DNA of 64,000 bases from Geothrix fuzhouensis (GTDB lineage: Bacteria > Acidobacteriota > Holophagae > Holophagales > Holophagaceae): positions 496,001-560,000 of the forward strand of contig NZ_JANHMQ010000002.1 in the NCBI RefSeq assembly GCF_024609325.1, in the 5' to 3' direction. The translations under genes and the position numbers were made by a program. This document shows, one piece after another, positions 1 to 64,000 of this stretch; within the stretch, counting starts at the first letter, position 1; the number at the start of each line of letters is the position of its first letter. The notes beneath the pieces are model-generated. The model was given only the letters and a program-made list of their open reading frames with translations, had not been told where the DNA came from and did no database searches.

Positions 1-423
1 GCCCGCCACCAGGTTGATGCTGTTGAGTTCCAGGTAGGTCTCGTCCGTCATGATCTGGTTGACGTTGGCGCTGCGGCCCCCGGCCTTCACTTCGATGCCG
101 TTGAAGAAGAGGGGCGTCACCTGGGTGATCTGCGGTACCGAGCGGGCGAGCCGCCGCATCTCGTCCAGGGTCATGTCCTTGTTTTTGATCTTGGTGTACT
201 CGGCCAGGGGCATGTCCATGGGGAAGACGGGCCGGATGAAGATGGTCTGGCTGCCGGCCCGCTCCACCTGTTTCAGCACGCTGGTCTTGAGGCCCTGGAC
301 GAGGCTCACCACCACGATGACCGCGGCCACGCCGATGATGATGCCCAGCGTCGTGAGGGCCGAGCGCATCTTGTTGGCCTTGAGGGCGCGGATGGCGGCG
401 GAGAGGGGTTCGCGGACGTCCAT
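1..423 (-). CDS. MacB-like ABC transporter permease, N-terminal part (cut by window edge)
   Basis: The 141 codons present begin with an amphipathic stretch and the motif NKMRSALTTLGIIIGVAAV, the signature first transmembrane helix of MacB/FtsX-type permeases. The start of the periplasmic MacB_PCD domain follows. The protein would be the inner-membrane permease of a tripartite efflux or lipoprotein-handling system. Its ATG overlaps the stop codon of the upstream adaptor gene by one base (TAATG), so the two are translationally coupled. The ATPase subunit is not visible and probably lies beyond the edge. Family assignment is firm; the substrate is unknown. Confidence 0.9.
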   Translation of the reverse strand, partial: MDVREPLSAAIRALKANKMRSALTTLGIIIGVAAVIVVVSLVQGLKTSVLKQVERAGSQTIFIRPVFPMDMPLAEYTKIKNKDMTLDEMRRLARSVPQITQVTPLFFNGIEVKAGGRSANVNQIMTDETYLELNSINLVAG

Positions 424-1667
424 TACTTCTTCGCGCCCTTGGTCTTCGCCAGCTCGCTATCGGATCGCGCCCGCAGGCTCACGGTAGCCTTGTCCTTCAA
501 GTCCTTCAGCTTGCGGATGGGGCCCGTGAGCACCTTGTCGCCCTCGGCCAGGCCCTCCTTCAATTCGAAGAACTGCGTATTGGCGATGCCGATCTGCACG
601 AGACGCTCTTCGGCCTTGCCGTTCTTGAAGACGAACACGATGTTGCGCGACGCCGGGGCCAGAAGGCCCTGTTTCTGCGCGTCCTCCAGGCTGCCTTCGC
701 GTTCGAGCACCGACTGGAGAGGCACGCGCAGCACACCCTTGACCTCGTGGGTGAGGATGACGGCACGGGCGCTCATGCCTGGGCGGAGGTTGTCCAGGTC
801 CTCGCGCTGCCCCGCGAGCACCACCTTCACCTTGTAGAGGTTGGCGTCGGTGCCGACCTTCTCGGTGCCCGTGGCCACCTCGATGACCGAACCCTGGAAG
901 ACCTTGCCGGGCAGGGATTCCACGGTGACCTGGGCGGTCTGTCCCACCTTGGTACGCACGACCTCGCTTTCGTTGACTTTGATCTCCGCCTGCATCTCGC
1001 TCATGTCGGAAATGATCATGAGCGTGGCGCCGGGGAGGTTGCTCATGCCGGGGATGGCCGTTTCCCCCTTTTCGGCCTTCAGGCTTGTGACGCGTCCCGC
1101 GATCGGGGCGCGCAGCGTGGCCTTGGACAGGCCATCCTGCATGCCCTTCAAGTTGGCCTCGCTTTGAGCGACGGCGGCCCGGGCCGAGTTGTAGGACAGC
1201 ACGGCGCTTTCCTTGGCCAGCTTCTGCTGGCGGAAGTCCTCGTCGGACATGAGTCCCTGCTGGCGGAGAGCTTCGTAGCGGGGGAAGCTGTCCACGCTGC
1301 GGCGCATGGCGGCTTCCAGGCGGGACGCGTCCTGGCGGGCGGCGTCGAGGCCGGCCTGGGCCTGAGCCAGGGCTTGCCGGAGGCGCTCCTGGTCGATGGT
1401 GACGAGCAGGTCGCCGGCCTTCACGTTCTGGCCGTCTTTCACGTGGATGGCCTTGATCTCGCCGGCGACGGAAGTGCCGATGTTGATCTGGGTCTTGGCG
1501 CGGATCTCGCCGCTGGCGCTGATGGTTTCGCGGATGTCGCCGCGGCCCATCGCGTCCCAGGAATAGGCGCTGTCCTCGTCCCGGGAACCGCCGAAGGCGA
1601 TGCCGAGGACAATCAGAACGACGAAGGTGGCCCCGCCGATGAGGAGCTTGGTGTTCCGAGAAATCAT
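423..1667 (-). CDS. MacA/RND-type efflux periplasmic adaptor subunit
   Basis: This 414-residue protein has one N-terminal membrane anchor (about residues 7-26). Next come a first lipoyl half near residue 70-92, an alpha-helical coiled-coil hairpin (about 95-170) rich in Ala, Gln and Arg, a second lipoyl half (RAPIAGRVTSLKAEKGE, near 190-205) and beta-barrel and membrane-proximal domains. The order is that of HlyD/MacA adaptors linking an inner-membrane ABC permease to an outer-membrane channel. It sits between a Yip1-family gene, whose TAG stop directly abuts this ATG, and the MacB-like permease, so it belongs to one operon. The exported substrate cannot be inferred. Confidence 0.92.
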   Translation of the reverse strand: MISRNTKLLIGGATFVVLIVLGIAFGGSRDEDSAYSWDAMGRGDIRETISASGEIRAKTQINIGTSVAGEIKAIHVKDGQNVKAGDLLVTIDQERLRQALAQAQAGLDAARQDASRLEAAMRRSVDSFPRYEALRQQGLMSDEDFRQQKLAKESAVLSYNSARAAVAQSEANLKGMQDGLSKATLRAPIAGRVTSLKAEKGETAIPGMSNLPGATLMIISDMSEMQAEIKVNESEVVRTKVGQTAQVTVESLPGKVFQGSVIEVATGTEKVGTDANLYKVKVVLAGQREDLDNLRPGMSARAVILTHEVKGVLRVPLQSVLEREGSLEDAQKQGLLAPASRNIVFVFKNGKAEERLVQIGIANTQFFELKEGLAEGDKVLTGPIRKLKDLKDKATVSLRARSDSELAKTKGAKK

Positions 1668-2408
1668 CTAGTTGGCTCTTAGAAGGCTGAACCCGACCAT
1701 GAGGAACAGGGGCAGCAGAACGCAGATCAGGGCACCCGCGGTCTTCATGCGGACCAGATACCGGAGCGCCAGGAAGGCCAGGACGGCCTCAGCCAGGCGG
1801 AAGAACTCCAAGCTGAAGAGCACGGCCTGGAGACGGAGGCTTTCCACATGCAGGAAGTAGCCCAGGGACGTGGGCGCGATCCGATCCGGCGTCAGGCCGC
1901 CGATGGGACGCATCAGACAGATCACGGCGATCAGGAGCAGGAGGGGCAGTTTCACCAGGCCCGGCACCACGGCGGCGCTGAAGGCCTGGAGATAGCTGGG
2001 GGCTTCGCCCTGGGGCAGGGCCTTGCCCACCAGCCAGTAGAAAAGGCCCATGACGGCCAAGACTGCGGGCGTGCCGAGCAGGGCCCCCAGGATGCCGAAG
2101 GGCATGATGAACTTCTTCTGCATCTCGATGATCATGTCGATCTGGGACGACTGGATCTGGGGATTGCGCTCAAGGATGGGCCGCAGCATCTCCTCCACAT
2201 CCACCTTCAAGCCCCAGATGACCGTGACCACCAGGCTCGCGACGATGATGGCGCCCAGGGCCCAGGCCCAGCTGGGGGCTTTGTTGAGCCGCTGGAAAAG
2301 GTCGACGGGGGCCGTGAACACGCCGGTGATCTGATCCATCAGGCCCGGCGGCTGGGGCCGAGGCGACTCGGGCTGGGTTCCATACAGGGAGGAGGGCTGC
2401 TCAGTCAT
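1668..2408 (-). CDS. Yip1-family multi-pass membrane protein
   Basis: This 246-residue protein has a proline-rich N-terminus followed by about five hydrophobic segments. It resembles Yip1-domain proteins of bacteria, for which no enzymatic role is established. I chose the ATG at 2408 over one 51 nt further upstream because GGAG lies just ahead of it and the extra upstream residues (Cys/Pro rich) look unlike a protein N-terminus. It is the first gene of the minus-strand operon with the MacA-like adaptor and MacB-like permease, so it may assist or regulate that exporter. A related Yip1 gene occurs at 20899-21657. Confidence 0.8.
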   Translation of the reverse strand: MTEQPSSLYGTQPESPRPQPPGLMDQITGVFTAPVDLFQRLNKAPSWAWALGAIIVASLVVTVIWGLKVDVEEMLRPILERNPQIQSSQIDMIIEMQKKFIMPFGILGALLGTPAVLAVMGLFYWLVGKALPQGEAPSYLQAFSAAVVPGLVKLPLLLLIAVICLMRPIGGLTPDRIAPTSLGYFLHVESLRLQAVLFSLEFFRLAEAVLAFLALRYLVRMKTAGALICVLLPLFLMVGFSLLRAN

Positions 2409-2624
2409 GGGAGTCTCCGGGGGGCATGGCGGCAGGAATAGAAGACCGCATTGTCCCACCTCTTCTTATGATGGCCAGAGCTCCCATCGAGGAAGCAAAG
2501 GCCGATCTGCCCGAGGATGACACTTCGTCAAGACCTTTTGGGGAATTCTGGTGGTCTGGCTGGTCGGGCCTAGAATAATCCTTTTCCCGCCGAGCCTCCC
2601 CACCTTTCCCCTTTCGGAGATCCC

Positions 2625-3836
2625 ATGGCCACTTCCACCCGGTCCGAAGCCCTGATCCAGCAGGAAAACCAGTTTGGCGCCCACAACTACCATCCCCTGG
2701 ATGTCGTCTGCACCAAGGGTGAGGGCGTTTTCCTCACCGATGTGGACGGCAAGAAGTATATGGATTTCCTGGCCGCCTACTCCGCCGTGAACCAGGGCCA
2801 CAACCACCCGAAGATCGGCGAGGCGATGATTGCCCAGATCAAGACCCTGGCCCTCACCAGCCGTGCCTTCCGCAATGACCAGTTCCCGCCGCTGCTGGAA
2901 AAGCTCTGCAAGCTGACGGGCTTCGACAAGGCCCTGCTCATGAACAGCGGGGCTGAAGCCGTGGAAACGGCCTTGAAGGCCATGCGCAAGTGGGGTTACG
3001 ACAAGAAGGGCATCGAGTACGGCAAGGCCGAGATCATCGTGGCCGAGGGCAACTTCCACGGCCGCACCACCACCATCGTGGGCTTCAGCACCGATCCCGA
3101 CAGCACCAGCAAGTTCGGCCCCTTCACCCCCGGGTTCGTGATCGTGCCCTACGGCGATCTCGAGGCCGTGAAGAAGGCCGTCAACAAGAACACCTGCGCC
3201 ATCTTCATGGAGCCCATCCAGGGCGAGGCCGGTGTGGTGATCCCGCCCAAGGGCTTCCTGAAGGGCCTGCGCGAGGTCGCCGACCAGAACAACCTCCTGC
3301 TGGTGCTCGATGAGATCCAGTCGGGCCTGGGTCGCACCGGCAAGCTCTTCGCCTTCGAGCACGAGGGCATCCGCCCCGACGGCATCACCATCGGCAAGGC
3401 CCTCAGCGGAGGCTACTACCCCGTGAGCGCCTTCCTGGCCAATGACGCGGTGATGGACGTCTTCACCCCCGGCATCCACGGCAGCACCTACGGCGGCAAC
3501 CCCTTGGGCTGCGCCGTGGCCAGCGCCGCCCTGGATGTGCTCGTGGACGAGAAGCTGGTGGAGAAGACCGCCGAGCTGGGCAAGCACCTCGAAGCCCGGC
3601 TCAAGGGCATGAAGACCGACAAGCTCAAGGAGGTCCGCTGCATCGGACTCTGGGCCGGCGTGCAGCTCAAGCCCGAAGCCGGTGGCGCCCGCAAGTACTG
3701 CTACGCCCTCAAGGACCGCGGGATGCTCTGCAAGGACACCCACGTGGACACCATCCGTCTGGCGCCGCCCCTCGTTATCACCAAGGAGCAGATCGACTGG
3801 GCCGTGGACCAGCTCGAAGCAGTCCTCCAAGCTTGA
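2625..3836 (+). CDS. rocD: Ornithine aminotransferase (ornithine-oxo-acid transaminase)
   Basis: This 403-residue class-III PLP aminotransferase would convert ornithine and 2-oxoglutarate to glutamate semialdehyde and glutamate. Visible signatures are the MNSGAEAVETALK motif that binds PLP phosphate, LDEIQSGLGRTG with the PLP-contacting Asp, and GKALSGGYYPVSA containing the Schiff-base Lys. The start region (FGAHNYHPLDVVCTKGEG) and the GSTYGGNPLG motif are characteristic of ornithine aminotransferase rather than acetylornithine aminotransferase (ArgD), though the two are close relatives. No arginine or proline pathway gene adjoins it. A TAGAAT hexamer at 2571 could be a -10 element. It is followed by a small hairpin at 3848. 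Confidence 0.9.
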   Translation: MATSTRSEALIQQENQFGAHNYHPLDVVCTKGEGVFLTDVDGKKYMDFLAAYSAVNQGHNHPKIGEAMIAQIKTLALTSRAFRNDQFPPLLEKLCKLTGFDKALLMNSGAEAVETALKAMRKWGYDKKGIEYGKAEIIVAEGNFHGRTTTIVGFSTDPDSTSKFGPFTPGFVIVPYGDLEAVKKAVNKNTCAIFMEPIQGEAGVVIPPKGFLKGLREVADQNNLLLVLDEIQSGLGRTGKLFAFEHEGIRPDGITIGKALSGGYYPVSAFLANDAVMDVFTPGIHGSTYGGNPLGCAVASAALDVLVDEKLVEKTAELGKHLEARLKGMKTDKLKEVRCIGLWAGVQLKPEAGGARKYCYALKDRGMLCKDTHVDTIRLAPPLVITKEQIDWAVDQLEAVLQA

Positions 3837-3847
3837 ACTTCCAGGGA

Positions 3848-3865
3848 AGTCACACCCCCGTGACT
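3848..3865 (+). terminator. Small hairpin after the ornithine aminotransferase gene
   Basis: AGTCAC and GTGACT form a perfect 6-bp stem with a six-base ACCCCC loop, 12 nt after the stop codon. No T-run follows, so it is only a weak intrinsic terminator or an mRNA-end stabiliser. Confidence 0.35.
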
Positions 3866-3936
3866 GACGAACTTCACCAGTGATGGGAAAATGAAGGACG
3901 CGAGCGGTATTTTCATAAACCGCGGAGATGCCCTTC

Positions 3937-4347
3937 ATGCTGAACATCCTCATGATCTGCCTGCTGGCTCTGGTTCCGGGGGAGGCGACACCGCCCCTGG
4001 AACCCAACGGCGTGCGCGCGTCCGGAAACCTCCCAGCCTTTCAGGGAGACCCGGCTCCGCCGGATTGGCTGCGGCTGGACTCCCAGGTCCTCGCGGATCC
4101 CGACTGTCGCCACTACGGCTACGAGGTCTATGCGGGCGACACCCAATGGCTGGTGCGGTACGTGATGTTCCCGGAGGAACGGGAGGACTTCCGCGAGATC
4201 GAGCAGATCTTCCTCTTCCCGAGGGCAAAGGGGAGGGCCAAGGTCGCGCGAATCGCGCCCGCCGAACTCCAGATCGAGCCCCTGGCGGTCCGCTGGAAGG
4301 GACAGATCTTCCGGTTGGTGGACCGGCGGGATCTGGTCCGAGAGTGA
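3937..4347 (+). CDS. Small secreted protein of unknown function
   Basis: The product is about 136 residues with a short hydrophobic signal peptide (LNILMICLLALVPGEA) and a polar, acidic mature part. I do not recognise the family. I selected the ATG at 3937 because GGAG at 3924-3927 lies 9 nt before it; the in-frame ATG at 3928 touches that GGAG directly. The gene stands alone between the ornithine aminotransferase and a convergent kinase gene. Codon use resembles the neighbours, with strong G/C preference in third positions, which supports it being real. Confidence 0.65.
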   Translation: MLNILMICLLALVPGEATPPLEPNGVRASGNLPAFQGDPAPPDWLRLDSQVLADPDCRHYGYEVYAGDTQWLVRYVMFPEEREDFREIEQIFLFPRAKGRAKVARIAPAELQIEPLAVRWKGQIFRLVDRRDLVRE

Positions 4348-4370
4348 TCCCGTTCGGCTGGAACGGTCAC
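4344..4370. terminator. Hairpin between convergent genes
   Basis: CCGTTC (4350-4355) pairs with GAACGG (4361-4366), extended by GTGA/TCAC on the flanks. It lies between the stop of the small secreted protein and the end of the minus-strand kinase gene. It has no T-run on either strand; a bidirectional terminator role is inferred from position. Confidence 0.45.
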
Positions 4371-4393
4371 GCCGGAACTTGCATCGGAATCGC

Positions 4394-6628
4394 CTACGCC
4401 TTCCTTGGGAACAGCTTCTCGAACTCGGGCTCGTCGTGGAGGAGGGCCAGATCGGGATCGCGCCAGGCCCAGTCGGAGTCTCGGTAGCCCACTCGCCAGG
4501 CTTTGCCGAGCGCGTCGAGCGCGTCGCCCTTCTGGTGCATCTTGCAGAAGGTGCAGGCCGCGTTGTAGAGGATCAGCGGTTCGTTGGGGCGGAGGGTCAT
4601 GGCCAGCATCGCCTCTCGTTTGGCTTCCTCGGCACGCCCCAGCTCGGCGTAGTAGGAGGCGACGAGGCCGCGGGCCCGGGCGTCCTCGGGCACTTCCCGC
4701 AGATGGGCCTCAAAGGCCTGGACCGCCCGGATCCTCAGGTTGCCCAGAGCCTCCTTTTTGGCCAGAGCCCCCAGCGCATTCATGATGGGAGGGTAGACGT
4801 TGTAGTCGGTTCCGCTGGCCTCGATCGCCTCCTCGGCCATGGCGGCGATCTCCTGGTACTGGCCTGATCCGAACAGGCAGCGCAGCAGCAGGTAATAGGC
4901 CCCTTCGCAGTCACGCTTCCGGGAGACCACGCCACGGACGATCTGGGCCGCGTCGAGGTTCTCGCCCCTGGAGTAGAGGATCCAGGCCTGCGCCACCATG
5001 ACCTCGGGCAGATCGGGCCGCAGCGCCACCGCCTTCTCCGAGGCTGCGCGGGCCCGCTCGATCCAGGCCGGCTCACGCTCGTACAGCCAGTAGCACTGGG
5101 CGCAGACGTTCGCGATGGCCGCGTGGGCCTGGGCGAAATCGGGATCCTGTCGCACCGCATCATTGAACATCTCGAGCGCAAACTCGAGGTCCTGGCGGGT
5201 CAGGCGGCGGGCGTAGCTCCGCCCCCTCAGGTAGTGGTCGTAGGCCTGGAGGTTTTCCGTCGGCTTGGCCGCAAGGGCTTTCTTCTCCTGTGGGGTCAGC
5301 TTGACGCGCAGTGCCTCGGCGATCTTCCGGGCGATCTCGTCCTGGACCTCGAAGACGTCCTTCATCTCGCGGTCGTAGCGCTCGGACCAGACCGGGTGGT
5401 CCGTGTGGGTATCGACCAGCTGGGCGTTGATCCTCAGGCGCTCGCCCGCCCGCCGGATACTCCCCTCCAGCGCATAGGCCGCGCCGATCTGCTGGCCGAT
5501 CTGGGCGGTGGTCGCGGACTTGTCGCGATACCCGATCACCGTCGATCGGGAGAAAGTCTCCAGCCCTTGGATCTTCGAGAGCTCGGTGATGATGTCCTCA
5601 GTGATCCCGTCGCGGAAGTATTCATCCTCTTTGGCGCCGCTCAGGTTCTGGAAGTAGAGGACCGCGACGGAGCGCTTGGCCTGGCCCAAGCTTCCGCCCT
5701 TTGAGTCGGTCAATTCAGCCAGGTGTCGCTGGCCCGAATCGAGATCGCGCTTCAGGCGGAGCAGGTCGGTCTTCAGATCGGTAGCGGTCTGGTAGCGCAG
5801 GTTGCGGTCCTTCTCGAGCGCCTTGCTGATCACCTGTCCCAGGGCGGCCGGCATCTCCGGTCTGACCTCGGCCAGGGGCTGCGGATCGCGGTTGAGGATG
5901 GCGTCGAACACCACGGCCTGGGTGTCACCCTGGAACGGCAACTCGCCGGTAACCATCTGGTAGAGGATGGCACCCAGCGAAAAGAGATCCGTGCGGGCAT
6001 CGGTCAGCTGCCCCCGGGCCTGTTCCGGGGACATGTAATGCATGGTCCCCAGCACCATCCCGGTGAAGGTGAGATCCCCACGGTCCACCTCGGTGGCGAG
6101 CCGGGAGTCCTGGTCCGCCGCACCCAGGTGGTTCGTCAGGGTCGAGATCTTCGCGAGCCCGAAATCGAGGATCTTGATCTGCCCGCGGACGTTGAGGATG
6201 AGGTTCAGGGGTTTCAGGTCGCGATGGACGATGCCCTTGGCATGGGCTGATTCCAGCGCATCGGCGATCTGGATGCCCAGGTCGAGGGTTTCGGGGAGAT
6301 CCAGCGCCCGGTGGCTGATCCGCTTGGCGAGGGTCTGCCCCTCGATCAGCTCCATGACGATGAAATGCTGGCCTTCGTGCTGCTCGATGGTGTGCACGGT
6401 GCAGATGCCGGGGTGGTTCAGGGTCGAGGCTGCCCGGGCCTCCCGCTGAAAGCGCTCCAGGATCGAGGCATCACGCTGCAGTTCCTCGGACAGGAACTTC
6501 ACCGCCACGTGGCGCCCGAGGTGGGTGTCCTCGGCCTCATAGACGATCCCCATCCCCCCCGAGCCGAGTTGGCGCGTGATCCGGTAATGCGCCACGGATT
6601 TCCCGACCAGTGCGTTCACCACCACCAT
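4394..6628 (-). CDS. Ser/Thr protein kinase with TolB/FlgO-like and TPR regions
   Basis: This 744-residue protein has an N-terminal eukaryotic-type kinase domain (about 15-285). Visible parts are the glycine loop LGSGGMGIV (21-29), catalytic Lys44, HRDLKPLN (135-142) and DFG (155-157), so the kinase should be active. There is no transmembrane helix after it, unlike the two other kinases here. A segment near 318-440 (SVAVLYFQNLSG, EGSIRRAGERLRINAQLVD) matches the TolB/FlgO-like region often fused to such kinases and to adenylate cyclases. The C-terminal 300 residues are TPR-like helices. GAGG precedes the ATG. A good promoter lies at 6663-6690. The target is unknown. Confidence 0.9.
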   Translation of the reverse strand: MVVVNALVGKSVAHYRITRQLGSGGMGIVYEAEDTHLGRHVAVKFLSEELQRDASILERFQREARAASTLNHPGICTVHTIEQHEGQHFIVMELIEGQTLAKRISHRALDLPETLDLGIQIADALESAHAKGIVHRDLKPLNLILNVRGQIKILDFGLAKISTLTNHLGAADQDSRLATEVDRGDLTFTGMVLGTMHYMSPEQARGQLTDARTDLFSLGAILYQMVTGELPFQGDTQAVVFDAILNRDPQPLAEVRPEMPAALGQVISKALEKDRNLRYQTATDLKTDLLRLKRDLDSGQRHLAELTDSKGGSLGQAKRSVAVLYFQNLSGAKEDEYFRDGITEDIITELSKIQGLETFSRSTVIGYRDKSATTAQIGQQIGAAYALEGSIRRAGERLRINAQLVDTHTDHPVWSERYDREMKDVFEVQDEIARKIAEALRVKLTPQEKKALAAKPTENLQAYDHYLRGRSYARRLTRQDLEFALEMFNDAVRQDPDFAQAHAAIANVCAQCYWLYEREPAWIERARAASEKAVALRPDLPEVMVAQAWILYSRGENLDAAQIVRGVVSRKRDCEGAYYLLLRCLFGSGQYQEIAAMAEEAIEASGTDYNVYPPIMNALGALAKKEALGNLRIRAVQAFEAHLREVPEDARARGLVASYYAELGRAEEAKREAMLAMTLRPNEPLILYNAACTFCKMHQKGDALDALGKAWRVGYRDSDWAWRDPDLALLHDEPEFEKLFPRKA

Positions 6629-6662
6629 GGGAGCCTCGACCCTTCACCAAGTTGCCTGTCTC

Positions 6663-6690
6663 TACATATGCTCCGTCACCCCCCTGTCAA
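6663..6690 (-). promoter_or_regulatory. Sigma-70-type promoter for the kinase gene
   Basis: Read on the minus strand, TTGACA (6690-6685), a 16-nt spacer and TATGTA (6668-6663) form a near-consensus promoter about 35 nt upstream of the kinase start at 6628. Confidence 0.55.
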
Positions 6691-6898
6691 GGGGCAGGCT
6701 ATGTCTTGGAAGGCCTTTTCAGAAATCGACCGCAGGTTTTGAAGTGGCCTTGTTTTTCTTGGGCAAGGCAGGTTTCTTCACGCCGGGTTGCCCCCGGAGA
6801 TGTGACTGATGGCGCTGTAGCCACCTGAGGCCGGGAGTAGGCTGGGGGCAGATCGCCACACCCACAATCACCACGACCTGCTTTCCGGGAGGACGACC

Positions 6899-8536
6899 AT
6901 GGGCCAGAGCCCCTTCGCCACGGGTCTAGACAAGAACCAGGCCAACCATGTCCAGCTGTCGCCGCTCACCTTCATGGAGCGCGCCGCCATGGTCTTCCCG
7001 CGCAAGAAGGCCATCGTCCATGGCGACCGGTCCATCACCTGGGGCGAGACCTACGCCCGCTGCCGGCGCCTGGCCTCGGCCCTCGTCCGCCGGGGCGTGC
7101 AGCCCGGCGACACCGTGGCGGCCATGCTCCCCAACGTGCCCGCCATGTTCGAGGCCCACTTCGGCGTGCCCATGGCCGGGGCCGTGCTCAACACGCTCAA
7201 CACCCGCCTGGACGCGGAGTCCATCGCCTTCATGCTCAAGCACGGCGAGGCCAAGGTGCTCCTGACCGACCGGGACTTCGCCCCCACCATCCGCCGCGCC
7301 CTGGAGCTGCTGGAGGGCCGGGAGATCCTGGTGGTGGACGTGGACGATCCGGCGGCCAAGGGCGACCTGCTGGGTTCCATCGAGTACGAGCAGCTCCTCC
7401 GGGAGGGCGATCCGGACTTTGCATGGCAGCTGCCGGCGGACGAGTGGGACGCCATCTCCCTCAACTACACCTCGGGCACCACGGGCAACCCCAAGGGCGT
7501 GGTCTACCACCACCGGGGCGCCTACCTCAACGCCGTGGGCAACGTCCTCAGCTGGAACATGCCGCCCCACTCGGTCTACCTGTGGACCCTGCCCATGTTC
7601 CACTGCAACGGCTGGTGCTTCCCCTGGACCGTGGCCGCCCTCTCCGGCGTCAGCGTCTGCCTGCGGCAGGTGGAGCCCAAGGCCATCTTCGACCTGATCC
7701 GGCGCCATGGCGTGACCCACTTCTGCGGCGCCCCGGTGGTCCTCGGCATGCTCATCAACTCCGCCCATCTGATCCCCGAGGGGCTGGGCCACCCGGTGTC
7801 CGCGGCCGTGGCCGGAGCCGCGCCGCCGGCCGCCATCATCGAGGGCATGGAGAAGCTGGGCGTCAGCATCATCCACGTCTACGGCCTCACGGAGACCTAC
7901 GGTCCCGCCGGAGTCTGCGTGAAGCGCGAGGAGTGGAACGACCTGCCCCTCGGGGAGCGCGCCCGCCTGAACGGACGCCAGGGCATCCCCTACCTCCTGC
8001 AGGAGGCCATGACGGTGATGGACCCGGCCACCATGGAACCCGTGCCCGCCGATGGCCTGACCATGGGCGAGATCATGTTCCGCGGCAACATCGTCATGAA
8101 GGGCTACCTCAAGAACCCCACGGCCACGGCGGAGGCCTTCGCCGGCGGATGGTTCCACACCGGGGACCTGGCGGTGCTGGAGCCCGATGGCTACGTGAAG
8201 ATCAAGGACCGCAGCAAGGACATCATCATCTCAGGTGGCGAGAACATCTCATCGCTGGAGGTGGAGGATGTGCTCTACCGCCATCCCGACGTGCTGGTGG
8301 CCGCCATCGTGGCCAAGCCCGATCCCAAGTGGGGCGAGGTGCCCTGCGCCTTCGTGGAGCTGAAGGAGGGCGCCACGTCGAAGGAGGAGGACATCATCGC
8401 CCACTGCCGGGCGCACCTGGCGCGCTTCAAGGTGCCGCCCATGGTGGTGTTCGGCCCCATCCCCAAGACCTCCACGGGTAAGATCCAGAAGTACGTCCTG
8501 CGCCAGCGCATGAAGTCCACAGATGCGCTGAGCTAG
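6899..8536 (+). CDS. Acyl-CoA synthetase (AMP-dependent fatty acid CoA ligase)
   Basis: This 545-residue ANL-superfamily enzyme activates a carboxylic acid with ATP and loads it on CoA. Motifs: YTSGTTGNPKGVVYHH near residue 188 (P-loop), YGLTETYGP near 327, WFHTGDLA near 417, KDIIISGGENISS, and the C-terminal PKTSTGKIQK with the catalytic Lys. Overall it resembles the medium/long-chain AlkK-like subgroup, but chain length cannot be told from sequence. A strong GGGAGG Shine-Dalgarno sits 6-7 nt before the ATG. The gene is monocistronic and divergent from the upstream kinase across a 270-bp gap that otherwise shows only the kinase promoter. It is convergent with the FtsX permease gene downstream. 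Confidence 0.92.
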   Translation: MGQSPFATGLDKNQANHVQLSPLTFMERAAMVFPRKKAIVHGDRSITWGETYARCRRLASALVRRGVQPGDTVAAMLPNVPAMFEAHFGVPMAGAVLNTLNTRLDAESIAFMLKHGEAKVLLTDRDFAPTIRRALELLEGREILVVDVDDPAAKGDLLGSIEYEQLLREGDPDFAWQLPADEWDAISLNYTSGTTGNPKGVVYHHRGAYLNAVGNVLSWNMPPHSVYLWTLPMFHCNGWCFPWTVAALSGVSVCLRQVEPKAIFDLIRRHGVTHFCGAPVVLGMLINSAHLIPEGLGHPVSAAVAGAAPPAAIIEGMEKLGVSIIHVYGLTETYGPAGVCVKREEWNDLPLGERARLNGRQGIPYLLQEAMTVMDPATMEPVPADGLTMGEIMFRGNIVMKGYLKNPTATAEAFAGGWFHTGDLAVLEPDGYVKIKDRSKDIIISGGENISSLEVEDVLYRHPDVLVAAIVAKPDPKWGEVPCAFVELKEGATSKEEDIIAHCRAHLARFKVPPMVVFGPIPKTSTGKIQKYVLRQRMKSTDALS

Positions 8537-8542
8537 CCCCGG

Positions 8543-9766
8543 TCACTCGTAACGGAGCGCTTCGATCACATCGAGGTTGGCGGCCTTCAGGGCGGGTAGC
8601 AGCCCGGCCACGACGCCCACCAGGCCGCTGAAGCCCAGGCCCAGCAGGATGGCCCAGCCCTCCGTGACCGCCGGGATCTGGAGGCGTCCCAGGATCGCCA
8701 CCGCCACCAGGGCGAGCGCGATGCCGAGCAGGCCCCCCAGCACCGAGAGGACCACGGTCTCGGCGAGGAACTGCCAGAGGATGGTTCGTTTCGTCGCGCC
8801 CACGGCCCGTCGCATGCCGATCTCCTGAGTCCGCTCGGTCACGCTAACCAGCATGATGTTCGAGATGCCGATGCCGCCGACAACCAGGGAGATGCTCGCG
8901 GCGACGGCAAGGAGCGCCGTCAGGATGCCTGCCTGCCGATTCATGGCCTGGACCATCTCGTCCTGCTTCCGGATGTTGAAGGGCGTCTCCTGGGAGGCGG
9001 GCACTTTCAGGTGTTGCCGGAGCAGCGCCGTGATTTCCGCCTCGGCGAGTCCCGCCTCACCCTCGTGCGCACTGACCATGATCCGCTGGATGGTGTTTCT
9101 CCCCATGACTTTCCGCATCACTGTCGTGTAGGGAGCCACGACGAGGTCGTCCTGGTCGCCCCACATGCCGGCTCCCTTACGTTCCAGCAACCCGACGATT
9201 CGGAAGGGGAGCGAGCCGACGCGGATCGTCTGTTCCAGGGGCTCGTCTCCGTAAGGGAAGAGGGTGGCTTTGACGGTCTGGCCGATGACGCAGACCTGGG
9301 CCTGACCCTTCACCTCGCCCTCGGTGAAGAAGCGCCCAGCCTCCAGTTCCCACGCCCGGATGGTCTGGAATTCGGGCCCAGTCCCCTGGACGTGGGTGAT
9401 GAAGGTCGCGTTTTGGTAGATCACCGGCCGCGTGGTCTGCACCTGCGGTGTCGCGGCATGGACGCTGGAATCCCGCAGTTCGGTCTGGATCAAGGCCGCG
9501 TCGTCATCCCTGAGGATTTCTGCGCTGCCCATGGCCTGGGGCCCATGGTGGGTGTGGGTTCCGGGGGCTCCCGGGAAGATGGTCAGCATGTTGGAGCCCA
9601 TGTTGCGGATGAGCGCGACGGAGGCCCTTTTGGACCCCTCGCCGATGCCGATCATCGCGATGACGGCGCCCACTCCCACGATGATCCCGAGCATGGTCAG
9701 GATGGCCCGGAGTTTGTTCCGGGTGGTGGCTGCCAGGGCCTCCTTGACCAGTTCGAGAACCCCCAT
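8543..9766 (-). CDS. MacB/FtsX-type ABC transporter permease
   Basis: This permease has about 407 residues. The N-terminal helix carries RNKLRAILTMLGIIVGVGAV, followed by a periplasmic MacB_PCD domain with the GSNMLTIFPG motif. An FtsX core with three C-terminal helices (about 285-400) includes RTQEIGMRRAVGATKR. It is an MacB permease half without a fused ATPase. I prefer the ATG at 9766; an in-frame ATG at 9799 would add 11 residues and nearly touch the preceding gene. It is last in a minus-strand group with a sulfurtransferase and an MFS transporter. No ATPase or adaptor is adjacent, so its partners must be elsewhere. Confidence 0.85.
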   Translation of the reverse strand: MGVLELVKEALAATTRNKLRAILTMLGIIVGVGAVIAMIGIGEGSKRASVALIRNMGSNMLTIFPGAPGTHTHHGPQAMGSAEILRDDDAALIQTELRDSSVHAATPQVQTTRPVIYQNATFITHVQGTGPEFQTIRAWELEAGRFFTEGEVKGQAQVCVIGQTVKATLFPYGDEPLEQTIRVGSLPFRIVGLLERKGAGMWGDQDDLVVAPYTTVMRKVMGRNTIQRIMVSAHEGEAGLAEAEITALLRQHLKVPASQETPFNIRKQDEMVQAMNRQAGILTALLAVAASISLVVGGIGISNIMLVSVTERTQEIGMRRAVGATKRTILWQFLAETVVLSVLGGLLGIALALVAVAILGRLQIPAVTEGWAILLGLGFSGLVGVVAGLLPALKAANLDVIEALRYE

Positions 9767-9800
9767 GGGTGCCCCCCGGGTCTCCCCGTTGATCACCATT

Positions 9801-10988
9801 CTATCGTTTTTGTCCAGCCAAGGCCGGTTCCGGGGTCCGGAACCGCGCCAGCAGCAGCCCCGCGGCTAAGGCGATGCCGAAGGTGGCGAACCACACCACC
9901 CGGGGACCGACCTTGGCGTAGGCCAGCACGCCCAGCCAGGGGCCCAGGGCCAGCGCCGCGGCGAAGCAGAGGGACAGCAGGCCCATGTATTCGCCGCGGC
10001 GGTCCGGTGGTGCCAGGGTGGCCACGGCGTCGCTCATGGCGGGGAAGAGCGTCATCTCGCCGAACGTCCAGATCACGGTGGTGAGAATCAGTGTGATGCG
10101 TCCGGTGGCCCAGGCCGTGAGGCCGAAGCCGAAGGCGAGGAACAACGCTCCCAGAAAAAGCTGGCGGCCGTGGGGCCAGCGGGCCATGGCCAGGTTGAGG
10201 GCCACTTCCAGCGCCACGATGAGCAGGGTGTTCACGGTGAACAGCAGGCCGTAGAAGCGGCTCCCCAGGTCCAGGTCGCGCACCACCCAAAGCGGCAGCG
10301 TGCCTTCGATCTGAAAGAACACCATCAGCATGGGAATGAAGGGCAGCAGGAGGAAAGCCAGACGGCGATCCCGCCAGGGACTCGCACCTGGCATGTGGCC
10401 ATGGGGCACGGCAGGCCGGGGGCGCGTCTTCAGCAGCAGGCCCAGCATCACCGCGCCAGCCAGGGTGCTGAGGCCATCGGTCCAGAACACCCAGGTGTAG
10501 CTGTGGTGGGCGATGACGCCGCCCAGGGCTGGGCCCACGGCCATGCCCAGGTTGGCCGAGAGGCGGTGCAGGGCGTAGACCGCCTTGCGCTGCTCCGGCG
10601 CGGCGAGGTCCGCCAGCAGGGCCATGGCGCTGGGCCAGAAGGCCTGGGTGAGGCCGGCCCAGAGGAAGATCAGGGCGAAGAGCACGGGTTTCGTGGTGGC
10701 GAAGGGGATGACCAGCAGCAGGGCGCCGGAGGCCCACAGACTGGCCCTCAACACCTGGACATGGCCCAGCCGGTCCGCCAGCCGGCCCGCGAAGGGGCCC
10801 GCCGCCAAGGCGCCGGCTCCGTAGACCATCATTCCGAAGGCGGCTTCTTCCGGTGTCCAGCGGCGCCCTTGGGTGAGGTAGAGCACCAGGAAGGGCAGCG
10901 CCATGGTGCCCAGGCGATTGACCAGGGTGCTGGCACAGACCAGCCAGACTTCGCGGGGGAGGCCACGCAGGCCTTTCCAGGGGTTCAT
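9801..10988 (-). CDS. MFS transporter
   Basis: This 395-residue protein has about 12 hydrophobic segments. The loop between helices 2 and 3 carries GRLADRLGHVQVLR, the major facilitator motif A, and the second half has the equivalent DRRGEYMGL. The overall pattern resembles MdtH/YdeE-type drug exporters. The substrate is not predictable. The ATG overlaps the stop of the upstream sulfurtransferase gene by 4 nt (ATGA), indicating coupled translation. Confidence 0.88.
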   Translation of the reverse strand: MNPWKGLRGLPREVWLVCASTLVNRLGTMALPFLVLYLTQGRRWTPEEAAFGMMVYGAGALAAGPFAGRLADRLGHVQVLRASLWASGALLLVIPFATTKPVLFALIFLWAGLTQAFWPSAMALLADLAAPEQRKAVYALHRLSANLGMAVGPALGGVIAHHSYTWVFWTDGLSTLAGAVMLGLLLKTRPRPAVPHGHMPGASPWRDRRLAFLLLPFIPMLMVFFQIEGTLPLWVVRDLDLGSRFYGLLFTVNTLLIVALEVALNLAMARWPHGRQLFLGALFLAFGFGLTAWATGRITLILTTVIWTFGEMTLFPAMSDAVATLAPPDRRGEYMGLLSLCFAAALALGPWLGVLAYAKVGPRVVWFATFGIALAAGLLLARFRTPEPALAGQKR

Positions 10989-11845
10989 CGGCTGGCCAGA
11001 TCCTCAGGGGGCGGGAGGTGGGTGCCGATCTTCGGCCGGACGCTGCGACACCACTCGCTCCAGCTCCCGACATAGAGCGCGGCGCCGCGGAGGCCGGCGA
11101 TCTCCAGCGCGAGCAGGGTGTGGCAGGCGGTGACGCCGCTGCCGCAATGGACCGTGAGGCGGTCCGGTGGCGTGCCCGCCAGGAGGGCCTCGTATTGGGC
11201 GCGCAGTTTCTCGGGCGACTTGAAGCGGCCATCGGGCCGGAGATTGTCGGTCCAGGCCAGGTTCAGGGAGCCGGGAATGTGACCGGCCACGGGATCGAGG
11301 GTTTCACTGTCTCCCCGCCAGCGTTCGGCGGCGCGCACATCCAACAGCTTGCGGGTGGCATCGCGACGGACCGCCTCCACGACGTCCATGCCGCACACGG
11401 GGAGGTGCCAGTGATCCGCCGGGTAGGGTGCCGCCTGATCTGCGGCAGGCCTTTCGACAGTGAGTGTCAACCCGGTTTCCAGCGCGGCCTGGAGACCGCC
11501 GTCGAGCACCAAAACGTGCTCGTGCCCCAGGGCCCGCAGCATCCACCACAGGCGTGCCGCGGCGTTACCGCCGCCACTGCCGTCATAGACCACCACCTCA
11601 GTGTCGGGGCCAATGCCCCAGGTGCCAACCTGGGCCGCGAAGCGCGCCACCGGCGGCAGAGGGTGGCGCCCGCCTAGGGCCGGGTTGTGGTCGGGGTCCA
11701 AGGCTGTGCTGAGGTGGCGGTTCAGGTCGGCGTGGAACGCTCCCGGGAGATGGCCGATGGCGTACTCCGCTGGATCCTGACGGGCATCCAACAGGCGGAT
11801 TGAGGCAAGGCGATCGCGGAGGGAGGCGGCGGAGATCAGGGACAT
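10985..11845 (-). CDS. Sulfurtransferase (3-mercaptopyruvate/thiosulfate type)
   Basis: This 286-residue protein has two rhodanese domains: an inactive N-terminal one and a C-terminal one with the active loop HCGSGVTA (Cys near residue 233). The CGSGVTA loop is typical of 3-mercaptopyruvate sulfurtransferases of the SseA group rather than thiosulfate rhodaneses, which have CRxGxx. It would transfer sulfur from a donor to a thiol acceptor or cyanide in the cytoplasm. No signal peptide is seen. It is first in the operon with the MFS transporter and FtsX permease. No clear Shine-Dalgarno precedes the ATG. Confidence 0.88.
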   Translation of the reverse strand: MSLISAASLRDRLASIRLLDARQDPAEYAIGHLPGAFHADLNRHLSTALDPDHNPALGGRHPLPPVARFAAQVGTWGIGPDTEVVVYDGSGGGNAAARLWWMLRALGHEHVLVLDGGLQAALETGLTLTVERPAADQAAPYPADHWHLPVCGMDVVEAVRRDATRKLLDVRAAERWRGDSETLDPVAGHIPGSLNLAWTDNLRPDGRFKSPEKLRAQYEALLAGTPPDRLTVHCGSGVTACHTLLALEIAGLRGAALYVGSWSEWCRSVRPKIGTHLPPPEDLASR

Positions 11846-11888
11846 CCAATCAGTATGAAGTGGCCGGCCGGGGCATTACCCTGAAGAC

Positions 11889-12461
11889 TTGAAAAGGGGC
11901 GCTCCCATGTCCGATACCTCCGTTCCGGAATCTCGCTGGCGCACGGCTGGCGCTGCTGTCCTGGTGATCGGTGGTCTGCTGCTCGTGGGCGTCGTGGGCG
12001 TGAAGGGTGTGTTCGGCGGGGGCAATGGCGGCACCTCCGTGGGCACGGACGTGAGTCGGGTGGCCTTCCGCGATGCGGAGGGGCGCCGCCACACCCTGGC
12101 GGACTACAAGGGCAAAGTGGTGCTGGTGGATGTGTGGGCCACCTGGTGTCCGCCCTGCCGCAAGTCCCTGCCGGAGGTGGCGGAACTCCAGAAGGCCGGC
12201 GGCGATCGCTACGTGGTGCTGCCCATCTCGGTGGACGGGAACGGCTGGGCCGACGTGACGCCCTTCCTCGCGAAGAATCCCCAGCTGGGGCTCACGGCCT
12301 ACCTGCCGGATGGCGCCGGGGGCCTGCAGCCTCTGGGGGAGATCCGCGGGATTCCGACCACCTTCATCATCGACCGCGAGGGCCGGGTGGCGAAGAGCTG
12401 GGCGGGCTACGGCGAGGGCATGGCGAAACGGGCCTTGGATGAGGTTCTGAAGGGGCGCTGA
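11889..12461 (+). CDS. TlpA/ResA-like membrane-anchored thioredoxin
   Basis: This 190-residue protein has one N-terminal membrane anchor (about residues 13-33) and a periplasmic thioredoxin fold. The active site is WCPPC (W86, Cys87 and Cys90), with the TlpA-type cis-Pro region GIPTTFIIDREG downstream. Such proteins reduce disulfides outside the cytoplasm, often for cytochrome c maturation, which would fit the multihaem cytochromes in this window; that link is inference. The stop codon is one base from the GTG start of the next gene, so the pair is an operon. A G-rich GGGGC stretch precedes the ATG. Confidence 0.88.
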   Translation: MKRGAPMSDTSVPESRWRTAGAAVLVIGGLLLVGVVGVKGVFGGGNGGTSVGTDVSRVAFRDAEGRRHTLADYKGKVVLVDVWATWCPPCRKSLPEVAELQKAGGDRYVVLPISVDGNGWADVTPFLAKNPQLGLTAYLPDGAGGLQPLGEIRGIPTTFIIDREGRVAKSWAGYGEGMAKRALDEVLKGR

Positions 12462-12462
12462 C

Positions 12463-13710
12463 GTGGCCACCGCGGCTGGGCCGGTGGAAGGCTGGGCCGT
12501 CTGGGCCCGGCCCCTGGGCTGGCTGGCGCTGATCCTATTCGGCCCCCTGGTGCTCCTCCCCACGCCCCTGTCCCCCCTGGCGGTGACCTGGTTTGTGTTG
12601 CTGCTGCTGGGGGCCTGGACCCTCCTCGTAGCCGCTTTCATCGGTGTCGTGGCCGGTGTGACCACCCCAGTGACGGTGTGGCTGGAGGGCCGCCTTCGCG
12701 CCTGGGTCGCCCGGTTTGCACTGGATCCGGAAGCCCTCTGGCTCCACTGGGCCCGCCAGGCCCATCGCACGGAGATGGCCCACCACTGCCTGGATCGGGC
12801 GGCGCGCCTGGGTGGGGCCGTGGCCCTGTTCGAGGAAGGGCTGGCCTTCCTCGAGGGAGGCTTCGGGGCTGGTGGCCAGGCCACGGGCGTGGCCCGCTTC
12901 CGCCGGGCAGCCGAGTTGGGTCATCCAGAGGCGGCCTTCCGGCTTGCGGAGGCCCTCCGGACCGGGCACGGCTGCCCACGGGATCCGGCCCAGGCCGAGG
13001 TCTGGTACCAGCGAGCGGCCACAGCCGGGTGCGGACCAGCGGCGATCTGGCTGGCTCAGGCCTATGCCGAAGGGGATGGCGTGATGCCGGATGCCGAACA
13101 CGCCCGTCATTGGTCCGGGGTGGCGGAGCGCTTACGTCCCCATGCCCCCCTGAGATGCAGCCTCCTGCGCCATGATGCGGCTCCAGAGGATGTGCTGGTG
13201 CGCGCCGGCGCCCAAGCCGCCGCCCACGTCGAGGCCGCCGCCGGGTTGGTGGTGGCCCACCGGACCGGGCGCTGGGTTCTGGGGCTGGGGGCGATGGTCC
13301 TGGCCTGCCTGAGCCTGGGCACGGTGGGGATCCTCTTCTGGGCCGGCTCCTCAGGCCTCTTCCACCTGCCGCTGCTCATGCTGGCGCCACCGGCGCTGAT
13401 GTTGGCCTGGCAAGCCTGGCGCCTGCGCCGCGAGGGGCCACGGGAGGGGCGGGATCGGCTCCACGAGGCGGCGGAGGGCGGCGACCCGGAAGCCTGTTAC
13501 CGGCTGGGGCTGGCCTACCAGAGCGGCAGCGGCCACCGGCCCAAGGATGGTCTCAGCGCGGCGCTTTGGTACCGCCGAGCCGCGGAAGCCGGCCACCGAG
13601 GGGCGATGGCGGCGCTGGCCGAAGCCTATCTGGGCGGGCATGGCGTCCTGCGGGATCCCCGGGAGGCCGCGCGTTGGCGAGAAGCCGCGCGTCAGGAGTT
13701 GCCAGGGTGA
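12463..13710 (+). CDS. Membrane protein with Sel1-like repeats
   Basis: This 415-residue protein starts with GTG directly after the TlpA gene. Residues about 18-70 form two hydrophobic segments. Then come Sel1-like repeats with the usual A-x-x-G-x-x-x-A spacing, for example FRRAAELGHPEAAFRLAEAL and YQRAATAGCGPAAIWLAQAY. A second hydrophobic pair (about 265-325) precedes two or three more Sel1 units at the C-terminus (RLHEAAEGGDPEACYRLGLA). Sel1 repeats are protein-interaction solenoids. Placing repeats on both sides of a second membrane pair is unusual. The function is unknown. Confidence 0.8.
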   Translation: MATAAGPVEGWAVWARPLGWLALILFGPLVLLPTPLSPLAVTWFVLLLLGAWTLLVAAFIGVVAGVTTPVTVWLEGRLRAWVARFALDPEALWLHWARQAHRTEMAHHCLDRAARLGGAVALFEEGLAFLEGGFGAGGQATGVARFRRAAELGHPEAAFRLAEALRTGHGCPRDPAQAEVWYQRAATAGCGPAAIWLAQAYAEGDGVMPDAEHARHWSGVAERLRPHAPLRCSLLRHDAAPEDVLVRAGAQAAAHVEAAAGLVVAHRTGRWVLGLGAMVLACLSLGTVGILFWAGSSGLFHLPLLMLAPPALMLAWQAWRLRREGPREGRDRLHEAAEGGDPEACYRLGLAYQSGSGHRPKDGLSAALWYRRAAEAGHRGAMAALAEAYLGGHGVLRDPREAARWREAARQELPG

Positions 13711-13723
13711 TGGAGGGAAGGCC

Positions 13724-14374
13724 TCAGACCCTCACTAGGGCGGTCACGCAAGCCACCACCTGCTCCGGCGCGGCATCAGTGGGCAGGCTGGGATGATCCC
13801 CCGGCACCGCCTCGCCCACGCCCAGGAAAGGCAGACCCGCGGCTTGGGCGGCGGCGAGATCGTGGGGGCGGTCGCCCACGTAGAGGTGGGGGCCGGGGCA
13901 GCCCTGCAGGGCCAGCCGCAGCAGGTCGGTGCGGTCGTGGCGGGGCAGGGAGCCCAGACGGGGAATGGCCGGGTCGATGCCCAGGACATCGGCCTTGAAG
14001 GCCAGCAGCCCCGGGGCGTTGCCCGAGACCAGCCAAACCCGGTGGCGCTCCGCCAGGTGATGCAGGGCACCGATGATGCCTGCATAGGCCACGGCCTCGC
14101 GGCCCCCCCGCGCAAAAGTCGACCGGAAGCGGCCTACACAGGCGGCCTGATAGGCCTCGTAGCCGGCCTCGTCCAGGGCCGAGCCGAACCGCAGCCGGTG
14201 CAGCTCGGCCACGATTTCCCAGTCGGTGGAGCCCAGGCAGCGGCCCAGGTCTTCTGTCGTGGGGGCCGAGCCCCAGAGCTCGCCCAAGGCCTCCCGCAGC
14301 AGCACGAATCCGGAACTGAAGTGGCCCAGGGTACCGTCAAGGTCGAAGCAAAGCGGCATGGCCCAGGATCGCAT
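13724..14374 (-). CDS. HAD-family phosphatase (phosphoglycolate phosphatase-like)
   Basis: This 216-residue haloacid dehalogenase-fold hydrolase has motif I CFDLDGTLG with the nucleophile Asp11 and general acid Asp13. Motif II is in VSGNAPG, and motif IV is YVGDRPHDLAAAQAAG with the metal-binding Asp pair. It is close in layout to Gph-like phosphatases, but the substrate is not determinable. I keep the ATG at 14374 because GAGGA lies about 9 nt ahead; a second ATG at 14359 would begin right at the motif. It is divergent from the small secreted protein gene, with 20 nt between their starts. Confidence 0.82.
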   Translation of the reverse strand: MRSWAMPLCFDLDGTLGHFSSGFVLLREALGELWGSAPTTEDLGRCLGSTDWEIVAELHRLRFGSALDEAGYEAYQAACVGRFRSTFARGGREAVAYAGIIGALHHLAERHRVWLVSGNAPGLLAFKADVLGIDPAIPRLGSLPRHDRTDLLRLALQGCPGPHLYVGDRPHDLAAAQAAGLPFLGVGEAVPGDHPSLPTDAAPEQVVACVTALVRV

Positions 14375-14394
14375 GAGATGGCATCCTCGAAGGT

Positions 14395-14997
14395 GTGGAT
14401 GGTGGCTCCTTGATCCGATTGGCGTTCCTTCTGGCTCTTTCCCTTCCCGCCTTGGCCCAGGAAGGCCTGCGGTACCGCATGCAGCTGTGGATGCGTGGCG
14501 AGCCCGCGCCCATGGAGACGCGGTTCCGCCTGGTGGCCACCGAAGGCACCACCAGCCACAACCGGGTGAAGAAACCCCGCATGGGCGGCTGGCGGCTGGA
14601 GGCTGATCGCACCCAGGGCACCCCCTACTCCCAGGCCCTGCTGCTGGGCCGGGCGGAGCGGCTGCTCTACCTGGCGGGGCCTTCGCCTCAGACGCACGCG
14701 GAGCCCATCGCCCTGCGCTTCGGCACCCGGAGTGTACCGGTGTGGAGCCTCGAAGCGCCCAGCGGACTGCAGATCTCCACGGTCCTGGTGGAGGTGGCGC
14801 CGAGGCTCCTGGCCCTCTGCGACCTCAGCGCCCGCTTCGAGCGCGGCGACCTGGCGCGGATCGAACTGCACCTTGAGAGCCTGGACGGCACCGACTCCCT
14901 GGCGCCGGCCGAAGATGGCACCGTGCTGCTCACCACGCTGCGGGCCTGGGCTCAGGAGGCCCGCAAGGATCCCGACGACGGCACGACAGTGCGCTAG
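14395..14997 (+). CDS. Secreted/periplasmic protein of unknown function
   Basis: The product is about 200 residues with a signal peptide ending PALAQ. The first possible start is GTG at 14395. An in-frame TTG at 14410 would give a more classical signal peptide (MIRLAFLLALSLPALA). The mature part is predicted mostly beta and resembles no family I can name. The gene is divergent from the HAD phosphatase and 90 nt upstream of purF on the same strand. Confidence 0.65.
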   Translation: MDGGSLIRLAFLLALSLPALAQEGLRYRMQLWMRGEPAPMETRFRLVATEGTTSHNRVKKPRMGGWRLEADRTQGTPYSQALLLGRAERLLYLAGPSPQTHAEPIALRFGTRSVPVWSLEAPSGLQISTVLVEVAPRLLALCDLSARFERGDLARIELHLESLDGTDSLAPAEDGTVLLTTLRAWAQEARKDPDDGTTVR

Positions 14998-15087
14998 CCG
15001 CACGCATCCGGCTGAGAGTGGTGGGTTTCAGCATCCAGGCTGGGGGTTCCGGTTCGCGAGGGTTATTCTGGAGGACTCGGAGGAATC

Positions 15088-16458
15088 ATGCCGTTCAGGG
15101 ACGAATGTGGGGTGTTCGGGATCTGCCCCCAGACCGAAGCGTCACGGCAGACCTACCTGGGCCTCTACGCCTTGCAGCACCGGGGCCAGGAGGCGGCTGG
15201 CATCTGCTCCGGTGACACGGAAGGTCTCCACCTGCACAAGGCCCTGGGCTATGTGGCGGATGTGTTCTCCGAGACCGTCCTCGACAGCCTGCCGGGCGAT
15301 GCCGCCATTGGCCACACCCGCTACTCCACCACGGGTGGCAACGTGGCCTCCGCGGCCCATCCCTTCCTCATCCACGGCCGCTTCGGCCAGGTGGCCCTCT
15401 GTCATAACGGGAACCTGACCAACACCGAGACCCTGCGCGCGGCCTTGATCGCGGATGGTCACACCTTCACCAGCCCTTCGGATTCCGAAGTGCTGCTGGC
15501 CCTCATCAACCGCGCCAAGGCGGACACACTGGAGGACGCGGTCGTCTCGGCCCTCCGCCAGGCCGAGGGCGCCTATTCCCTGCTCATCCTCACGGAGCAC
15601 ACCCTCATCGCCGCCCGCGATCCCCACGGCTTCCGGCCCCTGGCCATGGGCCATATGAACGGCACCACCGTGTTCAGCTCCGAGACCTGTGCCTTCGACT
15701 TGGTCGGCGCCGCCTACATCCGCGACGTGGCCCCCGGCGAGATGGTGGTGGTGCCCCGGAATGGCGGCACGCTGCATTCCCTCTTTCCTCTGCCCAAGGT
15801 GAATCCGAAGCCCTGCGTCTTCGAGCACATCTACTTCGCCCGGCCCGATTCCCTGGTCTACGGCCGGAGCGTCATGGTGGCGCGCCGTGAGATGGGCAAG
15901 CTCCTGGCCCTGCGCCATCCCGTCGAGGCAGACCTGATCGTACCCGTGCCCGACAGCGGCGTGAGCGCGGCCCTGGGCTACTCCGAACAGTCCGGCATCC
16001 CCTTTGATTTCGGCATCATTCGCAACCACTACGTGGGCCGCACTTTCATCGAGCCCAAGCAGAACATCCGCAGCTTCGGCGTGAAGGTGAAGCTGAACCC
16101 GGTGCGGCATCTGCTTGCGGGCAAGCGGGTGGTGCTGGTGGACGACAGCATCGTACGCGGCACGACCAGCAAGAAGATCGTGCAGATGGTCCGCGAGGCG
16201 GGCGCGAAGGAAGTGCACCTGCGCATCGCCTGCCCACCCACCACGCACTCATGCTTCTACGGCATCGACACGCCCAAGCGCCAGCACCTCATCGCCTCGT
16301 ACATGTCGCTGAAGGAGATCGAGGCCTTCGTCGAGGCCGACAGCCTCGGTTACCTCGACCTGAAGGACCTTGAAGCAAGCATGGGGGATGATGGCCACGG
16401 GTATTGCTACGCCTGCTTCACCGGCGACTACCCGGTGGTGCCGGAGCCCAAGCAGTAG
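15088..16458 (+). CDS. purF: Amidophosphoribosyltransferase
   Basis: This 456-residue enzyme performs the first committed step of purine synthesis, transferring glutamine nitrogen to PRPP. The N-terminal Ntn glutaminase starts after a six-residue propeptide, with nucleophile Cys7 in ECGVFG. GHTRYSTTGG and the ENxx-like loop follow. The phosphoribosyltransferase domain has VVLVDDSIVRGTTSKKI (PRPP loop, near residue 347). Cysteines in KPCVF, ACPPTTHSC and YCYACF match the [4Fe-4S] ligands of the Bacillus-type enzyme, so an oxygen-sensitive cluster is likely. A GGAGGA site 4-5 nt before the ATG is strong. No other pur gene is nearby. Confidence 0.96.
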   Translation: MPFRDECGVFGICPQTEASRQTYLGLYALQHRGQEAAGICSGDTEGLHLHKALGYVADVFSETVLDSLPGDAAIGHTRYSTTGGNVASAAHPFLIHGRFGQVALCHNGNLTNTETLRAALIADGHTFTSPSDSEVLLALINRAKADTLEDAVVSALRQAEGAYSLLILTEHTLIAARDPHGFRPLAMGHMNGTTVFSSETCAFDLVGAAYIRDVAPGEMVVVPRNGGTLHSLFPLPKVNPKPCVFEHIYFARPDSLVYGRSVMVARREMGKLLALRHPVEADLIVPVPDSGVSAALGYSEQSGIPFDFGIIRNHYVGRTFIEPKQNIRSFGVKVKLNPVRHLLAGKRVVLVDDSIVRGTTSKKIVQMVREAGAKEVHLRIACPPTTHSCFYGIDTPKRQHLIASYMSLKEIEAFVEADSLGYLDLKDLEASMGDDGHGYCYACFTGDYPVVPEPKQ

Positions 16459-16464
16459 CAGCGC

Positions 16465-17187
16465 CTATAGAATCACGCTGCAGCGGGTGGTGTCCTTGGC
16501 ACTGAAGGGCTTACCCAGGGCGGCGCCCTGTACCTCTGCCTGCTCGTCCAGCACCAGCAGCCGGTTTTGGCTGCGCTGGAAGCGCTGGCGGATCTCGATC
16601 TTCGTCCAGACGCTGGCCACGAGCATCACCCGGGCCTTGATCTCGATGCGGTGGATCATGGCCAGGGGCAGGCCGTCCTGGCCAATCCAGACTGTGGCCT
16701 CATGCTCGGCCTTCTTCAGGTGGCTGCGGGCTTCGGCATCCAGCTCCAGGTCGAGGGCCAGTTTCAGGCGCCGGGCCGGCCGGCCCTCGTAGGTATCCAC
16801 CTTCTCCTCCAGCACCCGGGCCTTTTCCAGTTGCTCCAGCAGACCCTCTGCGGGGCGCAACTCGTCGTGGAACTCGGCGGAGCCCTTCTTGGCCGATCCG
16901 GTGCCCTTGGAGGTTCCCTTTCCCTTCCCCTGGACCTTCGCCGGCACGGCCGCCGGACGGCTGTCCTCGAGGATCCGGATCCCCTCCGGCCCATCCTCCA
17001 CCAAAGTGGAGCGGTGCTCGGTGACATCCTTCCCGGACGCCCGCTCCAGGCTCTCCGCCTCGATCTTCACCCGTACTTTCGCGGGTGCCGGAAGGCCGCG
17101 GAGGGCGGCCTTCAAGTCCGAGAGGCCGTCGGCCTGGAGCAGAGAGCCGCAGAGGGCCAGGATGGCGAGGGGGAGGGCAGGGCGCAT
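16465..17187 (-). CDS. Exported protein of unknown function
   Basis: This 240-residue protein has a signal peptide (LPLAILALCGSLLQADG). A central basic, low-complexity linker KVQGKGKGTSKGTGSAKKG (about 107-125) divides two folded parts. Four cysteines are widely spaced and no known motif is visible. It ends 6 nt from the end of purF in convergent orientation, leaving no room for a separate terminator. The upstream side faces the MITE-like element at 17251. The family is not recognised. Confidence 0.7.
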   Translation of the reverse strand: MRPALPLAILALCGSLLQADGLSDLKAALRGLPAPAKVRVKIEAESLERASGKDVTEHRSTLVEDGPEGIRILEDSRPAAVPAKVQGKGKGTSKGTGSAKKGSAEFHDELRPAEGLLEQLEKARVLEEKVDTYEGRPARRLKLALDLELDAEARSHLKKAEHEATVWIGQDGLPLAMIHRIEIKARVMLVASVWTKIEIRQRFQRSQNRLLVLDEQAEVQGAALGKPFSAKDTTRCSVIL

Positions 17188-17250
17188 GGGCGGATCCTTG
17201 GATGGGAAGACTACGGGCTCCTCCGGCAGCGGTTGAGCCGGGCCTATGAT

Positions 17251-17523
17251 TAGGGCCTGTTTTCAAATTGGGGTGCGGCCGCGCAAGGGGCGCCGCCCAA
17301 GCGAGACAAGGAGAACGACGATGGCAATAGCGGCACTATTGGCGAGGAGTTCGACGCAGTATCGCGCCGGGCGCCGCCCCTTGCCCTTCGGGACGAGGCC
17401 AGCCGCACCCCTGGCTGCGTTGGCGGCCTCGAACGATGTCCCGCATCGCCCTTCGGCCCCCGCCTTGCCATGGGCGCGGCTGGCCGACGTCGCGGCTCAC
17501 ACCCAATTTGAAAACAGGCCCTA
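17251..17523. mobile_element. MITE-like non-autonomous element, about 269 bp, with TA flanks
   Basis: GGGCCTGTTTTCAAATTGGG at 17253-17272 is repeated perfectly in inverted orientation at 17502-17521. Similarity extends about 10 bases further inward with one indel. Both ends are bounded by TA, as expected for a TA target duplication. No transposase is encoded. Inside, CAAGGGGCGCCGCCC near 17283 has an inverted partner near 17370. An internal ATG at 17321 with AAGGAG upstream opens a 67-codon frame that ends in the right terminus; it may be spurious. The element fills the gap between the exported-protein gene and the TANGO2-like gene. Its right end is 3 bases from the latter's ATG. Confidence 0.8.
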
Positions 17524-17526
17524 ACC

Positions 17527-18312
17527 ATGTGCCTCATCGCGCTCGCCTACCGCGCCCATCCGGAATTCGAACTTGTCATCGCCGCCAACCGCGATGAATT
17601 CCATGCCCGTCCCACCGCACCCGCCGGGGCCTGGGAGGATGCTCCCGACGTGTTCGGCGGGCGCGATCTGTCGCAGGGTGGCAGCTGGCTCGCCCTATCG
17701 AAGCGGGGCCGGCTGGCCTGTGTCACCAACGTGAGACGCATGGCGGTACCCGATCCGGCCGCGCCGTCCCGGGGTGGGCTGGTGGCCTCCTTCGTGCGAG
17801 GGGGGCGGCCGGCCCAGGCCTTCTCGGATGAGCTCGCGGGCCGGGCGCTGGTCTTCGCCGGGTTCAACCTGCTGCTTTGGGACGGGGCGGACCTCCGCTA
17901 CCTGAACAATCACCCGCGGTTCGTATCGCGGGAGGTGCCGCCGGGGGTGCACGTCGTCTCCAACGCGGATCTGGATACGCCGTGGCCCAAGACCGAAAAA
18001 CTCCGGCGTGTGATGGCGGACTGGGTCGCCGCGGGCGAGGAAGACGAAGCGCCCCTGGTCGTCGCCCTGGCGGACCAGACGCCCGCCGCCGATGCGGACC
18101 TGCCCGACACCGGCGTGGGGCTCGATCTGGAGCGCCTGCTGTCGCCGGCCTTCATCGTCAGCCCGCGGTACGGCACCCGCTGCACGACGGTTGTCGCCGT
18201 TCGCCGGGATGGCTCGGCGCACTTCTCCGAATGGCGCTTCGATCCCTCCGGACAGCTGGCCGGGCGCACCGATACCCGGATGAGCCCTGCGCCCAAAGGC
18301 GGTGCGTCATGA
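17527..18312 (+). CDS. NRDE/TANGO2-family protein
   Basis: This 261-residue protein begins MCLIALAYRAHPEFELVIAANRDEF, which contains the conserved Cys2 and the NRDE motif that names the family. GGRDLSQGGSWLALSKRGR and CVTNVR follow, both typical. TANGO2 homologues are implicated in haem handling in other organisms; a role in haem trafficking here would suit the cytochrome content but is inference. The ATG lies three bases after the MITE-like element, which therefore supplies the whole leader; no proper Shine-Dalgarno is seen. The next gene overlaps by 4 nt (ATGA). Confidence 0.88.
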   Translation: MCLIALAYRAHPEFELVIAANRDEFHARPTAPAGAWEDAPDVFGGRDLSQGGSWLALSKRGRLACVTNVRRMAVPDPAAPSRGGLVASFVRGGRPAQAFSDELAGRALVFAGFNLLLWDGADLRYLNNHPRFVSREVPPGVHVVSNADLDTPWPKTEKLRRVMADWVAAGEEDEAPLVVALADQTPAADADLPDTGVGLDLERLLSPAFIVSPRYGTRCTTVVAVRRDGSAHFSEWRFDPSGQLAGRTDTRMSPAPKGGAS

Positions 18313-18644
18313 GCGGGTCTGGCCCCTCAAGTGCCTCCCAGGGCCGGTTCGAGGACGGCCTGCGCTTTCTCGCCACGGCGCTGGCGCTGGACATCGACCG
18401 CCGCCACAGCGCGGCCATCGTGACCGCCGCCTGCGACGCCATCCAATGTTTCCTGGTGGTCTTCGAGACCGCCGCCCAGCGCCACTTGTCCGATCCTGAA
18501 GGCGAGACCGCCCGGCTGCGGGGCCAGTTGGAAGCGCTGCTTACGCCCCGGCAGTCCCCCGAGGATGCCGCCCGCAACGCCTTGGAGGCCGCCCGCCTGG
18601 CCAGGGATCAGGCCGCTCTGCTGCTGCCGAGGCTGATGGAATAA
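18309..18644 (+). CDS. Small helical protein of unknown function
   Basis: This 111-residue, alanine-rich and mostly helical protein has no signal peptide. It contains ALALDIDRRHSAAIVTAACD followed by a charged C-terminal helix (ALEAARLARDQAALLLPRL). The start codon overlaps the stop of the TANGO2-like gene (ATGA), so it is translated in a coupled fashion and probably functions with it. No family is recognised. Confidence 0.7.
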   Translation: MSGSGPSSASQGRFEDGLRFLATALALDIDRRHSAAIVTAACDAIQCFLVVFETAAQRHLSDPEGETARLRGQLEALLTPRQSPEDAARNALEAARLARDQAALLLPRLME

Positions 18645-18913
18645 AACCACCTGCTTATCGGCGAGCCTCAGCCTGAAAGTCTGAAACCGCAGAGGTCGCA
18701 GATGGGCGCAGAAAAGCGTACATACGCGGAGGTTTGCGGAGGAGCCGAGGGAAGCGGAGGTAAGGAACAGGCACCTGGCGCTCCAGCTAGGACATCCGGC
18801 CCCAGGTTGCACTTCGCGCCGCCCGCTGAGGGATGTCCGCGGTGAGCCGGGGCGCTTCTGTGCCTTCTGAGTTCCTGCTTTTCTGGCTGAGATCCGCCGA
18901 TGATTAGATAAAA
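18645..18913. other. Gene-free stretch with degenerate purine-rich repeat
   Basis: No coding frame is convincing here, between two convergent genes. The part at about 18683-18765 is built of variants of a 'GCAGAGG / GCGGAGG / GAGGTTTGCGGAGG' motif. This type of degenerate filler recurs between genes in many unrelated bacteria. Nothing else is seen. Confidence 0.5.
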
Positions 18914-19309
18914 CTAAAAGTTGACCCGGCCCAGGGGAACGTTCCGGGGCACGGGGTTGCCGCCGAAACGGTCCACGGGCTGGGTGGCGGAGGCCAGGCT
19001 TGCCGATTCGGGGAGGTCGCCGCCAATGGTGCGGAGGAAGCGCCGGAGGTCCTGGCGGAACCAGGCGATGAACTCCTGGAAGGCCACCTGGCGCAATTCC
19101 TCCTGGGTCAACTCACCGACCACCTCCACCACCGCCGAGGCGGATTCCGCCGGGGGGGTGAAGGTATGCCAGGGCCGGGTGCCCCCATGGCTGTCTCCCA
19201 TGATCCGGGACAGGAAGGCGCTATCCTTCCCTGGTTCCGGCGCCTCGGGACGGGGCGCATCCCCGGCGAAGAGGCCGGAGGCGAGGCAGAGACAGAGCAG
19301 GGCACGCAT
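18914..19309 (-). CDS. Small exported protein of unknown function
   Basis: The product has 131 residues, starting MRALLCLCLASGLFAGDA, a probable signal peptide. The remainder is helical and acidic (VVEVVGELTQEELRQVAF) with a short proline-rich C-terminus. I chose this ATG because it opens directly into the signal peptide; the frame continues upstream into miaA territory without sense. The Shine-Dalgarno is weak. It is divergent from miaA across 62 bp. Not recognised. Confidence 0.65.
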   Translation of the reverse strand: MRALLCLCLASGLFAGDAPRPEAPEPGKDSAFLSRIMGDSHGGTRPWHTFTPPAESASAVVEVVGELTQEELRQVAFQEFIAWFRQDLRRFLRTIGGDLPESASLASATQPVDRFGGNPVPRNVPLGRVNF

Positions 19310-19371
19310 GGTTTTGGAGTGACGCCACGGGGGCCGAGGTTCCCAGCCTCCAGACTCAGTAGACTGAACCC

Positions 19372-20253
19372 ATGCCCATCGCGATCCTCGGACCCACAGC
19401 CTCCGGCAAGTCCGCCGTGGCCGTGGCTGTGGCCCGTCGGGTGGGGGGCACCGTGGTGAACGGGGATCCCTACCAGGCCATCGCGGGCCTCGCCATCGGC
19501 ACTGGCCAACCGGACCCGGCCGAGCAGGGCGGCGTGCCCCACCTTGGTTATGGCGAACTGCCCCTCTCGACCCGTCCCAATCCCACGGGTTTTGGCGCAT
19601 GGGTGCGGGAGAGGCTCTCGGCCTGTCGTGAGCCTGTGCTGGTAACGGGATCTGGCCTTTATCTGCGGGGCATCTGGGACCAGCTCAGCGATCTGCCAGA
19701 GGTGCCGGCAGCCCTGGTGGAGCGCGTCCGCCATTGGGAAGACGTGCTTGGCGCGCCCGTCCTGTACCGCTATCTGGCTGCCGTGGATCCGGCCCGGGCC
19801 GCCGCCCTGCATCCCAACGACAGCGCTCGCATTCAGCGTGCCCTGGCCCTGCATCTGGGCACCGGGCAGCCCCCTTCGACCTTTCTGTCCGGTCCGGATA
19901 CGGGCATTCCTGATGGCTGGCGGGTCCTGGTGGTCACGCCCGGCCGCGAGCGGCAGCGGGAGCGCGTGGCCGCCCGGGTGGCCGCCCAGGTGCGCGCGGG
20001 GTGGCCGGAGGAGGTGCAAGGTCTGGTGGCTGCGGGCCATGCCGCGGATCTGGTGGCGCTGCGGCCCCTGGGCTATTCAGCCTGGATGTCAGGGGGGCCG
20101 CCCGCCATCCTTCAGGCCAGCGTGGTGCAGGAGACCCAGGCCTACGCCAAGCGCCAGGCCACCTGGTTCCGCAACCAGTTGCCCGGAGCGCCCACCTGGG
20201 ATCCTGACACCGAGCCGCTGGAGGCGGCCTTCGCCCGGCTGGGGCTGGCATGA
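19372..20253 (+). CDS. miaA: tRNA dimethylallyltransferase (divergent MiaA)
   Basis: This 293-residue enzyme would add a dimethylallyl group to A37 of tRNAs reading U-starting codons. GPTASGKS (7-14) is the P-loop. VLVTGSGLYLRG, HPNDSARIQRAL and YAKRQATWFRNQ match the MiaA signatures. It deviates from consensus in the substrate region: the usual DSxQVYRxxDIGTAKP is here DPYQAIAGLAIGTGQP, and the DxxxPxxxYS stretch is shortened. The catalytic Asp in that motif is retained. The stop overlaps the start of the crotonase gene by 4 nt. Confidence 0.85.
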   Translation: MPIAILGPTASGKSAVAVAVARRVGGTVVNGDPYQAIAGLAIGTGQPDPAEQGGVPHLGYGELPLSTRPNPTGFGAWVRERLSACREPVLVTGSGLYLRGIWDQLSDLPEVPAALVERVRHWEDVLGAPVLYRYLAAVDPARAAALHPNDSARIQRALALHLGTGQPPSTFLSGPDTGIPDGWRVLVVTPGRERQRERVAARVAAQVRAGWPEEVQGLVAAGHAADLVALRPLGYSAWMSGGPPAILQASVVQETQAYAKRQATWFRNQLPGAPTWDPDTEPLEAAFARLGLA

Positions 20254-20921
20254 CGCCGACTCTGTGGTACGAGGGAAGGACCTCCCTGGAATTGTTGCGC
20301 AACACGGACTGGGCCTGGATCGGACTGCGCTCGGGCGATGGCCTCAACCGTCTGCACAGCGAGCTGCTGGTGGCGCTGGATCGCCTGTTCATCGAGCTGC
20401 GCGCTGCCGGCGTGCGCAGGGTCGCGCTCAGCAATGCTGGCTGGCTGGCGGGCCGGGGCCATCACTTCTCGGCGGGTGCGGATCTGCACGAGGTGGGCGC
20501 CTTGGACCCCGTGTCGGCGGAGCCCTTCGCGAGGCGGGGCCAACGCGTGATGGGGCACCTGCTCTGGCCGGGCTGGCGCACGCTCACGTTGATCTCGGGC
20601 GTGGCCATGGGTGGCGGCTGCGACCTGGCTTTGCATGGCCAGGAGCGCTGGGCCGTGGCGGCGGATCCCATCACAGGCAAGGGGGGCCTGCGCCTGGCCC
20701 ATCCCGCCGCCAAGCACGGCATTCTCACGGGCTTCGGCGGCACCGTGCGCCTGCCGGAGCTCCTGGGTCGCGAAGGGGCGGACCGGCTCTTCCGGCAATT
20801 CGAGACGTGGGGCACGGGCGAGGCGCTGGCCGCAGGGGCGGTGCAACGCGTGATCGAGCCCGAGGCGGCGCGGGCCGCCATGCTCGATTGGCTACAGGCT
20901 AGCGTCCCGCAGCCGCGATGA
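20250..20921 (+). CDS. Enoyl-CoA hydratase/isomerase-family protein
   Basis: This 223-residue crotonase-fold protein has HHFSAGADL, the first oxyanion-hole segment, and ISGVAMGGGCDLAL, the second. It is shorter than usual (about 260), and the N-terminal domain starts abruptly, so it may be a specialised or degenerate member. The catalytic Glu position of true hydratases is not obvious to me. It is translationally coupled to miaA (ATGA overlap), and its 3' end overlaps the convergent Yip1 gene by 23 nt. The substrate is unknown. Confidence 0.78.
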   Translation: MTPTLWYEGRTSLELLRNTDWAWIGLRSGDGLNRLHSELLVALDRLFIELRAAGVRRVALSNAGWLAGRGHHFSAGADLHEVGALDPVSAEPFARRGQRVMGHLLWPGWRTLTLISGVAMGGGCDLALHGQERWAVAADPITGKGGLRLAHPAAKHGILTGFGGTVRLPELLGREGADRLFRQFETWGTGEALAAGAVQRVIEPEAARAAMLDWLQASVPQPR

Positions 20922-21657
20922 TCGCGGGAATGGCCAGGATGGCGATGAGACCACAGCAGCAGAGGAGGATGAGGGGGGTCAGCGCGGCGCAGACGCCCCG
21001 CCAGGTGTCAGTCTTGTGCATGCGGGCCAGGCCCATGCCAATGACCACCATGCCGGCGATCTGCACCAGGAAGCCGATGTAGGGGATGAGGCCGCCGATC
21101 TGGATGAAGGCGGAGGCGTAGCCGTAGGCGCGGATGGTCTGGCCCATGCCCACACCGGGTTTGAGACCGCCCCACATCCACAGGAAGAGGTGGTTGAAGA
21201 TCCCTCCGATGAGCATGCCCAGGAAGGTGAAGAGCGGCATGAGCAGGAGGATGGCACCGAAGATGACGGGCATAACGGCGACGATGGTCTTGCCTTCGCC
21301 TTTGCCGGTCTGCTCCAGGGCGGCGAGGATGATGCCCATGCCCACGAAGAAGAAGAGCAGGGCCATGATGAGGAACACTGGGATCGACAGCAGCAGCAGG
21401 AAGCGCCAGGGGGCGCCGAGACCCTCGGTGGCGGGCACGCGGTCGAAGAGTTCCATGGGGTTGCTGAAGACCAGCCTGAACATGGCGCCGACTCGGGCCC
21501 AGAAGCCGGGAATGGCCTCGATATCCTCGAAGGGGATGGGGCGGAGGGGCGGCGCCTCCAGCGGCGGCGGGGCGAAGGTCGGGGGCGGCAGGGCGGGCGG
21601 CTCGTCCAGCTGAATGGCCGGGGGCAGGGCATCATTGGGGCCAGTGATTTCGCTCAT
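20899..21657 (-). CDS. Yip1-family multi-pass membrane protein
   Basis: This 252-residue protein has a proline-rich cytoplasmic head (PPALPPPTFAPPPLEAPPL) and about five hydrophobic segments of Yip1 type, like the protein at 1668-2408. I chose the ATG at 21657 because GGAG lies 7 nt upstream. It is last on the minus strand after the sigma-54 activator gene, with 29 nt between them. Whether the activator controls it is unknown. Confidence 0.82.
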   Translation of the reverse strand: MSEITGPNDALPPAIQLDEPPALPPPTFAPPPLEAPPLRPIPFEDIEAIPGFWARVGAMFRLVFSNPMELFDRVPATEGLGAPWRFLLLLSIPVFLIMALLFFFVGMGIILAALEQTGKGEGKTIVAVMPVIFGAILLLMPLFTFLGMLIGGIFNHLFLWMWGGLKPGVGMGQTIRAYGYASAFIQIGGLIPYIGFLVQIAGMVVIGMGLARMHKTDTWRGVCAALTPLILLCCCGLIAILAIPAIIAAAGR

Positions 21658-21686
21658 CCGTCGCTCCGGGAATGCGCTCAAACCTA

Positions 21687-23252
21687 TCACGCTTCGCGGA
21701 AGTCCTTGGGCCTCAAGCCCAGCTTTTCCAGGCGTGAAAGCAGGGTGGAGGGGGGCAAGCCGGCCAGAGTCGCGGCGCCTTCCGTCCCGGTGATCTTGCC
21801 GCGGGTGTGGTGGAGCAGGCGTTCCAGGTAGGTGCGCTCCTGAACTTCCCAGGTGAGGGGACGGCCGGCCCGCTCGCCGCCGCCTCGGGCGGGCAGGGCG
21901 CCGGGGGGCAGGCGTAGCTCGCGGCCGGCCGAGAGGATCGCGGCCCGCTCCAGGACATTGTGCAGTTCACGCACGTTGCCGGGCCAGAGGTAGGCCTCCA
22001 GCTGCTCCCGCACCCCTTCGGGCAGGTGGATGGGGGGGCGGCGGTTCTCCCGGGCGAAGCGATCGAGGAAGGCCTCGGCGAGGACGGAAATGTCATCGGG
22101 CCGCTCGCGCAAGGGTGGGAGATGGATAGGGAAGACGCTGAGCCGGTAGAAGAGGTCTTCCCGGAACCGCCCCTCGGCCACGGCCCGACGCAGGTCCGTG
22201 TGGGTGGCTGCCACGAGGCGCACATCCACTTTGCGGGATTTCTCAGCGCCCAGGGGATCGATCTCCTTCTCCTGGATGGCCCGCAACAGCTTGGGCTGGA
22301 GCTCCAACGGCAGGTCGCCGATCTCGTCGAGGAAGAGGGTGCCGCCGTCCGCCAGCTCAAACCGCCCTTTCCGGGCAGAGGCCGCACCGCTGAAGGCGCC
22401 TTTCACATGGCCAAACAGCTCGGATTCGATGAGCGTGGCGGGCAGGGCGCTGCAGTTCACCTTGATGAAGGGCTTCTCGCGGCGGGGCGAGAGATGGTGG
22501 AGAGTCTGGGCCACCTTTTCCTTGCCCGTGCCTGTCTCGCCCGTGATGAGCACCGTCGCCACCGTGGCGGCCACCTGGCGCAGCTGGTCCAGGATGGCGC
22601 GCATGGCGGGGCTCTCGGCCCGGAGAGGTTCCTGCAGCACGTCCCGCCGCTGGACCTCGCGGAAGTAGCTGACTTCTTCGGCTAGGCTGCGTTCGCGCTC
22701 GGCCAGGCGGGTCAGGTGCTCCGCCTGCTTGATCCCCAGGGCCAGCAGCGAGGCGAAGACGCCCACGTGGTGCAGCACGCTCTCCGGGTACTGGCGGCAC
22801 ACCATGGCATCCAAGGTCATGAGGCCGAAGGTTTCGCCCCGGCTGCGCAGCGGCGCCACCAGGCAGCTGTGGCCGTGGGGCATCTCGAGCAGCCCATGGA
22901 AGGTGTCCTCGCCGGGATCGTCCTCTTCGAAGGTGGCGGGTTTGGACCGGGCCTTGAGGGCCTGCAGGAGGCGCAGGTTCCCCCGGATGGGGATGAGGGC
23001 CTCCGCCAGCTGCGGCGTGGCCAGGGGCCCCACCGCGTAGGCCACCCGCAGGGCCTCCCCTTCCCGGAGCAGCACCGTGGCCAGGTCATAGGGCACCAGC
23101 TGGCCCAAGCGCTCAAACGCGTGGGCCACCATGCGCTCGGGCTCTTCGCCCAGGGTGAGCAGAGCCCCGGCTTCTTCCACCAGACGGGCGCCCGTCAGGG
23201 CGGTCTCGAGATCCGGTGTGGCCACGGGCACCTCCGGCCTGATTCTCGACAT
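21687..23252 (-). CDS. Sigma-54-dependent transcriptional activator with GAF domain
   Basis: The product has about 521 residues. The N-terminal GAF-like sensor (about 20-180) contains HGSCLVAPLRS-type strands. The AAA+ domain (about 215-445) has Walker A GETGTGKE near 237, Walker B GGTLFLDEIGDLP and an arginine-finger region. The sigma-54 contact loop reads GAFSGA instead of the usual GAFTGA. The C-terminal 35 residues form a Fis-like helix-turn-helix (AATLAGLPPSTLLSRLEKLG). The ATG at 23252 has GGAA upstream and lies in a TCTCGA-AATG-TCGAGA palindrome. It is divergent from the kinase gene, whose product may share its pathway. Confidence 0.88.
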   Translation of the reverse strand: MSRIRPEVPVATPDLETALTGARLVEEAGALLTLGEEPERMVAHAFERLGQLVPYDLATVLLREGEALRVAYAVGPLATPQLAEALIPIRGNLRLLQALKARSKPATFEEDDPGEDTFHGLLEMPHGHSCLVAPLRSRGETFGLMTLDAMVCRQYPESVLHHVGVFASLLALGIKQAEHLTRLAERERSLAEEVSYFREVQRRDVLQEPLRAESPAMRAILDQLRQVAATVATVLITGETGTGKEKVAQTLHHLSPRREKPFIKVNCSALPATLIESELFGHVKGAFSGAASARKGRFELADGGTLFLDEIGDLPLELQPKLLRAIQEKEIDPLGAEKSRKVDVRLVAATHTDLRRAVAEGRFREDLFYRLSVFPIHLPPLRERPDDISVLAEAFLDRFARENRRPPIHLPEGVREQLEAYLWPGNVRELHNVLERAAILSAGRELRLPPGALPARGGGERAGRPLTWEVQERTYLERLLHHTRGKITGTEGAATLAGLPPSTLLSRLEKLGLRPKDFREA

Positions 23253-23258
23253 TTCGAG
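23243..23258. promoter_or_regulatory. Palindrome covering the activator start codon
   Basis: The perfect arms TCTCGA and TCGAGA flank a four-base core containing the ATG of the sigma-54 activator gene. It could be an operator for autoregulation or an mRNA hairpin hiding the start codon. Evidence is the sequence symmetry only. Confidence 0.4.
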
Positions 23259-23282
23259 ATTCCGGTCAAGCGATCGGCAGTT

Positions 23283-23311
23283 AAACGCTTCGCTAGTCCG
23301 AAAGGTATACT
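23283..23311 (+). promoter_or_regulatory. Possible promoter for the kinase gene
   Basis: TATACT at 23306-23311 is a good -10 hexamer 23 nt before the TTG start at 23335. The -35 region is weak (AAACGC, or TTAAAC at 19-nt spacing), which suggests a need for an activator. Confidence 0.4.
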
Positions 23312-23334
23312 TCTCAAGATCTGTAAGGACACGC

Positions 23335-25872
23335 TTGACCCCAGACGCCCTCACCTTCGGTTCCTACCGTCTGCTAGCCCGCCTGGGCGAAGGGGCCATG
23401 GGCGAGGTCTGGAAGGCCCTGGACCTCCGGCTTGAGCGGGAGGTGGCCCTCAAGATCCTCAAGGACGCGAATGACCTGCGCCGCAAGGCGCTCATCGGCG
23501 AGGCCAAGCTGGCCTGCCAGCTCAACCATCCGAACATCGCCCACATCTACGACGCCGGGGAGGTCGAAGGCACCCCCTACATCGCGATGGAGCTGGTGGA
23601 GGGCCGCACCCTCCGCGCCCTCGTGGGCCGGCCGCTGGAGGCGGAGGCCCTGCAGGACCTGGCCCGCCAGGCGGCCTCGGCACTCTCCCATGCCCATCAG
23701 AAGGGCATCGTCCACCGCGACATCAAGCCTGAGAACATGCTCCTCGCGGACGATGGGCAGCTCAAGATCCTGGATTTCGGCATTGCCCGCCGGGGCGTCG
23801 AGGATGTCCCTCTGGGCCAGACCTCCCACCACCTGACCCTCGTCGAGAGCACCGCGCCGGGGTACAGCCAGGGCACGCCTGCCTACATGAGCCCCGAGCA
23901 GGCCAACGGCCAGCCGCTCACAGGCCAGTCCGACCAGTTCAGCCTGGGCGTGGTGCTCTACGAACTCGCCACGGCCACCCATCCCTTCCGTCGCGCCAGC
24001 CTGGTGGACACCCTCTACGCCGTGACGCGGGACGAGCCCAGGCCGCTGTCTGAGCTGCGACCCGACCTGCCGCGCACCCTCCAGGGCGCCATCCACCGCC
24101 TGATGGCGAAGGCGCCCACGGATCGTTTTCCCAATCTGCAGGCCCTCGCCGCCGGGCTGTCTGAAGACAACCCCACCTCCAACGTGCCCCACCTCAGTCT
24201 GTCGGTCGCTCGGCTCCCGAATGCCAGGCGCTGGTGGATCCTGGGGTCCGTGGCTGCCGTCCTGGTCGCCGGGGTGGCCCTAGGGGGCTTCCTGATCCGC
24301 CGGTCGCTGGCCACAGGGCTCGGCGAGGCGCGACGGGCTTCCCTGGTGGACTTCACCAAAGGGCGGCGGGTGGTGGCCATCCTGCCCCTGGAACAGCTGC
24401 AGCCGGATCCTGAAACCGCCTGGCTGAGCAACAGCTTCGCGGATGCCATGGCCAATGGCCTGGTGCGCCGGGAGGATCTCCTGGTGGTGGATCGCCTGCG
24501 GGTGGTCGAGGCCATGACCCAATTGGGCGACACACCGGGGCGCGCCCCGAAGGCCCTGGGCGAGCTCGGCCGCCAGCTCAAGGCCGAGCTGCTGGTCATG
24601 GGCAGCTACCAGGTGGTCGGCGGCCAGCTCCGCATGACGGTTCGGGTCGTGGACACGGCCCAGGGGGCCACCCGCCATCAGTTCCAGCTCGACCGGCCCC
24701 AAGCCGAACTGCTGAAACTGGAGGATGAGCTGCAGCAGCGGCTGCCGCAGGAGATGGGCCTGGGCAGCGATACCGGCGCCCTCCGGATTCAGGCGAAGAA
24801 CCCTCGGACCCGCGAGCTCTATACCAAGGCCCTGCAGCTCATCACGGAGGGCAACGGCAACCAGGATTCGGCCCAGCTGGCCAATTCGCTGCTCGCCTCG
24901 GCCATCGAAATCGAGCCGGATTACGCCCCGGCCCGCGCCGAGTATGCCTGGAGCCTTGCCGAACTGGGTGCCCTCCGGGCCCTCGGACAGGGACGCTTCG
25001 AGGAAAGCCAGGAACTGCTGCGCCAGGGGAAGGCGGCCGCCGAGGCGGCCATCGCCCTGGATCCCAGCGCCTCGCAGGCCTACCGGGCGCTTGGATCGAT
25101 CCTGCTCCGCCTGGGCGACGTAGAGGGTGCCAGCCGCTCCGCGCTTCAGGCGGTGCGCCTGGATCCAGCGGATCATCGGGCCTACGACGTGCTGGCTGAC
25201 GTCTTCGCCGGGTTGGAAGGGGAGGACAACCACCAGGCGGCACGCCGCTACTTCGAGAAGTCTCTGGCGCTGTTCCCAGAGGGCTGGCAGGCTCACCACC
25301 GCTATGGTGTGCTGCTGCAAAACGATGGCGTGCTGCCGGCGGCCCTCCAGCATGCGGATCGCGCCATCGCCCTGCGCCCCGCCGCCGAGTACGCCTATGT
25401 CACCGCCGCGGACTCCCTGCTGTGGATGGGGCGCGCGGCGGAGGCAGAGCCCCGGTTGCGGGCGGGTCTTCGCGAGGTTCCGGGCTCCAACGTCCTGCGC
25501 AGCCTCATGGCCTATGCGGCCTGGGACCTCGGGGACCGGAACACAGCCCTAAGCTACATCCGCGAACTAACGGGGGCCTGGCCTCCGGATCACTCCAGCA
25601 CGTTGCTCCTGGCGGGGGTGAAGAAGGCGGTGGAAGGCGATGCCGCCGGGGCCCTGGCCGTGTTCGAGGGCTACCGGCTGAAGCTCCTGGCTATGGACCT
25701 CGCCACCAAGAAGCACAACGAAAAGCGGGTGCTCTCCCTGAACCTGTATTTCATGGCGCGCGTGGCCGCCAAGCTGGGCGATGCCGGCGAAGCCAGGAAC
25801 CTGGTGGACCTGGCGGATCGCCTGCACCCGGGCAAGCGGCAGGTGGCCCAGCAGGACCCGGTCTTCCGCTAG
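23335..25872 (+). CDS. Transmembrane Ser/Thr protein kinase with TPR domain
   Basis: This 845-residue protein starts with TTG at 23335, supported by AAGGA 7 nt upstream and by immediate entry into the kinase fold (LTFGSYRLLARLGEGAMG). IVHRDIKPENMLL and ILDFGIARRG carry the catalytic and metal-binding residues, so it should be active. A single transmembrane helix lies near 299-320. Outside it, KGRRVVAILPLEQLQPD opens a TolB/FlgO-like region, followed by TPR repeats to the C-terminus. The helix puts the TPR part in the periplasm. It is divergent from the sigma-54 activator. The ligand is unknown. Confidence 0.9.
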   Translation: MTPDALTFGSYRLLARLGEGAMGEVWKALDLRLEREVALKILKDANDLRRKALIGEAKLACQLNHPNIAHIYDAGEVEGTPYIAMELVEGRTLRALVGRPLEAEALQDLARQAASALSHAHQKGIVHRDIKPENMLLADDGQLKILDFGIARRGVEDVPLGQTSHHLTLVESTAPGYSQGTPAYMSPEQANGQPLTGQSDQFSLGVVLYELATATHPFRRASLVDTLYAVTRDEPRPLSELRPDLPRTLQGAIHRLMAKAPTDRFPNLQALAAGLSEDNPTSNVPHLSLSVARLPNARRWWILGSVAAVLVAGVALGGFLIRRSLATGLGEARRASLVDFTKGRRVVAILPLEQLQPDPETAWLSNSFADAMANGLVRREDLLVVDRLRVVEAMTQLGDTPGRAPKALGELGRQLKAELLVMGSYQVVGGQLRMTVRVVDTAQGATRHQFQLDRPQAELLKLEDELQQRLPQEMGLGSDTGALRIQAKNPRTRELYTKALQLITEGNGNQDSAQLANSLLASAIEIEPDYAPARAEYAWSLAELGALRALGQGRFEESQELLRQGKAAAEAAIALDPSASQAYRALGSILLRLGDVEGASRSALQAVRLDPADHRAYDVLADVFAGLEGEDNHQAARRYFEKSLALFPEGWQAHHRYGVLLQNDGVLPAALQHADRAIALRPAAEYAYVTAADSLLWMGRAAEAEPRLRAGLREVPGSNVLRSLMAYAAWDLGDRNTALSYIRELTGAWPPDHSSTLLLAGVKKAVEGDAAGALAVFEGYRLKLLAMDLATKKHNEKRVLSLNLYFMARVAAKLGDAGEARNLVDLADRLHPGKRQVAQQDPVFR

Positions 25873-25888
25873 GCCACGAGCGTCAGGG

Positions 25889-26635
25889 CTAGGCCGTGCC
25901 GCGGCCCTCGGCCCGAAGTGTTTCAATGCGGCTGCGGACGTCGGCCATCAGCGACTCCCGGTCCGCGTGGGCGGCGGGATCCACGGGCTCGCCCACCACC
26001 ACCACGTAGGGGCCAGGACGGAGGCGGAGGCTGTCCGGGGGGAGCACCTCACGACCCCCCACCGTGGCCATGGGGACGATCGGCACCCTTGCGTCCATGG
26101 CCAAGGCGAAGCCACCCTTCTTGAAGGGCAGCATGCCGTCCGTGCGGCTGCGGGTGCCTTCGGGGAAGATCACCACGCTCTTGCCCCCTCGGATCTGGTC
26201 GGCGGCCGCGCGGATGCTCTTGATGGCCCGTTCCCGGTCGCCCCGATCGATGAAGATGGCGCCCGCGACCCAGGCCGCCCAGCCGACGAAGGGCAGGTAC
26301 TTCACTTCCTTCTTGGCGATGTAGACCGCTGGAATCGGCAGGGCACCGATCAGGATCGGCGGGTCCATCTGGCTTTCATGGTTGGACATGAAGATCACCG
26401 GTTGGCGCCCCTCCCGGATGGCGTCGGGCAGCCGTTCCCAGCCTTTGAGGGTGAAGGGGATGTGGCAGAACCAGGCCATGCCTCGGGCATACATCGGCCC
26501 GATGGTGAAGAAGGCGCGCCTCCGCCCCAGGAAGGGGATGGCCAGCAGAATGCCGATCACGACAGCCGGGACCAGGATCATGCCCCAGACGGCCATCACA
26601 GCCGCCCCCCCCACTGTGTTCCGCCAGCTGGCCAC
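25889..26635 (-). CDS. 1-acyl-sn-glycerol-3-phosphate acyltransferase-type protein
   Basis: This 248-residue PlsC-family protein has an N-terminal membrane helix, NHESQMDPP (the HxxxxD catalytic motif), FIDRGDRERA and VVIFPEGTRSRTDG (glycerophosphate binding). It would acylate lysophosphatidate in phospholipid synthesis. The start is GTG at 26635 with GGAGG four bases upstream. It is divergent from the 72-residue protein gene over 45 bp, and convergent with the kinase gene, 16 nt apart. Confidence 0.9.
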   Translation of the reverse strand: MASWRNTVGGAAVMAVWGMILVPAVVIGILLAIPFLGRRRAFFTIGPMYARGMAWFCHIPFTLKGWERLPDAIREGRQPVIFMSNHESQMDPPILIGALPIPAVYIAKKEVKYLPFVGWAAWVAGAIFIDRGDRERAIKSIRAAADQIRGGKSVVIFPEGTRSRTDGMLPFKKGGFALAMDARVPIVPMATVGGREVLPPDSLRLRPGPYVVVVGEPVDPAAHADRESLMADVRSRIETLRAEGRGTA

Positions 26636-26680
26636 GAAACCTCCGTATGCTATTCAAACTAGCAGTTCTGGAGGTCACTC

Positions 26681-26899
26681 ATGGGTATCACCGAGCAGAT
26701 CCTGACTGACCATGCCGCGCGGAAGGACCACGACGGTGTCACCTGGTTCACTGTGGCCGACCTGGAACGGCTGGGCATCCACGACCAGCTCTTCACCATC
26801 ATGCAGACCGTCCAGCACACCCTCCGCATGCGGAAGGCGCGCCAGGTGGTCGAAAGCCATGGCTGCACCGACCGGTGGAGCCTCGAGGACGCGCACTGA
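26681..26899 (+). CDS. Small protein of unknown function (72 residues)
   Basis: This soluble, charged protein has a likely helical core (FTVADLERLGIHDQLFTIM) and a histidine/cysteine-bearing tail (VVESHGCTDRW). An excellent GGAGG lies 8 nt before the ATG. The strong ribosome site and GC-biased codon use indicate a real gene. No domain is recognised. It is followed by a perfect hairpin that could end transcription from both sides. Confidence 0.75.
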   Translation: MGITEQILTDHAARKDHDGVTWFTVADLERLGIHDQLFTIMQTVQHTLRMRKARQVVESHGCTDRWSLEDAH

Positions 26900-26928
26900 T
26901 CCGGATCCACGCTCAAAAAGCAAGGATC

Positions 26929-26978
26929 ACCACCAAGGCACCAAGAACGACCTTCTCTTTTCTTGGTGCCTTGGTGGT
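26929..26978. terminator. Perfect 18-bp inverted repeat between convergent genes
   Basis: ACCACCAAGGCACCAAGA (26929-26946) and its exact reverse complement (26961-26978) flank a 14-nt loop. It lies between the end of the 72-residue protein gene and the end of the RIC gene. Position suggests a bidirectional terminator. The sequence type (ACCACCAAGGCACCAAG) also recurs, degenerate, near 30415. Confidence 0.6.
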
Positions 26979-27014
26979 GGAAGGTTCTTTTCCCGCCTTG
27001 GATGCTTCCTGATA

Positions 27015-27731
27015 TCAGGCCTGGACGCCGGCTTCCAGGGCCACGGCGCGTGGGTGGAGGATCTGATTCTCCAGGTAGATGTGCAGGTGGAGATCCTGTT
27101 CCAGGGTCTCGAACCCGTCGTAGAGGGCGCGGAAGGTGGCACAGCCGTCCGCAGGCACGGTATAGGTGCCAGTGATCTCACGCAGCTCGACCAGCAGGGC
27201 CCCCACAGCTTCGTGCTCCAGCTCCATGACACGGATGGGGCTCTGCACAGTACCGAAGCAGGAGGACCCTGACTGGCCCTGCTCCAATTGGCCGATGAAG
27301 GGAAAGAGGATCTGTTCTTCCTTCATCATGTGCGGCATGAGGTCGGCCACCAGGGCCCGGTAGAGCTCAGTGACGCGACCCAGTTCGGGATGCCGCTCGC
27401 CGTGGGCCCGGAGCACCTTCTCAAGCAGCAGCTCCAGCCGGGGCATCTCCTCGCGGAGGTAGTCGTGGTGCGTGGATACGATGTGCTGCGTGAGATCCGC
27501 GAGGGGGGCCTGGGCCCAGTCGCGGGGGGACGAGACGCCCGCCATGAAGGGTTCCAGGGTCTCGAGGCCCTTCAGGATGTCAGCCGGAGCCTGGTTTGCC
27601 ACGTGGCAGGCCTCCTCGAGGCTGCGGTGCCCGCCACAGCAGTAGTCGATGCCCAGGCGCTCGAAATAGCGCATGGTTTCGGGCCGGGCCAGGACCAGTT
27701 CGCCCACCTTGGTGTTCAACTCCACGTTCAT
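27015..27731 (-). CDS. RIC-family iron-sulfur cluster repair di-iron protein
   Basis: The product has 238 residues. The N-terminal ScdA domain contains ERLGIDYCCGGHRSLEEAC with the conserved CCGG. A hemerythrin-like four-helix domain follows, with His/Glu ligands in THHDYLREEMPRLE, MMKEEQILFP and ELEHEAVGAL. It matches YtfE/ScdA proteins that repair iron-sulfur clusters after nitric-oxide or oxidative damage. AAGGAG lies 7 nt upstream of the ATG at 27731, deciding the start. The upstream region (27780-27870) is unusually AT-rich and probably carries its control sites, although I cannot identify an NsrR or Fnr box with confidence. Confidence 0.9.
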   Translation of the reverse strand: MNVELNTKVGELVLARPETMRYFERLGIDYCCGGHRSLEEACHVANQAPADILKGLETLEPFMAGVSSPRDWAQAPLADLTQHIVSTHHDYLREEMPRLELLLEKVLRAHGERHPELGRVTELYRALVADLMPHMMKEEQILFPFIGQLEQGQSGSSCFGTVQSPIRVMELEHEAVGALLVELREITGTYTVPADGCATFRALYDGFETLEQDLHLHIYLENQILHPRAVALEAGVQA

Positions 27732-27801
27732 GCCGGCTCCTTGGTGGGGACAACCCCAGGCTTCCAAGATGGAGCTTCATGGCCGTGAGGGGGGTCACAT
27801 C

Positions 27802-27830
27802 TTGACTAAAAAGGTCAGATTATCTTTAAT
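27802..27830 (+). promoter_or_regulatory. Near-consensus promoter in an AT-rich island, pointing into the long glmS paralogue
   Basis: TTGACT (27802-27807), a 17-nt spacer and TTTAAT (27825-27830) make a strong sigma-70-type promoter. It points rightward, antisense to the glmS-like gene that ends at 27870. No sense-strand gene follows. Confidence 0.4.
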
Positions 27831-27869
27831 ACTTCGAATATCTAATTTAAATCGTTTGTTATGATTTAT

Positions 27870-30329
27870 TTAATCCACCGTGATGGATTTGGAGACGTTC
27901 TTGGGGGCATCCGGATGGACCCCATGATCGGCCACGGTCAGCCGGTTCAGATACTCCATCTTCAGCACCGACATGCGGAAGGCCAGACGCTGCAATGCGA
28001 CCGTGGCCGCGAAGGCAAAGAGGTTGGCATCGCCGCTGGCGGGGACCTCGATGTACTTCGACCAGTAGCGTTCCTGGCCCATGGGCTTGCCGGCCACCGC
28101 GAGGGCCAGCTCGGGATTCTTCTCGGCGATGAGCAGGATGTCGGCGCCGCGGATCTTGTGGGTGTGGATCTGGCTGATGGTGATGCGTACGTCGCGCTCT
28201 TCATTGGGGCACACGAAGACCAGGGGGTAGTTGGAGAAGCGCGTCTCCACCAGCTCGGGCCAGGCCTGGAGGGCCTCGATGCCACCGGCGAAGGGGCGCC
28301 CGTCCCGGTGCTGCTCGTAGACCTCCAGCAGACTCGCCAGGTCCTGGATGGAAAACAGGGTGTTCTTGCCGAGGATGGTGTTGGGGCCGTGCTTGAACTC
28401 GGCGGCGTCGTAGCCCTCGGCGTGGTTCAGCACCACCTCGCGAATCTTGAGGGCGCCTTCCCGCGCCAGACCGATGAGGCCCGTGCCGAGGATGTGCAGC
28501 GAAGGCTCAAGGTAGAGGCGCTTCGCAGCCTCTTCCACATCGGCCTCGCTGATCCGCAGGGTCTCCGTGATGAGGTCCTTGGCCCGCTCCAGGTTCGCGG
28601 CGACTTTGCGCTCCGTGAGCGAGAAGGTCGCCGCCAGCACGTAGAGGATGGCCACCTGGTTGAGGAAGCTCTTGGTGGCGGCCACGGCGATCTCAGGGCC
28701 GCAGAGGATGGGCAGGTAGAACTCGGACAGCTCCTGGGGGATGCGGCTGTTCTCGTTGTTCACCAGGGAAATGCGGCGCAGGCCAGGCACGCGGGCCCGC
28801 ACGTCCGTGAAGATGTCCACCAGGTCCTTCGTCTCGCCGGATTGGGTGATGCCAACGAGGAGGTCGTGCGGCTGGAGCGTATTCAGGTACATGGAGCGGA
28901 AGATGCCGGGGTTGCAAGGGAAGACGGCCACGCCCGCCAGATTGTTGAAGAAAGTCCCCGCCACCAGAGCCGCATGGTACGAGGTGCCCGAGGCGACCAG
29001 GAAAATGCGGCCGCCCTCTTTCCCGGCCTCACGGATGGCCTGCACCAGTTCCTGGAGGTGGCGCGTGACCCGGCGCTGCTTCTTCCACACGATGAGGAGA
29101 TCGAAGAGCGCCAAGGTTTCCAGAGCCTGGGGGGCCAGGCGGCCGAGGTCCGCCAGCAGCTGCCGCTCGTCGGAGATCGGCTGCCCCCGGTGGGCGTGCA
29201 GCACCTCGGCGTGGGGCCGCACGCGGGTGGCCAGCTCCTGGTGGACGGAATCGAGCAGCAGCGTCTCGAAGGCATTGGCCAGGGCGGCTTCGTCCGCCGC
29301 CTCATACAGGGCCAGCACTTTCGCCACCAGGGCCTTGCAGAGGTCTTGGCGGTCCTCGAAGGCGGCGAACAGGCTCTCGGTCTCGGGGGTGCGGAAGTAG
29401 TAGCGCAGCACCTCGTCGAGGTTGTCGGGGGCCGAGGCGATCTCCTGCTCCATGAAGTAGTGGAAGGGATCCCGCAGGCCGGTGTCCCGCACGTTCAGCT
29501 TGGAACGCTTGGGGCGCGGCTTGGAAAACGCGAGCCTCCCGCCCAGCGTGAACACAAGGTATTCACGCTCGGTGAACCAGATGCCTTCGCCTTCGGAGAG
29601 GGGAATGAGCATGCGGGTCTTGGAGAGCACGGAGGTGAGGTCGCTGGAGACCACCACGAAGTCGCCATGGGCGTCCGTGCCGATGCCTGCGTACAGGGAG
29701 GAGCCGGATTTCACGGCCACCACGCCGGGCACCTTGGGGTCGGCGAAAGCCGCGGCGTACGAGCCTTCCCCGCGAGCATCGGCGGTGCGGGCGGCGTCCA
29801 GCAGGAGAAAGGCGCCGTCCGGAATCGCGGCATTCAACGCGGCAGCCGCGCAGGCAGCGCGACAGGCGGCCAGTGCCGGCCCGGGATTCGCCAGGTTGGC
29901 GGCGTAGGCGTCCTCGGTGAGGTGCGTGATCATCTCCCCGTCATTGTCCGAGACCACGGCATGGCCCTGGGCGGTGAGGGTGGGCTTCAGCGCATCCGTG
30001 TTCGAGATGTTGCCGTTGTGAGCACCCACCAGCTCCACTTTGCAGCGCACGTGGTGGGGCTGGCTGTTCACGTCCGAAACCGCGCCGTAGGTGGCCCACC
30101 TCACCTGGCCGATGAAGCGCTGGCCGCCCTGGCGGTCGATGCCCAGCTCCGGTACCACACGACTGGGGGCGCCCACCTTCTTGAGGAGCGTGATGACGCC
30201 GTCTGCGTCGATGAAGGAGGCGCCCGTGGAGTCGTAGCCCCGGTACTCCAGCCGCTTCAGCAGCTCACCGGCCTCGTGGCCCATGGCGGCGACTTCAGTG
30301 GCATAACAGAGCGAGACGATTCCACACAT
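27870..30329 (-). CDS. Long paralogue of glucosamine-6-phosphate synthase
   Basis: This 819-residue protein has an N-terminal glutaminase (Cys2 in MCGIVS, RWATYGAVSD, HNGNISN) and two SIS isomerase domains (VASGTSYHAAL, ITQSGETKDLVDIF, AEGYDAAEFKHGP). The C-terminus PKNVSKSITVD parallels PRNLAKSVTVE of the canonical GlmS encoded at 37288. Catalytic features of both halves are kept. It is about 210 residues longer, the extra part lying between the glutaminase and first SIS domain (roughly 245-440). It may make glucosamine-6-phosphate under special conditions or act on another sugar phosphate. GGAG precedes the ATG by 8 nt. Confidence 0.85.
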   Translation of the reverse strand: MCGIVSLCYATEVAAMGHEAGELLKRLEYRGYDSTGASFIDADGVITLLKKVGAPSRVVPELGIDRQGGQRFIGQVRWATYGAVSDVNSQPHHVRCKVELVGAHNGNISNTDALKPTLTAQGHAVVSDNDGEMITHLTEDAYAANLANPGPALAACRAACAAAALNAAIPDGAFLLLDAARTADARGEGSYAAAFADPKVPGVVAVKSGSSLYAGIGTDAHGDFVVVSSDLTSVLSKTRMLIPLSEGEGIWFTEREYLVFTLGGRLAFSKPRPKRSKLNVRDTGLRDPFHYFMEQEIASAPDNLDEVLRYYFRTPETESLFAAFEDRQDLCKALVAKVLALYEAADEAALANAFETLLLDSVHQELATRVRPHAEVLHAHRGQPISDERQLLADLGRLAPQALETLALFDLLIVWKKQRRVTRHLQELVQAIREAGKEGGRIFLVASGTSYHAALVAGTFFNNLAGVAVFPCNPGIFRSMYLNTLQPHDLLVGITQSGETKDLVDIFTDVRARVPGLRRISLVNNENSRIPQELSEFYLPILCGPEIAVAATKSFLNQVAILYVLAATFSLTERKVAANLERAKDLITETLRISEADVEEAAKRLYLEPSLHILGTGLIGLAREGALKIREVVLNHAEGYDAAEFKHGPNTILGKNTLFSIQDLASLLEVYEQHRDGRPFAGGIEALQAWPELVETRFSNYPLVFVCPNEERDVRITISQIHTHKIRGADILLIAEKNPELALAVAGKPMGQERYWSKYIEVPASGDANLFAFAATVALQRLAFRMSVLKMEYLNRLTVADHGVHPDAPKNVSKSITVD

Positions 30330-30598
30330 AGGGCGACTCCAGCGGATTAGTCCAAATGACCATCTTGGTGAGTTTCGCCGTAACCTTCAAATCTTGGAAA
30401 AGCTGGAAGATCACCACCACCACGCCAAGACACCAGGAAAGACACATCTTTATCGGTGTTCATCTGTGTTCATCGGTGGCTGCTTTCATCTTTTTTCCCA
30501 CGAGCCACCGAGCCCACTAGGGAAAGATAGAACACCGATGAACGCCGATCAAAGCTGATGAACACCGATAAAAGAAAGTCATTCTTTGGTGGAGAATT
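30330..30598. repeat. Gene-free stretch with inverted generic intergenic repeats
   Basis: TTTATCGGTGTTCATC (30449-30464) is exactly repeated in inverted orientation at 30557-30572. Internal copies of GTTCATCGGTG and CACCGATGAAC are also present, giving a large potential hairpin. Next to it is a degenerate ACCACCAAGACACCAGGAAAG motif. No coding frame is supported. It separates the long glmS paralogue from yidD. Confidence 0.6.
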
Positions 30599-30913
30599 TT
30601 AGGGAACGGGATCGATGCCGCCGCTCGTCAGGGGCGAACAGCGGATCAGCCGCCAGGTGGTGAGCAGGCCGCCCCGCAGGGTGCCGTACTTCTGGATGCA
30701 GGCCAGGCCATAGTGGCTGCAGGTGGGCGTGAACTTGCACTGGGTGGGCAGGTGACTGGAGAGTGTGACCTGGTAGGTACGGATCGCGCCCCGGCAGACC
30801 CAGGCGGTGGGCTGGAAGCGCACGGGCAGGAAGGCTTCCAGCACCAGGAAGAGCCCGAAGGCCGCCAGGGGGTGGGCCGCCAGCCAGTCCAAAGACCTAG
30901 GCCTTCGCCGCAT
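30599..30913 (-). CDS. yidD: Membrane protein insertion efficiency factor
   Basis: This 104-residue protein has the YidD signature CKFTPTCSHYGLACIQKYG followed by GGLLTTWRLIRCSP and the GGIDPVP end. YidD helps YidC insert inner-membrane proteins. Usually it lies between rnpA and yidC; here it follows ispG, overlapping its end by 17 nt, and has an N-terminal hydrophobic stretch (LAAFGLFLVLEAF) that is longer than usual. Its start is uncertain by a few codons. Confidence 0.9.
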   Translation of the reverse strand: MRRRPRSLDWLAAHPLAAFGLFLVLEAFLPVRFQPTAWVCRGAIRTYQVTLSSHLPTQCKFTPTCSHYGLACIQKYGTLRGGLLTTWRLIRCSPLTSGGIDPVP

Positions 30914-32003
30914 CGGCCTCGGCCTTGACCTTGCGGGCCTCCTCCAGGAAGGCGGGGACGAGGTCCTCCTCCTTCACCTTCCGGATGAGCTCGCCCTTGC
31001 GGTAGATGAGGCCCTCGCCCGCGCCGCCGGCCACGCCGAGATCCGCGTCCTTGGCTTCGCCGGGGCCGTTCACCACGCAGCCCATCACCGCGTAGGTGAT
31101 GTTCTCGTGGTTGATCAGCTTCAGGCCTTCCTCGATCTCGTTGGCCACCCGGTTGAGGTCAATCTGTACCCGGCCGCAGCTGGGGCAGCTCACCATGCGG
31201 AAGCCGCCGGAACGCAAGGCCAGGGCCCGCAGCAGCTCGTGGCCCACACGGCATTCGTCCTCCCCGTCACCGGTGAGAGAGACGCGGATGGTGTCGCCCA
31301 GGCCCTCGGCCAACAGGATGCCCATACCAATGCTGGAGCGGATGGTGCCACCGAAGGGCGTGCCGGCCTCCGTGATGCCCAGGTGGAAGGGGTAGTCCAC
31401 CTGCTTCGCGAGCAAGCGGTAGGCCTGCACGGTGCGGATCACGTCGCTGGCCTTGAGGCTGATCTTGATGTCGCGGAAGCCCTCGCGCTCCAGCACGTCG
31501 ATGTGGCGCAGGGCGCTCTCCACCATGGCTTCGGGGGTGGCCGTGCCGAACTTCTCCAGCAGGTCCTTTTCGAGGCTGCCGCCATTCACGCCAATGCGGA
31601 TGGGGATGCCCTTCGACCCGGCCTTGTCCACCACCGCCTTGACGCGGTCCTGGCCGCCGATGTTGCCTGGATTGATGCGCAGGCAGGCGGCGCCGCCGTC
31701 CGCGGCCACCAGGGCCAGGCGGTAGTCGAAGTGGATGTCGGCCACCACGGGAATGGGGCTGCGGTCGCAGATCTCGTGGAAAACCTCACCGGCCTTCTTG
31801 GTGGGGACGCTCACCCGCACGATCTCGCAGCCGGCATTGGCGTAGTTGTAGATCTGCTGGACGGTGGCCTCCACGTCCCGGGTGTCCGTCTTGGTCATGC
31901 TCTGGACGGTGATGGGGGCGTCCCCGCCCACCGGCACCTTGCCCACCAGGATCTGGCGGGTCTTCCGGCGGGGGGCGAGGGGCTGGAGTTCCTGGTCGGA
32001 CAT
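30897..32003 (-). CDS. ispG: 4-hydroxy-3-methylbut-2-enyl diphosphate synthase
   Basis: This 368-residue enzyme catalyses the penultimate step of the MEP isoprenoid pathway. The TIM-barrel half starts ITVQSMTKTDTRD. The C-terminal [4Fe-4S] ligands are in VSCPSCGRVQIDL and VMGCVVNGPGEA. It has the short bacterial architecture without the plant insert. GAGG lies 4 nt before the ATG. Downstream yidD overlaps it; no other isoprenoid gene is in the window. Confidence 0.95.
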   Translation of the reverse strand: MSDQELQPLAPRRKTRQILVGKVPVGGDAPITVQSMTKTDTRDVEATVQQIYNYANAGCEIVRVSVPTKKAGEVFHEICDRSPIPVVADIHFDYRLALVAADGGAACLRINPGNIGGQDRVKAVVDKAGSKGIPIRIGVNGGSLEKDLLEKFGTATPEAMVESALRHIDVLEREGFRDIKISLKASDVIRTVQAYRLLAKQVDYPFHLGITEAGTPFGGTIRSSIGMGILLAEGLGDTIRVSLTGDGEDECRVGHELLRALALRSGGFRMVSCPSCGRVQIDLNRVANEIEEGLKLINHENITYAVMGCVVNGPGEAKDADLGVAGGAGEGLIYRKGELIRKVKEEDLVPAFLEEARKVKAEADAAKA

Positions 32004-32158
32004 GGGGCCTCGGAATCAAAGATTTCAGTGTACCCACCTATGCCCTGGGCCGGAGGCCCCCGGGCGTTGGCCCGGCTGGCCCTTGGAAATGCCTCACGTG
32101 GCCTCGGATTCCTGGAACGGGGGCCTCCCATGCCGGATGCTTCCAGGCGGTTCCAGGC

Positions 32159-32189
32159 TTGCGCTGGGTCTTGGCAGGCTTGCTACACT
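32159..32189 (+). promoter_or_regulatory. Extended -10 promoter for the STAS-Omp85 operon
   Basis: TGCTACACT (32181-32189) is an extended -10 element 23 nt before the STAS ATG. The -35 (TTGCGC at 32159) is 19 nt away and weak, as is common with extended -10 promoters. Confidence 0.45.
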
Positions 32190-32211
32190 GGCCCCTCACC
32201 CCGAGGCCCCC

Positions 32212-32547
32212 ATGATCATGAACACACGCAAGCACAACGACGTGCTGATCCTCTACCCGGAGGGAAAAATCACCCTGGGCGATGGCGATCAGGAACTGGG
32301 CGAGGCGGTCCGCACTTCACTTGTCGAGGGCGCCCGCAAGATCGTGATCAATTTCAGCAAGGTGAGCTACCTGGATTCCTCAGGTGTGGGCGAGCTGGTG
32401 GGCTGCTTCACGTCGATCAAGGGCAAGGGTGGCGAGCTGCGCATCTGCGGCATGAGTTCGAAGATCTTCAGTCTCATCAAGATGACCAGCCTGCACTCGG
32501 TTTTCGAAGTGAAGGACACCGAGGAAGAGGCGTTGGCCGGATTCTGA
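32212..32547 (+). CDS. STAS-domain anti-sigma factor antagonist
   Basis: This 111-residue STAS protein resembles SpoIIAA/RsbV. The phosphorylatable serine lies in VSYLDSSGVGELVG, which keeps the D-S-S-G core. Such proteins bind anti-sigma kinases when dephosphorylated. No partner kinase is adjacent. The product could also be a scaffold in an envelope lipid system. An alternative start two codons downstream is equally served by GAGG. It lies 4 nt upstream of the GTG of the Omp85 gene, so both are co-transcribed. Confidence 0.88.
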   Translation: MIMNTRKHNDVLILYPEGKITLGDGDQELGEAVRTSLVEGARKIVINFSKVSYLDSSGVGELVGCFTSIKGKGGELRICGMSSKIFSLIKMTSLHSVFEVKDTEEEALAGF

Positions 32548-32551
32548 GGCG

Positions 32552-35500
32552 GTGCGATCCCGCGCCGCCCTCGGGTACAGCCTCCTGGCCCTGGTTCCTG
32601 CCGCGGGCCAGGAGGCTGCGTCCGCTCGCCCCGTGACGGCCATCCGGGTTGAGGGCGGCGACCTGGATGATCGGCGTTTCGCGGAAGCCGCCCTCGGGCT
32701 GAAGGTGGGCCAGATGGTGGATGCCGCGGGCTTCCAGCAGGCCCTGGCCGCGGTTCGCCTGGTGGACCGATATCGCACGGTGGAGGGGAATCTCGGTGGG
32801 AATGGCGAGATCCTGGTGCGCCTGGACCCTCTGCTGCCGGTGGCCACGTGGCGCTGGGAGGGTGATCCCCTGCCTGAGAAACTGCGCAAGACCCTGCTTC
32901 CTGAACTGAGAAAGGGCCAGCGATTGGGCCCCCAGCACCTTGCGTTCCTGGAGCGGAGCGGCGAGCAGCGTCTGCGGGAAGCCGGGTTTCGCCAGGCCGA
33001 CGTGAAGGCGACGGTGGAAGCGGGGGGGCGGCAACTCCGGCTGATGCTCACCCTTGGTGCTCCCAGGCTCATCCGGGAGGTTCGCCTTGAGGGAGACCCC
33101 GCCCCCTACACGCGCGAGTACTTGCTGAAGACCGCGGGCATCACGCCTGGCCGGACGCAATGGACACCGGTGGTCCAGCGCGAGGCCCAGCGCCGATTGC
33201 GACAGCGGCTGGTGAAGGATCGCCGGCTGGAAGGGTCCATCCGCCTCGCCCCCGCCGAGGGTGACAGCGGCACCCTCGTCCTGGAGGTCCGGCCGGGGCC
33301 GAAGGTCAAGCTGAAGGCCAAGGGCATGGACCTGCTCGGCCCACTTTGGGGCCGTCCGCGGCTGACGGAGTTCGTGCCTCTGGCCCGGTCTGAACGCTAC
33401 GCACCGAGCCTGCTGGACGAGGGTGACGGCCGGATCGCTGCCTACTTCCGCGACCAGGGCTATCCCGAAGTCCAGGTCTCCCATGATCGCGTCGTCACCG
33501 CAGGCACGGCCGAGCGGCCCGAGGCGGTGACCATCACCTTCACCGTGGCTCAGGGTCCCCGCCGCGTCCTGGGCACGGTGCGGTTCGAGGGGAACCGCGA
33601 ACTGTCCGAAGAGGAATTGCAGAAGGCCGTGCACCTGCCCAAGCGGTTTCTCATCCTGCCAACCCATGCCAAGGCCGAGGCCATGAAGGCCATGGAGGAC
33701 CGGCTCACCACCTACTACCTCCAGCGGGGTTTCCCTGAAGTGCGGGTGCGCCGCCGGGTGGAAGGTGTCAAGGGCGCCGCCGTGGAGGTGCGCTTCATCA
33801 TCCGGGAAGGGCAGCGGCGCTTCCTGGATGCACTGGTGTTGGAGCTGCCGCCAGATCCTGCTTTCCCCAGAGACCGCTTGACGCGGAGCCTGCTGCAAGT
33901 GCTGTCGGATCACCCCGTGGCAGTGCGGGGAACCTCCCGTTACCGCTCGGACCGGCGTCATCTCCAGGGCTTCGCAGGCACCCTGGAGACCACGCCCGAA
34001 GGGGCACGCCTGACCTTCAAGCCGGCCTTGCCGTTGGTCCGGAACGACCTGGCCCTGGTGGTCTCCGACTTGCGGCAGCGGCTCTCCTCGGCGGGATCGG
34101 CCGATCCCAAGGTGAAGCTCACCTTTGAGGACGACGAAACCCATCCAGTGGTGCGTTTCCAGGTACCGCCCCAACCCCTCGACCGCACGCGCCGGCTGGT
34201 GGTGCAGGGCAGCGACCGGACTCGCGCCGAGGCGGTACTGCGTGAAGCTGGACTGGCCCCGGGCTTCCCGTTGGATCCCGCAAAGCTGGACAATGCCCAG
34301 GTCCAGCTCGGCGGACTGGGTGCCTTCCAGCGGGTGGACCTGCTCACCTTGAAGGAACTCCCTGGTCAAGAGAAGGAGCCCTGGCAGCGCGGAGATCTGG
34401 CCCTGCGTCTGCAGGAGCGGAATCCCTGGGTGTTCACCGAATCGTTCGGCTATGACAATACCCAGGGCTACCACTTCGGCCTGAACGCCCAACGCCTGAA
34501 TGTCGGCGGCATGGGGCGGTCCCTGGATTTCGGCCTGCGGGCCGGGGATCAGACCCTCGACAGCCCCTTCCTGCGGCGGGCCTTCCCCACCGGCGATATC
34601 AAGCGATCCGTGGACAGCTACAGTGTCGGCTATACCGATCCCTGGTTCCTTCCGGGTTCGCTGGACTCTCTGCTGGCGCCCCGGACGCGCTTCCGGGTGG
34701 AAGGCGCCTATATCGAGGAGGCCCAGGCCGCCTTCTTCGCCCGTCGTCGGCGCTTCACGCCGAGCCTGGAATGGAAGATCAGCCCCGTGCAAGTGGTCCA
34801 GTTCGGGTACCGCTTCGAGCGGGTCGAGGTGGCGTCCAACACGGACAGCAATAATGTGCCCTTGCTCGCGGATCAGGATCTCTTCCTGCTGGCGCGGACC
34901 CCGGCCCGGAGCATCATCTCCGCGCCCTACCTCCAGATCGCCGTGGACCGCCGCGACCGGCCCTACGATCCCACCCAAGGCACCTTCTTTCTGGGGCGGT
35001 TGGAACTGGCGAATCAAGTGTTTGGAACCTCGACCAACAGCAGCTTCGTGAAACTCGACCTCCGGCACCAATGGAATTGGCCCGTGGGGTTCCACGCTGA
35101 GTACGGGGTGATCATGGCCAGCACCCGCCTGGGTCTCGCCCGCCCCACCGCGCAATCGGCCAAGGATCTCCCCTTGTCCGAGCGGTTCTTCGGCGGAGGC
35201 TCCTTCACCGTGCGTGGCGTGGAGCCGGACATGCTGGGCGATATCCAGCGCTCGGACTCACTCGGCAACAAGCTTGCCCAGCCCATCCCCCTGGGAGGCC
35301 AGGCACTGGTGGTCATGAACCTCGAGTACCGGTTCCCCTTCTTCGGCATGCAGAGTGTTTGGGCCGAAGTCTTCGTGGACAGCGGCCAGGTCTATCGCAG
35401 CCTGACCAGCCAAACCGACCCGATTACCCAGGAGCGTGTTCCCCCCTCTTTCCCCGCCCTCCGGACCACCCTGGGTGTCGGAATCATCCTGAAGTTGGGC

Positions 35501-35620
35501 TTCCCCCTCAAACTCGAGTACGCCGCCGACTGGAAGCGCATCATGGGACGCCCCCGGAGCCAGGACGAACGTGACACCCAGCTCAAGAGCGTCCTGATCT
35601 CGGCGGGGTTCCAGTTCTGA
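32552..35620 (+). CDS. Omp85-family outer-membrane assembly protein (BamA/TamA-like)
   Basis: This 1022-residue protein starts with GTG. A signal peptide ends near PAAGQEA. The periplasmic part (about 25-600) is a series of POTRA-like units, e.g. RRVLGTVRFEGNRELSEEELQ and the earlier ARPVTAIRVEGGDL. The C-terminal barrel (about 610-1022) has FFGGGSFTVRGVEPD, the conserved loop-6 VRG motif, and ends in phenylalanine (SAGFQF), the outer-membrane insertion signal. At this length, with more POTRA units than a five-POTRA BamA of about 800 residues, it may be a specialised paralogue. It follows the STAS gene closely and precedes mobB. Confidence 0.9.
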   Translation: MRSRAALGYSLLALVPAAGQEAASARPVTAIRVEGGDLDDRRFAEAALGLKVGQMVDAAGFQQALAAVRLVDRYRTVEGNLGGNGEILVRLDPLLPVATWRWEGDPLPEKLRKTLLPELRKGQRLGPQHLAFLERSGEQRLREAGFRQADVKATVEAGGRQLRLMLTLGAPRLIREVRLEGDPAPYTREYLLKTAGITPGRTQWTPVVQREAQRRLRQRLVKDRRLEGSIRLAPAEGDSGTLVLEVRPGPKVKLKAKGMDLLGPLWGRPRLTEFVPLARSERYAPSLLDEGDGRIAAYFRDQGYPEVQVSHDRVVTAGTAERPEAVTITFTVAQGPRRVLGTVRFEGNRELSEEELQKAVHLPKRFLILPTHAKAEAMKAMEDRLTTYYLQRGFPEVRVRRRVEGVKGAAVEVRFIIREGQRRFLDALVLELPPDPAFPRDRLTRSLLQVLSDHPVAVRGTSRYRSDRRHLQGFAGTLETTPEGARLTFKPALPLVRNDLALVVSDLRQRLSSAGSADPKVKLTFEDDETHPVVRFQVPPQPLDRTRRLVVQGSDRTRAEAVLREAGLAPGFPLDPAKLDNAQVQLGGLGAFQRVDLLTLKELPGQEKEPWQRGDLALRLQERNPWVFTESFGYDNTQGYHFGLNAQRLNVGGMGRSLDFGLRAGDQTLDSPFLRRAFPTGDIKRSVDSYSVGYTDPWFLPGSLDSLLAPRTRFRVEGAYIEEAQAAFFARRRRFTPSLEWKISPVQVVQFGYRFERVEVASNTDSNNVPLLADQDLFLLARTPARSIISAPYLQIAVDRRDRPYDPTQGTFFLGRLELANQVFGTSTNSSFVKLDLRHQWNWPVGFHAEYGVIMASTRLGLARPTAQSAKDLPLSERFFGGGSFTVRGVEPDMLGDIQRSDSLGNKLAQPIPLGGQALVVMNLEYRFPFFGMQSVWAEVFVDSGQVYRSLTSQTDPITQERVPPSFPALRTTLGVGIILKLGFPLKLEYAADWKRIMGRPRSQDERDTQLKSVLISAGFQF

Positions 35621-35654
35621 TTGGCCGCGGAACCGGCGGGGAGGGTTGTTCGAG

Positions 35655-36158
35655 ATGAAAGTCATGGGCATCGTTGGTTGGAGCGGAAGCGGGAAGACCA
35701 GCCTGTTGATCCAGGTGCTGCCGATTCTTAAGGAACGGGGTCTCCAGGTCTCCACGATGAAGCACGCCCACCATTGGCTCGACGTGGACACGCCCGGCAA
35801 GGATTCCTTCCGGCACCGGGAGGCCGGCGCCTCGGAGGTCCTGGTCGTCACGTCCTCCCGGTGGGTGTTGATGCACGAATCTCGGGAGGAGCCCGAACCC
35901 AGCATCGAGGCGCTCATCGACCGCATGACGCCGGTGGACCTCCTTCTCATCGAAGGCTTCAAGACCCACCCGCATCCCAAGCTGGAGATCCACCGCCAGT
36001 CGGAAGGGAAACCCCTGCTCTGTCCCGAGGATCCCGGGATCGTCGCCGTGGCCAGTGACCGACCGCTGCCAGGACTGGCGGTCCCCGTGCTGGACCTGAA
36101 CGATCCGGGCGCCATCGCCGAATTCATCCTCGGGCACCTGGGGTTGCGCCGGGATTAA
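35655..36158 (+). CDS. mobB: Molybdopterin-guanine dinucleotide biosynthesis protein B
   Basis: This 167-residue P-loop protein has GIVGWSGSGKTSL at the N-terminus, STMKHAHH, FRHREAGASEVLV and DLLLIEGFK, all typical of MobB, which assists MobA in nucleotide addition to the molybdenum cofactor. I chose ATG 35655 because GGAGGG is 10 nt upstream; the earlier in-frame TTG at 35646 is adjacent to that site. A hairpin at 36232 ends the transcript. No mobA or moa gene is nearby. Confidence 0.93.
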   Translation: MKVMGIVGWSGSGKTSLLIQVLPILKERGLQVSTMKHAHHWLDVDTPGKDSFRHREAGASEVLVVTSSRWVLMHESREEPEPSIEALIDRMTPVDLLLIEGFKTHPHPKLEIHRQSEGKPLLCPEDPGIVAVASDRPLPGLAVPVLDLNDPGAIAEFILGHLGLRRD

Positions 36159-36231
36159 GGGGGCGGCGGTTCGGATCAGCCTGCCCGCCGGACTTCCTCG
36201 GCGGCCCGAGACCGCTCGGTGGGAGGTATCA

Positions 36232-36257
36232 CCAAAGGCCGCAAAAGCGGCCTTTGG
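36232..36257. terminator. Terminator hairpin after mobB
   Basis: CCAAAGGCCGC and GCGGCCTTTGG pair perfectly around an AAAA loop, 74 nt after the mobB stop. It is the oldest copy of the tRNA-Val terminator in the repeat block. Confidence 0.6.
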
Positions 36258-36663
36258 CTGGTTGGCGCGGGCGGTCTTGACCATCCGACCGAAGCCGAGC
36301 GAAGGGAGGATAGGACGGAATCCGCGGAGCGGATTGCCGCCCGAAGGGCGAGGGGCGGAGCCCCGAGTCAGCCTGCGTCCGGCTGGGCACGGGCCTGATC
36401 GCTTCCGGCGCTCCACTGGAGCGCCTCCAGCGGGCCCTACCTGCCCGCCGGACTTTCTCGGCGGTCCGAGACCGCCCGGTTGGAGATACAGAAAAGGCCG
36501 TAAATGCGGCCTTTGGCTGGTTGGCGCGGGCGGTCTCGAACCATGCGTCCGGCTGGGCACGGGCCTGATCGCTTCCGGCGCTCCACTGGAGCGCCTCCAG
36601 CGGGCCCTACCTGCCCGCCGGACTTTCTCGGCGGTCCGAGACCGCCCGATATTTGGACATGAA

Positions 36664-36685
36664 AAAGGCCGCAAATGCGGCCTTT
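36664..36685 (-). terminator. Intrinsic terminator of tRNA-Val
   Basis: On the minus strand AAAGGCCGC, loop ATTT, GCGGCCTTT is followed by more T residues, right after the tRNA 3' end. Confidence 0.75.
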
Positions 36686-36688
36686 GGC

Positions 36689-36763
<75 letters not shown>

Positions 36764-36829
36764 GCGCGAAGGTTCATTCTAGCGGAACAGGGGCTGATGT
36801 CGAGCCTCCAGGCGGGGTGGCGGGTCGTT

Positions 36830-36988
36830 TCAGCGATTCCAGTACCAGAGCAGCAGGGCGGCTAAGGTGCCGATGGCCACCAGGGCCCATTCACCGGCGT
36901 AGGGATGGTCCAGGGCGAACCGGGTCAGGGGCACCTGGGGATGAAAGTGGGGATGGCCATGAGGATGGGGATGGGCATGGGTGGTCAT
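36830..36988 (-). CDS. Histidine-rich single-pass microprotein (52 residues)
   Basis: A short frame with a strong GGAGG 5-6 nt before its ATG. The N-terminus MTTHAHPHPHGHPHFHP has seven histidines in a metal-binding-like H-x-H pattern. It is followed by a polar linker and a single transmembrane helix (WALVAIGTLAALLLWYW) at the C-terminus. It lies between glmS and tRNA-Val on the same strand, after a similar 38-residue frame. I know no matching family; a metal- or proton-related membrane role is speculation. Confidence 0.6.
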   Translation of the reverse strand: MTTHAHPHPHGHPHFHPQVPLTRFALDHPYAGEWALVAIGTLAALLLWYWNR

Positions 36989-37079
36989 GGGAACCTCCAA
37001 TCCTGAGGACCACGGTCCGACTCAAGCATGGGTCCCGTTTCCACTCGGCGCCAACACCTCACCCGGGCTCCCGGGCGGG

Positions 37080-37196
37080 TCAGTGGGGCGTGGCCGGCCA
37101 GAAGAGCCAGGCGAAGAGTGCCCCGACCAGGACCAGGAGCCAGTCCAGCGAGGGGTCGTGCGCAAAGTCGTGATGGCGGAGGAAGTGGGCAGCCAT
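37080..37196 (-). CDS. Single-pass microprotein with histidine-bearing N-terminus (38 residues)
   Basis: GGAGG lies 5 nt before the ATG. The sequence starts MAAHFLRHHDFAHDPSLDW, with four histidines, then a transmembrane stretch LLVLVGALFAWLFW and a short tail ending in His. It shares with the neighbouring 52-residue protein the layout histidine head, DxxxxxW linker, C-terminal membrane helix. The two are probably related and co-expressed. Function unknown. Confidence 0.55.
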   Translation of the reverse strand: MAAHFLRHHDFAHDPSLDWLLVLVGALFAWLFWPATPH

Positions 37197-37287
37197 GGCA
37201 GCCTCCATCCGGGGACGACCGTCCAAGCCGAAGATAGGGCCTGCCCGGGGAGCCGCTGTGACTTTCCTGGAAAATCTGGAGGTCGGG

Positions 37288-39120
37288 TTATTCCACCGTC
37301 ACCGACTTGGCCAGGTTGCGCGGCTGATCCACATCGCAGCCGCGCAGGACCGCGATGTGGTAGGCCAGCAGCTGGAGGGGCACGGCGTAGACGATGGGGG
37401 CCAGCCAGGGGTGGACGGCCGGCAGTTCCAGCACGTCCTCCGCGATGCCGGAGAGCCCCGTATCGCCTTCGGTCACCAGGGCCAGGATGCGGCCGTCACG
37501 GGCGGCGGCCTCCTGGAGGTTGCTGAGGGTCTTCTCGCGGTGGGCGTCCCGGGGCATGAGGGCCACCACGGGCAGGGTCTTGTCGATGAGGGCAATGGGG
37601 CCGTGCTTCATCTCGCCGGCCGGGTAGCCCTCGGCGTGGATGTACGAGATCTCCTTTAGCTTCAAGGCTCCTTCCAGAGCAATCGGATAGCAGGGCCCGC
37701 GGCCCAGGTAGAGGAAGTCCGTGGCGTCTTTCCACCGCTGAGCCCACTGGATGATCTGGGGCTCCAGGCTGTTGAGGCGTTCCAGGTGGGCGGGCAGCTC
37801 CCGCAGGCCCTGGAGCAACTCGGCCTTGAGCACGGGATTCACGCTGCCCTTGGCCTCGCCCAGCTTCAGGGCCAGCAAGGTCAGCACTGCCAGCTGGGTG
37901 GTGAAGGCCTTGGTGGAGGCGACGCCGATTTCCGGCCCGGCATGGGTCAGGATGGTGGCCTCGGCCTGCCGGGTGGCGGTGGAGCCCATGACATTGCACA
38001 CGGCCAGGGTGCGGGCCCCGCGGGCGGCAGCTTCCTTCATGGCGGCCAGGGTGTCGGCGGTCTCGCCGCTCTGGGTGATGCCGATGAGCAGCGTGCCGGG
38101 CTGGATCACGGGTTCCCGGTAGCGGTACTCGCTGGCGTAATCGACTTCGACGGCCACGCGGCTCAGCTGCTCGATGAGGAACTTGCCCACGAGCCCCGAA
38201 TGCCAGCTGGTGCCGCAGGCGACGATGTGGATGCGGTTGAGGTCTGCCAGCTCCTGGACGCTGAAGGGCAGATCCAACGGAATCGTTTCCCCATCCAGGG
38301 GCAGCCGGTTCAGCAGGGTGTTCGAGAGGGCCTGGGGCTGTTCGAAGATCTCCTTCTGCATGAAGTGCTTGTAGCCACCCTTTTCCGCGGCGATGGGATC
38401 GTAGGGGATGGTGTGGATTTGTCGCTGCACCTCGCTGCCGTCCAGGCGGAAGATGCGGGCGCCGTCGCGGGTCAACTCCACCAGATCGCCGTCCTCCAGG
38501 AAGATCACGCGGCGCGTGTGGGGCAGGAGAGGCACCACGTCCGAGGCCAGGAAGGTTTCGCCTTCGCCCAGACCCAGCACCAGCGGGGGTCCGCTGCGGG
38601 CCGCAAGGATGCGGTCCTTGTCCGCAGCCTGCAGGCACGCCAGGGCATAGATGCCCCGCATGCGGCCCACGGCCTCGCGGAAGGCGTCCAGAAAGGTCAT
38701 GCCCCGCTTCATGAGGTGGGACACCATGACGGGGAAGCATTCCGTGTCGGTTTCAGAGCGGAAGGTCTCTCCCGCGGCTTTCAGTTCCGTGCGCAGTTCC
38801 AGGAAGTTCTCGAAGATGCCGTTATGCACGGCCACCACCATGCCGTCGCTGCTGCGGTGGGGATGGGCGTTCTCCTCCGTGGGCCGGCCGTGGGTGGCCC
38901 ACCGGGTGTGGCCGATGCCGAGGGGCGTGGGATCCGCGAGATCAACCTTGCCCGCGAGGTTCGCCAGTTTGCCCGAGGCCCGGATGACGTGGAAGCCATC
39001 CTTGGGATCCGACAGGGCCACGCCCGCGCTGTCGTAGCCGCGGTATTCCAGACTCCTTAGGCCGTTCACCAGGATGCCTGCCGCGCCCTGCTGGCCGATG
39101 TAACCGACGATTCCGCACAT
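37288..39120 (-). CDS. glmS: Glutamine-fructose-6-phosphate aminotransferase
   Basis: This 610-residue canonical GlmS makes glucosamine-6-phosphate for peptidoglycan and lipopolysaccharide. Cys2 follows the initiator Met (MCGIVGYIG); RWATHGRPTEENAHPH and HNGIFENF complete the glutaminase. The SIS domains carry ACGTSWHSGL, ITQSGETADTLAAM and HAEGYPAGEMKHGP. The C-terminus is PRNLAKSVTVE with the catalytic Lys. I chose the ATG at 39120 for its GGAG (7 nt) and for the required Cys2. No glmS ribozyme is visible upstream. Confidence 0.96.
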   Translation of the reverse strand: MCGIVGYIGQQGAAGILVNGLRSLEYRGYDSAGVALSDPKDGFHVIRASGKLANLAGKVDLADPTPLGIGHTRWATHGRPTEENAHPHRSSDGMVVAVHNGIFENFLELRTELKAAGETFRSETDTECFPVMVSHLMKRGMTFLDAFREAVGRMRGIYALACLQAADKDRILAARSGPPLVLGLGEGETFLASDVVPLLPHTRRVIFLEDGDLVELTRDGARIFRLDGSEVQRQIHTIPYDPIAAEKGGYKHFMQKEIFEQPQALSNTLLNRLPLDGETIPLDLPFSVQELADLNRIHIVACGTSWHSGLVGKFLIEQLSRVAVEVDYASEYRYREPVIQPGTLLIGITQSGETADTLAAMKEAAARGARTLAVCNVMGSTATRQAEATILTHAGPEIGVASTKAFTTQLAVLTLLALKLGEAKGSVNPVLKAELLQGLRELPAHLERLNSLEPQIIQWAQRWKDATDFLYLGRGPCYPIALEGALKLKEISYIHAEGYPAGEMKHGPIALIDKTLPVVALMPRDAHREKTLSNLQEAAARDGRILALVTEGDTGLSGIAEDVLELPAVHPWLAPIVYAVPLQLLAYHIAVLRGCDVDQPRNLAKSVTVE

Positions 39121-39255
39121 GGGGGACTCCGATCCAACCATCCTGACCATAGCTGGCTAAGCCTGAGGTTCCAATGTGGTGGCCAGCACACGCTCTGAGG
39201 TGGGCCGGGCACCACAGGTGTGGCGCGAGGGACGCGGTCCCGGTACCGGGCCGGA

Positions 39256-40149
39256 TCAGCCTCGGATCTGCTTCTCCAACAATTTGCTCCGGAGCTGCAG
39301 CATGGCCTTCGTGTGCAGCTGGGATACCCGGGACTCGGTGATGTTCAAGAGGATCCCGATCTCCTTCATGGTCAGCTCATCGAAATAATAGAGCTGGACG
39401 ACGAACTTTTCCTTGTTGGGCCGCCCTTCGATGGCGGTGCGCAGGATGTCCTTGATCTCAGCGGTCTGGAAGATCTGATGGGCATCCTCGGCATCCGGAT
39501 CCGGCACGAAGCTGATGAGACTCTCGCCCTCGCCGTCCTCGCCCACCTCCACGAAGGTGCCGATGGTGACGCCCTTGAGTTCATCCAGGTTCTTGTGCAG
39601 CTCGTCGAGGGGGATGTCCAGGTGGCGCGCCACCTCGTCGTCCGTGGCCGCCCGCCCCTTCTCCTGTTCGATGAGGTGATAGGCATTCTCGATGTCCTTC
39701 TTCTTACGCCGGAGGCTCCGGGGAACCCAGTCCAGCTCTCGCAGGCCGTCCAGAATGGCCCCCTTGATCCGGAGTTCGGCGTAGGTCTTGAACTTGATGT
39801 TGCGGGTGGGCTCGAACTTTTCGATGGCATCCATCAAACCCAGAATGCCGCTGTTGATGAGGTCATCCAGCTCCACATGGGCGGGCAGACGCGAGGCGAT
39901 GCGGTGGGCCACGAATTTCACCAGGGGCACGTAGTCCTTGATGATCTGTTCGCGATTATTCCGGTCGAAGGGCTCCGGCGGCTCGGCACTGCCTTCGCTG
40001 GAGGCGGTGGCCGCTTCCTTGGCCTGAGTGCTGGCCGCGAGCAGGGCCGCCCAGGGCCGGAGAGCGGCCGGAGCCGCCGCGATGGCACGGGCCACTTCGT
40101 CATCGTTCGACTGACCGGTACTGACGGGCTGGTCTGGAGTCGGGACCAT
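39256..40149 (-). CDS. fliA: RNA polymerase sigma factor FliA (sigma-28 family)
   Basis: The product has 297 residues. Region 2 carries YVPLVKFVAHRIASRLP and DLINSGILGLMDAIEKF. Regions 3 and 4 follow, with VVQLYYFDELTMKEIGILLNI and SRVSQLHTKAMLQLR. A non-conserved acidic/alanine-rich extension of about 65 residues precedes region 2. Sigma-28 transcribes late flagellar and chemotaxis genes. AGGAA lies upstream of the ATG at 40149. It is 8 nt after flhG, so co-transcribed. No anti-sigma FlgM gene is visible. Confidence 0.92.
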   Translation of the reverse strand: MVPTPDQPVSTGQSNDDEVARAIAAAPAALRPWAALLAASTQAKEAATASSEGSAEPPEPFDRNNREQIIKDYVPLVKFVAHRIASRLPAHVELDDLINSGILGLMDAIEKFEPTRNIKFKTYAELRIKGAILDGLRELDWVPRSLRRKKKDIENAYHLIEQEKGRAATDDEVARHLDIPLDELHKNLDELKGVTIGTFVEVGEDGEGESLISFVPDPDAEDAHQIFQTAEIKDILRTAIEGRPNKEKFVVQLYYFDELTMKEIGILLNITESRVSQLHTKAMLQLRSKLLEKQIRG

Positions 40150-40157
40150 TCGGGTTC

Positions 40158-41015
40158 CTAGGGCGCGGGTAGTCTCCAGAATGCCCCAAAGTCCTCCGGC
40201 TGCAAGGAAGCTTGGCCAAGCAGTTGCTGAACGACGGCCCCGAAGGCTTGGGCGGCAGGACTGTCGGGGAAGAGCTCCACCACCCCCCGCTGCTGGCGCA
40301 CGGCTTGAAGAATATGGGGGTCGTTGGGGATCATGCCCAGGACTTTGAGTGTTTTGCCGAGGAAGCGTTCGGTGGCCTCCTGGAGCTGATCGATGGTCTC
40401 CCGGGCCTCCTCGGCACTCTGGCCGTTGTTCACCAGCAGCCACAGCGGTTTGGATGGTTCCCGCAGGTGCAGCACCTTGACCATGGCGTAGGCGTCCACC
40501 AGGCTCGTGGGTTCGGGCGTGGCCACGAGGATGACTTCCTGGGCGGCCAAGAGGAGCTTGAGGACCGATTCGTGGATGCCTGCAGCGGTGTCGATCAACA
40601 GCCAATCCACCGTCTCAGCCACCCTCTGGAGGCCCTGGACCAGGCGCAGTTCACTCATGGTGTCGAGCCGGGTCAGCTCCTGGATGCCGCTGCTAGCGGG
40701 CAGAATCTGCACGCCATTGGGGCCCTCCAGCAGGATCTCCTCCAGAACCTTCTCACCGCGAAGGACTTGCTCAAGCGTGTATTTGGGAGAGAGGCCCAAC
40801 AGGATGTCCATGTTGGCCAGGCCGAAATTCGCATCCATGACCACCACCCGCTGCCCCTGCCGGGCCAGGGTCATGGCCAAACCAGCCGTAACGTTGGTCT
40901 TGCCCACCCCTCCCTTGCCGGAGGTGATGGCCACGACCCGGGCGGCGAACAAAGGGGCCGCCGCCCCCTGATCCAGGGGCCGGCTATGGAGCCGGGGAGC
41001 CGTGTCGTTGTTCAT
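40158..41015 (-). CDS. flhG: Flagellar number regulator FlhG (MinD/ParA-like ATPase)
   Basis: This 285-residue protein has ITSGKGGVGKTNVTAGLA, the deviant Walker A with the MinD-type second lysine, then VVVMDANFGLANMDILLG and WLLIDTAAGIHESV. FlhG restricts flagellar number and position, in most bacteria with FlhF. FlhF is absent here; fliA follows directly. The ATG at 41015 has GGAGG 7 nt upstream, excluding earlier in-frame ATGs. Confidence 0.9.
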   Translation of the reverse strand: MNNDTAPRLHSRPLDQGAAAPLFAARVVAITSGKGGVGKTNVTAGLAMTLARQGQRVVVMDANFGLANMDILLGLSPKYTLEQVLRGEKVLEEILLEGPNGVQILPASSGIQELTRLDTMSELRLVQGLQRVAETVDWLLIDTAAGIHESVLKLLLAAQEVILVATPEPTSLVDAYAMVKVLHLREPSKPLWLLVNNGQSAEEARETIDQLQEATERFLGKTLKVLGMIPNDPHILQAVRQQRGVVELFPDSPAAQAFGAVVQQLLGQASLQPEDFGAFWRLPAP

Positions 41016-41224
41016 TTCGACGCCTCCACCAGCCCCGCCGCGGATCCATGAGCGGCGGTACCACCCCGCCTGGTTTGGCGGGCCCATGATGGCCATAGAC
41101 AGTCCTGGAAGGTCAACATACCGACACCCGCCGGGTGCGGGGCGAGGCTTGTGCCAAGCGGGCCGTCAGCCTCGGCACTCGTCCGGAAGTTCGTCGATAT
41201 GAGTTGATCGCCGGTAGCTGGTCG

Positions 41225-41608
41225 CTAATCCCGAATCACCTTCAGTCCGTCCCAGCGTTCTGGCGGATGGAATTTCCAGCGCCAGCCGGCCCAGCTCACG
41301 CGCTGGAAACTGACCTGGCCAGGCCAGGGGACCCGGTCCAGCCAGCTCCGGAGGGCCCGCTGGAGTCGGAGCCGCTGCTCCGGTTCCAAAGCGATGTCGG
41401 CCCCGACCCAGGCCCCGGGGCGCCGGGCCTTCACCTCCAGGAGGCGCAGTTCCGGCCCCCGGCTCAGGAGGAGGTCCAGTTCGTACCGGCCCACCTTCAG
41501 CCGCCAGGCCACCAGGTCCCAGCCCCGGGCCCACAACAGCCAGAGTGTCAGCCGCTCGACCCGCAGCCCCAGGCGTCGGGCAGCTTCACCGCGTCTAGAT
41601 AGCGACAT
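41225..41608 (-). CDS. YraN/UPF0102-family putative endonuclease
   Basis: This 127-residue protein has the restriction-endonuclease-like core YELDLLLSR (Glu-x-Asp) and LRLLEVKARR (Glu-x-Lys), as in YraN proteins. Their role is unsettled. The N-terminal signature GxxAExxAxxxL of the family is only partly kept (GEAARRLGLRVERL). It is preceded on the same strand by a membrane protein gene ending at 41634, 25 nt away. Confidence 0.82.
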   Translation of the reverse strand: MSLSRRGEAARRLGLRVERLTLWLLWARGWDLVAWRLKVGRYELDLLLSRGPELRLLEVKARRPGAWVGADIALEPEQRLRLQRALRSWLDRVPWPGQVSFQRVSWAGWRWKFHPPERWDGLKVIRD

Positions 41609-41633
41609 GGGGTTGGATCATTTTCCGCATGGA

Positions 41634-42203
41634 TTACTCATCCCGTCGGGGCAGCAGCAGGCTGCGCTGGACGCGCTCGAGGTTGCCGTGGAGCCGGACG
41701 ATCTTCCAGGCCAGGATCATGGCATAACCAAGCCATACCCAGAGGATGCGCGGATCCACCGGAGTGCGCTTGAGGACCTCCGTGCCCAGGTCGAGACGTA
41801 GGCCTTGGAGGAACCAGGTCACTGCTCCGAAGGCGATGATGAGGTGACCCCAGCGGATCCAGAAGGGCCGCAGTCCCTCCTTCACCTTCCAACGCAGGAG
41901 CAGCCAACGGTCAAAGCGATCGCTCTTCTCCTCAGCGAAATGCAGGGCCAGCAGCTGGTCCACGAGGGGGGCGTAGCGATGGACCTTCAGCTCCTGGATC
42001 TCCTCGTCACCATTCACCTTGCGCAGGAAGGCGCTGCGGATCTTTCCGATGCACTCCTCCCAGGGGGCCTCTTCCCGATGGATGGCCAGGTGCAGGCGCA
42101 CCAGCCCCACCCAAAGCAGGGCCTGGGCCAGCAGCACGGCCCACAGGGACCAGCCCTGCCAGCCCTGGGTGCGGACGAGATCGAGAAAGCGGGTGAGATC
42201 CAT
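41634..42203 (-). CDS. Membrane protein of unknown function
   Basis: This 189-residue protein has an N-terminal transmembrane helix (WAVLLAQALLWVGLVRLHLAI), a charged cytoplasmic middle and two more hydrophobic segments (HLIIAFGAVTWFL and ILWVWLGYAMILAW). The tail is basic. No family is recognised. It lies in a minus-strand run after the exonuclease gene, 41 nt away. Confidence 0.75.
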   Translation of the reverse strand: MDLTRFLDLVRTQGWQGWSLWAVLLAQALLWVGLVRLHLAIHREEAPWEECIGKIRSAFLRKVNGDEEIQELKVHRYAPLVDQLLALHFAEEKSDRFDRWLLLRWKVKEGLRPFWIRWGHLIIAFGAVTWFLQGLRLDLGTEVLKRTPVDPRILWVWLGYAMILAWKIVRLHGNLERVQRSLLLPRRDE

Positions 42204-42244
42204 GGGGGTAGCTTACGACAGGAGACACCAGGCTCCAGCCTGCT

Positions 42245-42883
42245 TCAAACCTTGTTCCAGGACACCTCGCCGGCCGCGAGGAAGGCTTCGCCGTCCATGC
42301 CCTTCTCCTCGGCGCGCTGCAGGAGGTGCTGGAGGGCCTCGGCAGTGGCTTCGGCATCCTGGAGGGCCCGGTGAGCCCGGGTATTGGTGATGCCGAGGAA
42401 AGTGCAAAGCTCGGCCAGGCTCCGTCGAGGCAACTCGGGGATGAACTTCTTGGCCAGCAGGCGGGTGCAAATGAGGCGATGGCGGCGCCAGACACCCTCC
42501 GGCAACCAGGCTTTGAGGAAGCTGCCGTCATAGGGTGCGTGGTGGGCCACCCAGATGCGGCCTTCCAGTTTCGGCACCAGCTTCAGGGCTACCTGCTCCC
42601 AGGAGGGGGCGCCCGCCAGCATGGGGAGGCTGATTCCCGTCAAGCGCTGGATCTCTTCGGGCAGGAAGCCTTGGATGGCCGCCAGGCTCGACCAGCGGTC
42701 CTCCACCACGGGGCCCGCAAGGCGCACCATGCCCACTTCGGTGATTTCCGAGGGCTGGATGAACCGCCCTTCCTTGTCCCACCGGGCCTTGGGGCTCCCC
42801 CCCGTGGTCTCCAGGTCCAGCACCGCGAAGCGCAGCTCCCGCAACGCAGGGGAGCTGGTTTCGAGGAGAGGTTCCTGGGTCAT
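42245..42883 (-). CDS. DnaQ-like 3'-5' exonuclease
   Basis: This 212-residue DEDDh exonuclease has FAVLDLETTGG (Asp-x-Glu), HHAPYDGSFL (Asp) and NTRAHRALQDAEAT (His and Asp). It resembles DNA polymerase III epsilon or the exonuclease half of polymerase-associated proteins, but lacks a clamp-binding motif that I can identify. The ATG overlaps the stop of the zinc-ribbon gene by ATGA. Confidence 0.88.
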   Translation of the reverse strand: MTQEPLLETSSPALRELRFAVLDLETTGGSPKARWDKEGRFIQPSEITEVGMVRLAGPVVEDRWSSLAAIQGFLPEEIQRLTGISLPMLAGAPSWEQVALKLVPKLEGRIWVAHHAPYDGSFLKAWLPEGVWRRHRLICTRLLAKKFIPELPRRSLAELCTFLGITNTRAHRALQDAEATAEALQHLLQRAEEKGMDGEAFLAAGEVSWNKV

Positions 42884-43302
42884 GCGCTGACCAGGGTCTT
42901 CAGACCGTCCCTGAAGAGCACATCCACCTTCTTGCCCATGCGTCGCTGCACGCGGCCGAGGCCGAAGCTGGGATGGTCCATCCAGGCTCCCTCCTCCCAT
43001 GTCTCCGCCACCGAGTAACGCCGGGCCTGGGCACCGCCCTGCTCCCGGGCAAGGGCCTCCTGGAACTGGGAAAACAGTGAGCCGGGCCGCGGGCCGCCGG
43101 CCTTCGCCGCGGAGGGGATCCGGGGGACACGGGGCAGGGGCTCGGGCTTGGCCGCGCGGAACTTGTGCACGGATCGGCAGTTCCCGCAGATCAGCCGGTC
43201 AGGCACACCGTTGGTCACAGTCAGGACCTGATGGCGGGTCTCGCCGCCGCAACGCCCGCAGGGCGCATCCACATCCTGGCCTGCATAGTAGGTCTTCGTC
43301 AT
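42880..43302 (-). CDS. Zinc-ribbon protein of unknown function
   Basis: The product has 140 residues. An N-terminal zinc ribbon is formed by CGRCG and CGNCR about 23 residues apart. A proline/alanine-rich linker and the conserved-looking block FQEALAREQGGAQARRYSV come next. The C-terminus HPSFGLGRVQRR, then VDVLFRDGLKTL, resembles the small beta-fold at the end of UvrD/CarD-like proteins. The gene precedes and overlaps the exonuclease gene, so a nucleic-acid role is plausible. A fragment of it is duplicated at 44914-44972. Confidence 0.75.
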   Translation of the reverse strand: MTKTYYAGQDVDAPCGRCGGETRHQVLTVTNGVPDRLICGNCRSVHKFRAAKPEPLPRVPRIPSAAKAGGPRPGSLFSQFQEALAREQGGAQARRYSVAETWEEGAWMDHPSFGLGRVQRRMGKKVDVLFRDGLKTLVSA

Positions 43303-43404
43303 GACTCAAGACTAGCACCCGGGAAGCGGGACAGAACGAATGGGGCCGGGCCGGTAGGTCCAAGGTGCTAGAGCTGCTTCCATAGTTGTAACTATATAAT
43401 AATA

Positions 43405-43420
43405 TGTGATTTAAGTCATA
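43405..43420 (+). promoter_or_regulatory. Crp/Fnr-family-like site upstream of the octahaem cytochrome
   Basis: TGTGA-TTTAAG-TCATA is one mismatch from TGTGA-N6-TCACA, within the larger inverted pair ATATG/CATAT. It lies in the only AT-rich part of the 226-bp gap, 109 nt before the cytochrome ATG, next to TATAAT at 43395. Confidence 0.4.
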
Positions 43421-43528
43421 TGGCGCAACCATGACACAGATCGTACCGTCGGTCATATCGGCGTCCGTGGCTTCTTCGTTTCCTGGGCGTCCATCCCCAT
43501 CACGCTCCACCCCTTCCTGGGAGGACCC

Positions 43529-44902
43529 ATGACTCGGACTGCCTTCAAGACCTTCGCCGGCGCCGTGTCCGCCCTGGCGCTCGCAGGCCTCATCGCCGCC
43601 TGCGGCGGCTCGAAACCGGACGCCCCGGCGACTTCCACCGCGTTGAATCCGGAACAGCGGGTCCTGCCCAACCGGACCGGTTCCTCCGGATACGTGGTGC
43701 TGGCCTGGAACGACCTCGGCATGCACTGTCTGAACCCCAGCTACGACGCCGCGGTGATCCTGCCCCCCTACAACACCGTGCAGGCCCAGGTGGTGAAGCG
43801 GGGCAATCCGCCCCAGCCCGTCACCTCGGGTGTCACCGTGAGCTACCGGATCCTCAACAACACCAAGTCCTCGACCAAGGGGAGTTTCGGGCAGTTCTGG
43901 GCGAACATGCAGAAGCTGTTCGGCGTGTCCCTTCCCGTGGACAAGGGCCTCAATCTCGACGATCCGTCCGTGAACAATGGCCTCTCCGGGACCATGTTGG
44001 CCAAGGGTGACCACTTCCTGGCCTCGGGCATCCCGTTGACGCCCATCGATGACAAGGGCGTGTGGAACCCGTATCAGGTGGGCGAGATTACGGTGAAGGA
44101 CGCCAGTGGCAAGGTGGTGGCCCAGACCACGACCACGGTGCCCACCTCGGACGAGATCAGTTGCTCGAAGTGCCACGGCAGCGACGCCCTGAACGAGGTG
44201 CTCCGGAAGCATGACGCGGCCCACGGCACTCAGCTCTTCGCGAACAAGCCCGTCCTGTGCGCCAGCTGCCACGGCAGTCCGGCCCTCGGCACGTCGGGCC
44301 CGGGATCCTCGGGGATGTACCTCTCGCAGGCCGTGCATGGCTTCCACGCCACCCGAGGCGCCGCCTGCTACGACTGCCATCCCGGCGCCACCACCAAGTG
44401 CAACCGGAGCCTGGCCCACACCGCGGCCGACGGGAACTGCACGACCTGCCACGGAGACATGGCCAACGTGGCAAACACCATCAAGAGTGGCGCCCGGGTG
44501 CCGTGGGCCAACGAACCCAAGTGCGTGACCTGCCACAGCGGCGTCGCCGAGGTGGACACGGGTTCCGCGCTCTACCGGAATGCGCGGGGCCACGGCAACC
44601 TCTACTGCTCCGCCTGCCACGGCAGCCCCCACGCGATGGTGCCCACCTCCCAGGCCTCGGACAATGCACAGGCCATCCAGTACCAGGGCAAGGCCAAGGC
44701 CATCGCCAGCTGCGCCGCCTGCCACAGTTCCAACCAGGGCGGAGGCTTCAGCGAGTTCGCCCACAAGCACACTTCCGCGGGTGACAACCAGGCTTCTGCC
44801 TGCAACGTCTGCCACACGGGATTCCAGGATGTCACTCAACAGGCCAAGTGGCCCCACCAGTTCCAGTGGAAGGCACGCGGGGGCTCGGGCGGCGGCGACT
44901 GA
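43529..44902 (+). CDS. Octahaem c-type cytochrome lipoprotein
   Basis: The product has 457 residues. The signal peptide ends in a lipobox (ALAGLIAAC, Cys at about 25). A beta-rich non-haem domain spans about 45-205. The second half holds eight CXXCH sites (CSKCH, CASCH, CYDCH, CTTCH, CVTCH, CSACH, CAACH, CNVCH). Additional histidines (e.g. HGFHATRG, AHKHTSAG) can serve as distal ligands. Lipid anchoring and exposure at the outer membrane would suit extracellular electron transfer, as in Geothrix-like bacteria; this is inference. It is monocistronic with GGGAGG before the ATG. Confidence 0.93.
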   Translation: MTRTAFKTFAGAVSALALAGLIAACGGSKPDAPATSTALNPEQRVLPNRTGSSGYVVLAWNDLGMHCLNPSYDAAVILPPYNTVQAQVVKRGNPPQPVTSGVTVSYRILNNTKSSTKGSFGQFWANMQKLFGVSLPVDKGLNLDDPSVNNGLSGTMLAKGDHFLASGIPLTPIDDKGVWNPYQVGEITVKDASGKVVAQTTTTVPTSDEISCSKCHGSDALNEVLRKHDAAHGTQLFANKPVLCASCHGSPALGTSGPGSSGMYLSQAVHGFHATRGAACYDCHPGATTKCNRSLAHTAADGNCTTCHGDMANVANTIKSGARVPWANEPKCVTCHSGVAEVDTGSALYRNARGHGNLYCSACHGSPHAMVPTSQASDNAQAIQYQGKAKAIASCAACHSSNQGGGFSEFAHKHTSAGDNQASACNVCHTGFQDVTQQAKWPHQFQWKARGGSGGGD

Positions 44903-44913
44903 ACCATTTCCCG

Positions 44914-44972
44914 GCCACCGAGTAGCGCCGGGCCTGGGTACCGCCCTGCTCCAGGGCAAGGGCTTCATGGAA
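44914..44972 (-). pseudogene. Fragment duplicated from the zinc-ribbon gene
   Basis: These 59 bases align without gaps to 43007-43065 within the zinc-ribbon gene, with about seven differences. Read on the minus strand it still encodes HEALALEQGGTQARRYSVAG. A short frame with ATG at 44990 runs through it into the antisense of the cytochrome end. There is no ribosome site, so I treat it as a remnant. Confidence 0.55.
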
Positions 44973-45028
44973 GGTCTTCACCGTCATCGTTTCAGGTGAG
45001 CAGGCCCGAAGTAGTCCAGATGTAAAGG

Positions 45029-45056
45029 AAGGCGGGGGCCGCGGGGCCCCCGCCTT
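45029..45056. terminator. Bidirectional terminator hairpin
   Basis: AAGGCGGGGGCC and GGCCCCCGCCTT form a perfect 12-bp stem with loop GCGG, between the convergent octahaem cytochrome and BIG2 protein genes. Confidence 0.75.
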
Positions 45057-45071
45057 CATCCGATCCAGCGT

Positions 45072-47225
45072 TTACTGTTTCGTATGGTCCAGTAGGCCGG
45101 TATTCATGAAGTCGAATCCATCGTTCCTGCTGCGGAGCACATTGATGTAAGGGAAACTGACATCCGTGTGCACATGGATCCCGGGCGCCATGACCGCTTG
45201 GTAGATCAGCGTCCGCTTATCGACGCCGTAGTAGTTGGTGACGTGGCTCGTGCAGTTGAAGATGATCTGGTTTGACGTGTTGGAGAAGCTGCCCACATGG
45301 ACGGCCTCCACCAAGCCGTAGGGGCCACTGGTGGCGCCGAAATCCATGGCCAGGAAGTAGGAGAAAGTACCGTCGGCATTGAAGGTGTATTGCGCCGACG
45401 CATTGGAGTAGTCCACGGGATTGGGCACGCCGACGAAGAGCCATCGGCCGACCAGCGCGGCGTCGAAGGGCTGATTGACGGTGACGGTGCAGGTGGCGGA
45501 GAGGGCGCCCTTGGTGGCGGTGATGAGGGCCGTACCTCTCCAGACAGCGGTGACAAGGCCTGCGGCATTCACCGTGGCCACATCCGGGGCATTGGAGGTC
45601 CAGGTGACCTGGGCATCATAGGGGGTCACGGTGGATCCGTCCGAGAAGCGGCCCGTGGCGGTGATGTCCATGGTCTGCCCCGCGGTCCCCGTTGCGGACG
45701 TGGGGTTCAAGGTGATGGATGTGAGGGTTGGTGCCGTGGCGCTCACAGTGATGGCGGCCGTGCGCGACACGTCGTTCAAGCTCGCGGTGATGGTGGCCGT
45801 TCCTGCGGCGACTCCGGTCACCACACCACCGGCGTTCACGGTGGCCACTGTCGGTGCCGAACTCGTCCAAGTCAGGTAGGAGTCGTAGGGGACCGTGCTG
45901 GTGCCGTTGGACCAGTTCACGGTTGAGGTGATGTCCACAGTTTGGCCGACGTTCAGCGCGGCGCTGGTGGGATCCAGCGAGATGGAGACCACCGTGGGGC
46001 CGGCGTTGACGGTGATGGCCGCTGTGCCGGAAACCCCCGAGGCACTGGCTGTGATGGTGGCTGTGCCCGCGGACTGGGCCGTCACCACCCCGATGGAATC
46101 CACCGTGGCCACGGCTGGGGCGCTGGAGGTCCAGGTCACCCGCGTGTCATAGGGGGAGTCGGTGGTGCCGTTCGAGAGGTGCCCGGTTGCTCCAATGTCC
46201 ACGGTTTGCCCGATGTTCAGGGCACTGCTGATGGGGTTGAGGCTGATGGAGGTGAGGGTGGGACTGGAGGAACTCACGGTGATGGCGGCCGTGGTGTTGC
46301 GGCCGTTGGCGGAGGCCGTGAGGATGGCGGATCCGGCGCCGACAGCCGTGACCACGCCCGCCGAATTCACGATGGCGACACCGGGGGTGTTGGTGGACCA
46401 GGTCACGTTGGCGTCGTAGGGCGTGGTGATGGTGCCGTTGGACCAGTTGGCGGTGGCGGTGAAATCCGCCGTCTGTCCCACATTCAGCGTCACGCCCGCA
46501 GCGGGGTTGAGGGTGATGGAGGTAAGGGTGGGACTGGAGGAACTCACGGTGATGGCAGCCGTGGTGTTGAGGCCATTGGCGCTGGCCGTGAGGGTGGTGG
46601 ATCCGGCGGCGACGGCTGTGACAACGCCCGCCGAATTCACCGTGGCCACGCTGGCAAGGTTGGTGGTCCAGGTGACGCTGGAATCGTAAGGGACCGTACT
46701 GGTGCCGTTGGACCAATTGGCGGTGGCGGTGAAATCCGCCGTCTGCCCCACGTTCAGGGTCACGCCTGCGGCGGGGGAGAGGGTGATGGAGGTAAGGACC
46801 GCGGAGGAGGCATTGACGGTCACGACGGCGGAACCCTGGATGGTGCCCTTGGTCGCGGTGATGGTGGCGGTCCCGGCCGCCACTCCGCTCACCAGGCCGC
46901 TGGCGGACACGGAAGCCGTCCCCGGGGCGCTGGAGGTCCAGGTCACCGAGCTGTCGTAGGGCGTGACCGTGGTGCCATCGGAAAAGTGGCCTGTGGCCTG
47001 GAGATCTGCCGAGGCGCCCACATTGAGGGTGGGCCCCGAGGGAGCGAGGGTGATAGAGGTCAAAGTCGCCGTGGCTGTTGGCGGAGGCGACGACGGGGCG
47101 GAACTGCCTCCGCCACTTCCGCCGCAGGCCAGCATCAGGACGGCCGCAAGGCAGGCACCCATGGCCCGGAGGGGCCGGTTCCGGCGCAGCGCGGGCGATG
47201 GGGAGTGGGCGTGCATGTCGGGCAT
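45072..47225 (-). CDS. Lipoprotein with six BIG2 (bacterial Ig-like) domains
   Basis: The product has 717 residues. The signal peptide ends in LAAVLMLACGGSGGG (lipobox Cys), then a Ser/Pro linker. Six tandem domains of about 83 residues follow, each with the pattern LTSITLxP, LNVGQTxD, PYDxxVTWTS, VATVNxxGVVTxVAAGTATITA. The C-terminal 135 residues form a different domain that starts FDAALVGRWLFVG and has a few aromatics. BIG2 arrays are cell-surface stalks. ATG 47225 was chosen for its GGAGG 6 nt upstream. The terminal domain is likely the functional head; its ligand is unknown. Confidence 0.9.
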   Translation of the reverse strand: MPDMHAHSPSPALRRNRPLRAMGACLAAVLMLACGGSGGGSSAPSSPPPTATATLTSITLAPSGPTLNVGASADLQATGHFSDGTTVTPYDSSVTWTSSAPGTASVSASGLVSGVAAGTATITATKGTIQGSAVVTVNASSAVLTSITLSPAAGVTLNVGQTADFTATANWSNGTSTVPYDSSVTWTTNLASVATVNSAGVVTAVAAGSTTLTASANGLNTTAAITVSSSSPTLTSITLNPAAGVTLNVGQTADFTATANWSNGTITTPYDANVTWSTNTPGVAIVNSAGVVTAVGAGSAILTASANGRNTTAAITVSSSSPTLTSISLNPISSALNIGQTVDIGATGHLSNGTTDSPYDTRVTWTSSAPAVATVDSIGVVTAQSAGTATITASASGVSGTAAITVNAGPTVVSISLDPTSAALNVGQTVDITSTVNWSNGTSTVPYDSYLTWTSSAPTVATVNAGGVVTGVAAGTATITASLNDVSRTAAITVSATAPTLTSITLNPTSATGTAGQTMDITATGRFSDGSTVTPYDAQVTWTSNAPDVATVNAAGLVTAVWRGTALITATKGALSATCTVTVNQPFDAALVGRWLFVGVPNPVDYSNASAQYTFNADGTFSYFLAMDFGATSGPYGLVEAVHVGSFSNTSNQIIFNCTSHVTNYYGVDKRTLIYQAVMAPGIHVHTDVSFPYINVLRSRNDGFDFMNTGLLDHTKQ
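45475..47064 (-). repeat. Six tandem repeats of about 250 bp (BIG2 units)
   Basis: The six repeats are visible in DNA and protein. The second and third units are the most alike (LNPAAGVTLNVGQTADFTAT and near-identical flanks), indicating recent duplication or gene conversion. Confidence 0.85.
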
Positions 47226-47295
47226 GGTGACCTCCAGAGAATCGCCTTCAGGCTGGCCACGACCTTGAAGGGCTGGCAGGGCCACTTTGGTGATA

Positions 47296-47312
47296 GGGGG
47301 TGGGCCACCCCC
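47296..47312. promoter_or_regulatory. GC-rich palindrome in the MocR/BIG2 intergenic region
   Basis: GGGGGTGG-G-CCACCCCC is a perfect palindrome, followed by the imperfect pair CCTGGG/CCCAGG (47311-47330). It lies in the 143-bp gap between two divergent genes, one of which is a transcription factor, so an operator is possible. Confidence 0.4.
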
Positions 47313-47368
47313 TGGGGGGCCGGGCCCAGGTCCGATACTCCAGGTCCCAACAACATTCCTTTGGTCGG

Positions 47369-48874
47369 GTGGATCCCGTAGACTGGAAGCCCCTCCCGGA
47401 GCCAGCCCTGAGCGCACGGACGCCCACCGTCTTTCTCGATCCCCAGAGCCGGGAGCCGGTCTATCTCCAGATCGCGCACTCCCTCATGCAGGAGATCCAC
47501 CGGGGCCGCCTCCACCCCGGGGATCCCCTGCCCGGGTACCGGACCCTCGGCGAACGGCTGGGTGTCAGCCGCAACACCGTGATGGCGGCCTATCGGGAAT
47601 TGCAGGCCGAGGGTTGGGTCGTCTCCACCCCGGGAGAGGGCAGCCTCGTGGCTCCTGATCCGCCGACCCGGATGCATGGGCAGTCTCCGACCACTGGTGG
47701 GGGCTCCGAGGGGACCATCATGGGGTTCGATCTGGCTTCGGGGCTGCACGAAGCGGCGCCCAAGGGAGCTCCCGGCCTCCTGAAGGTGGGGAGTGGCCTG
47801 CCGGATCCCCGCCTCCTCCCTGGCGCGGAACTGGCCCGGGCCTACCGGCGGGCCCTGGTCCTGAACCGCCAGCAGAACCTCGAGCTGGAGGATCCGCAGG
47901 GGCATCCCATGCTCCGCCAGTCGCTGGCCCGGATGCTGGGCGAGTCCCGGGGCATCGCCGCCTCGCCCGAGAACATCCTCGTCACCCGGGGCAGCCAGAT
48001 GGCCCTCTTCCTGGTGGGCCAGGCGCTGCTTTCTGCGGGAGAGGCCGTGGCGGTCGAGGCTCTGGGTCACCCGGGAGTCTGGGAAGCCTTCGCCCGGGCT
48101 GGCGCGCGCTGCCTGCCCGTTCCCGTGGACGCGGAAGGCATGCGCGTCGGGGCCCTGGCCCAGCTGGCGGAATCCGAGCGGCTGCGGGCCGTCTACGTCA
48201 CGCCGCTGCGCCAGTACCCCACCCTGGTGCCCCTTACCAGTGACCGGCGCCACCGGCTGATGGCCCTGGCCCAGTCCCACCGGTTCGCCATCATCGAGAA
48301 CGACCAGGACAGCGAGTTCCTGTTCGAAGGTCGGCCCCGGGCTCCCCTGGCGGCCGAGGACCGCTCCGGGGTGGTCATCCACGTCGGCACCCTCAGCAAG
48401 ATCTTCAGCCCCAACCTCCGCTTGGGTTACGTGCATGGACCAGCCCCCCTCATCGCCCGCATGCGCGCCCTGCGGCAGGCCCTGGACCGCCAGGGGGACA
48501 TGGTGCTGGAGCGGGCCTTCGCCGAGCTGCTCGACGATGGCGCCATCCACCGCCACCTCAATCGCATGCAGCTGGCCTACCGGACCCGCCGTGATGTCCT
48601 CTGCCGGGCGTTGGAGCGGGCCCTGGGCGATAGCCTGAGCTTCCAGGTACCGGAGGGCGGTCTGGCCCTGTGGGCCCAGGTGGCGGAGGGCGTGGATGTG
48701 GACCGCTGGGCCGCCCGCGCCCTGGAGCATGGCGTCGCCTTCCAGCCCGGTCGCCGCTTCGCGTTCGATGGCAGCGCCGTCCAGGGCCTGCGCCTGGGGT
48801 TCTCCAACTACCCTGAATCGGATCTGGAGGAAGTCGCCATCCGCATGCGCGCCGCGTTGGGCGAAACACGATGA
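47369..48874 (+). CDS. MocR/PdxR-type GntR regulator with aminotransferase domain
   Basis: The product has about 501 residues. The winged helix of GntR type carries PVYLQIAHSLMQEIHRG and LGVSRNTVMAAYRELQAEG. A class-I aminotransferase-like domain (about 110-495) includes the PLP-lysine segment GTLSKIFSPNLRLGY. Such proteins sense PLP or amino compounds. I take the GTG at 47369 as start, since no ATG precedes the DNA-binding domain and the region upstream looks non-coding; the Shine-Dalgarno is weak. The ATG of the downstream kinase overlaps its stop (ATGA). The divergent neighbour is the BIG2 lipoprotein. Confidence 0.88.
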   Translation: MDPVDWKPLPEPALSARTPTVFLDPQSREPVYLQIAHSLMQEIHRGRLHPGDPLPGYRTLGERLGVSRNTVMAAYRELQAEGWVVSTPGEGSLVAPDPPTRMHGQSPTTGGGSEGTIMGFDLASGLHEAAPKGAPGLLKVGSGLPDPRLLPGAELARAYRRALVLNRQQNLELEDPQGHPMLRQSLARMLGESRGIAASPENILVTRGSQMALFLVGQALLSAGEAVAVEALGHPGVWEAFARAGARCLPVPVDAEGMRVGALAQLAESERLRAVYVTPLRQYPTLVPLTSDRRHRLMALAQSHRFAIIENDQDSEFLFEGRPRAPLAAEDRSGVVIHVGTLSKIFSPNLRLGYVHGPAPLIARMRALRQALDRQGDMVLERAFAELLDDGAIHRHLNRMQLAYRTRRDVLCRALERALGDSLSFQVPEGGLALWAQVAEGVDVDRWAARALEHGVAFQPGRRFAFDGSAVQGLRLGFSNYPESDLEEVAIRMRAALGETR

Positions 48875-51800
48875 GCCTGCTGCTGAGTTCCCTGGATGGC
48901 CGGATCACCCTGAAGGGCGTCCTGGGCGTCGGCGGCATGGGCGAGGTCCACCGGGCCTGGGACGCAGGGCTGGAGCGCCCGGTGGCGGTGAAGTTCGTCC
49001 GGAGCCAGGATCCGCAGGAGGCCGATCGCCTCCTGCTGGAGGCGCGCCTCCAAGCCCGCGTGGAGCACCCGAACGTGGTTCGCGTGCACGACACGGGCAC
49101 CCTGGAGAGACGTCCCTGCATCCTCCTTCAGCTGGTGGAGGGACGGACCTTCGCGGACCTCCGCGCCAATGGGGATTGGCGGGTCGAGGTCGCCCTCGCT
49201 GCCCAGGCGGCCCGGGGCCTGGGGGCAGCCCACCGGATGGGTCTTGTCCACCGTGATGTGAAGCCGGCCAACATCCTCGTGGAGGACACCGAGGAGGGCC
49301 CCCAGGCCCGCCTGACGGATTTCGGCCTGGCGCGGGATGAAGAGGGCGGCCTTACCCGCTCGGGCCTGCTGATGGGCACGGTGGATTTCATGGCCCCGGA
49401 GCAAGTGTCGGGCGCCGCCCCGGTGGATTTCCGGGCCGACATCTACGGCCTCGGCGCCACCCTCTATGCCATCCTGGCTGGCCGCCCGCCGTTCCGGAAT
49501 CCGGTCGGATCCACGGCGAAGGCGCCGAGCACCCTGGACCTCCATGGGTCTACCGCCGCGGGGGACCTGCATCCGGGCGACCTGTTGCGCCGGGTGCTGG
49601 AGAAGGACCCGCTTCCGCTCACCGCAGCGGTCACGGGCCTGCCGAGGGACCTGGCCACGGTCGTGGCCAAGGCCATGGAGAAGGCGCCGGAACGGCGCTA
49701 TGCCACCGCCGAGGCGCTGGCAGACGACCTGGAGCGGGTGCTGAAGGGCCAGGCCATCCTGGCCCGGCCCATGGGGTGGCTGGAACGCGGCCTGCGCTGG
49801 TCCAAACGCAACCCTGCGGCCGCGAAAGCCCTTGGCGCGAGTCTCACGGTGATGCTCGCCACGGGCGCCTTCGCCACCTGGAACAGCCGCCGCAGCACCC
49901 TGGCCGCCCTTGAGGCGGCCCAGATGGGAGGGGAGGCCAAGGCCCTGGAGCTGCGCATGGGCATGGCCCACCTGGCCCCGGCCCACGACATCCGGCCAGT
50001 GAAAGCGGAGCTTCGACTGGCACTCGCCCGATTGCAGGCGCGCAAGGGGGCCGCCGAGGCCCCATCTGCCTATGCGCAGGGGCGCATCCACCTGATTCTT
50101 GAGGAACTGGAGCCGGCTCGGGTGTCCCTGGAACGCGCGTGGGTTCTGGGGTTCAGGGGTCCCGATCTGGAAGAAGCCATGGCGACCGTCTACAGCCAAC
50201 TCTACGAGCAGGCCCGCCAGGAGGCGGAGGGGCTGAAGGAACCGGCCTACCGGACACGGCGGCTGGCGGAAGCGGATCTCCGTTTTCACCAGCCGGCCCT
50301 TCGTCACTTCCAGGGGGCTGGATCAGATCGGGTCCTGCAGGCGCGGCTCGCCATGTTGGAGCAGCACGACGAGAGGGCGCGCGATCTCGCCCAGGCTGCT
50401 CGCCGGGCCGACCCGGAACGAGCGGAAGCAGGTCTGATCGAAGCGCAAGCCTGGATGAACCTCATGGTGAAGGCCTATGACCTTCAGCATTTTGAAGAAA
50501 GTGAGCGCTGCGCACGGGAGGGGCTGGCCATCACGCAGGCACTGGCCCGGGTGGTGCGAAGCGACCCTGCGGTGCATCACCTGGCGGGCCGATTTCACGC
50601 CTTCCTCACAAGTCTGGCCCAACGACGGGGCCTGCCCCTGAGTGCCGATGCCGAGGCGGGTTTTCGGGAGGTGGAACTCGCCCTGAGCCTGGATGCCGAT
50701 TCGTCTAAGCCCTGGTTGAACAGGGCCCTGATTCTGGCGAACCTCAGCCGGGCCCCGAAGGCGCCCGGGGATCCCTCCCGATTGGACTACTGCCTGGCCG
50801 GAGTGGAGGCCTGTCGGACGGCGGCCCGCCTGGCACCTGATTCAGCCCGGCCGCTCGCCCGCTTTGCCTACGCGCTCTACGACCTCGGAGGTGCTCAGGA
50901 GGATGTGGGACAGGACCCGGGTCCCGCCCTTCGGGAGGGGCGCGCCGTGGCGCTCCGCCTGGACGCGATGGAACCCTGGGACCCTTCGGGGTTGAGATGG
51001 GCCTTCGCCTGTTCCGAAACGGAGGCCCGCATTCTTCTGGACCACCAACGGGATGCCTCTGAACCCCTCGCCATGACCCAGTCCCTGGCGGAGCAGATGC
51101 AGGGCAAACCTGGGGTCACTGCAGCCAACCTCCAGGAGAATGTCAAAAACCTGGAATTGCTCCTGGCCCTGGATGCCCAGGCCAGGGGCAAGGACCCCGA
51201 GGCGCATTTCCACCGTTCCTACGAAGCAAGTGAGGCACTGCGACGCCTTGAGCCTGACCAGACGAATCCGGTGTTCTTCACTGGCTGGACTGCGATCCGT
51301 TGGATGGAAGGGCGGATCCTCCTTGGACGACCAGTGGAGGATGTACTGGACCGTGCCCTACCGGTGGTGGTGGCTGCCCATGAACGCTGGCCGAAGGAAC
51401 CTCAGTTGATGATCCATCTTGCCAAGATCCTCGGCTTTGGTGTCAGGGCCTCTCTGGACCTCCCCCAAGGCGTTGATGCCGGCAGGCTCCGGGCGGCAAG
51501 GGTGGCACTCAAGGCGGCCCGGGCACAGATCACGCCCACCGAATCGGCCGACCTAGAAGGCTGGTTGGCTCTCGCCGCCTCGGCGTCGCCTGGGCCAGGA
51601 CGGCAGGCGGAGGCCAAGGCGGCCCTGGCTTACTTCACCTCCGCGCTTCATCGCCATCCCACCGACCTGGGCGTGATCGAAGGCCTGGTGAGAGCCCAAT
51701 GCGGCCTGGGAAGGCCCTCTTCGGCGCTGCGCCTCCTTGAGTCCATGGAACCGGCCCTTGCCAAGAAGCCAGAGATCCAATGCCTGAAGGTTCGGACCCT

Positions 51801-51927
51801 GCGTGCCCTCGGGCGTCACGCAGAAGCGGATTGCCTCGCCACAGAGGCTCGGGTGGTCCACCCGGTATTCGCCCAGCACGTGGCCCTGTCCTTGGGGCCT
51901 CGTCTGGCCACCACCCCCGCCCCATGA
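48871..51927 (+). CDS. Transmembrane Ser/Thr protein kinase with long TPR-like region
   Basis: The product has 1018 residues. The kinase domain (about 12-285) contains LGVGGMGEV, AVKFV with the catalytic Lys, GLVHRDVKPANILV and LTDFGLAR. A transmembrane helix lies near 313-335 (AAAKALGASLTVMLATGAF). The remaining 680 residues are alpha-helical repeats, unlike the TolB-like region of the other two kinases. Translation is coupled to the MocR regulator by a 4-nt overlap, which is an unusual pairing. A weak hairpin (CGGCTG/CAGCCG at 51975-51989) follows. Confidence 0.9.
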   Translation: MSLLLSSLDGRITLKGVLGVGGMGEVHRAWDAGLERPVAVKFVRSQDPQEADRLLLEARLQARVEHPNVVRVHDTGTLERRPCILLQLVEGRTFADLRANGDWRVEVALAAQAARGLGAAHRMGLVHRDVKPANILVEDTEEGPQARLTDFGLARDEEGGLTRSGLLMGTVDFMAPEQVSGAAPVDFRADIYGLGATLYAILAGRPPFRNPVGSTAKAPSTLDLHGSTAAGDLHPGDLLRRVLEKDPLPLTAAVTGLPRDLATVVAKAMEKAPERRYATAEALADDLERVLKGQAILARPMGWLERGLRWSKRNPAAAKALGASLTVMLATGAFATWNSRRSTLAALEAAQMGGEAKALELRMGMAHLAPAHDIRPVKAELRLALARLQARKGAAEAPSAYAQGRIHLILEELEPARVSLERAWVLGFRGPDLEEAMATVYSQLYEQARQEAEGLKEPAYRTRRLAEADLRFHQPALRHFQGAGSDRVLQARLAMLEQHDERARDLAQAARRADPERAEAGLIEAQAWMNLMVKAYDLQHFEESERCAREGLAITQALARVVRSDPAVHHLAGRFHAFLTSLAQRRGLPLSADAEAGFREVELALSLDADSSKPWLNRALILANLSRAPKAPGDPSRLDYCLAGVEACRTAARLAPDSARPLARFAYALYDLGGAQEDVGQDPGPALREGRAVALRLDAMEPWDPSGLRWAFACSETEARILLDHQRDASEPLAMTQSLAEQMQGKPGVTAANLQENVKNLELLLALDAQARGKDPEAHFHRSYEASEALRRLEPDQTNPVFFTGWTAIRWMEGRILLGRPVEDVLDRALPVVVAAHERWPKEPQLMIHLAKILGFGVRASLDLPQGVDAGRLRAARVALKAARAQITPTESADLEGWLALAASASPGPGRQAEAKAALAYFTSALHRHPTDLGVIEGLVRAQCGLGRPSSALRLLESMEPALAKKPEIQCLKVRTLRALGRHAEADCLATEARVVHPVFAQHVALSLGPRLATTPAP

Positions 51928-52160
51928 TCGACCTCCGCCGCCACACCCTCCAGCTGGGGTGACGGACCCTCCAGCGGCTGCAACAGCCGGGTGAAGCCTA
52001 GCCCTTTCCCTGGTCCTGCAGGTGCCTGATGCGGACGCCCGCCGTCCATTCAGCGGGAGTTCCCGGGACCATGATGTTTCAAGCGATGGGAAACACCTCC
52101 GTTCCCAGCATCCCGCTTTCAAACAAAGGCATGGGCCCCCTTGGCCGATCCCGGGAAGAG
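51928..52160. other. Gene-free stretch before the repeat lipoprotein
   Basis: Apart from a small hairpin at 51975-51989, nothing convincing is seen. An open frame starting at 52029 runs into the following gene in another frame and is considered spurious. Confidence 0.4.
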
Positions 52161-52225
52161 GTGGCCCAGCCCCTTTCTGCAAAGCGTGCCTGGGCTGGAC
52201 CGGAGGGGGGCGCCAACCTGGGCCA
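52161..52225 (+). promoter_or_regulatory. Putative structured leader, copy 1
   Basis: TGGCCCAG (52162-52169) and CTGGGCCA (52218-52225) can pair around about 48 nt. The inside begins CCCCTTTCTGCAAAGCGTGCC, where CTTT/AAAG makes a small hairpin. A second copy with the same outer stem and similar inner sequence is at 55590-55653. Both lie upstream of exported repeat-lipoprotein genes. The GGAG of the downstream gene follows 9 nt later. Confidence 0.5.
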
Positions 52226-52242
52226 ACCTCTCTGGAGCCCCC

Positions 52243-53616
52243 ATGGCCGCCCATCCCGTTCCTCGCCTCCTCGCGCTGGCCCTGTCGGCCGCACTCGTCC
52301 TGGGATGGCTCACCGCCTGCGGCGGGGGTAGCGGGAGTGGCGGGAGTGCCGCCGCCCCGCCACCGCCCACGGCGAAGGCCTGGGGCGTGGCCGCGCTCAT
52401 CGAGACCGACAATGCTGGCCCAGCCTATCTCCCGCAGGTCGCCATGGATGGCAGCGGCAATGCCCTGGCGGTATGGCAGCAGCACGATGGCATGCGCTTC
52501 AACCTGTGGTCCAACCGCTATACGGCCGGTGCTGGTTGGGGGGTGGCCACCCTCATCGAGACCGACAACGTGAGCGATGCCTCCGACCCCCAGATCGCCG
52601 TCAACGCCAGCGGCAATGCCCTAGCGGTATGGGCTCAGCACGACGGCACGCACCGCAACATCGTGGCCAATCGCTACACGGTCGGCACCGGCTGGGGCAC
52701 CGCCGTGCTCATCGAGACCGACAACGCCGGCAACGCCAACCAGCCCCAAGTCGTCATGGACGCCAACGGCAATGGCTTGGCGGTATGGACTCAGGATGAC
52801 GGCACGTACCAGACCGTCATGGCCAACCGCTACACAGCGGGCAACGGCTGGGGCACCGCCGCGACCCTCGAGAACGGCATCGTGGGGGATGCGTTCGAAC
52901 CCAGGATCGCCATCGGCGCCAATGGCAACGCCCTGGCCGTGTGGGTCCAGTCCGACGGCACGCGCCTCAATGTCTGGGCCAATCGTTACACCGGCGGTTC
53001 CGGCTGGGGCACGGCAGGGCTGATCGAAACCGACAACGTGGGAGATGCTTACAGCCCCCGGATCGCCATCGATGCCAACGGCTATGGCCAGGCGGTGTGG
53101 TGCCAGTACGATGGCACGCGCTTCAACATCGTGACCAACCGCTATATCGTCGGCAGTGGCTGGGGCACGGCGACCATCATCGCAGGGGTGGGCAACGGCG
53201 GGACCGCCTCCCAGATCGCCTTCGACCCCAGCGGCAATGCCCTGGCCGTGTGGAGCCAATCGGACGCGGGGCGCTCCAGCATCTGGTCCAGTCGCTACAT
53301 TGTAGGCACCGGTTGGGGCACAGCGGCGCTCATCGAAACCGACAATGCGGGTGATGCCGGTAGCCCCAAGATCGCCTTCGACGCCAGCGGCAATGCCCTG
53401 GCGGTGTGGGGTCAATCGGACGGCACGCGCATCAACATCTGGACCAACCGCTACACCGCCGGCAGCGGCTGGGGCACGGCCGCACTCCTCGAGACCGACA
53501 ACGCGGGTGACGCCAATGAGCCCCAGATCGCCGCCGGCATCAACGGCCAGGCGCTGGCGGTGTGGTACCAGTCCGACGGCACACGCAGCAATATCTGGTC
53601 GAACCGCTTTCAGTAA
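52243..53616 (+). CDS. Lipoprotein with eight 52-residue repeats
   Basis: The product has 457 residues. The signal peptide ends LGWLTACGGGSGSGG (lipobox). A short proline linker precedes eight tandem repeats of about 52 residues, each with WGTAALIETDNAGDA, P-x-IA-x-D, GNALAVW-x-Q-x-DG, N-I-W-x-NRY. The repeat looks like single blades of a beta-propeller. ATG 52243 has GGAG 6 nt upstream. It is the first gene of a group with the next two exported proteins. The role, presumably surface binding, is inferred only from the architecture. Confidence 0.85.
   Translation: MAAHPVPRLLALALSAALVLGWLTACGGGSGSGGSAAAPPPPTAKAWGVAALIETDNAGPAYLPQVAMDGSGNALAVWQQHDGMRFNLWSNRYTAGAGWGVATLIETDNVSDASDPQIAVNASGNALAVWAQHDGTHRNIVANRYTVGTGWGTAVLIETDNAGNANQPQVVMDANGNGLAVWTQDDGTYQTVMANRYTAGNGWGTAATLENGIVGDAFEPRIAIGANGNALAVWVQSDGTRLNVWANRYTGGSGWGTAGLIETDNVGDAYSPRIAIDANGYGQAVWCQYDGTRFNIVTNRYIVGSGWGTATIIAGVGNGGTASQIAFDPSGNALAVWSQSDAGRSSIWSSRYIVGTGWGTAALIETDNAGDAGSPKIAFDASGNALAVWGQSDGTRINIWTNRYTAGSGWGTAALLETDNAGDANEPQIAAGINGQALAVWYQSDGTRSNIWSNRFQ
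52381..53616 (+). repeat. Eight tandem repeats of about 156 bp
   Basis: The repeats encode the eight 52-residue blades. Units 1, 2, 3, 5, 7 and 8 are close, whereas units 4 and 6 are more divergent, unit 6 being shorter. Confidence 0.85.
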
Positions 53617-53661
53617 GTCGCAGCTGAGCCAATTCCACCCTCCTTTCCTCCTGGAGTTCCC

Positions 53662-54177
53662 ATGTTCAAACCGCTCGCCATCGCCATCCTGCTGGTTGCC
53701 TCACCGACCTGGGCCCCGGCCCAGCCAGTGACACACCTGGGCGTTCCCGCCGCCAATCTCATAGCTGTGGATATCAGCACGCGCTCGGATCTTTCCACCG
53801 GCACGGTGACGACGGATGTGGGAACCCTTGAAAATGGGGTCTGGGTCTGGCAGTTCGGGGTGAAAGGCTTCGAAGTCCCCAAGGGCCGGACGCTCATCGT
53901 CACCGATGCCCAGGCCTGGGTGCTCCACGAGCCGGGGACCGGCACGCCGGCCTCCCTCGAACTGATGCTGGAGCACCCCTCGGCCGGCTATTCCGGCAGC
54001 ATGGCCCTCTTCACCTTCGCGGACATCCCCGCCGACGCCATGGGGGTGAAGCGCCAGACCTGGACCAGCGGTTTCATGGTGCCTGAGGGCATGAGCGTGA
54101 AGATCTGGGCCCAGCAGTTCTATCCCAAGAGCCTGATGTCCATGGCCCGCATCATCCTGCATGGCTACTACCTCTGA
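53662..54177 (+). CDS. Exported protein of unknown function
   Basis: This 171-residue protein has a signal peptide (LAIAILLVASPTWAPAQ). The mature part is predicted beta-rich with a cupin- or lectin-like flavour (FEVPKGRTLIVTDAQAWVL), but I cannot place it. GGAG precedes the ATG. The next gene starts 15 nt after its stop. Confidence 0.7.
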   Translation: MFKPLAIAILLVASPTWAPAQPVTHLGVPAANLIAVDISTRSDLSTGTVTTDVGTLENGVWVWQFGVKGFEVPKGRTLIVTDAQAWVLHEPGTGTPASLELMLEHPSAGYSGSMALFTFADIPADAMGVKRQTWTSGFMVPEGMSVKIWAQQFYPKSLMSMARIILHGYYL

Positions 54178-54192
54178 GTGGGTGAGGGATCC

Positions 54193-55578
54193 ATGCGCCA
54201 GAATCTGATCGCCGGTACGCTGCTCTGCCTCCTCGCCGCTTGTGGCAGAGGCGGCGATGCCACAACCCAGACCCCGGCCCCTCCACCGGCCCCGGCCTGG
54301 CAGGCGCCCGTGGAACTCGCCAATTCCAGCTACATGGGCGGCGCCCTGCTGGCGGGGGACGGGAAGGGCGCCGTTCTCGCCGCCTGGATGCGGACGGGCG
54401 TCGACGCCGGGGGCACGCCCTACTGGGAGCAGGTGGCGGCCCGACTGCGCGCCGACGGCACCTGGGAGCCTCCCCAGACGCTGGATGGGGCCAGCGGCAT
54501 CAACGGCCTCCAGTTCCCCGTGGCGGCCCTGGATGCCCAGGGGAAGGGTCTCATCGCGTGGTTCGACGCCGTGCCCCGCAGCACCACCACGCGCCTCCAG
54601 ACGGTGCCGGTGGACCTGGGCTCGCCCACGCCCTTCGGCGCGCGGGCCACCGCCCTGACGGTGGATCTGAAGGCCCCCACGAACCTCCACCTGGCCACCG
54701 GCGCCGATGGCAGCGCCCTCGCGGCCTGGTCGGGCCTCCGCATGGACCCCACGCTGGGGGTGGACTTCCCCACCGTCCAGGCGGCCCGCCTCGAGGCGGG
54801 CGGGGCCTGGGGCACCCCCCAGTCCCATCACCTGAACATGTACTCGAGCCAATTCCTCCACGACCTGGCGGGCGATGGCCGAGGGGCCTACACGCTCGAC
54901 TTCTCCACGGGCGACGATGCCTCGGTGGAGAACGAGGCGGTGGATTACGCCATGGGCGCCAACACCCCGGTCGGCATCGCGGGGTGGGGCCCGCTCTCCC
55001 AGCAGACCCTTCCCACTGGCCATCCTTCCGTCTGGTCCCTGGATGCGGAGGGCCGCCTGGAGACCTGGCTTCTCTATGGCGTGGCCAGCGAGGGGGATGC
55101 CCAGCGCCAGGCCTGGCCCCGCAGCCGCGCCACATCGGGCGCCTGGACCGTGGGGGACAAGGTGAGCCTGCCCCTGCCCGCCCGCAGCCTGGTCGCCTTC
55201 CGTGCGACCGGCGACACAGGCTGGATGGCTGGGCTGGGATCCGAGGGCCTCTGGGTGGCGCCCCTGTCCGGCGCGGCGCCCGGCACACCCCGGACTCTCC
55301 TGCCGATGTCCACCACGACCGAAGTCATGGTGGGAACCCGGGACGCCTCGGGCCGCCCAGTCCTCTTGTGGATCCAGCGCGGAGCGGGCGGTGTCCATGA
55401 AGGCGTCGGCTTCTCTCGGTGGGATGGCGCCGCCTGGACGGCTCCGGCGCTTCTTCCCGGAACGGCCGGGAAGACCATCCAAAGCCTATTCGCCGTGCCA
55501 GGCCCCAGGGGCCTCCTGGCCGGGTGGGTGGAGGTGGGCGATCGCGTCCTCCTGTTCCGCACCGCGCTCTGGAAGTGA
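54193..55578 (+). CDS. Lipoprotein with propeller-like repeats, unknown function
   Basis: The product has 461 residues with lipobox TLLCLLAACGRGG. The body contains irregular repeats with DGKGAVLAAWMR, DAQGKGLIAWFD and DGSALAAWSG. These share the GNALAVW-type strand with the eight-repeat protein upstream, so both probably have propeller folds. ATG 54193 follows GAGGG by about 6 nt; an in-frame GTG at 54178 is possible. It is co-oriented and probably co-transcribed with the two preceding genes. Confidence 0.78.
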   Translation: MRQNLIAGTLLCLLAACGRGGDATTQTPAPPPAPAWQAPVELANSSYMGGALLAGDGKGAVLAAWMRTGVDAGGTPYWEQVAARLRADGTWEPPQTLDGASGINGLQFPVAALDAQGKGLIAWFDAVPRSTTTRLQTVPVDLGSPTPFGARATALTVDLKAPTNLHLATGADGSALAAWSGLRMDPTLGVDFPTVQAARLEAGGAWGTPQSHHLNMYSSQFLHDLAGDGRGAYTLDFSTGDDASVENEAVDYAMGANTPVGIAGWGPLSQQTLPTGHPSVWSLDAEGRLETWLLYGVASEGDAQRQAWPRSRATSGAWTVGDKVSLPLPARSLVAFRATGDTGWMAGLGSEGLWVAPLSGAAPGTPRTLLPMSTTTEVMVGTRDASGRPVLLWIQRGAGGVHEGVGFSRWDGAAWTAPALLPGTAGKTIQSLFAVPGPRGLLAGWVEVGDRVLLFRTALWK

Positions 55579-55589
55579 AGGCAGCGGGG

Positions 55590-55653
55590 TGGCCCAGCCC
55601 CTTTCCTGGAAGTGTGCCTGGGGCGGTCCGCAGTCGGGCCGCACGCTGGGCCA
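55590..55653 (+). promoter_or_regulatory. Putative structured leader, copy 2
   Basis: TGGCCCAG (55590-55597) and CTGGGCCA (55646-55653) pair as in copy 1. The inner part CCCCTTTCCTGGAAGTGTGCC matches copy 1 at most positions. The small hairpin changes from CTTT/AAAG to CTTT/GAAG, a U-A to U-G change that keeps pairing. It lies upstream of the RCC1 lipoprotein gene. Confidence 0.5.
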
Positions 55654-55747
55654 TTCCCCGAGGTTTGTGAAGAGAGATCCCATGGCCCTCCGATCCCTCC
55701 GCATGGCCCTCCTTTCCACCACGATCCGACCTCCCCAGGAGCCCCGA

Positions 55748-57277
55748 GTGATCCGATCTGTGCCAGTGTCCCTCCGCCTGTGCTTGGCCAGCGCGGCCCT
55801 CGCTCTCGTCCTTGCCTGTGGGGGCGGTTCCGGCTCCAGCACACCACCGCCTGCCAGCATCACCGGCCCCCGCTTGACCACGCCACCCTCAGCCCAGGCG
55901 GGCTACCGGGGGGATGTGGTGACCTTCCGGGTGGCGGCGGAAGGAACGGGCAACAGCTACCAATGGTTCCGGAACGGCACCGCCATCGCCGGGGCCGCCA
56001 CCGATTCCTACGCCCTGCCGGTCCAGGCGGTGGATGACCAGGCCCGGTTCAGCGTGCGGGTCACGGCTTCTACCGGCGGAGCCACCACCAGCCCCGACGC
56101 CCTGCTGGATGTGCTCTACGCGGACCCGGCCGTGGTGGCGGGCCATGACCATGCCCTGGCGATCACCACCAAGGGGCGCGTGTTCGCCTGGGGCGTGGGG
56201 GGCAACGGCCAGCTGGGCCTTGGGGACTACCAGGCCCGCATGGCGCCGGTGACCGTGCCTCTGCCCGGCCCTGCCGTGCAGGTGGCGGCGGGCTGGGGAC
56301 ATTCCCTGGCCCTGCTGGCCGACGGCCGCGTCTTCTCCTGGGGGAACAACACCTCAGGCCAGCTCGGGAACGGCACCACGACCATGAGCAACAGTCCGGC
56401 AGAGGTGCCGGGGCTGGCCAGCGTCGTCTACATCACCTGCGGGTACAACCACAATCTTGCTGCCAAAGCAGACCAGTCCGTCTGGATGTGGGGTTACAAC
56501 TCTCACGGCCAGCTGGGCCAAGGGGACAAGACCAACCGCCTGAGCCCGGTCTCGATTCCGGTTGCCGCCTCCCAGCTGGCTGATGTGGCCCTGGGTGAGC
56601 TGCACACGCTGCTGGTGGACACCTCCAACAACCTCTATGGCTTTGGTGACAACGGCTACGGCCAGCTGGGCCTGCCCTACTCGCCCACGGCCGAATACCT
56701 GACCATCACCCAGCTCCAGAGCGGGGGCGTGAAGGCGGCCCGGGCTTTCTCGCTGTATTCCGTCCTCCTCGGCACGGATGGCCTGCCCTACGGCAGTGGC
56801 GAGAACGGCTATGGCCAGCTGGGGGATGGCAGCCAGGTGACCCGGTATGGCTGGGTGCGCATGAGCACGGCGGGCCTGCCCTCCGGCACCGCCCTCGACA
56901 GGGTCGTGCCGGGGCAGTACCACACGCTCTTCCTGGGCGGGCAGGGAGCCGTCGCCTCGGTGGGCTACAACTGGTACGGCCAGCTGGGGCTCGGGTCCGC
57001 CACGACCACATCCGCCACCGCCTCCCAGGCCATCGCCGGGCTCACGGCCATCCAGGCGAGCTCGGGCTACTGCTCCTCCTATGCCCTGCTGCCGGATCTT
57101 TCGGTCAAGGCCTGGGGCTACAACAACAATGGGCGGCTGGGCGACGGCACCGCCACCGACCGCCCCTCGCCCACGACGATCCCCGGCCTCTTCCTGGGGC
57201 CCATCCCCACGGGGGTCACGCCACCCGCACCGGTGCCGCCCGGCGGCCTGGGGAAGAAGGGACTGGCCGATAGCTGA
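55748..57277 (+). CDS. RCC1-like seven-bladed propeller lipoprotein
   Basis: The product has 509 residues. A lipoprotein signal (LCLASAALALVLACGGGSG), an Ig-like domain (about 35-125, YQWFRNGTAIAGA), then seven RCC1 repeats with the motif G-x-x-H-x-L-A, V-x-x-WG-x-N-x-x-GQLG. The number seven fits one complete propeller. I chose GTG 55748 because AGGAG lies 6-7 nt upstream and the signal begins there; ATG 55682 is an in-frame alternative. The function is unknown. It is probably the head of a surface adhesin or receptor. Confidence 0.87.
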   Translation: MIRSVPVSLRLCLASAALALVLACGGGSGSSTPPPASITGPRLTTPPSAQAGYRGDVVTFRVAAEGTGNSYQWFRNGTAIAGAATDSYALPVQAVDDQARFSVRVTASTGGATTSPDALLDVLYADPAVVAGHDHALAITTKGRVFAWGVGGNGQLGLGDYQARMAPVTVPLPGPAVQVAAGWGHSLALLADGRVFSWGNNTSGQLGNGTTTMSNSPAEVPGLASVVYITCGYNHNLAAKADQSVWMWGYNSHGQLGQGDKTNRLSPVSIPVAASQLADVALGELHTLLVDTSNNLYGFGDNGYGQLGLPYSPTAEYLTITQLQSGGVKAARAFSLYSVLLGTDGLPYGSGENGYGQLGDGSQVTRYGWVRMSTAGLPSGTALDRVVPGQYHTLFLGGQGAVASVGYNWYGQLGLGSATTTSATASQAIAGLTAIQASSGYCSSYALLPDLSVKAWGYNNNGRLGDGTATDRPSPTTIPGLFLGPIPTGVTPPAPVPPGGLGKKGLADS

Positions 57278-57286
57278 AGGGTCCGT

Positions 57287-59905
57287 CTATTGGAGCAGCG
57301 CCTTCACCTGGGTGAGGCGCTGCTCCTTTTCTTCGGCCTGGCCGCGCAGCTTGGCCACGGCGGCCTCGGGGGCCTTGGTGACGAAGCTGTCGTCGGCAAG
57401 GCGGGCACGGAGGGGTTCCAGTTCCTTCTCCAGCTTGGCCAGTTCCTTCTCCAGCTTGGCCTTCTCGGCGACAGGATCCTTGAGGCCCGCCAGTTCCAGG
57501 GCCACGGCGCCACCCGCCACCACGGCTACCGTGCGGGTGGGCGAGGCGAGGTCATCCTTCGAGAAGGTGACCGACTCCAACCGGGCGATGGACTTCAGAG
57601 CCTCGGTGAAGGGCTCCAGCTCCGTGATGGAGCAGAAGGCGGGCACCCGCTTGGCGGGGTCCACGCCCTGCTCGGCCTTGAGGCGCAGGAGGGCCGAGAG
57701 CACCTCCTGGAACCGGGGGATGATCGTGGGGTCGCCGCCCTGGACGCGGAGGATCGCATCGTCCATCGGCCAGCTTCTCAGAGCCAGCAAAGCCGGCTCT
57801 GAGCCCGGCAATCGCGAGGCGATGACCGCTTCGTGGATCTCTTCGGTGAGGAAGGGCACGAAGGGATGGAGAGCCCGCAGCAGGATGTCGAGGAAGTGCA
57901 GGATGGCGGCCTTCTGCGCCTGGGTGCCGCTCTGGAGCTGAACCTTGGCCAGCTCGATGTAGGTGGCACAGAAATCGTCGTAGACCAGGTGGTAGAGCAG
58001 GTCCGCGGCCTCGTGGAAGCGGAACTCCTCCAGGGCCCTGGTGGTGGCTTCGAGGCCCTCGCGCAGGCGGCCGATCATCCAGAACTCAGCTTCGCCGAAG
58101 GCCGGCTCCGTCTCTAGCGTGATGGACTCGTCGAGGTTCATCTGGACGAACCGGGAGGCGTTCCAGAGCTTGTTGCAGAAATTGCGGCTGGCCTCGAGGC
58201 GGGCGGGGCTCATGGCGATGTCGGTGCCCGGCGCAGCCATGATGGCGAGCGCGAAGCGGAGGGCGTCCGTGCCGAACTCCTCCATCACCTCGAGGGGATC
58301 GATGACATTGCCCTTAGTCTTCGACATCTTCTGACCGCTGGCGTCGCGCACGAGGCTGTTGAAGTAGACCTTGCGGAAGGGCACATCGCCCATCCAGGTG
58401 AGGCCGGCCATGGCCATGCGTGCCACCCAGAAGAACAGGATGTCGTAGCCCGTGATGAGCACGCTGGTGGGGTAGTAGCGCTTGAGATCCTCGGTCTGGT
58501 CGGGCCAGCCGAACACGCTGAAGGGCCACAGGGCCGAAGAAAACCACGTATCCAACGTATCGGGGTCCTGAATCAGTTTTTCGGCTCCGCAGGCGCAGCA
58601 TGCGGAGGGCGCCTCCATCTCCACATGGAGCTTCCCGCACGACGCGCAGGTCCACGCGGGGATGCGGTGGCCCCAGACCAGCTGACGGCTGATGCACCAG
58701 TCCTGGATGTTGGTGAGCCAGTGCTCCCACACAGCGGCGTGGTGCGAGGGCGTGAACTGGATGCGCCCGTCGCGAACAGCCTCCAGGGCCTGGCCGGCGG
58801 CGTCCTTCACGTCCATGAACCACTGCTCGCTGACGAGCGGTTCCAGCACGGCGCCACTGCGGTCGCTGAGGCTGATCTTGTGGACGTAGTCCTCCACCTT
58901 CACGAGGAAGCCCTGTTCCTCGAGGTCGGCCACCACGCGCTTGCGGGCCTCGAAGCGGTCCAGGCCCGCGTAGGCGCCGGCGGCGGCGGTCATCTTCGCG
59001 TCAAAGCCGATGATGGTGATGGACTCCAGTTTCAGGCGCTGGCCGGCGGCGAAGTCGTTGGGGTCATGGGCCGGCGTCACCTTCACGCAGCCGGTGCCGA
59101 AGGCGGGATCCACGAAGCTGTCGGCCACCACAGGGATCTGGCGGCCCGTGAGCGGGTGGTCCATGAGCTTGCCGATCATGCCCTGGTAGCGCTCGTCGTC
59201 CGGGTGCACGGCCACGGCGGTATCACCCAGCATGGTCTCGGGGCGCGTGGTAGCGACCACCACATTCCCGCTGCCGTCCGCCAGGGGGTAGCGCAGGTAC
59301 CAGAGCTTGCCCTTGCGCTCCTCGTATTTCACTTCCAGGTCGCTCAGCGCCGTCTGGAGGGCGGGATCCCACTGGATCATGCGAGGGCCGCGGTAGATGC
59401 GGCCGGCCTTGTAGCTCTCCACGAAGACTTTGCGCACGGCCTTGTTGAGGGCCGGATCCAGCGTGAAACGGTTGCGGGTCCAGTCCACGGAGCAGCCCAG
59501 GCGCTTGAGCTGGTGCTCGATGGCGCCCTGGTTCTTCTCCTTCCACTCCCAGATGCGCTGCTCGAAGGCATCGCGGCCCAGCTTGTGGCGGTCCGTGCCT
59601 TCGGCCTTGAGCTGGCGTTCCACCATCATCTGCGTGGCGATGCCAGCGTGATCGGTGCCCGGAACCCACAGCGCGTCGTAGCCCTGGGCCCGCTTGAAGC
59701 GCGTCAGCACGTCGTGCAGCGTGTTCACCAGGGCATGGCCCATGTGCAGGTTGCCGGTGATGTTCGGCGGCGGGATGACGATGGACCAGGGCTCCTTGGC
59801 ACTTTCCGGCGCCGCCTCGAAGGCGCGGGATTCCTCCCACACCGAGTACCAGCGCGTCTGCGCCGTTCTGAAGTCGAAAGCCTTGTCCATCTCTCGCATT
59901 GCCAT
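57287..59905 (-). CDS. valS: Valyl-tRNA synthetase
   Basis: The product has 872 residues and charges tRNA-Val, one of which is encoded at 36689. The class-I motifs are PPNITGNLHMGHAL (HIGH) and GQKMSKTKGN (KMSKS with Thr as the last residue). The editing domain lies between. A C-terminal coiled coil (EKAKLEKELAKLEKELEPL, about 810-872) is typical of ValS. Starts at 59905, 59899 and 59890 are all possible; AAGG sites favour the first two. A strong hairpin (59925-59953) lies in its leader. Confidence 0.95.
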   Translation of the reverse strand: MAMREMDKAFDFRTAQTRWYSVWEESRAFEAAPESAKEPWSIVIPPPNITGNLHMGHALVNTLHDVLTRFKRAQGYDALWVPGTDHAGIATQMMVERQLKAEGTDRHKLGRDAFEQRIWEWKEKNQGAIEHQLKRLGCSVDWTRNRFTLDPALNKAVRKVFVESYKAGRIYRGPRMIQWDPALQTALSDLEVKYEERKGKLWYLRYPLADGSGNVVVATTRPETMLGDTAVAVHPDDERYQGMIGKLMDHPLTGRQIPVVADSFVDPAFGTGCVKVTPAHDPNDFAAGQRLKLESITIIGFDAKMTAAAGAYAGLDRFEARKRVVADLEEQGFLVKVEDYVHKISLSDRSGAVLEPLVSEQWFMDVKDAAGQALEAVRDGRIQFTPSHHAAVWEHWLTNIQDWCISRQLVWGHRIPAWTCASCGKLHVEMEAPSACCACGAEKLIQDPDTLDTWFSSALWPFSVFGWPDQTEDLKRYYPTSVLITGYDILFFWVARMAMAGLTWMGDVPFRKVYFNSLVRDASGQKMSKTKGNVIDPLEVMEEFGTDALRFALAIMAAPGTDIAMSPARLEASRNFCNKLWNASRFVQMNLDESITLETEPAFGEAEFWMIGRLREGLEATTRALEEFRFHEAADLLYHLVYDDFCATYIELAKVQLQSGTQAQKAAILHFLDILLRALHPFVPFLTEEIHEAVIASRLPGSEPALLALRSWPMDDAILRVQGGDPTIIPRFQEVLSALLRLKAEQGVDPAKRVPAFCSITELEPFTEALKSIARLESVTFSKDDLASPTRTVAVVAGGAVALELAGLKDPVAEKAKLEKELAKLEKELEPLRARLADDSFVTKAPEAAVAKLRGQAEEKEQRLTQVKALLQ

Positions 59906-59924
59906 CCTTGCCTTGCCTTTCCCG

Positions 59925-59953
59925 ACTCCAAATCGGCTTTGCCGTTTTGGAGT
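59925..59953 (-). promoter_or_regulatory. Strong leader hairpin upstream of valS
   Basis: ACTCCAAA and TTTGGAGT form an 8-bp stem, then a single mismatch, CGGC/GCCG and a three-base loop. It lies 20 nt upstream of the valS start. On the valS strand no T-run follows, so it is not a simple terminator. Confidence 0.5.
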
Positions 59954-60108
59954 GATATGAACGGAACTGCATCTGGAGCGGCCAGCCCAATGGATCAGTT
60001 TACCCATGGGGGCACTGGCCATCCAGGCGGGAGACCAAGGGGGAAGGCCCTTGAATGTAATGCGATATCATGGTCATCATTGTCATCACGGCACGGATGG
60101 GAGGCTGC

Positions 60109-60468
60109 ATGCGTCTTCTTCGGATGGGGATCCTGGGGCTGGCAGGACTGCTGGCGGCCGGGGTCGGCCTGGCCCAGGAACGGCCGCTGCCGGCGCCCCA
60201 CGTCAAGGCGAAGCTGATCTGCCACGACTGCCACCAGAAAGAGAAACCCACCACCGCGGCGGTGCCGGACGAGGCCTGCATGGTCTGCCACGGGGACTAT
60301 CCCGCGATGAAGGCCCTGACCAAGGACGCCAAGCCCAACCCCCATGCCCCTCCCCAGGCCTCGCCCCACGAACCCTACCCCTGCACGGACTGCCACCGCC
60401 AGCACAAGCCGTCCGCGGTGAAGTGCCTGGAATGCCACGAGGGGAAGTTCACCTTCAAGATCAAGTGA
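60109..60468 (+). CDS. Small tetrahaem c-type cytochrome
   Basis: The product has 119 residues. The signal peptide ends VGLAQ. The mature part of about 95 residues has four CXXCH motifs (CHDCH, CMVCH, CTDCH, CLECH) with further histidines, as in small periplasmic tetrahaem cytochromes such as CctA or the cytochrome domain of flavocytochrome c fumarate reductase. It would shuttle electrons across the periplasm. ATG 60109 follows GGAGG closely. It is divergent from valS. Confidence 0.92.
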   Translation: MRLLRMGILGLAGLLAAGVGLAQERPLPAPHVKAKLICHDCHQKEKPTTAAVPDEACMVCHGDYPAMKALTKDAKPNPHAPPQASPHEPYPCTDCHRQHKPSAVKCLECHEGKFTFKIK

Positions 60469-60521
60469 GCTCTGGGAGCGAGTGATCGCCACCTGCCGCA
60501 GATTCCTGGCAGGATTCCTCC

Positions 60522-61412
60522 ATGGGATCCTCAGCCGCTCCTGAACGCCACTTCGACCTGCAACCGGATGGTGCGGCGCGCCTGGCGCTGGGGACCATGC
60601 GCCTGCTGGACTGGCGTCTGGACCCAAGGGCCCTGGCTCACTTCCTGGCCGAGGCGGCGGACGCGGGCGTGGGTGTCCTGGACACGGCCGACATCTACGG
60701 CGGCGGGGAGGTGGAGCCCGCGCTGGGAGCGGCCTTCCGGGAGGCGCCAGGTCTGCGCGACCGCCTCCGCCTCGTCGGCAAGTGTGGCATCCGGCTCCGG
60801 GTCGGGGGCGTGGCCGTCAAGCACTACGACACCTCCCGCGCCCATGTGACGGCCTCGGTCGACCGGACCTTGCGGTGCCTCGGGACCGACCACCTGGACC
60901 TCCTGCTCCTCCACCGGCCCGACCCGCTTCTGGACCCGGACGAGCTGGCCGGGACCTTCGCGGATCTGCGGGACTCCGGCCGGGTTCGGTCTTTCGGCTT
61001 GTCCAATTTCCAGCCTGCCCAGGCGGACCTCCTGCGGGCCCGCCTGAGCCTGCCGCTGGTTGCGCACCAGGTGGAGGCCTCCCTCTGGCATCCCGACCCC
61101 GTTCTGGATGGCACGCTGGAGCATGCCAGCCTTGCCAGCTTGGTGCCCATGGCCTGGTCGCCCCTGGGAGGTGGTCGACCTGCACCGCCGGCCCTGGCGG
61201 CTGGGCTCGAGCGGCTGGGCCGGTCGCTGGGGCTCACGCCGGCCCAGGTGGCCCTGGCCTGGCTGGCCCGCCATCCCGCCAAGATGATGCCGGTGCTTGG
61301 CACGGGCCGCATCGAGCGGATCCGGGAGGGAGTGGCCGCCATGGCGACGGCCCTCGACCGCGAAGTTTGGTTCGAGCTGCTGGAGGCCGCCACCGGCCAT
61401 GCGGTACCCTAG
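60522..61412 (+). CDS. Aldo/keto reductase-family oxidoreductase
   Basis: This 296-residue TIM-barrel protein has GVLDTADIYGGG (catalytic Asp and Tyr), GKCGIR (Lys region), LLLLHRPDPL (His) and FGLSNFQPAQ. It resembles YdhF-type reductases that use NADPH. The substrate is unknown. It overlaps or abuts the HlyD-like gene downstream, so both are probably co-transcribed. Confidence 0.88.
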   Translation: MGSSAAPERHFDLQPDGAARLALGTMRLLDWRLDPRALAHFLAEAADAGVGVLDTADIYGGGEVEPALGAAFREAPGLRDRLRLVGKCGIRLRVGGVAVKHYDTSRAHVTASVDRTLRCLGTDHLDLLLLHRPDPLLDPDELAGTFADLRDSGRVRSFGLSNFQPAQADLLRARLSLPLVAHQVEASLWHPDPVLDGTLEHASLASLVPMAWSPLGGGRPAPPALAAGLERLGRSLGLTPAQVALAWLARHPAKMMPVLGTGRIERIREGVAAMATALDREVWFELLEAATGHAVP

Positions 61413-62142
61413 GAGGATGGGCCCCAGATCTCGCCTCCTCCCTCTGCTCCTGATCTGCCAGGCTCTCACGGCGGGAGGGCTGGCGCTGGAAGGCCGGGTA
61501 TTCCCTTTCCGCCAGGTGGAAGTCAGTGCGCCGGTCTCGAGCCGGATCACGGAACTGCGTGTGGCGGAGGGTGAAGTCGTCAAGGCGGGCCAACCTCTGG
61601 CCCAGCTCTACGGGAAGTTGGAGGAGCTCGAGATGCAGCGGGCCAAGGCAATGCTGGAGCGGCGAGAGTTCGAGGCCAAGGGCGCCAAACGCCTCTACGA
61701 CAGCAAGATCATCCCCGAGGGCCGGGCTCTGGAGTCACGCATCGAGCTGGAACTGGCGCGGCTCCAGTACGAGACGGCGGCCGAGCAGGTGCGGCTCCGC
61801 ACGGTCGTGGCCCCCATGGATGGCGTGGTCGTGACCCGCTATCACGAGGTGGGCGAGGCGGTATCAGGGGCGCAGCCGATGTTCCGGCTCATGGACCTGA
61901 GCCGGGTTCTGATCCAGTGCGCCGCGAGCCCGGAATCCCTGGCCGCGCTCACGCCCGGGCGGAAGGTGCGGGTGCTCGTGATCGAGTCCAGTGGTACCGA
62001 GCACGTCGAAGGGGAGGTGACCCTGGTTGACCCCTGCGCGGATGCCAAAGGCAAGGTCCGCGTGAAGGTGGTGGTGGCAAACCCGGACAGACGCATCCGC
62101 GCCGGCCTCAAGGCCCAGGTGTTGCTTCCCGAAGGCCCCTGA
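61399..62142 (+). CDS. HlyD/RND-type periplasmic adaptor
   Basis: The product has about 247 residues: a signal peptide (SRLLPLLLICQALTAGG), a first lipoyl half (RITELRVAEGEVVKAGQPL), a short alpha-hairpin, a second half (VVAPMDGVVVTRYHEVGEAV) and a beta-barrel. It is shorter than most adaptors. An AGGAGG lies directly against the ATG at 61417, too close to serve it, while the ATG at 61399 has GGAGG 12 nt upstream; I prefer the latter. No pump gene is adjacent. Confidence 0.8.
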   Translation: MRYPRRMGPRSRLLPLLLICQALTAGGLALEGRVFPFRQVEVSAPVSSRITELRVAEGEVVKAGQPLAQLYGKLEELEMQRAKAMLERREFEAKGAKRLYDSKIIPEGRALESRIELELARLQYETAAEQVRLRTVVAPMDGVVVTRYHEVGEAVSGAQPMFRLMDLSRVLIQCAASPESLAALTPGRKVRVLVIESSGTEHVEGEVTLVDPCADAKGKVRVKVVVANPDRRIRAGLKAQVLLPEGP

Positions 62143-62180
62143 AAAACGCTCAGGAACTGGGTTTCATCCGCCCACTGAGA

Positions 62181-62426
62181 TCAGAGCTTTTTGTGGGTGC
62201 CGTCGCACATGGGCTTGGTGCCGCTGTGCTTGCAGCCGCAGAACCACTTGGTGCCGGTGATGTCGGCGGTATAGGCCATGGGCACGAACGGGCCGCCCTT
62301 GTGGGAACCGTCGCAGAACGGCTGCTTCTTGCTGTTGCCGCAGGCGCACCAGTGGTAGGTCTTGCCCGCTTCGACCTCCACCTGGTACGGGCCCTTCTGG
62401 GCGATGTGGGGCGTGGGATCCGTCAT
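62181..62426 (-). CDS. Double-CDGSH iron-sulfur protein
   Basis: The product has 81 residues with two zinc-finger-like CDGSH motifs: WCACGNSKKQPFCDGSH and FCGCKHSGTKPMCDGTH. Each C-x-C-(x2)-(S/T)-x3-P-x-C-D-G-(S/T)-H binds a [2Fe-2S] cluster with three Cys and one His. This matches the two-motif MiNT-like class, implicated in iron and redox homeostasis. It is on the strand of the hemerythrin gene, 65 nt downstream. Confidence 0.92.
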   Translation of the reverse strand: MTDPTPHIAQKGPYQVEVEAGKTYHWCACGNSKKQPFCDGSHKGGPFVPMAYTADITGTKWFCGCKHSGTKPMCDGTHKKL

Positions 62427-62491
62427 GGCGTGCCTCCTGTCGGGGTGCCTGTGGATGGGAGTCCACTATAGTCCTACCGTCCAGGAAACCC

Positions 62492-63151
62492 TCAATCGTC
62501 CCGGCGCTCCTCCGCCTCCTCCCACTCCAGCTCGGTCCACCACTCGTACTCAAGGCCCTCGCAGGTGGTGCCGAAGGAGGGGCAGGCCACGCAGCCATCG
62601 CCGCGATGGACCTCGGCATCGTGCAGGGGCGGATAGGCCTTGAGCAGGGCGAGGGCACCTTCCCGCGCGGCGGCCTCAGCCTCCGTCATGGGACGGGAGG
62701 GTAGCTCCCGCACATGGAAGCGGCGCAGGCGCTCTTCGCCCTGGGGGTAGAGGACCGAGTTCTCGGCGTCGATGTGCCGCCACAGGGAGCGGCTGTAGTC
62801 CACGGCCAGCGCCTCCACCTGGACACGATCCTCGTCTGCGGCCAGGGCGGAGCCCAGCAGGCCTTCCAGCCCGTCCAGCAGGCCCGCCATGCGCCGGTGC
62901 TCCTCGGTGAGGGCCGCGATGGGGCCGCGGTCCGCGGGCAGCTCGGCCCGTTCCGCCAGGGCCTTGAAGAGCACTTCCTCCTCCTTGTGGTGGTGGAAGT
63001 CGCCGGCGTAGTGCCGGAAGAAGCCCATGAAGCGGGCGCCGTCGGCCGGGTTGCCCCGGCCCTCAAGCCGGACCTTCACGAAGGTCCGCAGGGAGCCCAG
63101 CATCTGGTCGATGAGGTCGTGTTCCGCGCGGAGGTCGTCGATGAGCTTCAT
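62492..63151 (-). CDS. Hemerythrin-domain protein with Cys-rich tail
   Basis: The product has 219 residues. The four-helix hemerythrin ligands lie in LRAEHDLIDQM, HYAGDFHHHKEEEVLF, LTEEHRRM and WRHIDAENSVLYP. The C-terminal 45 residues are acidic and carry three cysteines in GCVACPSFGTTCEG, not part of the usual fold. It follows bioB by 5 nt and precedes the CDGSH gene. It may bind oxygen, nitric oxide or iron. The Shine-Dalgarno is weak, which fits translational coupling to bioB. Confidence 0.87.
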   Translation of the reverse strand: MKLIDDLRAEHDLIDQMLGSLRTFVKVRLEGRGNPADGARFMGFFRHYAGDFHHHKEEEVLFKALAERAELPADRGPIAALTEEHRRMAGLLDGLEGLLGSALAADEDRVQVEALAVDYSRSLWRHIDAENSVLYPQGEERLRRFHVRELPSRPMTEAEAAAREGALALLKAYPPLHDAEVHRGDGCVACPSFGTTCEGLEYEWWTELEWEEAEERRDD

Positions 63152-63156
63152 GATGC

Positions 63157-64000
63157 CTACAGCATAACGGCGGCGCCCTCCACCCGCATGCCCAGGGCGT
63201 TGAGCAGCCAGTGGTCGTGGTTGCCGCCGGGGTTGGGCGTGGTGAGGAGCTTCTCGCCCGTGAAGATGCTGTTGGCGCCCGCGAAGAAGCAGAGGGCCTG
63301 CAGCTCGTCGCTCATCTGCGTGCGGCCGGCGCTGAGGCGGATGCGGCTCTTGGGGAACAGGATGCGGGCTGTAGCGATCATGCGCACAAGTTCGAGCGGG
63401 GGCAGGGGATCCACGTTCGCCAGCGGCGTGCCGTCCACGGCCACGAACTGGTTGATGGGGATGCTCTCGGGCGCGGGCTCCAGCTCCGTCAGCTCCTGGA
63501 GGAAATGGATGCGCTGATCCACCGTCTCGCCCATGCCCACGATGCCGCCGGAGCACACCTCCAGGCCTGCGGCGCGCACGGCGGCGATGGTCTCCAGCCG
63601 CTCATCGAACTTCCGCGTGTGGATGATGGTCTCGTAGAAGTCGCGGCTGCTGTCGATGTTGTGGTTGTAGACCTGGCAGCCCGCGGCCTTGAGGCGCTTG
63701 GCCTGGGCCTCGTTGAGCATGCCGAGGGTGACGCAGACCTCCATGCCCATGCCGGACACGCCCTGCACCATGTCGAGCACCGCGTCGAAGTTGGCGTCAT
63801 CCTTCACTTCGCGCCAGGCGGCGCCCATGCAATAGCGCGTCGAGCCGTTCGCCTTCGCTTCGGCGGCGCCGGCCAGCACCTTCTGCACGTCCTTGAGGGG
63901 CTCCACCTTCAGGTCCGTCTGATAGCGGGCGCTCTGGGGGCAGTAGGCGCAGTCCTCGGGGCACGCGCCGGTCTTGATGGAATCCAGCGTGCAGAACTGG
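63157..64000 (-). CDS. bioB: Biotin synthase (N-terminus outside the window)
   Basis: The visible 281 codons include the radical-SAM cluster CPEDCAYCPQS just inside the window edge, then YCMGAAWR, YNHNIDSSRDFY, CSGGIVGMGET, RLSAGRTQMSDE and ANSIFTGEKLLTTPNP. It inserts sulfur into dethiobiotin. The typical length is about 330 residues, so roughly 50 residues lie beyond position 64000. It is first, in this window, of the minus-strand run with the hemerythrin and CDGSH genes. Confidence 0.95.
   Translation of the reverse strand, partial: QFCTLDSIKTGACPEDCAYCPQSARYQTDLKVEPLKDVQKVLAGAAEAKANGSTRYCMGAAWREVKDDANFDAVLDMVQGVSGMGMEVCVTLGMLNEAQAKRLKAAGCQVYNHNIDSSRDFYETIIHTRKFDERLETIAAVRAAGLEVCSGGIVGMGETVDQRIHFLQELTELEPAPESIPINQFVAVDGTPLANVDPLPPLELVRMIATARILFPKSRIRLSAGRTQMSDELQALCFFAGANSIFTGEKLLTTPNPGGNHDHWLLNALGMRVEGAAVML

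Follow-up and report, generated by a model that had tools for sequence, protein, structure and literature searches.

Three copies of a conserved element, each with near-fixed geometry and situated upstream of a gene, lie in the 64,000-nt stretch of Geothrix fuzhouensis DNA analysed here (the window). We put the probability at about 75% that these are DNA promoter modules controlled by a MocR-type regulator, in which an operator would be fused to a weak promoter in front of genes for exported proteins. This reading, drawn from sequence comparison, would provide Geothrix-like Acidobacteriota with a candidate regulon comprising a defined candidate operator and one candidate regulator, whose candidate targets are exported repeat proteins instead of metabolic enzymes. 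The features concerned are, in order along the window:

45072..47225, minus strand: Big_2 repeat lipoprotein gene downstream of element 3 (Pfam Big_2, 6.9e-63; ATG at 47225; lipobox LMLAC)
47246..47312, minus strand: element 3, separating the MocR gene from the divergent Big_2 lipoprotein gene (43.4 bits; E 3.6e-5 genome-wide)
47250-47255, minus strand: predicted -10 of element 3
47277-47286, minus strand: putative box 2 of element 3, AGTGGCCCTG
47300-47309, minus strand: putative box 1 of element 3
47379..47384, plus strand: predicted -10 (TAGACT) of the MocR gene, from ortholog comparison
47408..48874, plus strand: MocR-type regulator, GntR winged helix and class I aminotransferase domain (Pfam); predicted CTG start at 47408
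48871..51927, plus strand: Ser/Thr protein kinase with TPR match (Pfam Pkinase, 1.4e-36; TPR_19, 2e-05)
52077..52143, minus strand: doubtful, possibly a decayed copy that lies upstream of element 1 and diverges from it (1.4 bits; shuffled windows reach 3.9)
52157..52223, plus strand: element 1, predicted promoter-operator, first segment of the original prediction (63.4 bits, profile without own genome and sister)
52160-52169, plus strand: putative box 1 of element 1, GGTGGCCCAG (coordinates from sequence)
52183-52192, plus strand: putative box 2 of element 1, AGCGTGCCTG (coordinates from sequence)
52214-52219, plus strand: predicted -10 of element 1, CAACCT (coordinates from sequence)
52243..53616, plus strand: repeat lipoprotein gene downstream of element 1 (ATG at 52243; Shine-Dalgarno GGAG at 52234-52237; lipobox LTAC; no Pfam match at E 0.001)
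55585..55651, plus strand: element 2, second segment of the original prediction (60.2 bits)
55588-55597, plus strand: putative box 1 of element 2
55611-55620, plus strand: putative box 2 of element 2, AGTGTGCCTG
55642-55647, plus strand: predicted -10 of element 2
55682..57277, plus strand: RCC1-repeat lipoprotein gene downstream of element 2 (Pfam RCC1, 6.7e-52; start uncertain, either ATG 55682, in-frame GTG 55667 or GTG 55748, the last being closest to the lipobox)

Copies and Layout of the Element

The original prediction described two similar segments of about 65 nt at 52161 and 55590. Both are present and form a gapless 66-nt match (52160-52225 and 55588-55653) with 77% identity, and the blocks reported as common to them, TGGCCCAG...CTGGGCCA, CCCCTTTC, AAG and GTGCCTGGG, occur in each, as does the U-A to U-G change between them in a small hairpin. 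The minus strand carries a third copy, at 47246-47312, which had been overlooked. A profile built excluding the G. fuzhouensis genome and its near-identical sister genome recovers the three copies at 63, 60, and 43 bits, compared with 1.4 bits for the next-best match and a maximum of 3.9 bits in 20 shuffles. A pattern derived from the first two copies (at most 2 mismatches) matched 15 of 47 genus genomes and its reversed control none, two of the 15 (G011 and G029) resting on matches judged to be non-members; at 3 mismatches, the pattern found two more places in the own genome, which look like chance, and the control found one. The further copies in relatives lie upstream of genes and keep their orientation. 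The repeat is genuine, and it is best read as DNA rather than RNA.

The copies follow the near-gapless layout GGTGGCCCA-n5-TTTC-n3-AAAGCGTGCCTGGG-N20-A-n2-Y-T, where conservation is limited to defined columns and the spacer of about 20 nt is constant in length but barely in sequence. Among full-length copies (50 of 59 rows with at least 55 letters, dereplicated to 43, two insert columns dropped), A59 is kept in 43/43 and T63, 4 nt away, in 42/42 rows with a letter. This invariant A and T look like A-11 and T-7 of a -10 element. What was originally proposed as the 3' arm of an outer stem is probably better read as such a -10. T-12 is missing from the candidate -10, and the -35, at 18 bp, is poor, with no more of TTG than its TG. 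Sigma-54 promoters have a -24/-12 pattern, which does not fit the element when compared by eye, and this class was rejected. From the T at the -7 column, present in 49 of the 59 rows, the distance to the start codon is most commonly 23 nt (14/49), lies within 17–27 nt in 28/49 and within 30–100 nt in 21/49, some of these last measured from uncertain start codons; starts with a Shine-Dalgarno site were preferred by the script. A lipobox was counted downstream of 25/49 copies with a narrow expression, a count without a control in which at least one start is doubtful.

The genes directly after the copies encode Big_2, RCC1, and lactonase-type propeller proteins as well as some proteins without a Pfam match. 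This diversity speaks against a duplication repeat or recombination site that shuffles lipoprotein cassettes and has no regulatory role, even though the copies are numerous, clustered and often placed before repeat lipoproteins, which would fit such a repeat. The restriction of conservation to defined columns, the maintained orientation, the start-codon distance kept in about half of the copies, and a copy at position 110,925 of a 184-kb contig (G029:C3), apart from the contig with the cluster, likewise make a mere cassette repeat barely credible.

Tests of RNA Structure

The two segments had been taken for a cis-acting RNA that coordinates surface-protein genes. A conserved cis element common to lipoprotein genes does exist; an RNA leader is not supported, and covariation is absent from the proposed stems. 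Across 59 copies, these stems (the outer one and the small hairpin) scored 0.090, as against 0.089 for shuffled partners, and RNAalifold predicted no pairs; on 25 copies it returned four near-invariant pairs (-1.5 kcal/mol), none of which is compensatory. A structured leader in the 5' UTR, whether a riboswitch or an RNA that binds a protein, would fit the folding of both window copies, which is better than that of shuffles (z-scores of -2.60 and -2.87, with 2/200 shuffles equally good for each), but the predicted single folds differ between these two copies, and individual folds of copies disagree. The pairing statistics lean toward a leader in three respects: the CUUU/AAAG hairpin has standard pairs in 87.0% of cells, the covariation of an alternative hairpin lies weakly above background (0.103 compared with 0.090 shuffled, 17/500 shuffles being as high), and the proposed register pairs 81.7% of cells as opposed to at most 63.9% for slid registers, an excess to be expected for a structure derived from the sequences themselves. 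The spacer, constant in length with little sequence conservation, is hard to reconcile with an RNA, as are seven pairs of copies arranged back to back with merely 9–61 nt between their 5' ends, and the start of element 2, which is located 9 nt past the stop codon of the preceding reading frame. A cis-regulatory RNA with conserved structure was therefore rejected, and we regard control of the lipoprotein genes by an RNA leader as very improbable. A GC-rich, partly palindromic promoter can mimic such a leader in a two-copy comparison.

The original statement that no known riboswitch class is recognizable held in an Rfam scan, where no family reached the gathering score over both segments or over the elements in general, the only match in the window being a tRNA. 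Copy 1 gave no matches up to E 5, and the single match of copy 2, dauA at E 2.4, was taken as chance. GEMM (cyclic-dinucleotide) riboswitches are short conserved elements ahead of surface-protein genes, a placement which the Geothrix element shares; it differs in lacking a gathering-score match in the Rfam scan through which the two were compared, and RNAalifold found no conserved structure in it.

The MocR-Type Regulator and Its Co-occurrence With the Element

The protein encoded at 47408-48874 matches Pfam GntR (65.8 bits, cut-off 27; 2.8e-18) and Aminotran_1_2 (83.3 bits, cut-off 19.7; 2.5e-23) as well as GabR structures (9.1e-33), and combines a GntR winged helix at its N terminus with a class I aminotransferase domain at its C terminus, the two parts that define the MocR class. 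In an alignment with an aminotransferase of known structure, Lys367 falls on the SK site, whose lysine is the PLP lysine. Among 26 relatives at 63% identity or more (window protein excluded), Lys367 is conserved in all and the PLP-binding aspartate, Asp335, in 25, with Ala in L077; the Tyr of the DYD motif in L105-L107 is Gln in the window MocR. A TAGACT precedes an in-frame CTG by 22–27 nt in 7/8 orthologs located by script among 15 loci, and the CTG start at 47408 is predicted from this comparison. The distance resembles that between the -10 elements of the copies and their starts.

Copies cluster around the MocR gene. A profile (R1) was seeded with 25 of loci L001-L030, with L003, L004, L007, L016, and L030 excluded for want of GGTGGCCCA and no sequence from G024, G029, or G053. 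It found a best match below 1e-6 in 16/77 family genomes, which are exactly the 16 of the 77 that carry a MocR of at least 72% identity among the matches listed (partial in G024), and these genomes are patchy within the genus. A copy directly upstream of MocR and facing away from it occurs in 12/16 genomes, ten by profile, G017 at E 0.039, and G006 by eye; in the exceptions, the arrangement is tandem (G053), interrupted by Ns (G012) or by a contig end (G024), or no copy was found in the 551 nt searched upstream of MocR (G025). A second, related MocR subfamily has variant copies in 4/11 loci, and by eye the -10 is in register in all four weak copies. The variant adjoins the MocR gene in L103 and L104; the copy in L104 is the weakest at 13.8 bits, not far above a partial match of 12.8 bits that one of the four control loci contains. 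The A and T columns, which formed part of the score, are in register in 12 of 13 further loci, the thirteenth having no copy.

Co-occurrence alone is no proof of MocR binding because regulator and copies are mostly linked and co-inherited, and linkage could equally account for the pattern if the promoter module belonged to another trans-acting factor, either a dedicated sigma factor or an activator from an unlinked gene, MocR then being a passenger or target. The MocR gene itself adjoins a copy, the repeat symmetry of the element is not significant, and G042 has a clear variant copy (L131, 38 bits) while its best MocR among the matches listed is only 38% identical, all of which would suit such a factor. 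It is nevertheless unlikely in view of the shared marking of the same 16/77 genomes, patchily in the genus, and of the adjoining variants in the second subfamily. Furthermore, the only DNA-binding domain found by Pfam in 16 proteins (a minority of the cluster genes) is that of MocR, and a sigma factor would not be expected to recognize bases as far upstream as about -66, as a dedicated one would have to here.

A Model of a Probable Promoter-Operator Module

In the MocR-controlled module that we favor, two boxes (RGYGKNCCWG) with starts 23 bp apart and TTTC/AAA between them would precede the -35 position and overlap it. At a distance of about 20 bp past the boxes, nAnnYT may serve as the -10 with A-11 and T-7, and transcription would start some 7 nt beyond T-7, which would leave the element itself outside the mRNA. 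The predicted leader of about 16 nt in the commonest case would hold only the Shine-Dalgarno site. The box assignment is tentative: in a symmetry scan of the consensus, neither the top-scoring direct repeat (-2.57; 95% null from permuted columns, 1.18) nor the top-scoring inverted repeat (1.56; null, 2.63) is significant. The six direct repeats that rank among the top 14 share an offset of 23, and locus L104 contains a perfect 10-bp direct repeat, AGTGGACCTG twice, 23 bp apart.

Other MocR proteins activate genes divergent from their own, and element 3 occupies an operator position between MocR and its divergent candidate target. MocR, encoded in the middle of the cluster, would bind the module and most likely activate the weak promoters, whereby several exported-protein genes would respond jointly to a PLP- or amino-acid-like signal. 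The kinase gene start overlaps the MocR stop by 4 nt. One can speculate, with rather more doubt, that a MocR translationally coupled to this Ser/Thr kinase was turned from metabolic control to a master switch for changing surface repeat lipoproteins; new genes might join the regulon by gaining a 67-bp promoter cassette, and the cell exterior might be adjusted to a signal of amino-acid or PLP type, with phosphorylation as a possible modifier.

Relation to Known MocR Systems

Published MocR sites are described as direct and/or inverted boxes, often in divergons, the repeats of the direct type being separated by two or three helical turns (PMC5320631). The putative Geothrix boxes are likewise about two turns apart, although their symmetry is weak compared with MocR/GabR-type operators, and the site between regulator and divergent target recalls the GabR, PdxR, and TauR divergons. 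In contrast to those regulons, which are metabolic (PLP, GABA, taurine), the candidate Geothrix targets are exported repeat proteins, and the words “Acidobacteria” and “lipoprotein” are absent from the main text of that study (PMC5320631). EnuR of Ruegeria pomeroyi is similar in that its predicted MocR-type operators overlap sigma-70 core elements, but EnuR, whose sites are ATTGT-n6-ACAAT, is described as repressing ectoine catabolism (PMC8739950). In open-licence literature, the titles and abstract openings among the matches listed mention no MocR regulon of lipoproteins, no MocR-kinase pair and no MocR regulation in Acidobacteria; one title links YgaE, a regulator of the gab operon, with outer membrane proteins in Salmonella Typhi (PMC3921978). 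At the level of individual boxes, the TauR box given as CTGGACYTAA is similar to the repeat unit of L104 (PMC5320631; Suvorova and Rodionov, 2016).

A conserved 67-bp element around a MocR gene

Two segments (52160–52225 and 55588–55653), interpreted in the original prediction as a shared foldable RNA leader of two repeat-lipoprotein genes, align without gaps at 77% identity and correspond to two copies of a 67-bp element. A third copy, absent from that prediction, lies on the minus strand between the gene of a MocR-type regulator and a divergent Big_2 lipoprotein gene. The features considered are:

47246–47312, minus strand: element 3
about 47408–48874, plus strand: MocR-type regulator (protein P0001) with GntR winged helix and aminotransferase domain
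48871–51927, plus strand: Ser/Thr kinase gene
52157–52223, plus strand: element 1, ahead of the repeat-lipoprotein gene at 52243–53616
55585–55651, plus strand: element 2, ahead of the repeat-lipoprotein gene at 55682–57277

A profile of 45 full-length copies from other genomes, this genome and its near-identical sister being excluded, scores the three copies at 63.4, 60.2 and 43.4 bits. The fourth-best site in the window reaches 1.4 bits, as against 3.9 bits for the best shuffled window (n = 20, 50-base blocks).

The element is real and conserved. A degenerate pattern derived solely from elements 1 and 2, allowing up to two mismatches, is matched in 15 of 47 genomes of the genus and its reversed control in none; in two of the 15 (G011 and G029) the match itself lacks GGTGGCCCA and was left out of use. 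With a sequence-only profile seeded by 25 copies from 13 genomes, 59 matches (E up to 0.05) were obtained in 17 cluster regions. When 13 additional loci were scanned, a copy with the invariant A and T (columns 59 and 63) in register was found in all except that of genome G025 (12/13), where the A/T columns contributed to the score and the loci include near-duplicates (L124/L125 and L130/L131). Copies also occur on contigs other than that of the cluster (e.g., L124:1209–1275 and L125:1424–1490); these two precede an exported-protein gene that looks CsgG-like by eye.

Co-occurrence with the regulator

The element copies cluster around this single MocR gene, whose protein has GabR among its solved relatives. 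Across the 77 genomes of the family, the best motif match lies below 1e-6 in 16, and the best in the other 61 is 3.5e-4. MocR at an identity of at least 72% is likewise found in 16 genomes among the matches listed (one partial), and within those matches the two sets are identical; seed copies came from 13 of the 16 genomes and from none of G024, G029 and G053. In 12 of the 16 (ten by profile search, G017 at E 0.039 and G006 by eye), the motif sits immediately upstream of MocR and is oriented away from that gene. The exceptions comprise a tandem order in G053, Ns at the site in G012 and a MocR truncated by the contig end in G024, while in G025 no copy was found in the 551 nt upstream of MocR.

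The MocR gene overlaps the kinase start by 4 nt (47408–51927), and the two may work as one functional unit. Loci L070, L073, L076, L077, L081 and L083 show this overlap too, the other regions being without a clean gene call. All 26 relatives at 63% identity or more keep the PLP lysine. Residue 336 of P0001 is Gln in both MocR subfamilies and the Tyr of the PLP-site motif DYD in three more distant paralogues; with this Gln in place of the Tyr, the ligand chemistry of MocR may differ from that of the DYD paralogues.

Promoter-like features and the RNA reading

The 3' block of the element reads A-n-n-Y-T-G, with A in 43/43 and T in 42/42 (43 dereplicated copies). The A and T are 4 nt apart, which is how A-11 and T-7 are spaced in a -10 hexamer. 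The start codon most often lies 23 nt beyond this T (14 of 49 copies), with 17–27 nt in 28 and 30–100 nt in the remaining 21, as measured by a script that gave preference to starts with a Shine-Dalgarno site. The element thus looks like a promoter; its predicted -35 is poor and T-12 is absent, which fits an activator-dependent promoter without proving it. The MocR gene itself carries a TAGACT located 22–27 nt ahead of an in-frame CTG preceded by GGAG in 7 of 8 orthologs (those located among 15 loci). This CTG (47408 in the window), with its GGAG Shine-Dalgarno site, is apparently the start of the MocR gene and is kept in the relatives located.

Most likely, the element had been misread as RNA. 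Both segments do fold better than their shuffles (z = -2.60 and -2.87), but the shapes predicted for the two differ. Across 59 aligned copies, the proposed stems show a covariation of 0.090 versus 0.089 with shuffled partners, and paired cells amount to 81.7% in either case. Slid registers reach at most 63.9%, an advantage of the named register that is expected when a structure derives from these same sequences. An alternative hairpin slightly exceeds its shuffles (0.103 versus 0.090; 17 of 500 as high), an excess that the kinship of the copies alone can produce. RNAalifold predicts no pair from the 59 copies, and from 25 copies four near-invariant, non-compensatory pairs. The alignment is nearly gapless across 67 columns: columns 39–58 carry 0 to 0.44 bits each, yet their length is constant, with a one-base deletion in two full-length copies (L072:9120 and L083:4346). 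Furthermore, in seven cases two copies are arranged back to back, their matched 5' ends separated by 9, 10, 15, 16, 16, 24 and 61 nt, so that the promoters of transcribed leaders would sit mostly within the opposite copy.

A putative MocR-controlled promoter cassette

The families encoded directly downstream include Big_2, RCC1 and lactonase-type propellers, and several of the proteins have no Pfam match. A narrow lipobox expression, run without a control, matches 25 of 49 downstream proteins; others appear exported or membrane-like by eye. Adjoining the cluster, positions 43529–44899 encode a multihaem c-type cytochrome-like protein.

The most likely explanation is that the element is a promoter cassette through which MocR would control the exported-protein genes behind it; if so, such a regulon would be unusual for a regulator of this kind. 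The TauR box is given as CTGGACYTAA (PMC5320631), and predicted EnuR operators are described as overlapping the core elements of the EnuR promoter (PMC8739950). Compared with these MocR-type sites, the present element matches in position and box content. Its two predicted boxes lie upstream of the -35 position and overlap it. As to box symmetry, permuting the columns yields repeats that are equally good.

A second MocR subfamily (64–68% identity among the matches listed) was examined at 11 loci, four of which contain a weak element match (22.4, 22.1, 19.6 and 13.8 bits); in L103 and L104 it lies between the regulator gene and a lipoprotein gene divergent from it, and in the other two elsewhere in the region. 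The -10 A and T are in exact register by eye, whereas the boxes differ, L104 containing AGTGGACCTG in two places 23 bp apart. Of the four regions taken as controls, which surround more distant MocR genes, one gave a partial match (12.8 bits). Such a pattern would be expected if regulator and site had co-evolved, although the cases are few and genome G042 is contrary, with a clear variant copy (L131:1250–1316) and a best MocR only 38% identical among the matches listed. Upstream of the second-subfamily MocR in L094–L098, the divergent gene resembles an MscS-type channel by eye and has a promoter-like TTTGCTAG block.
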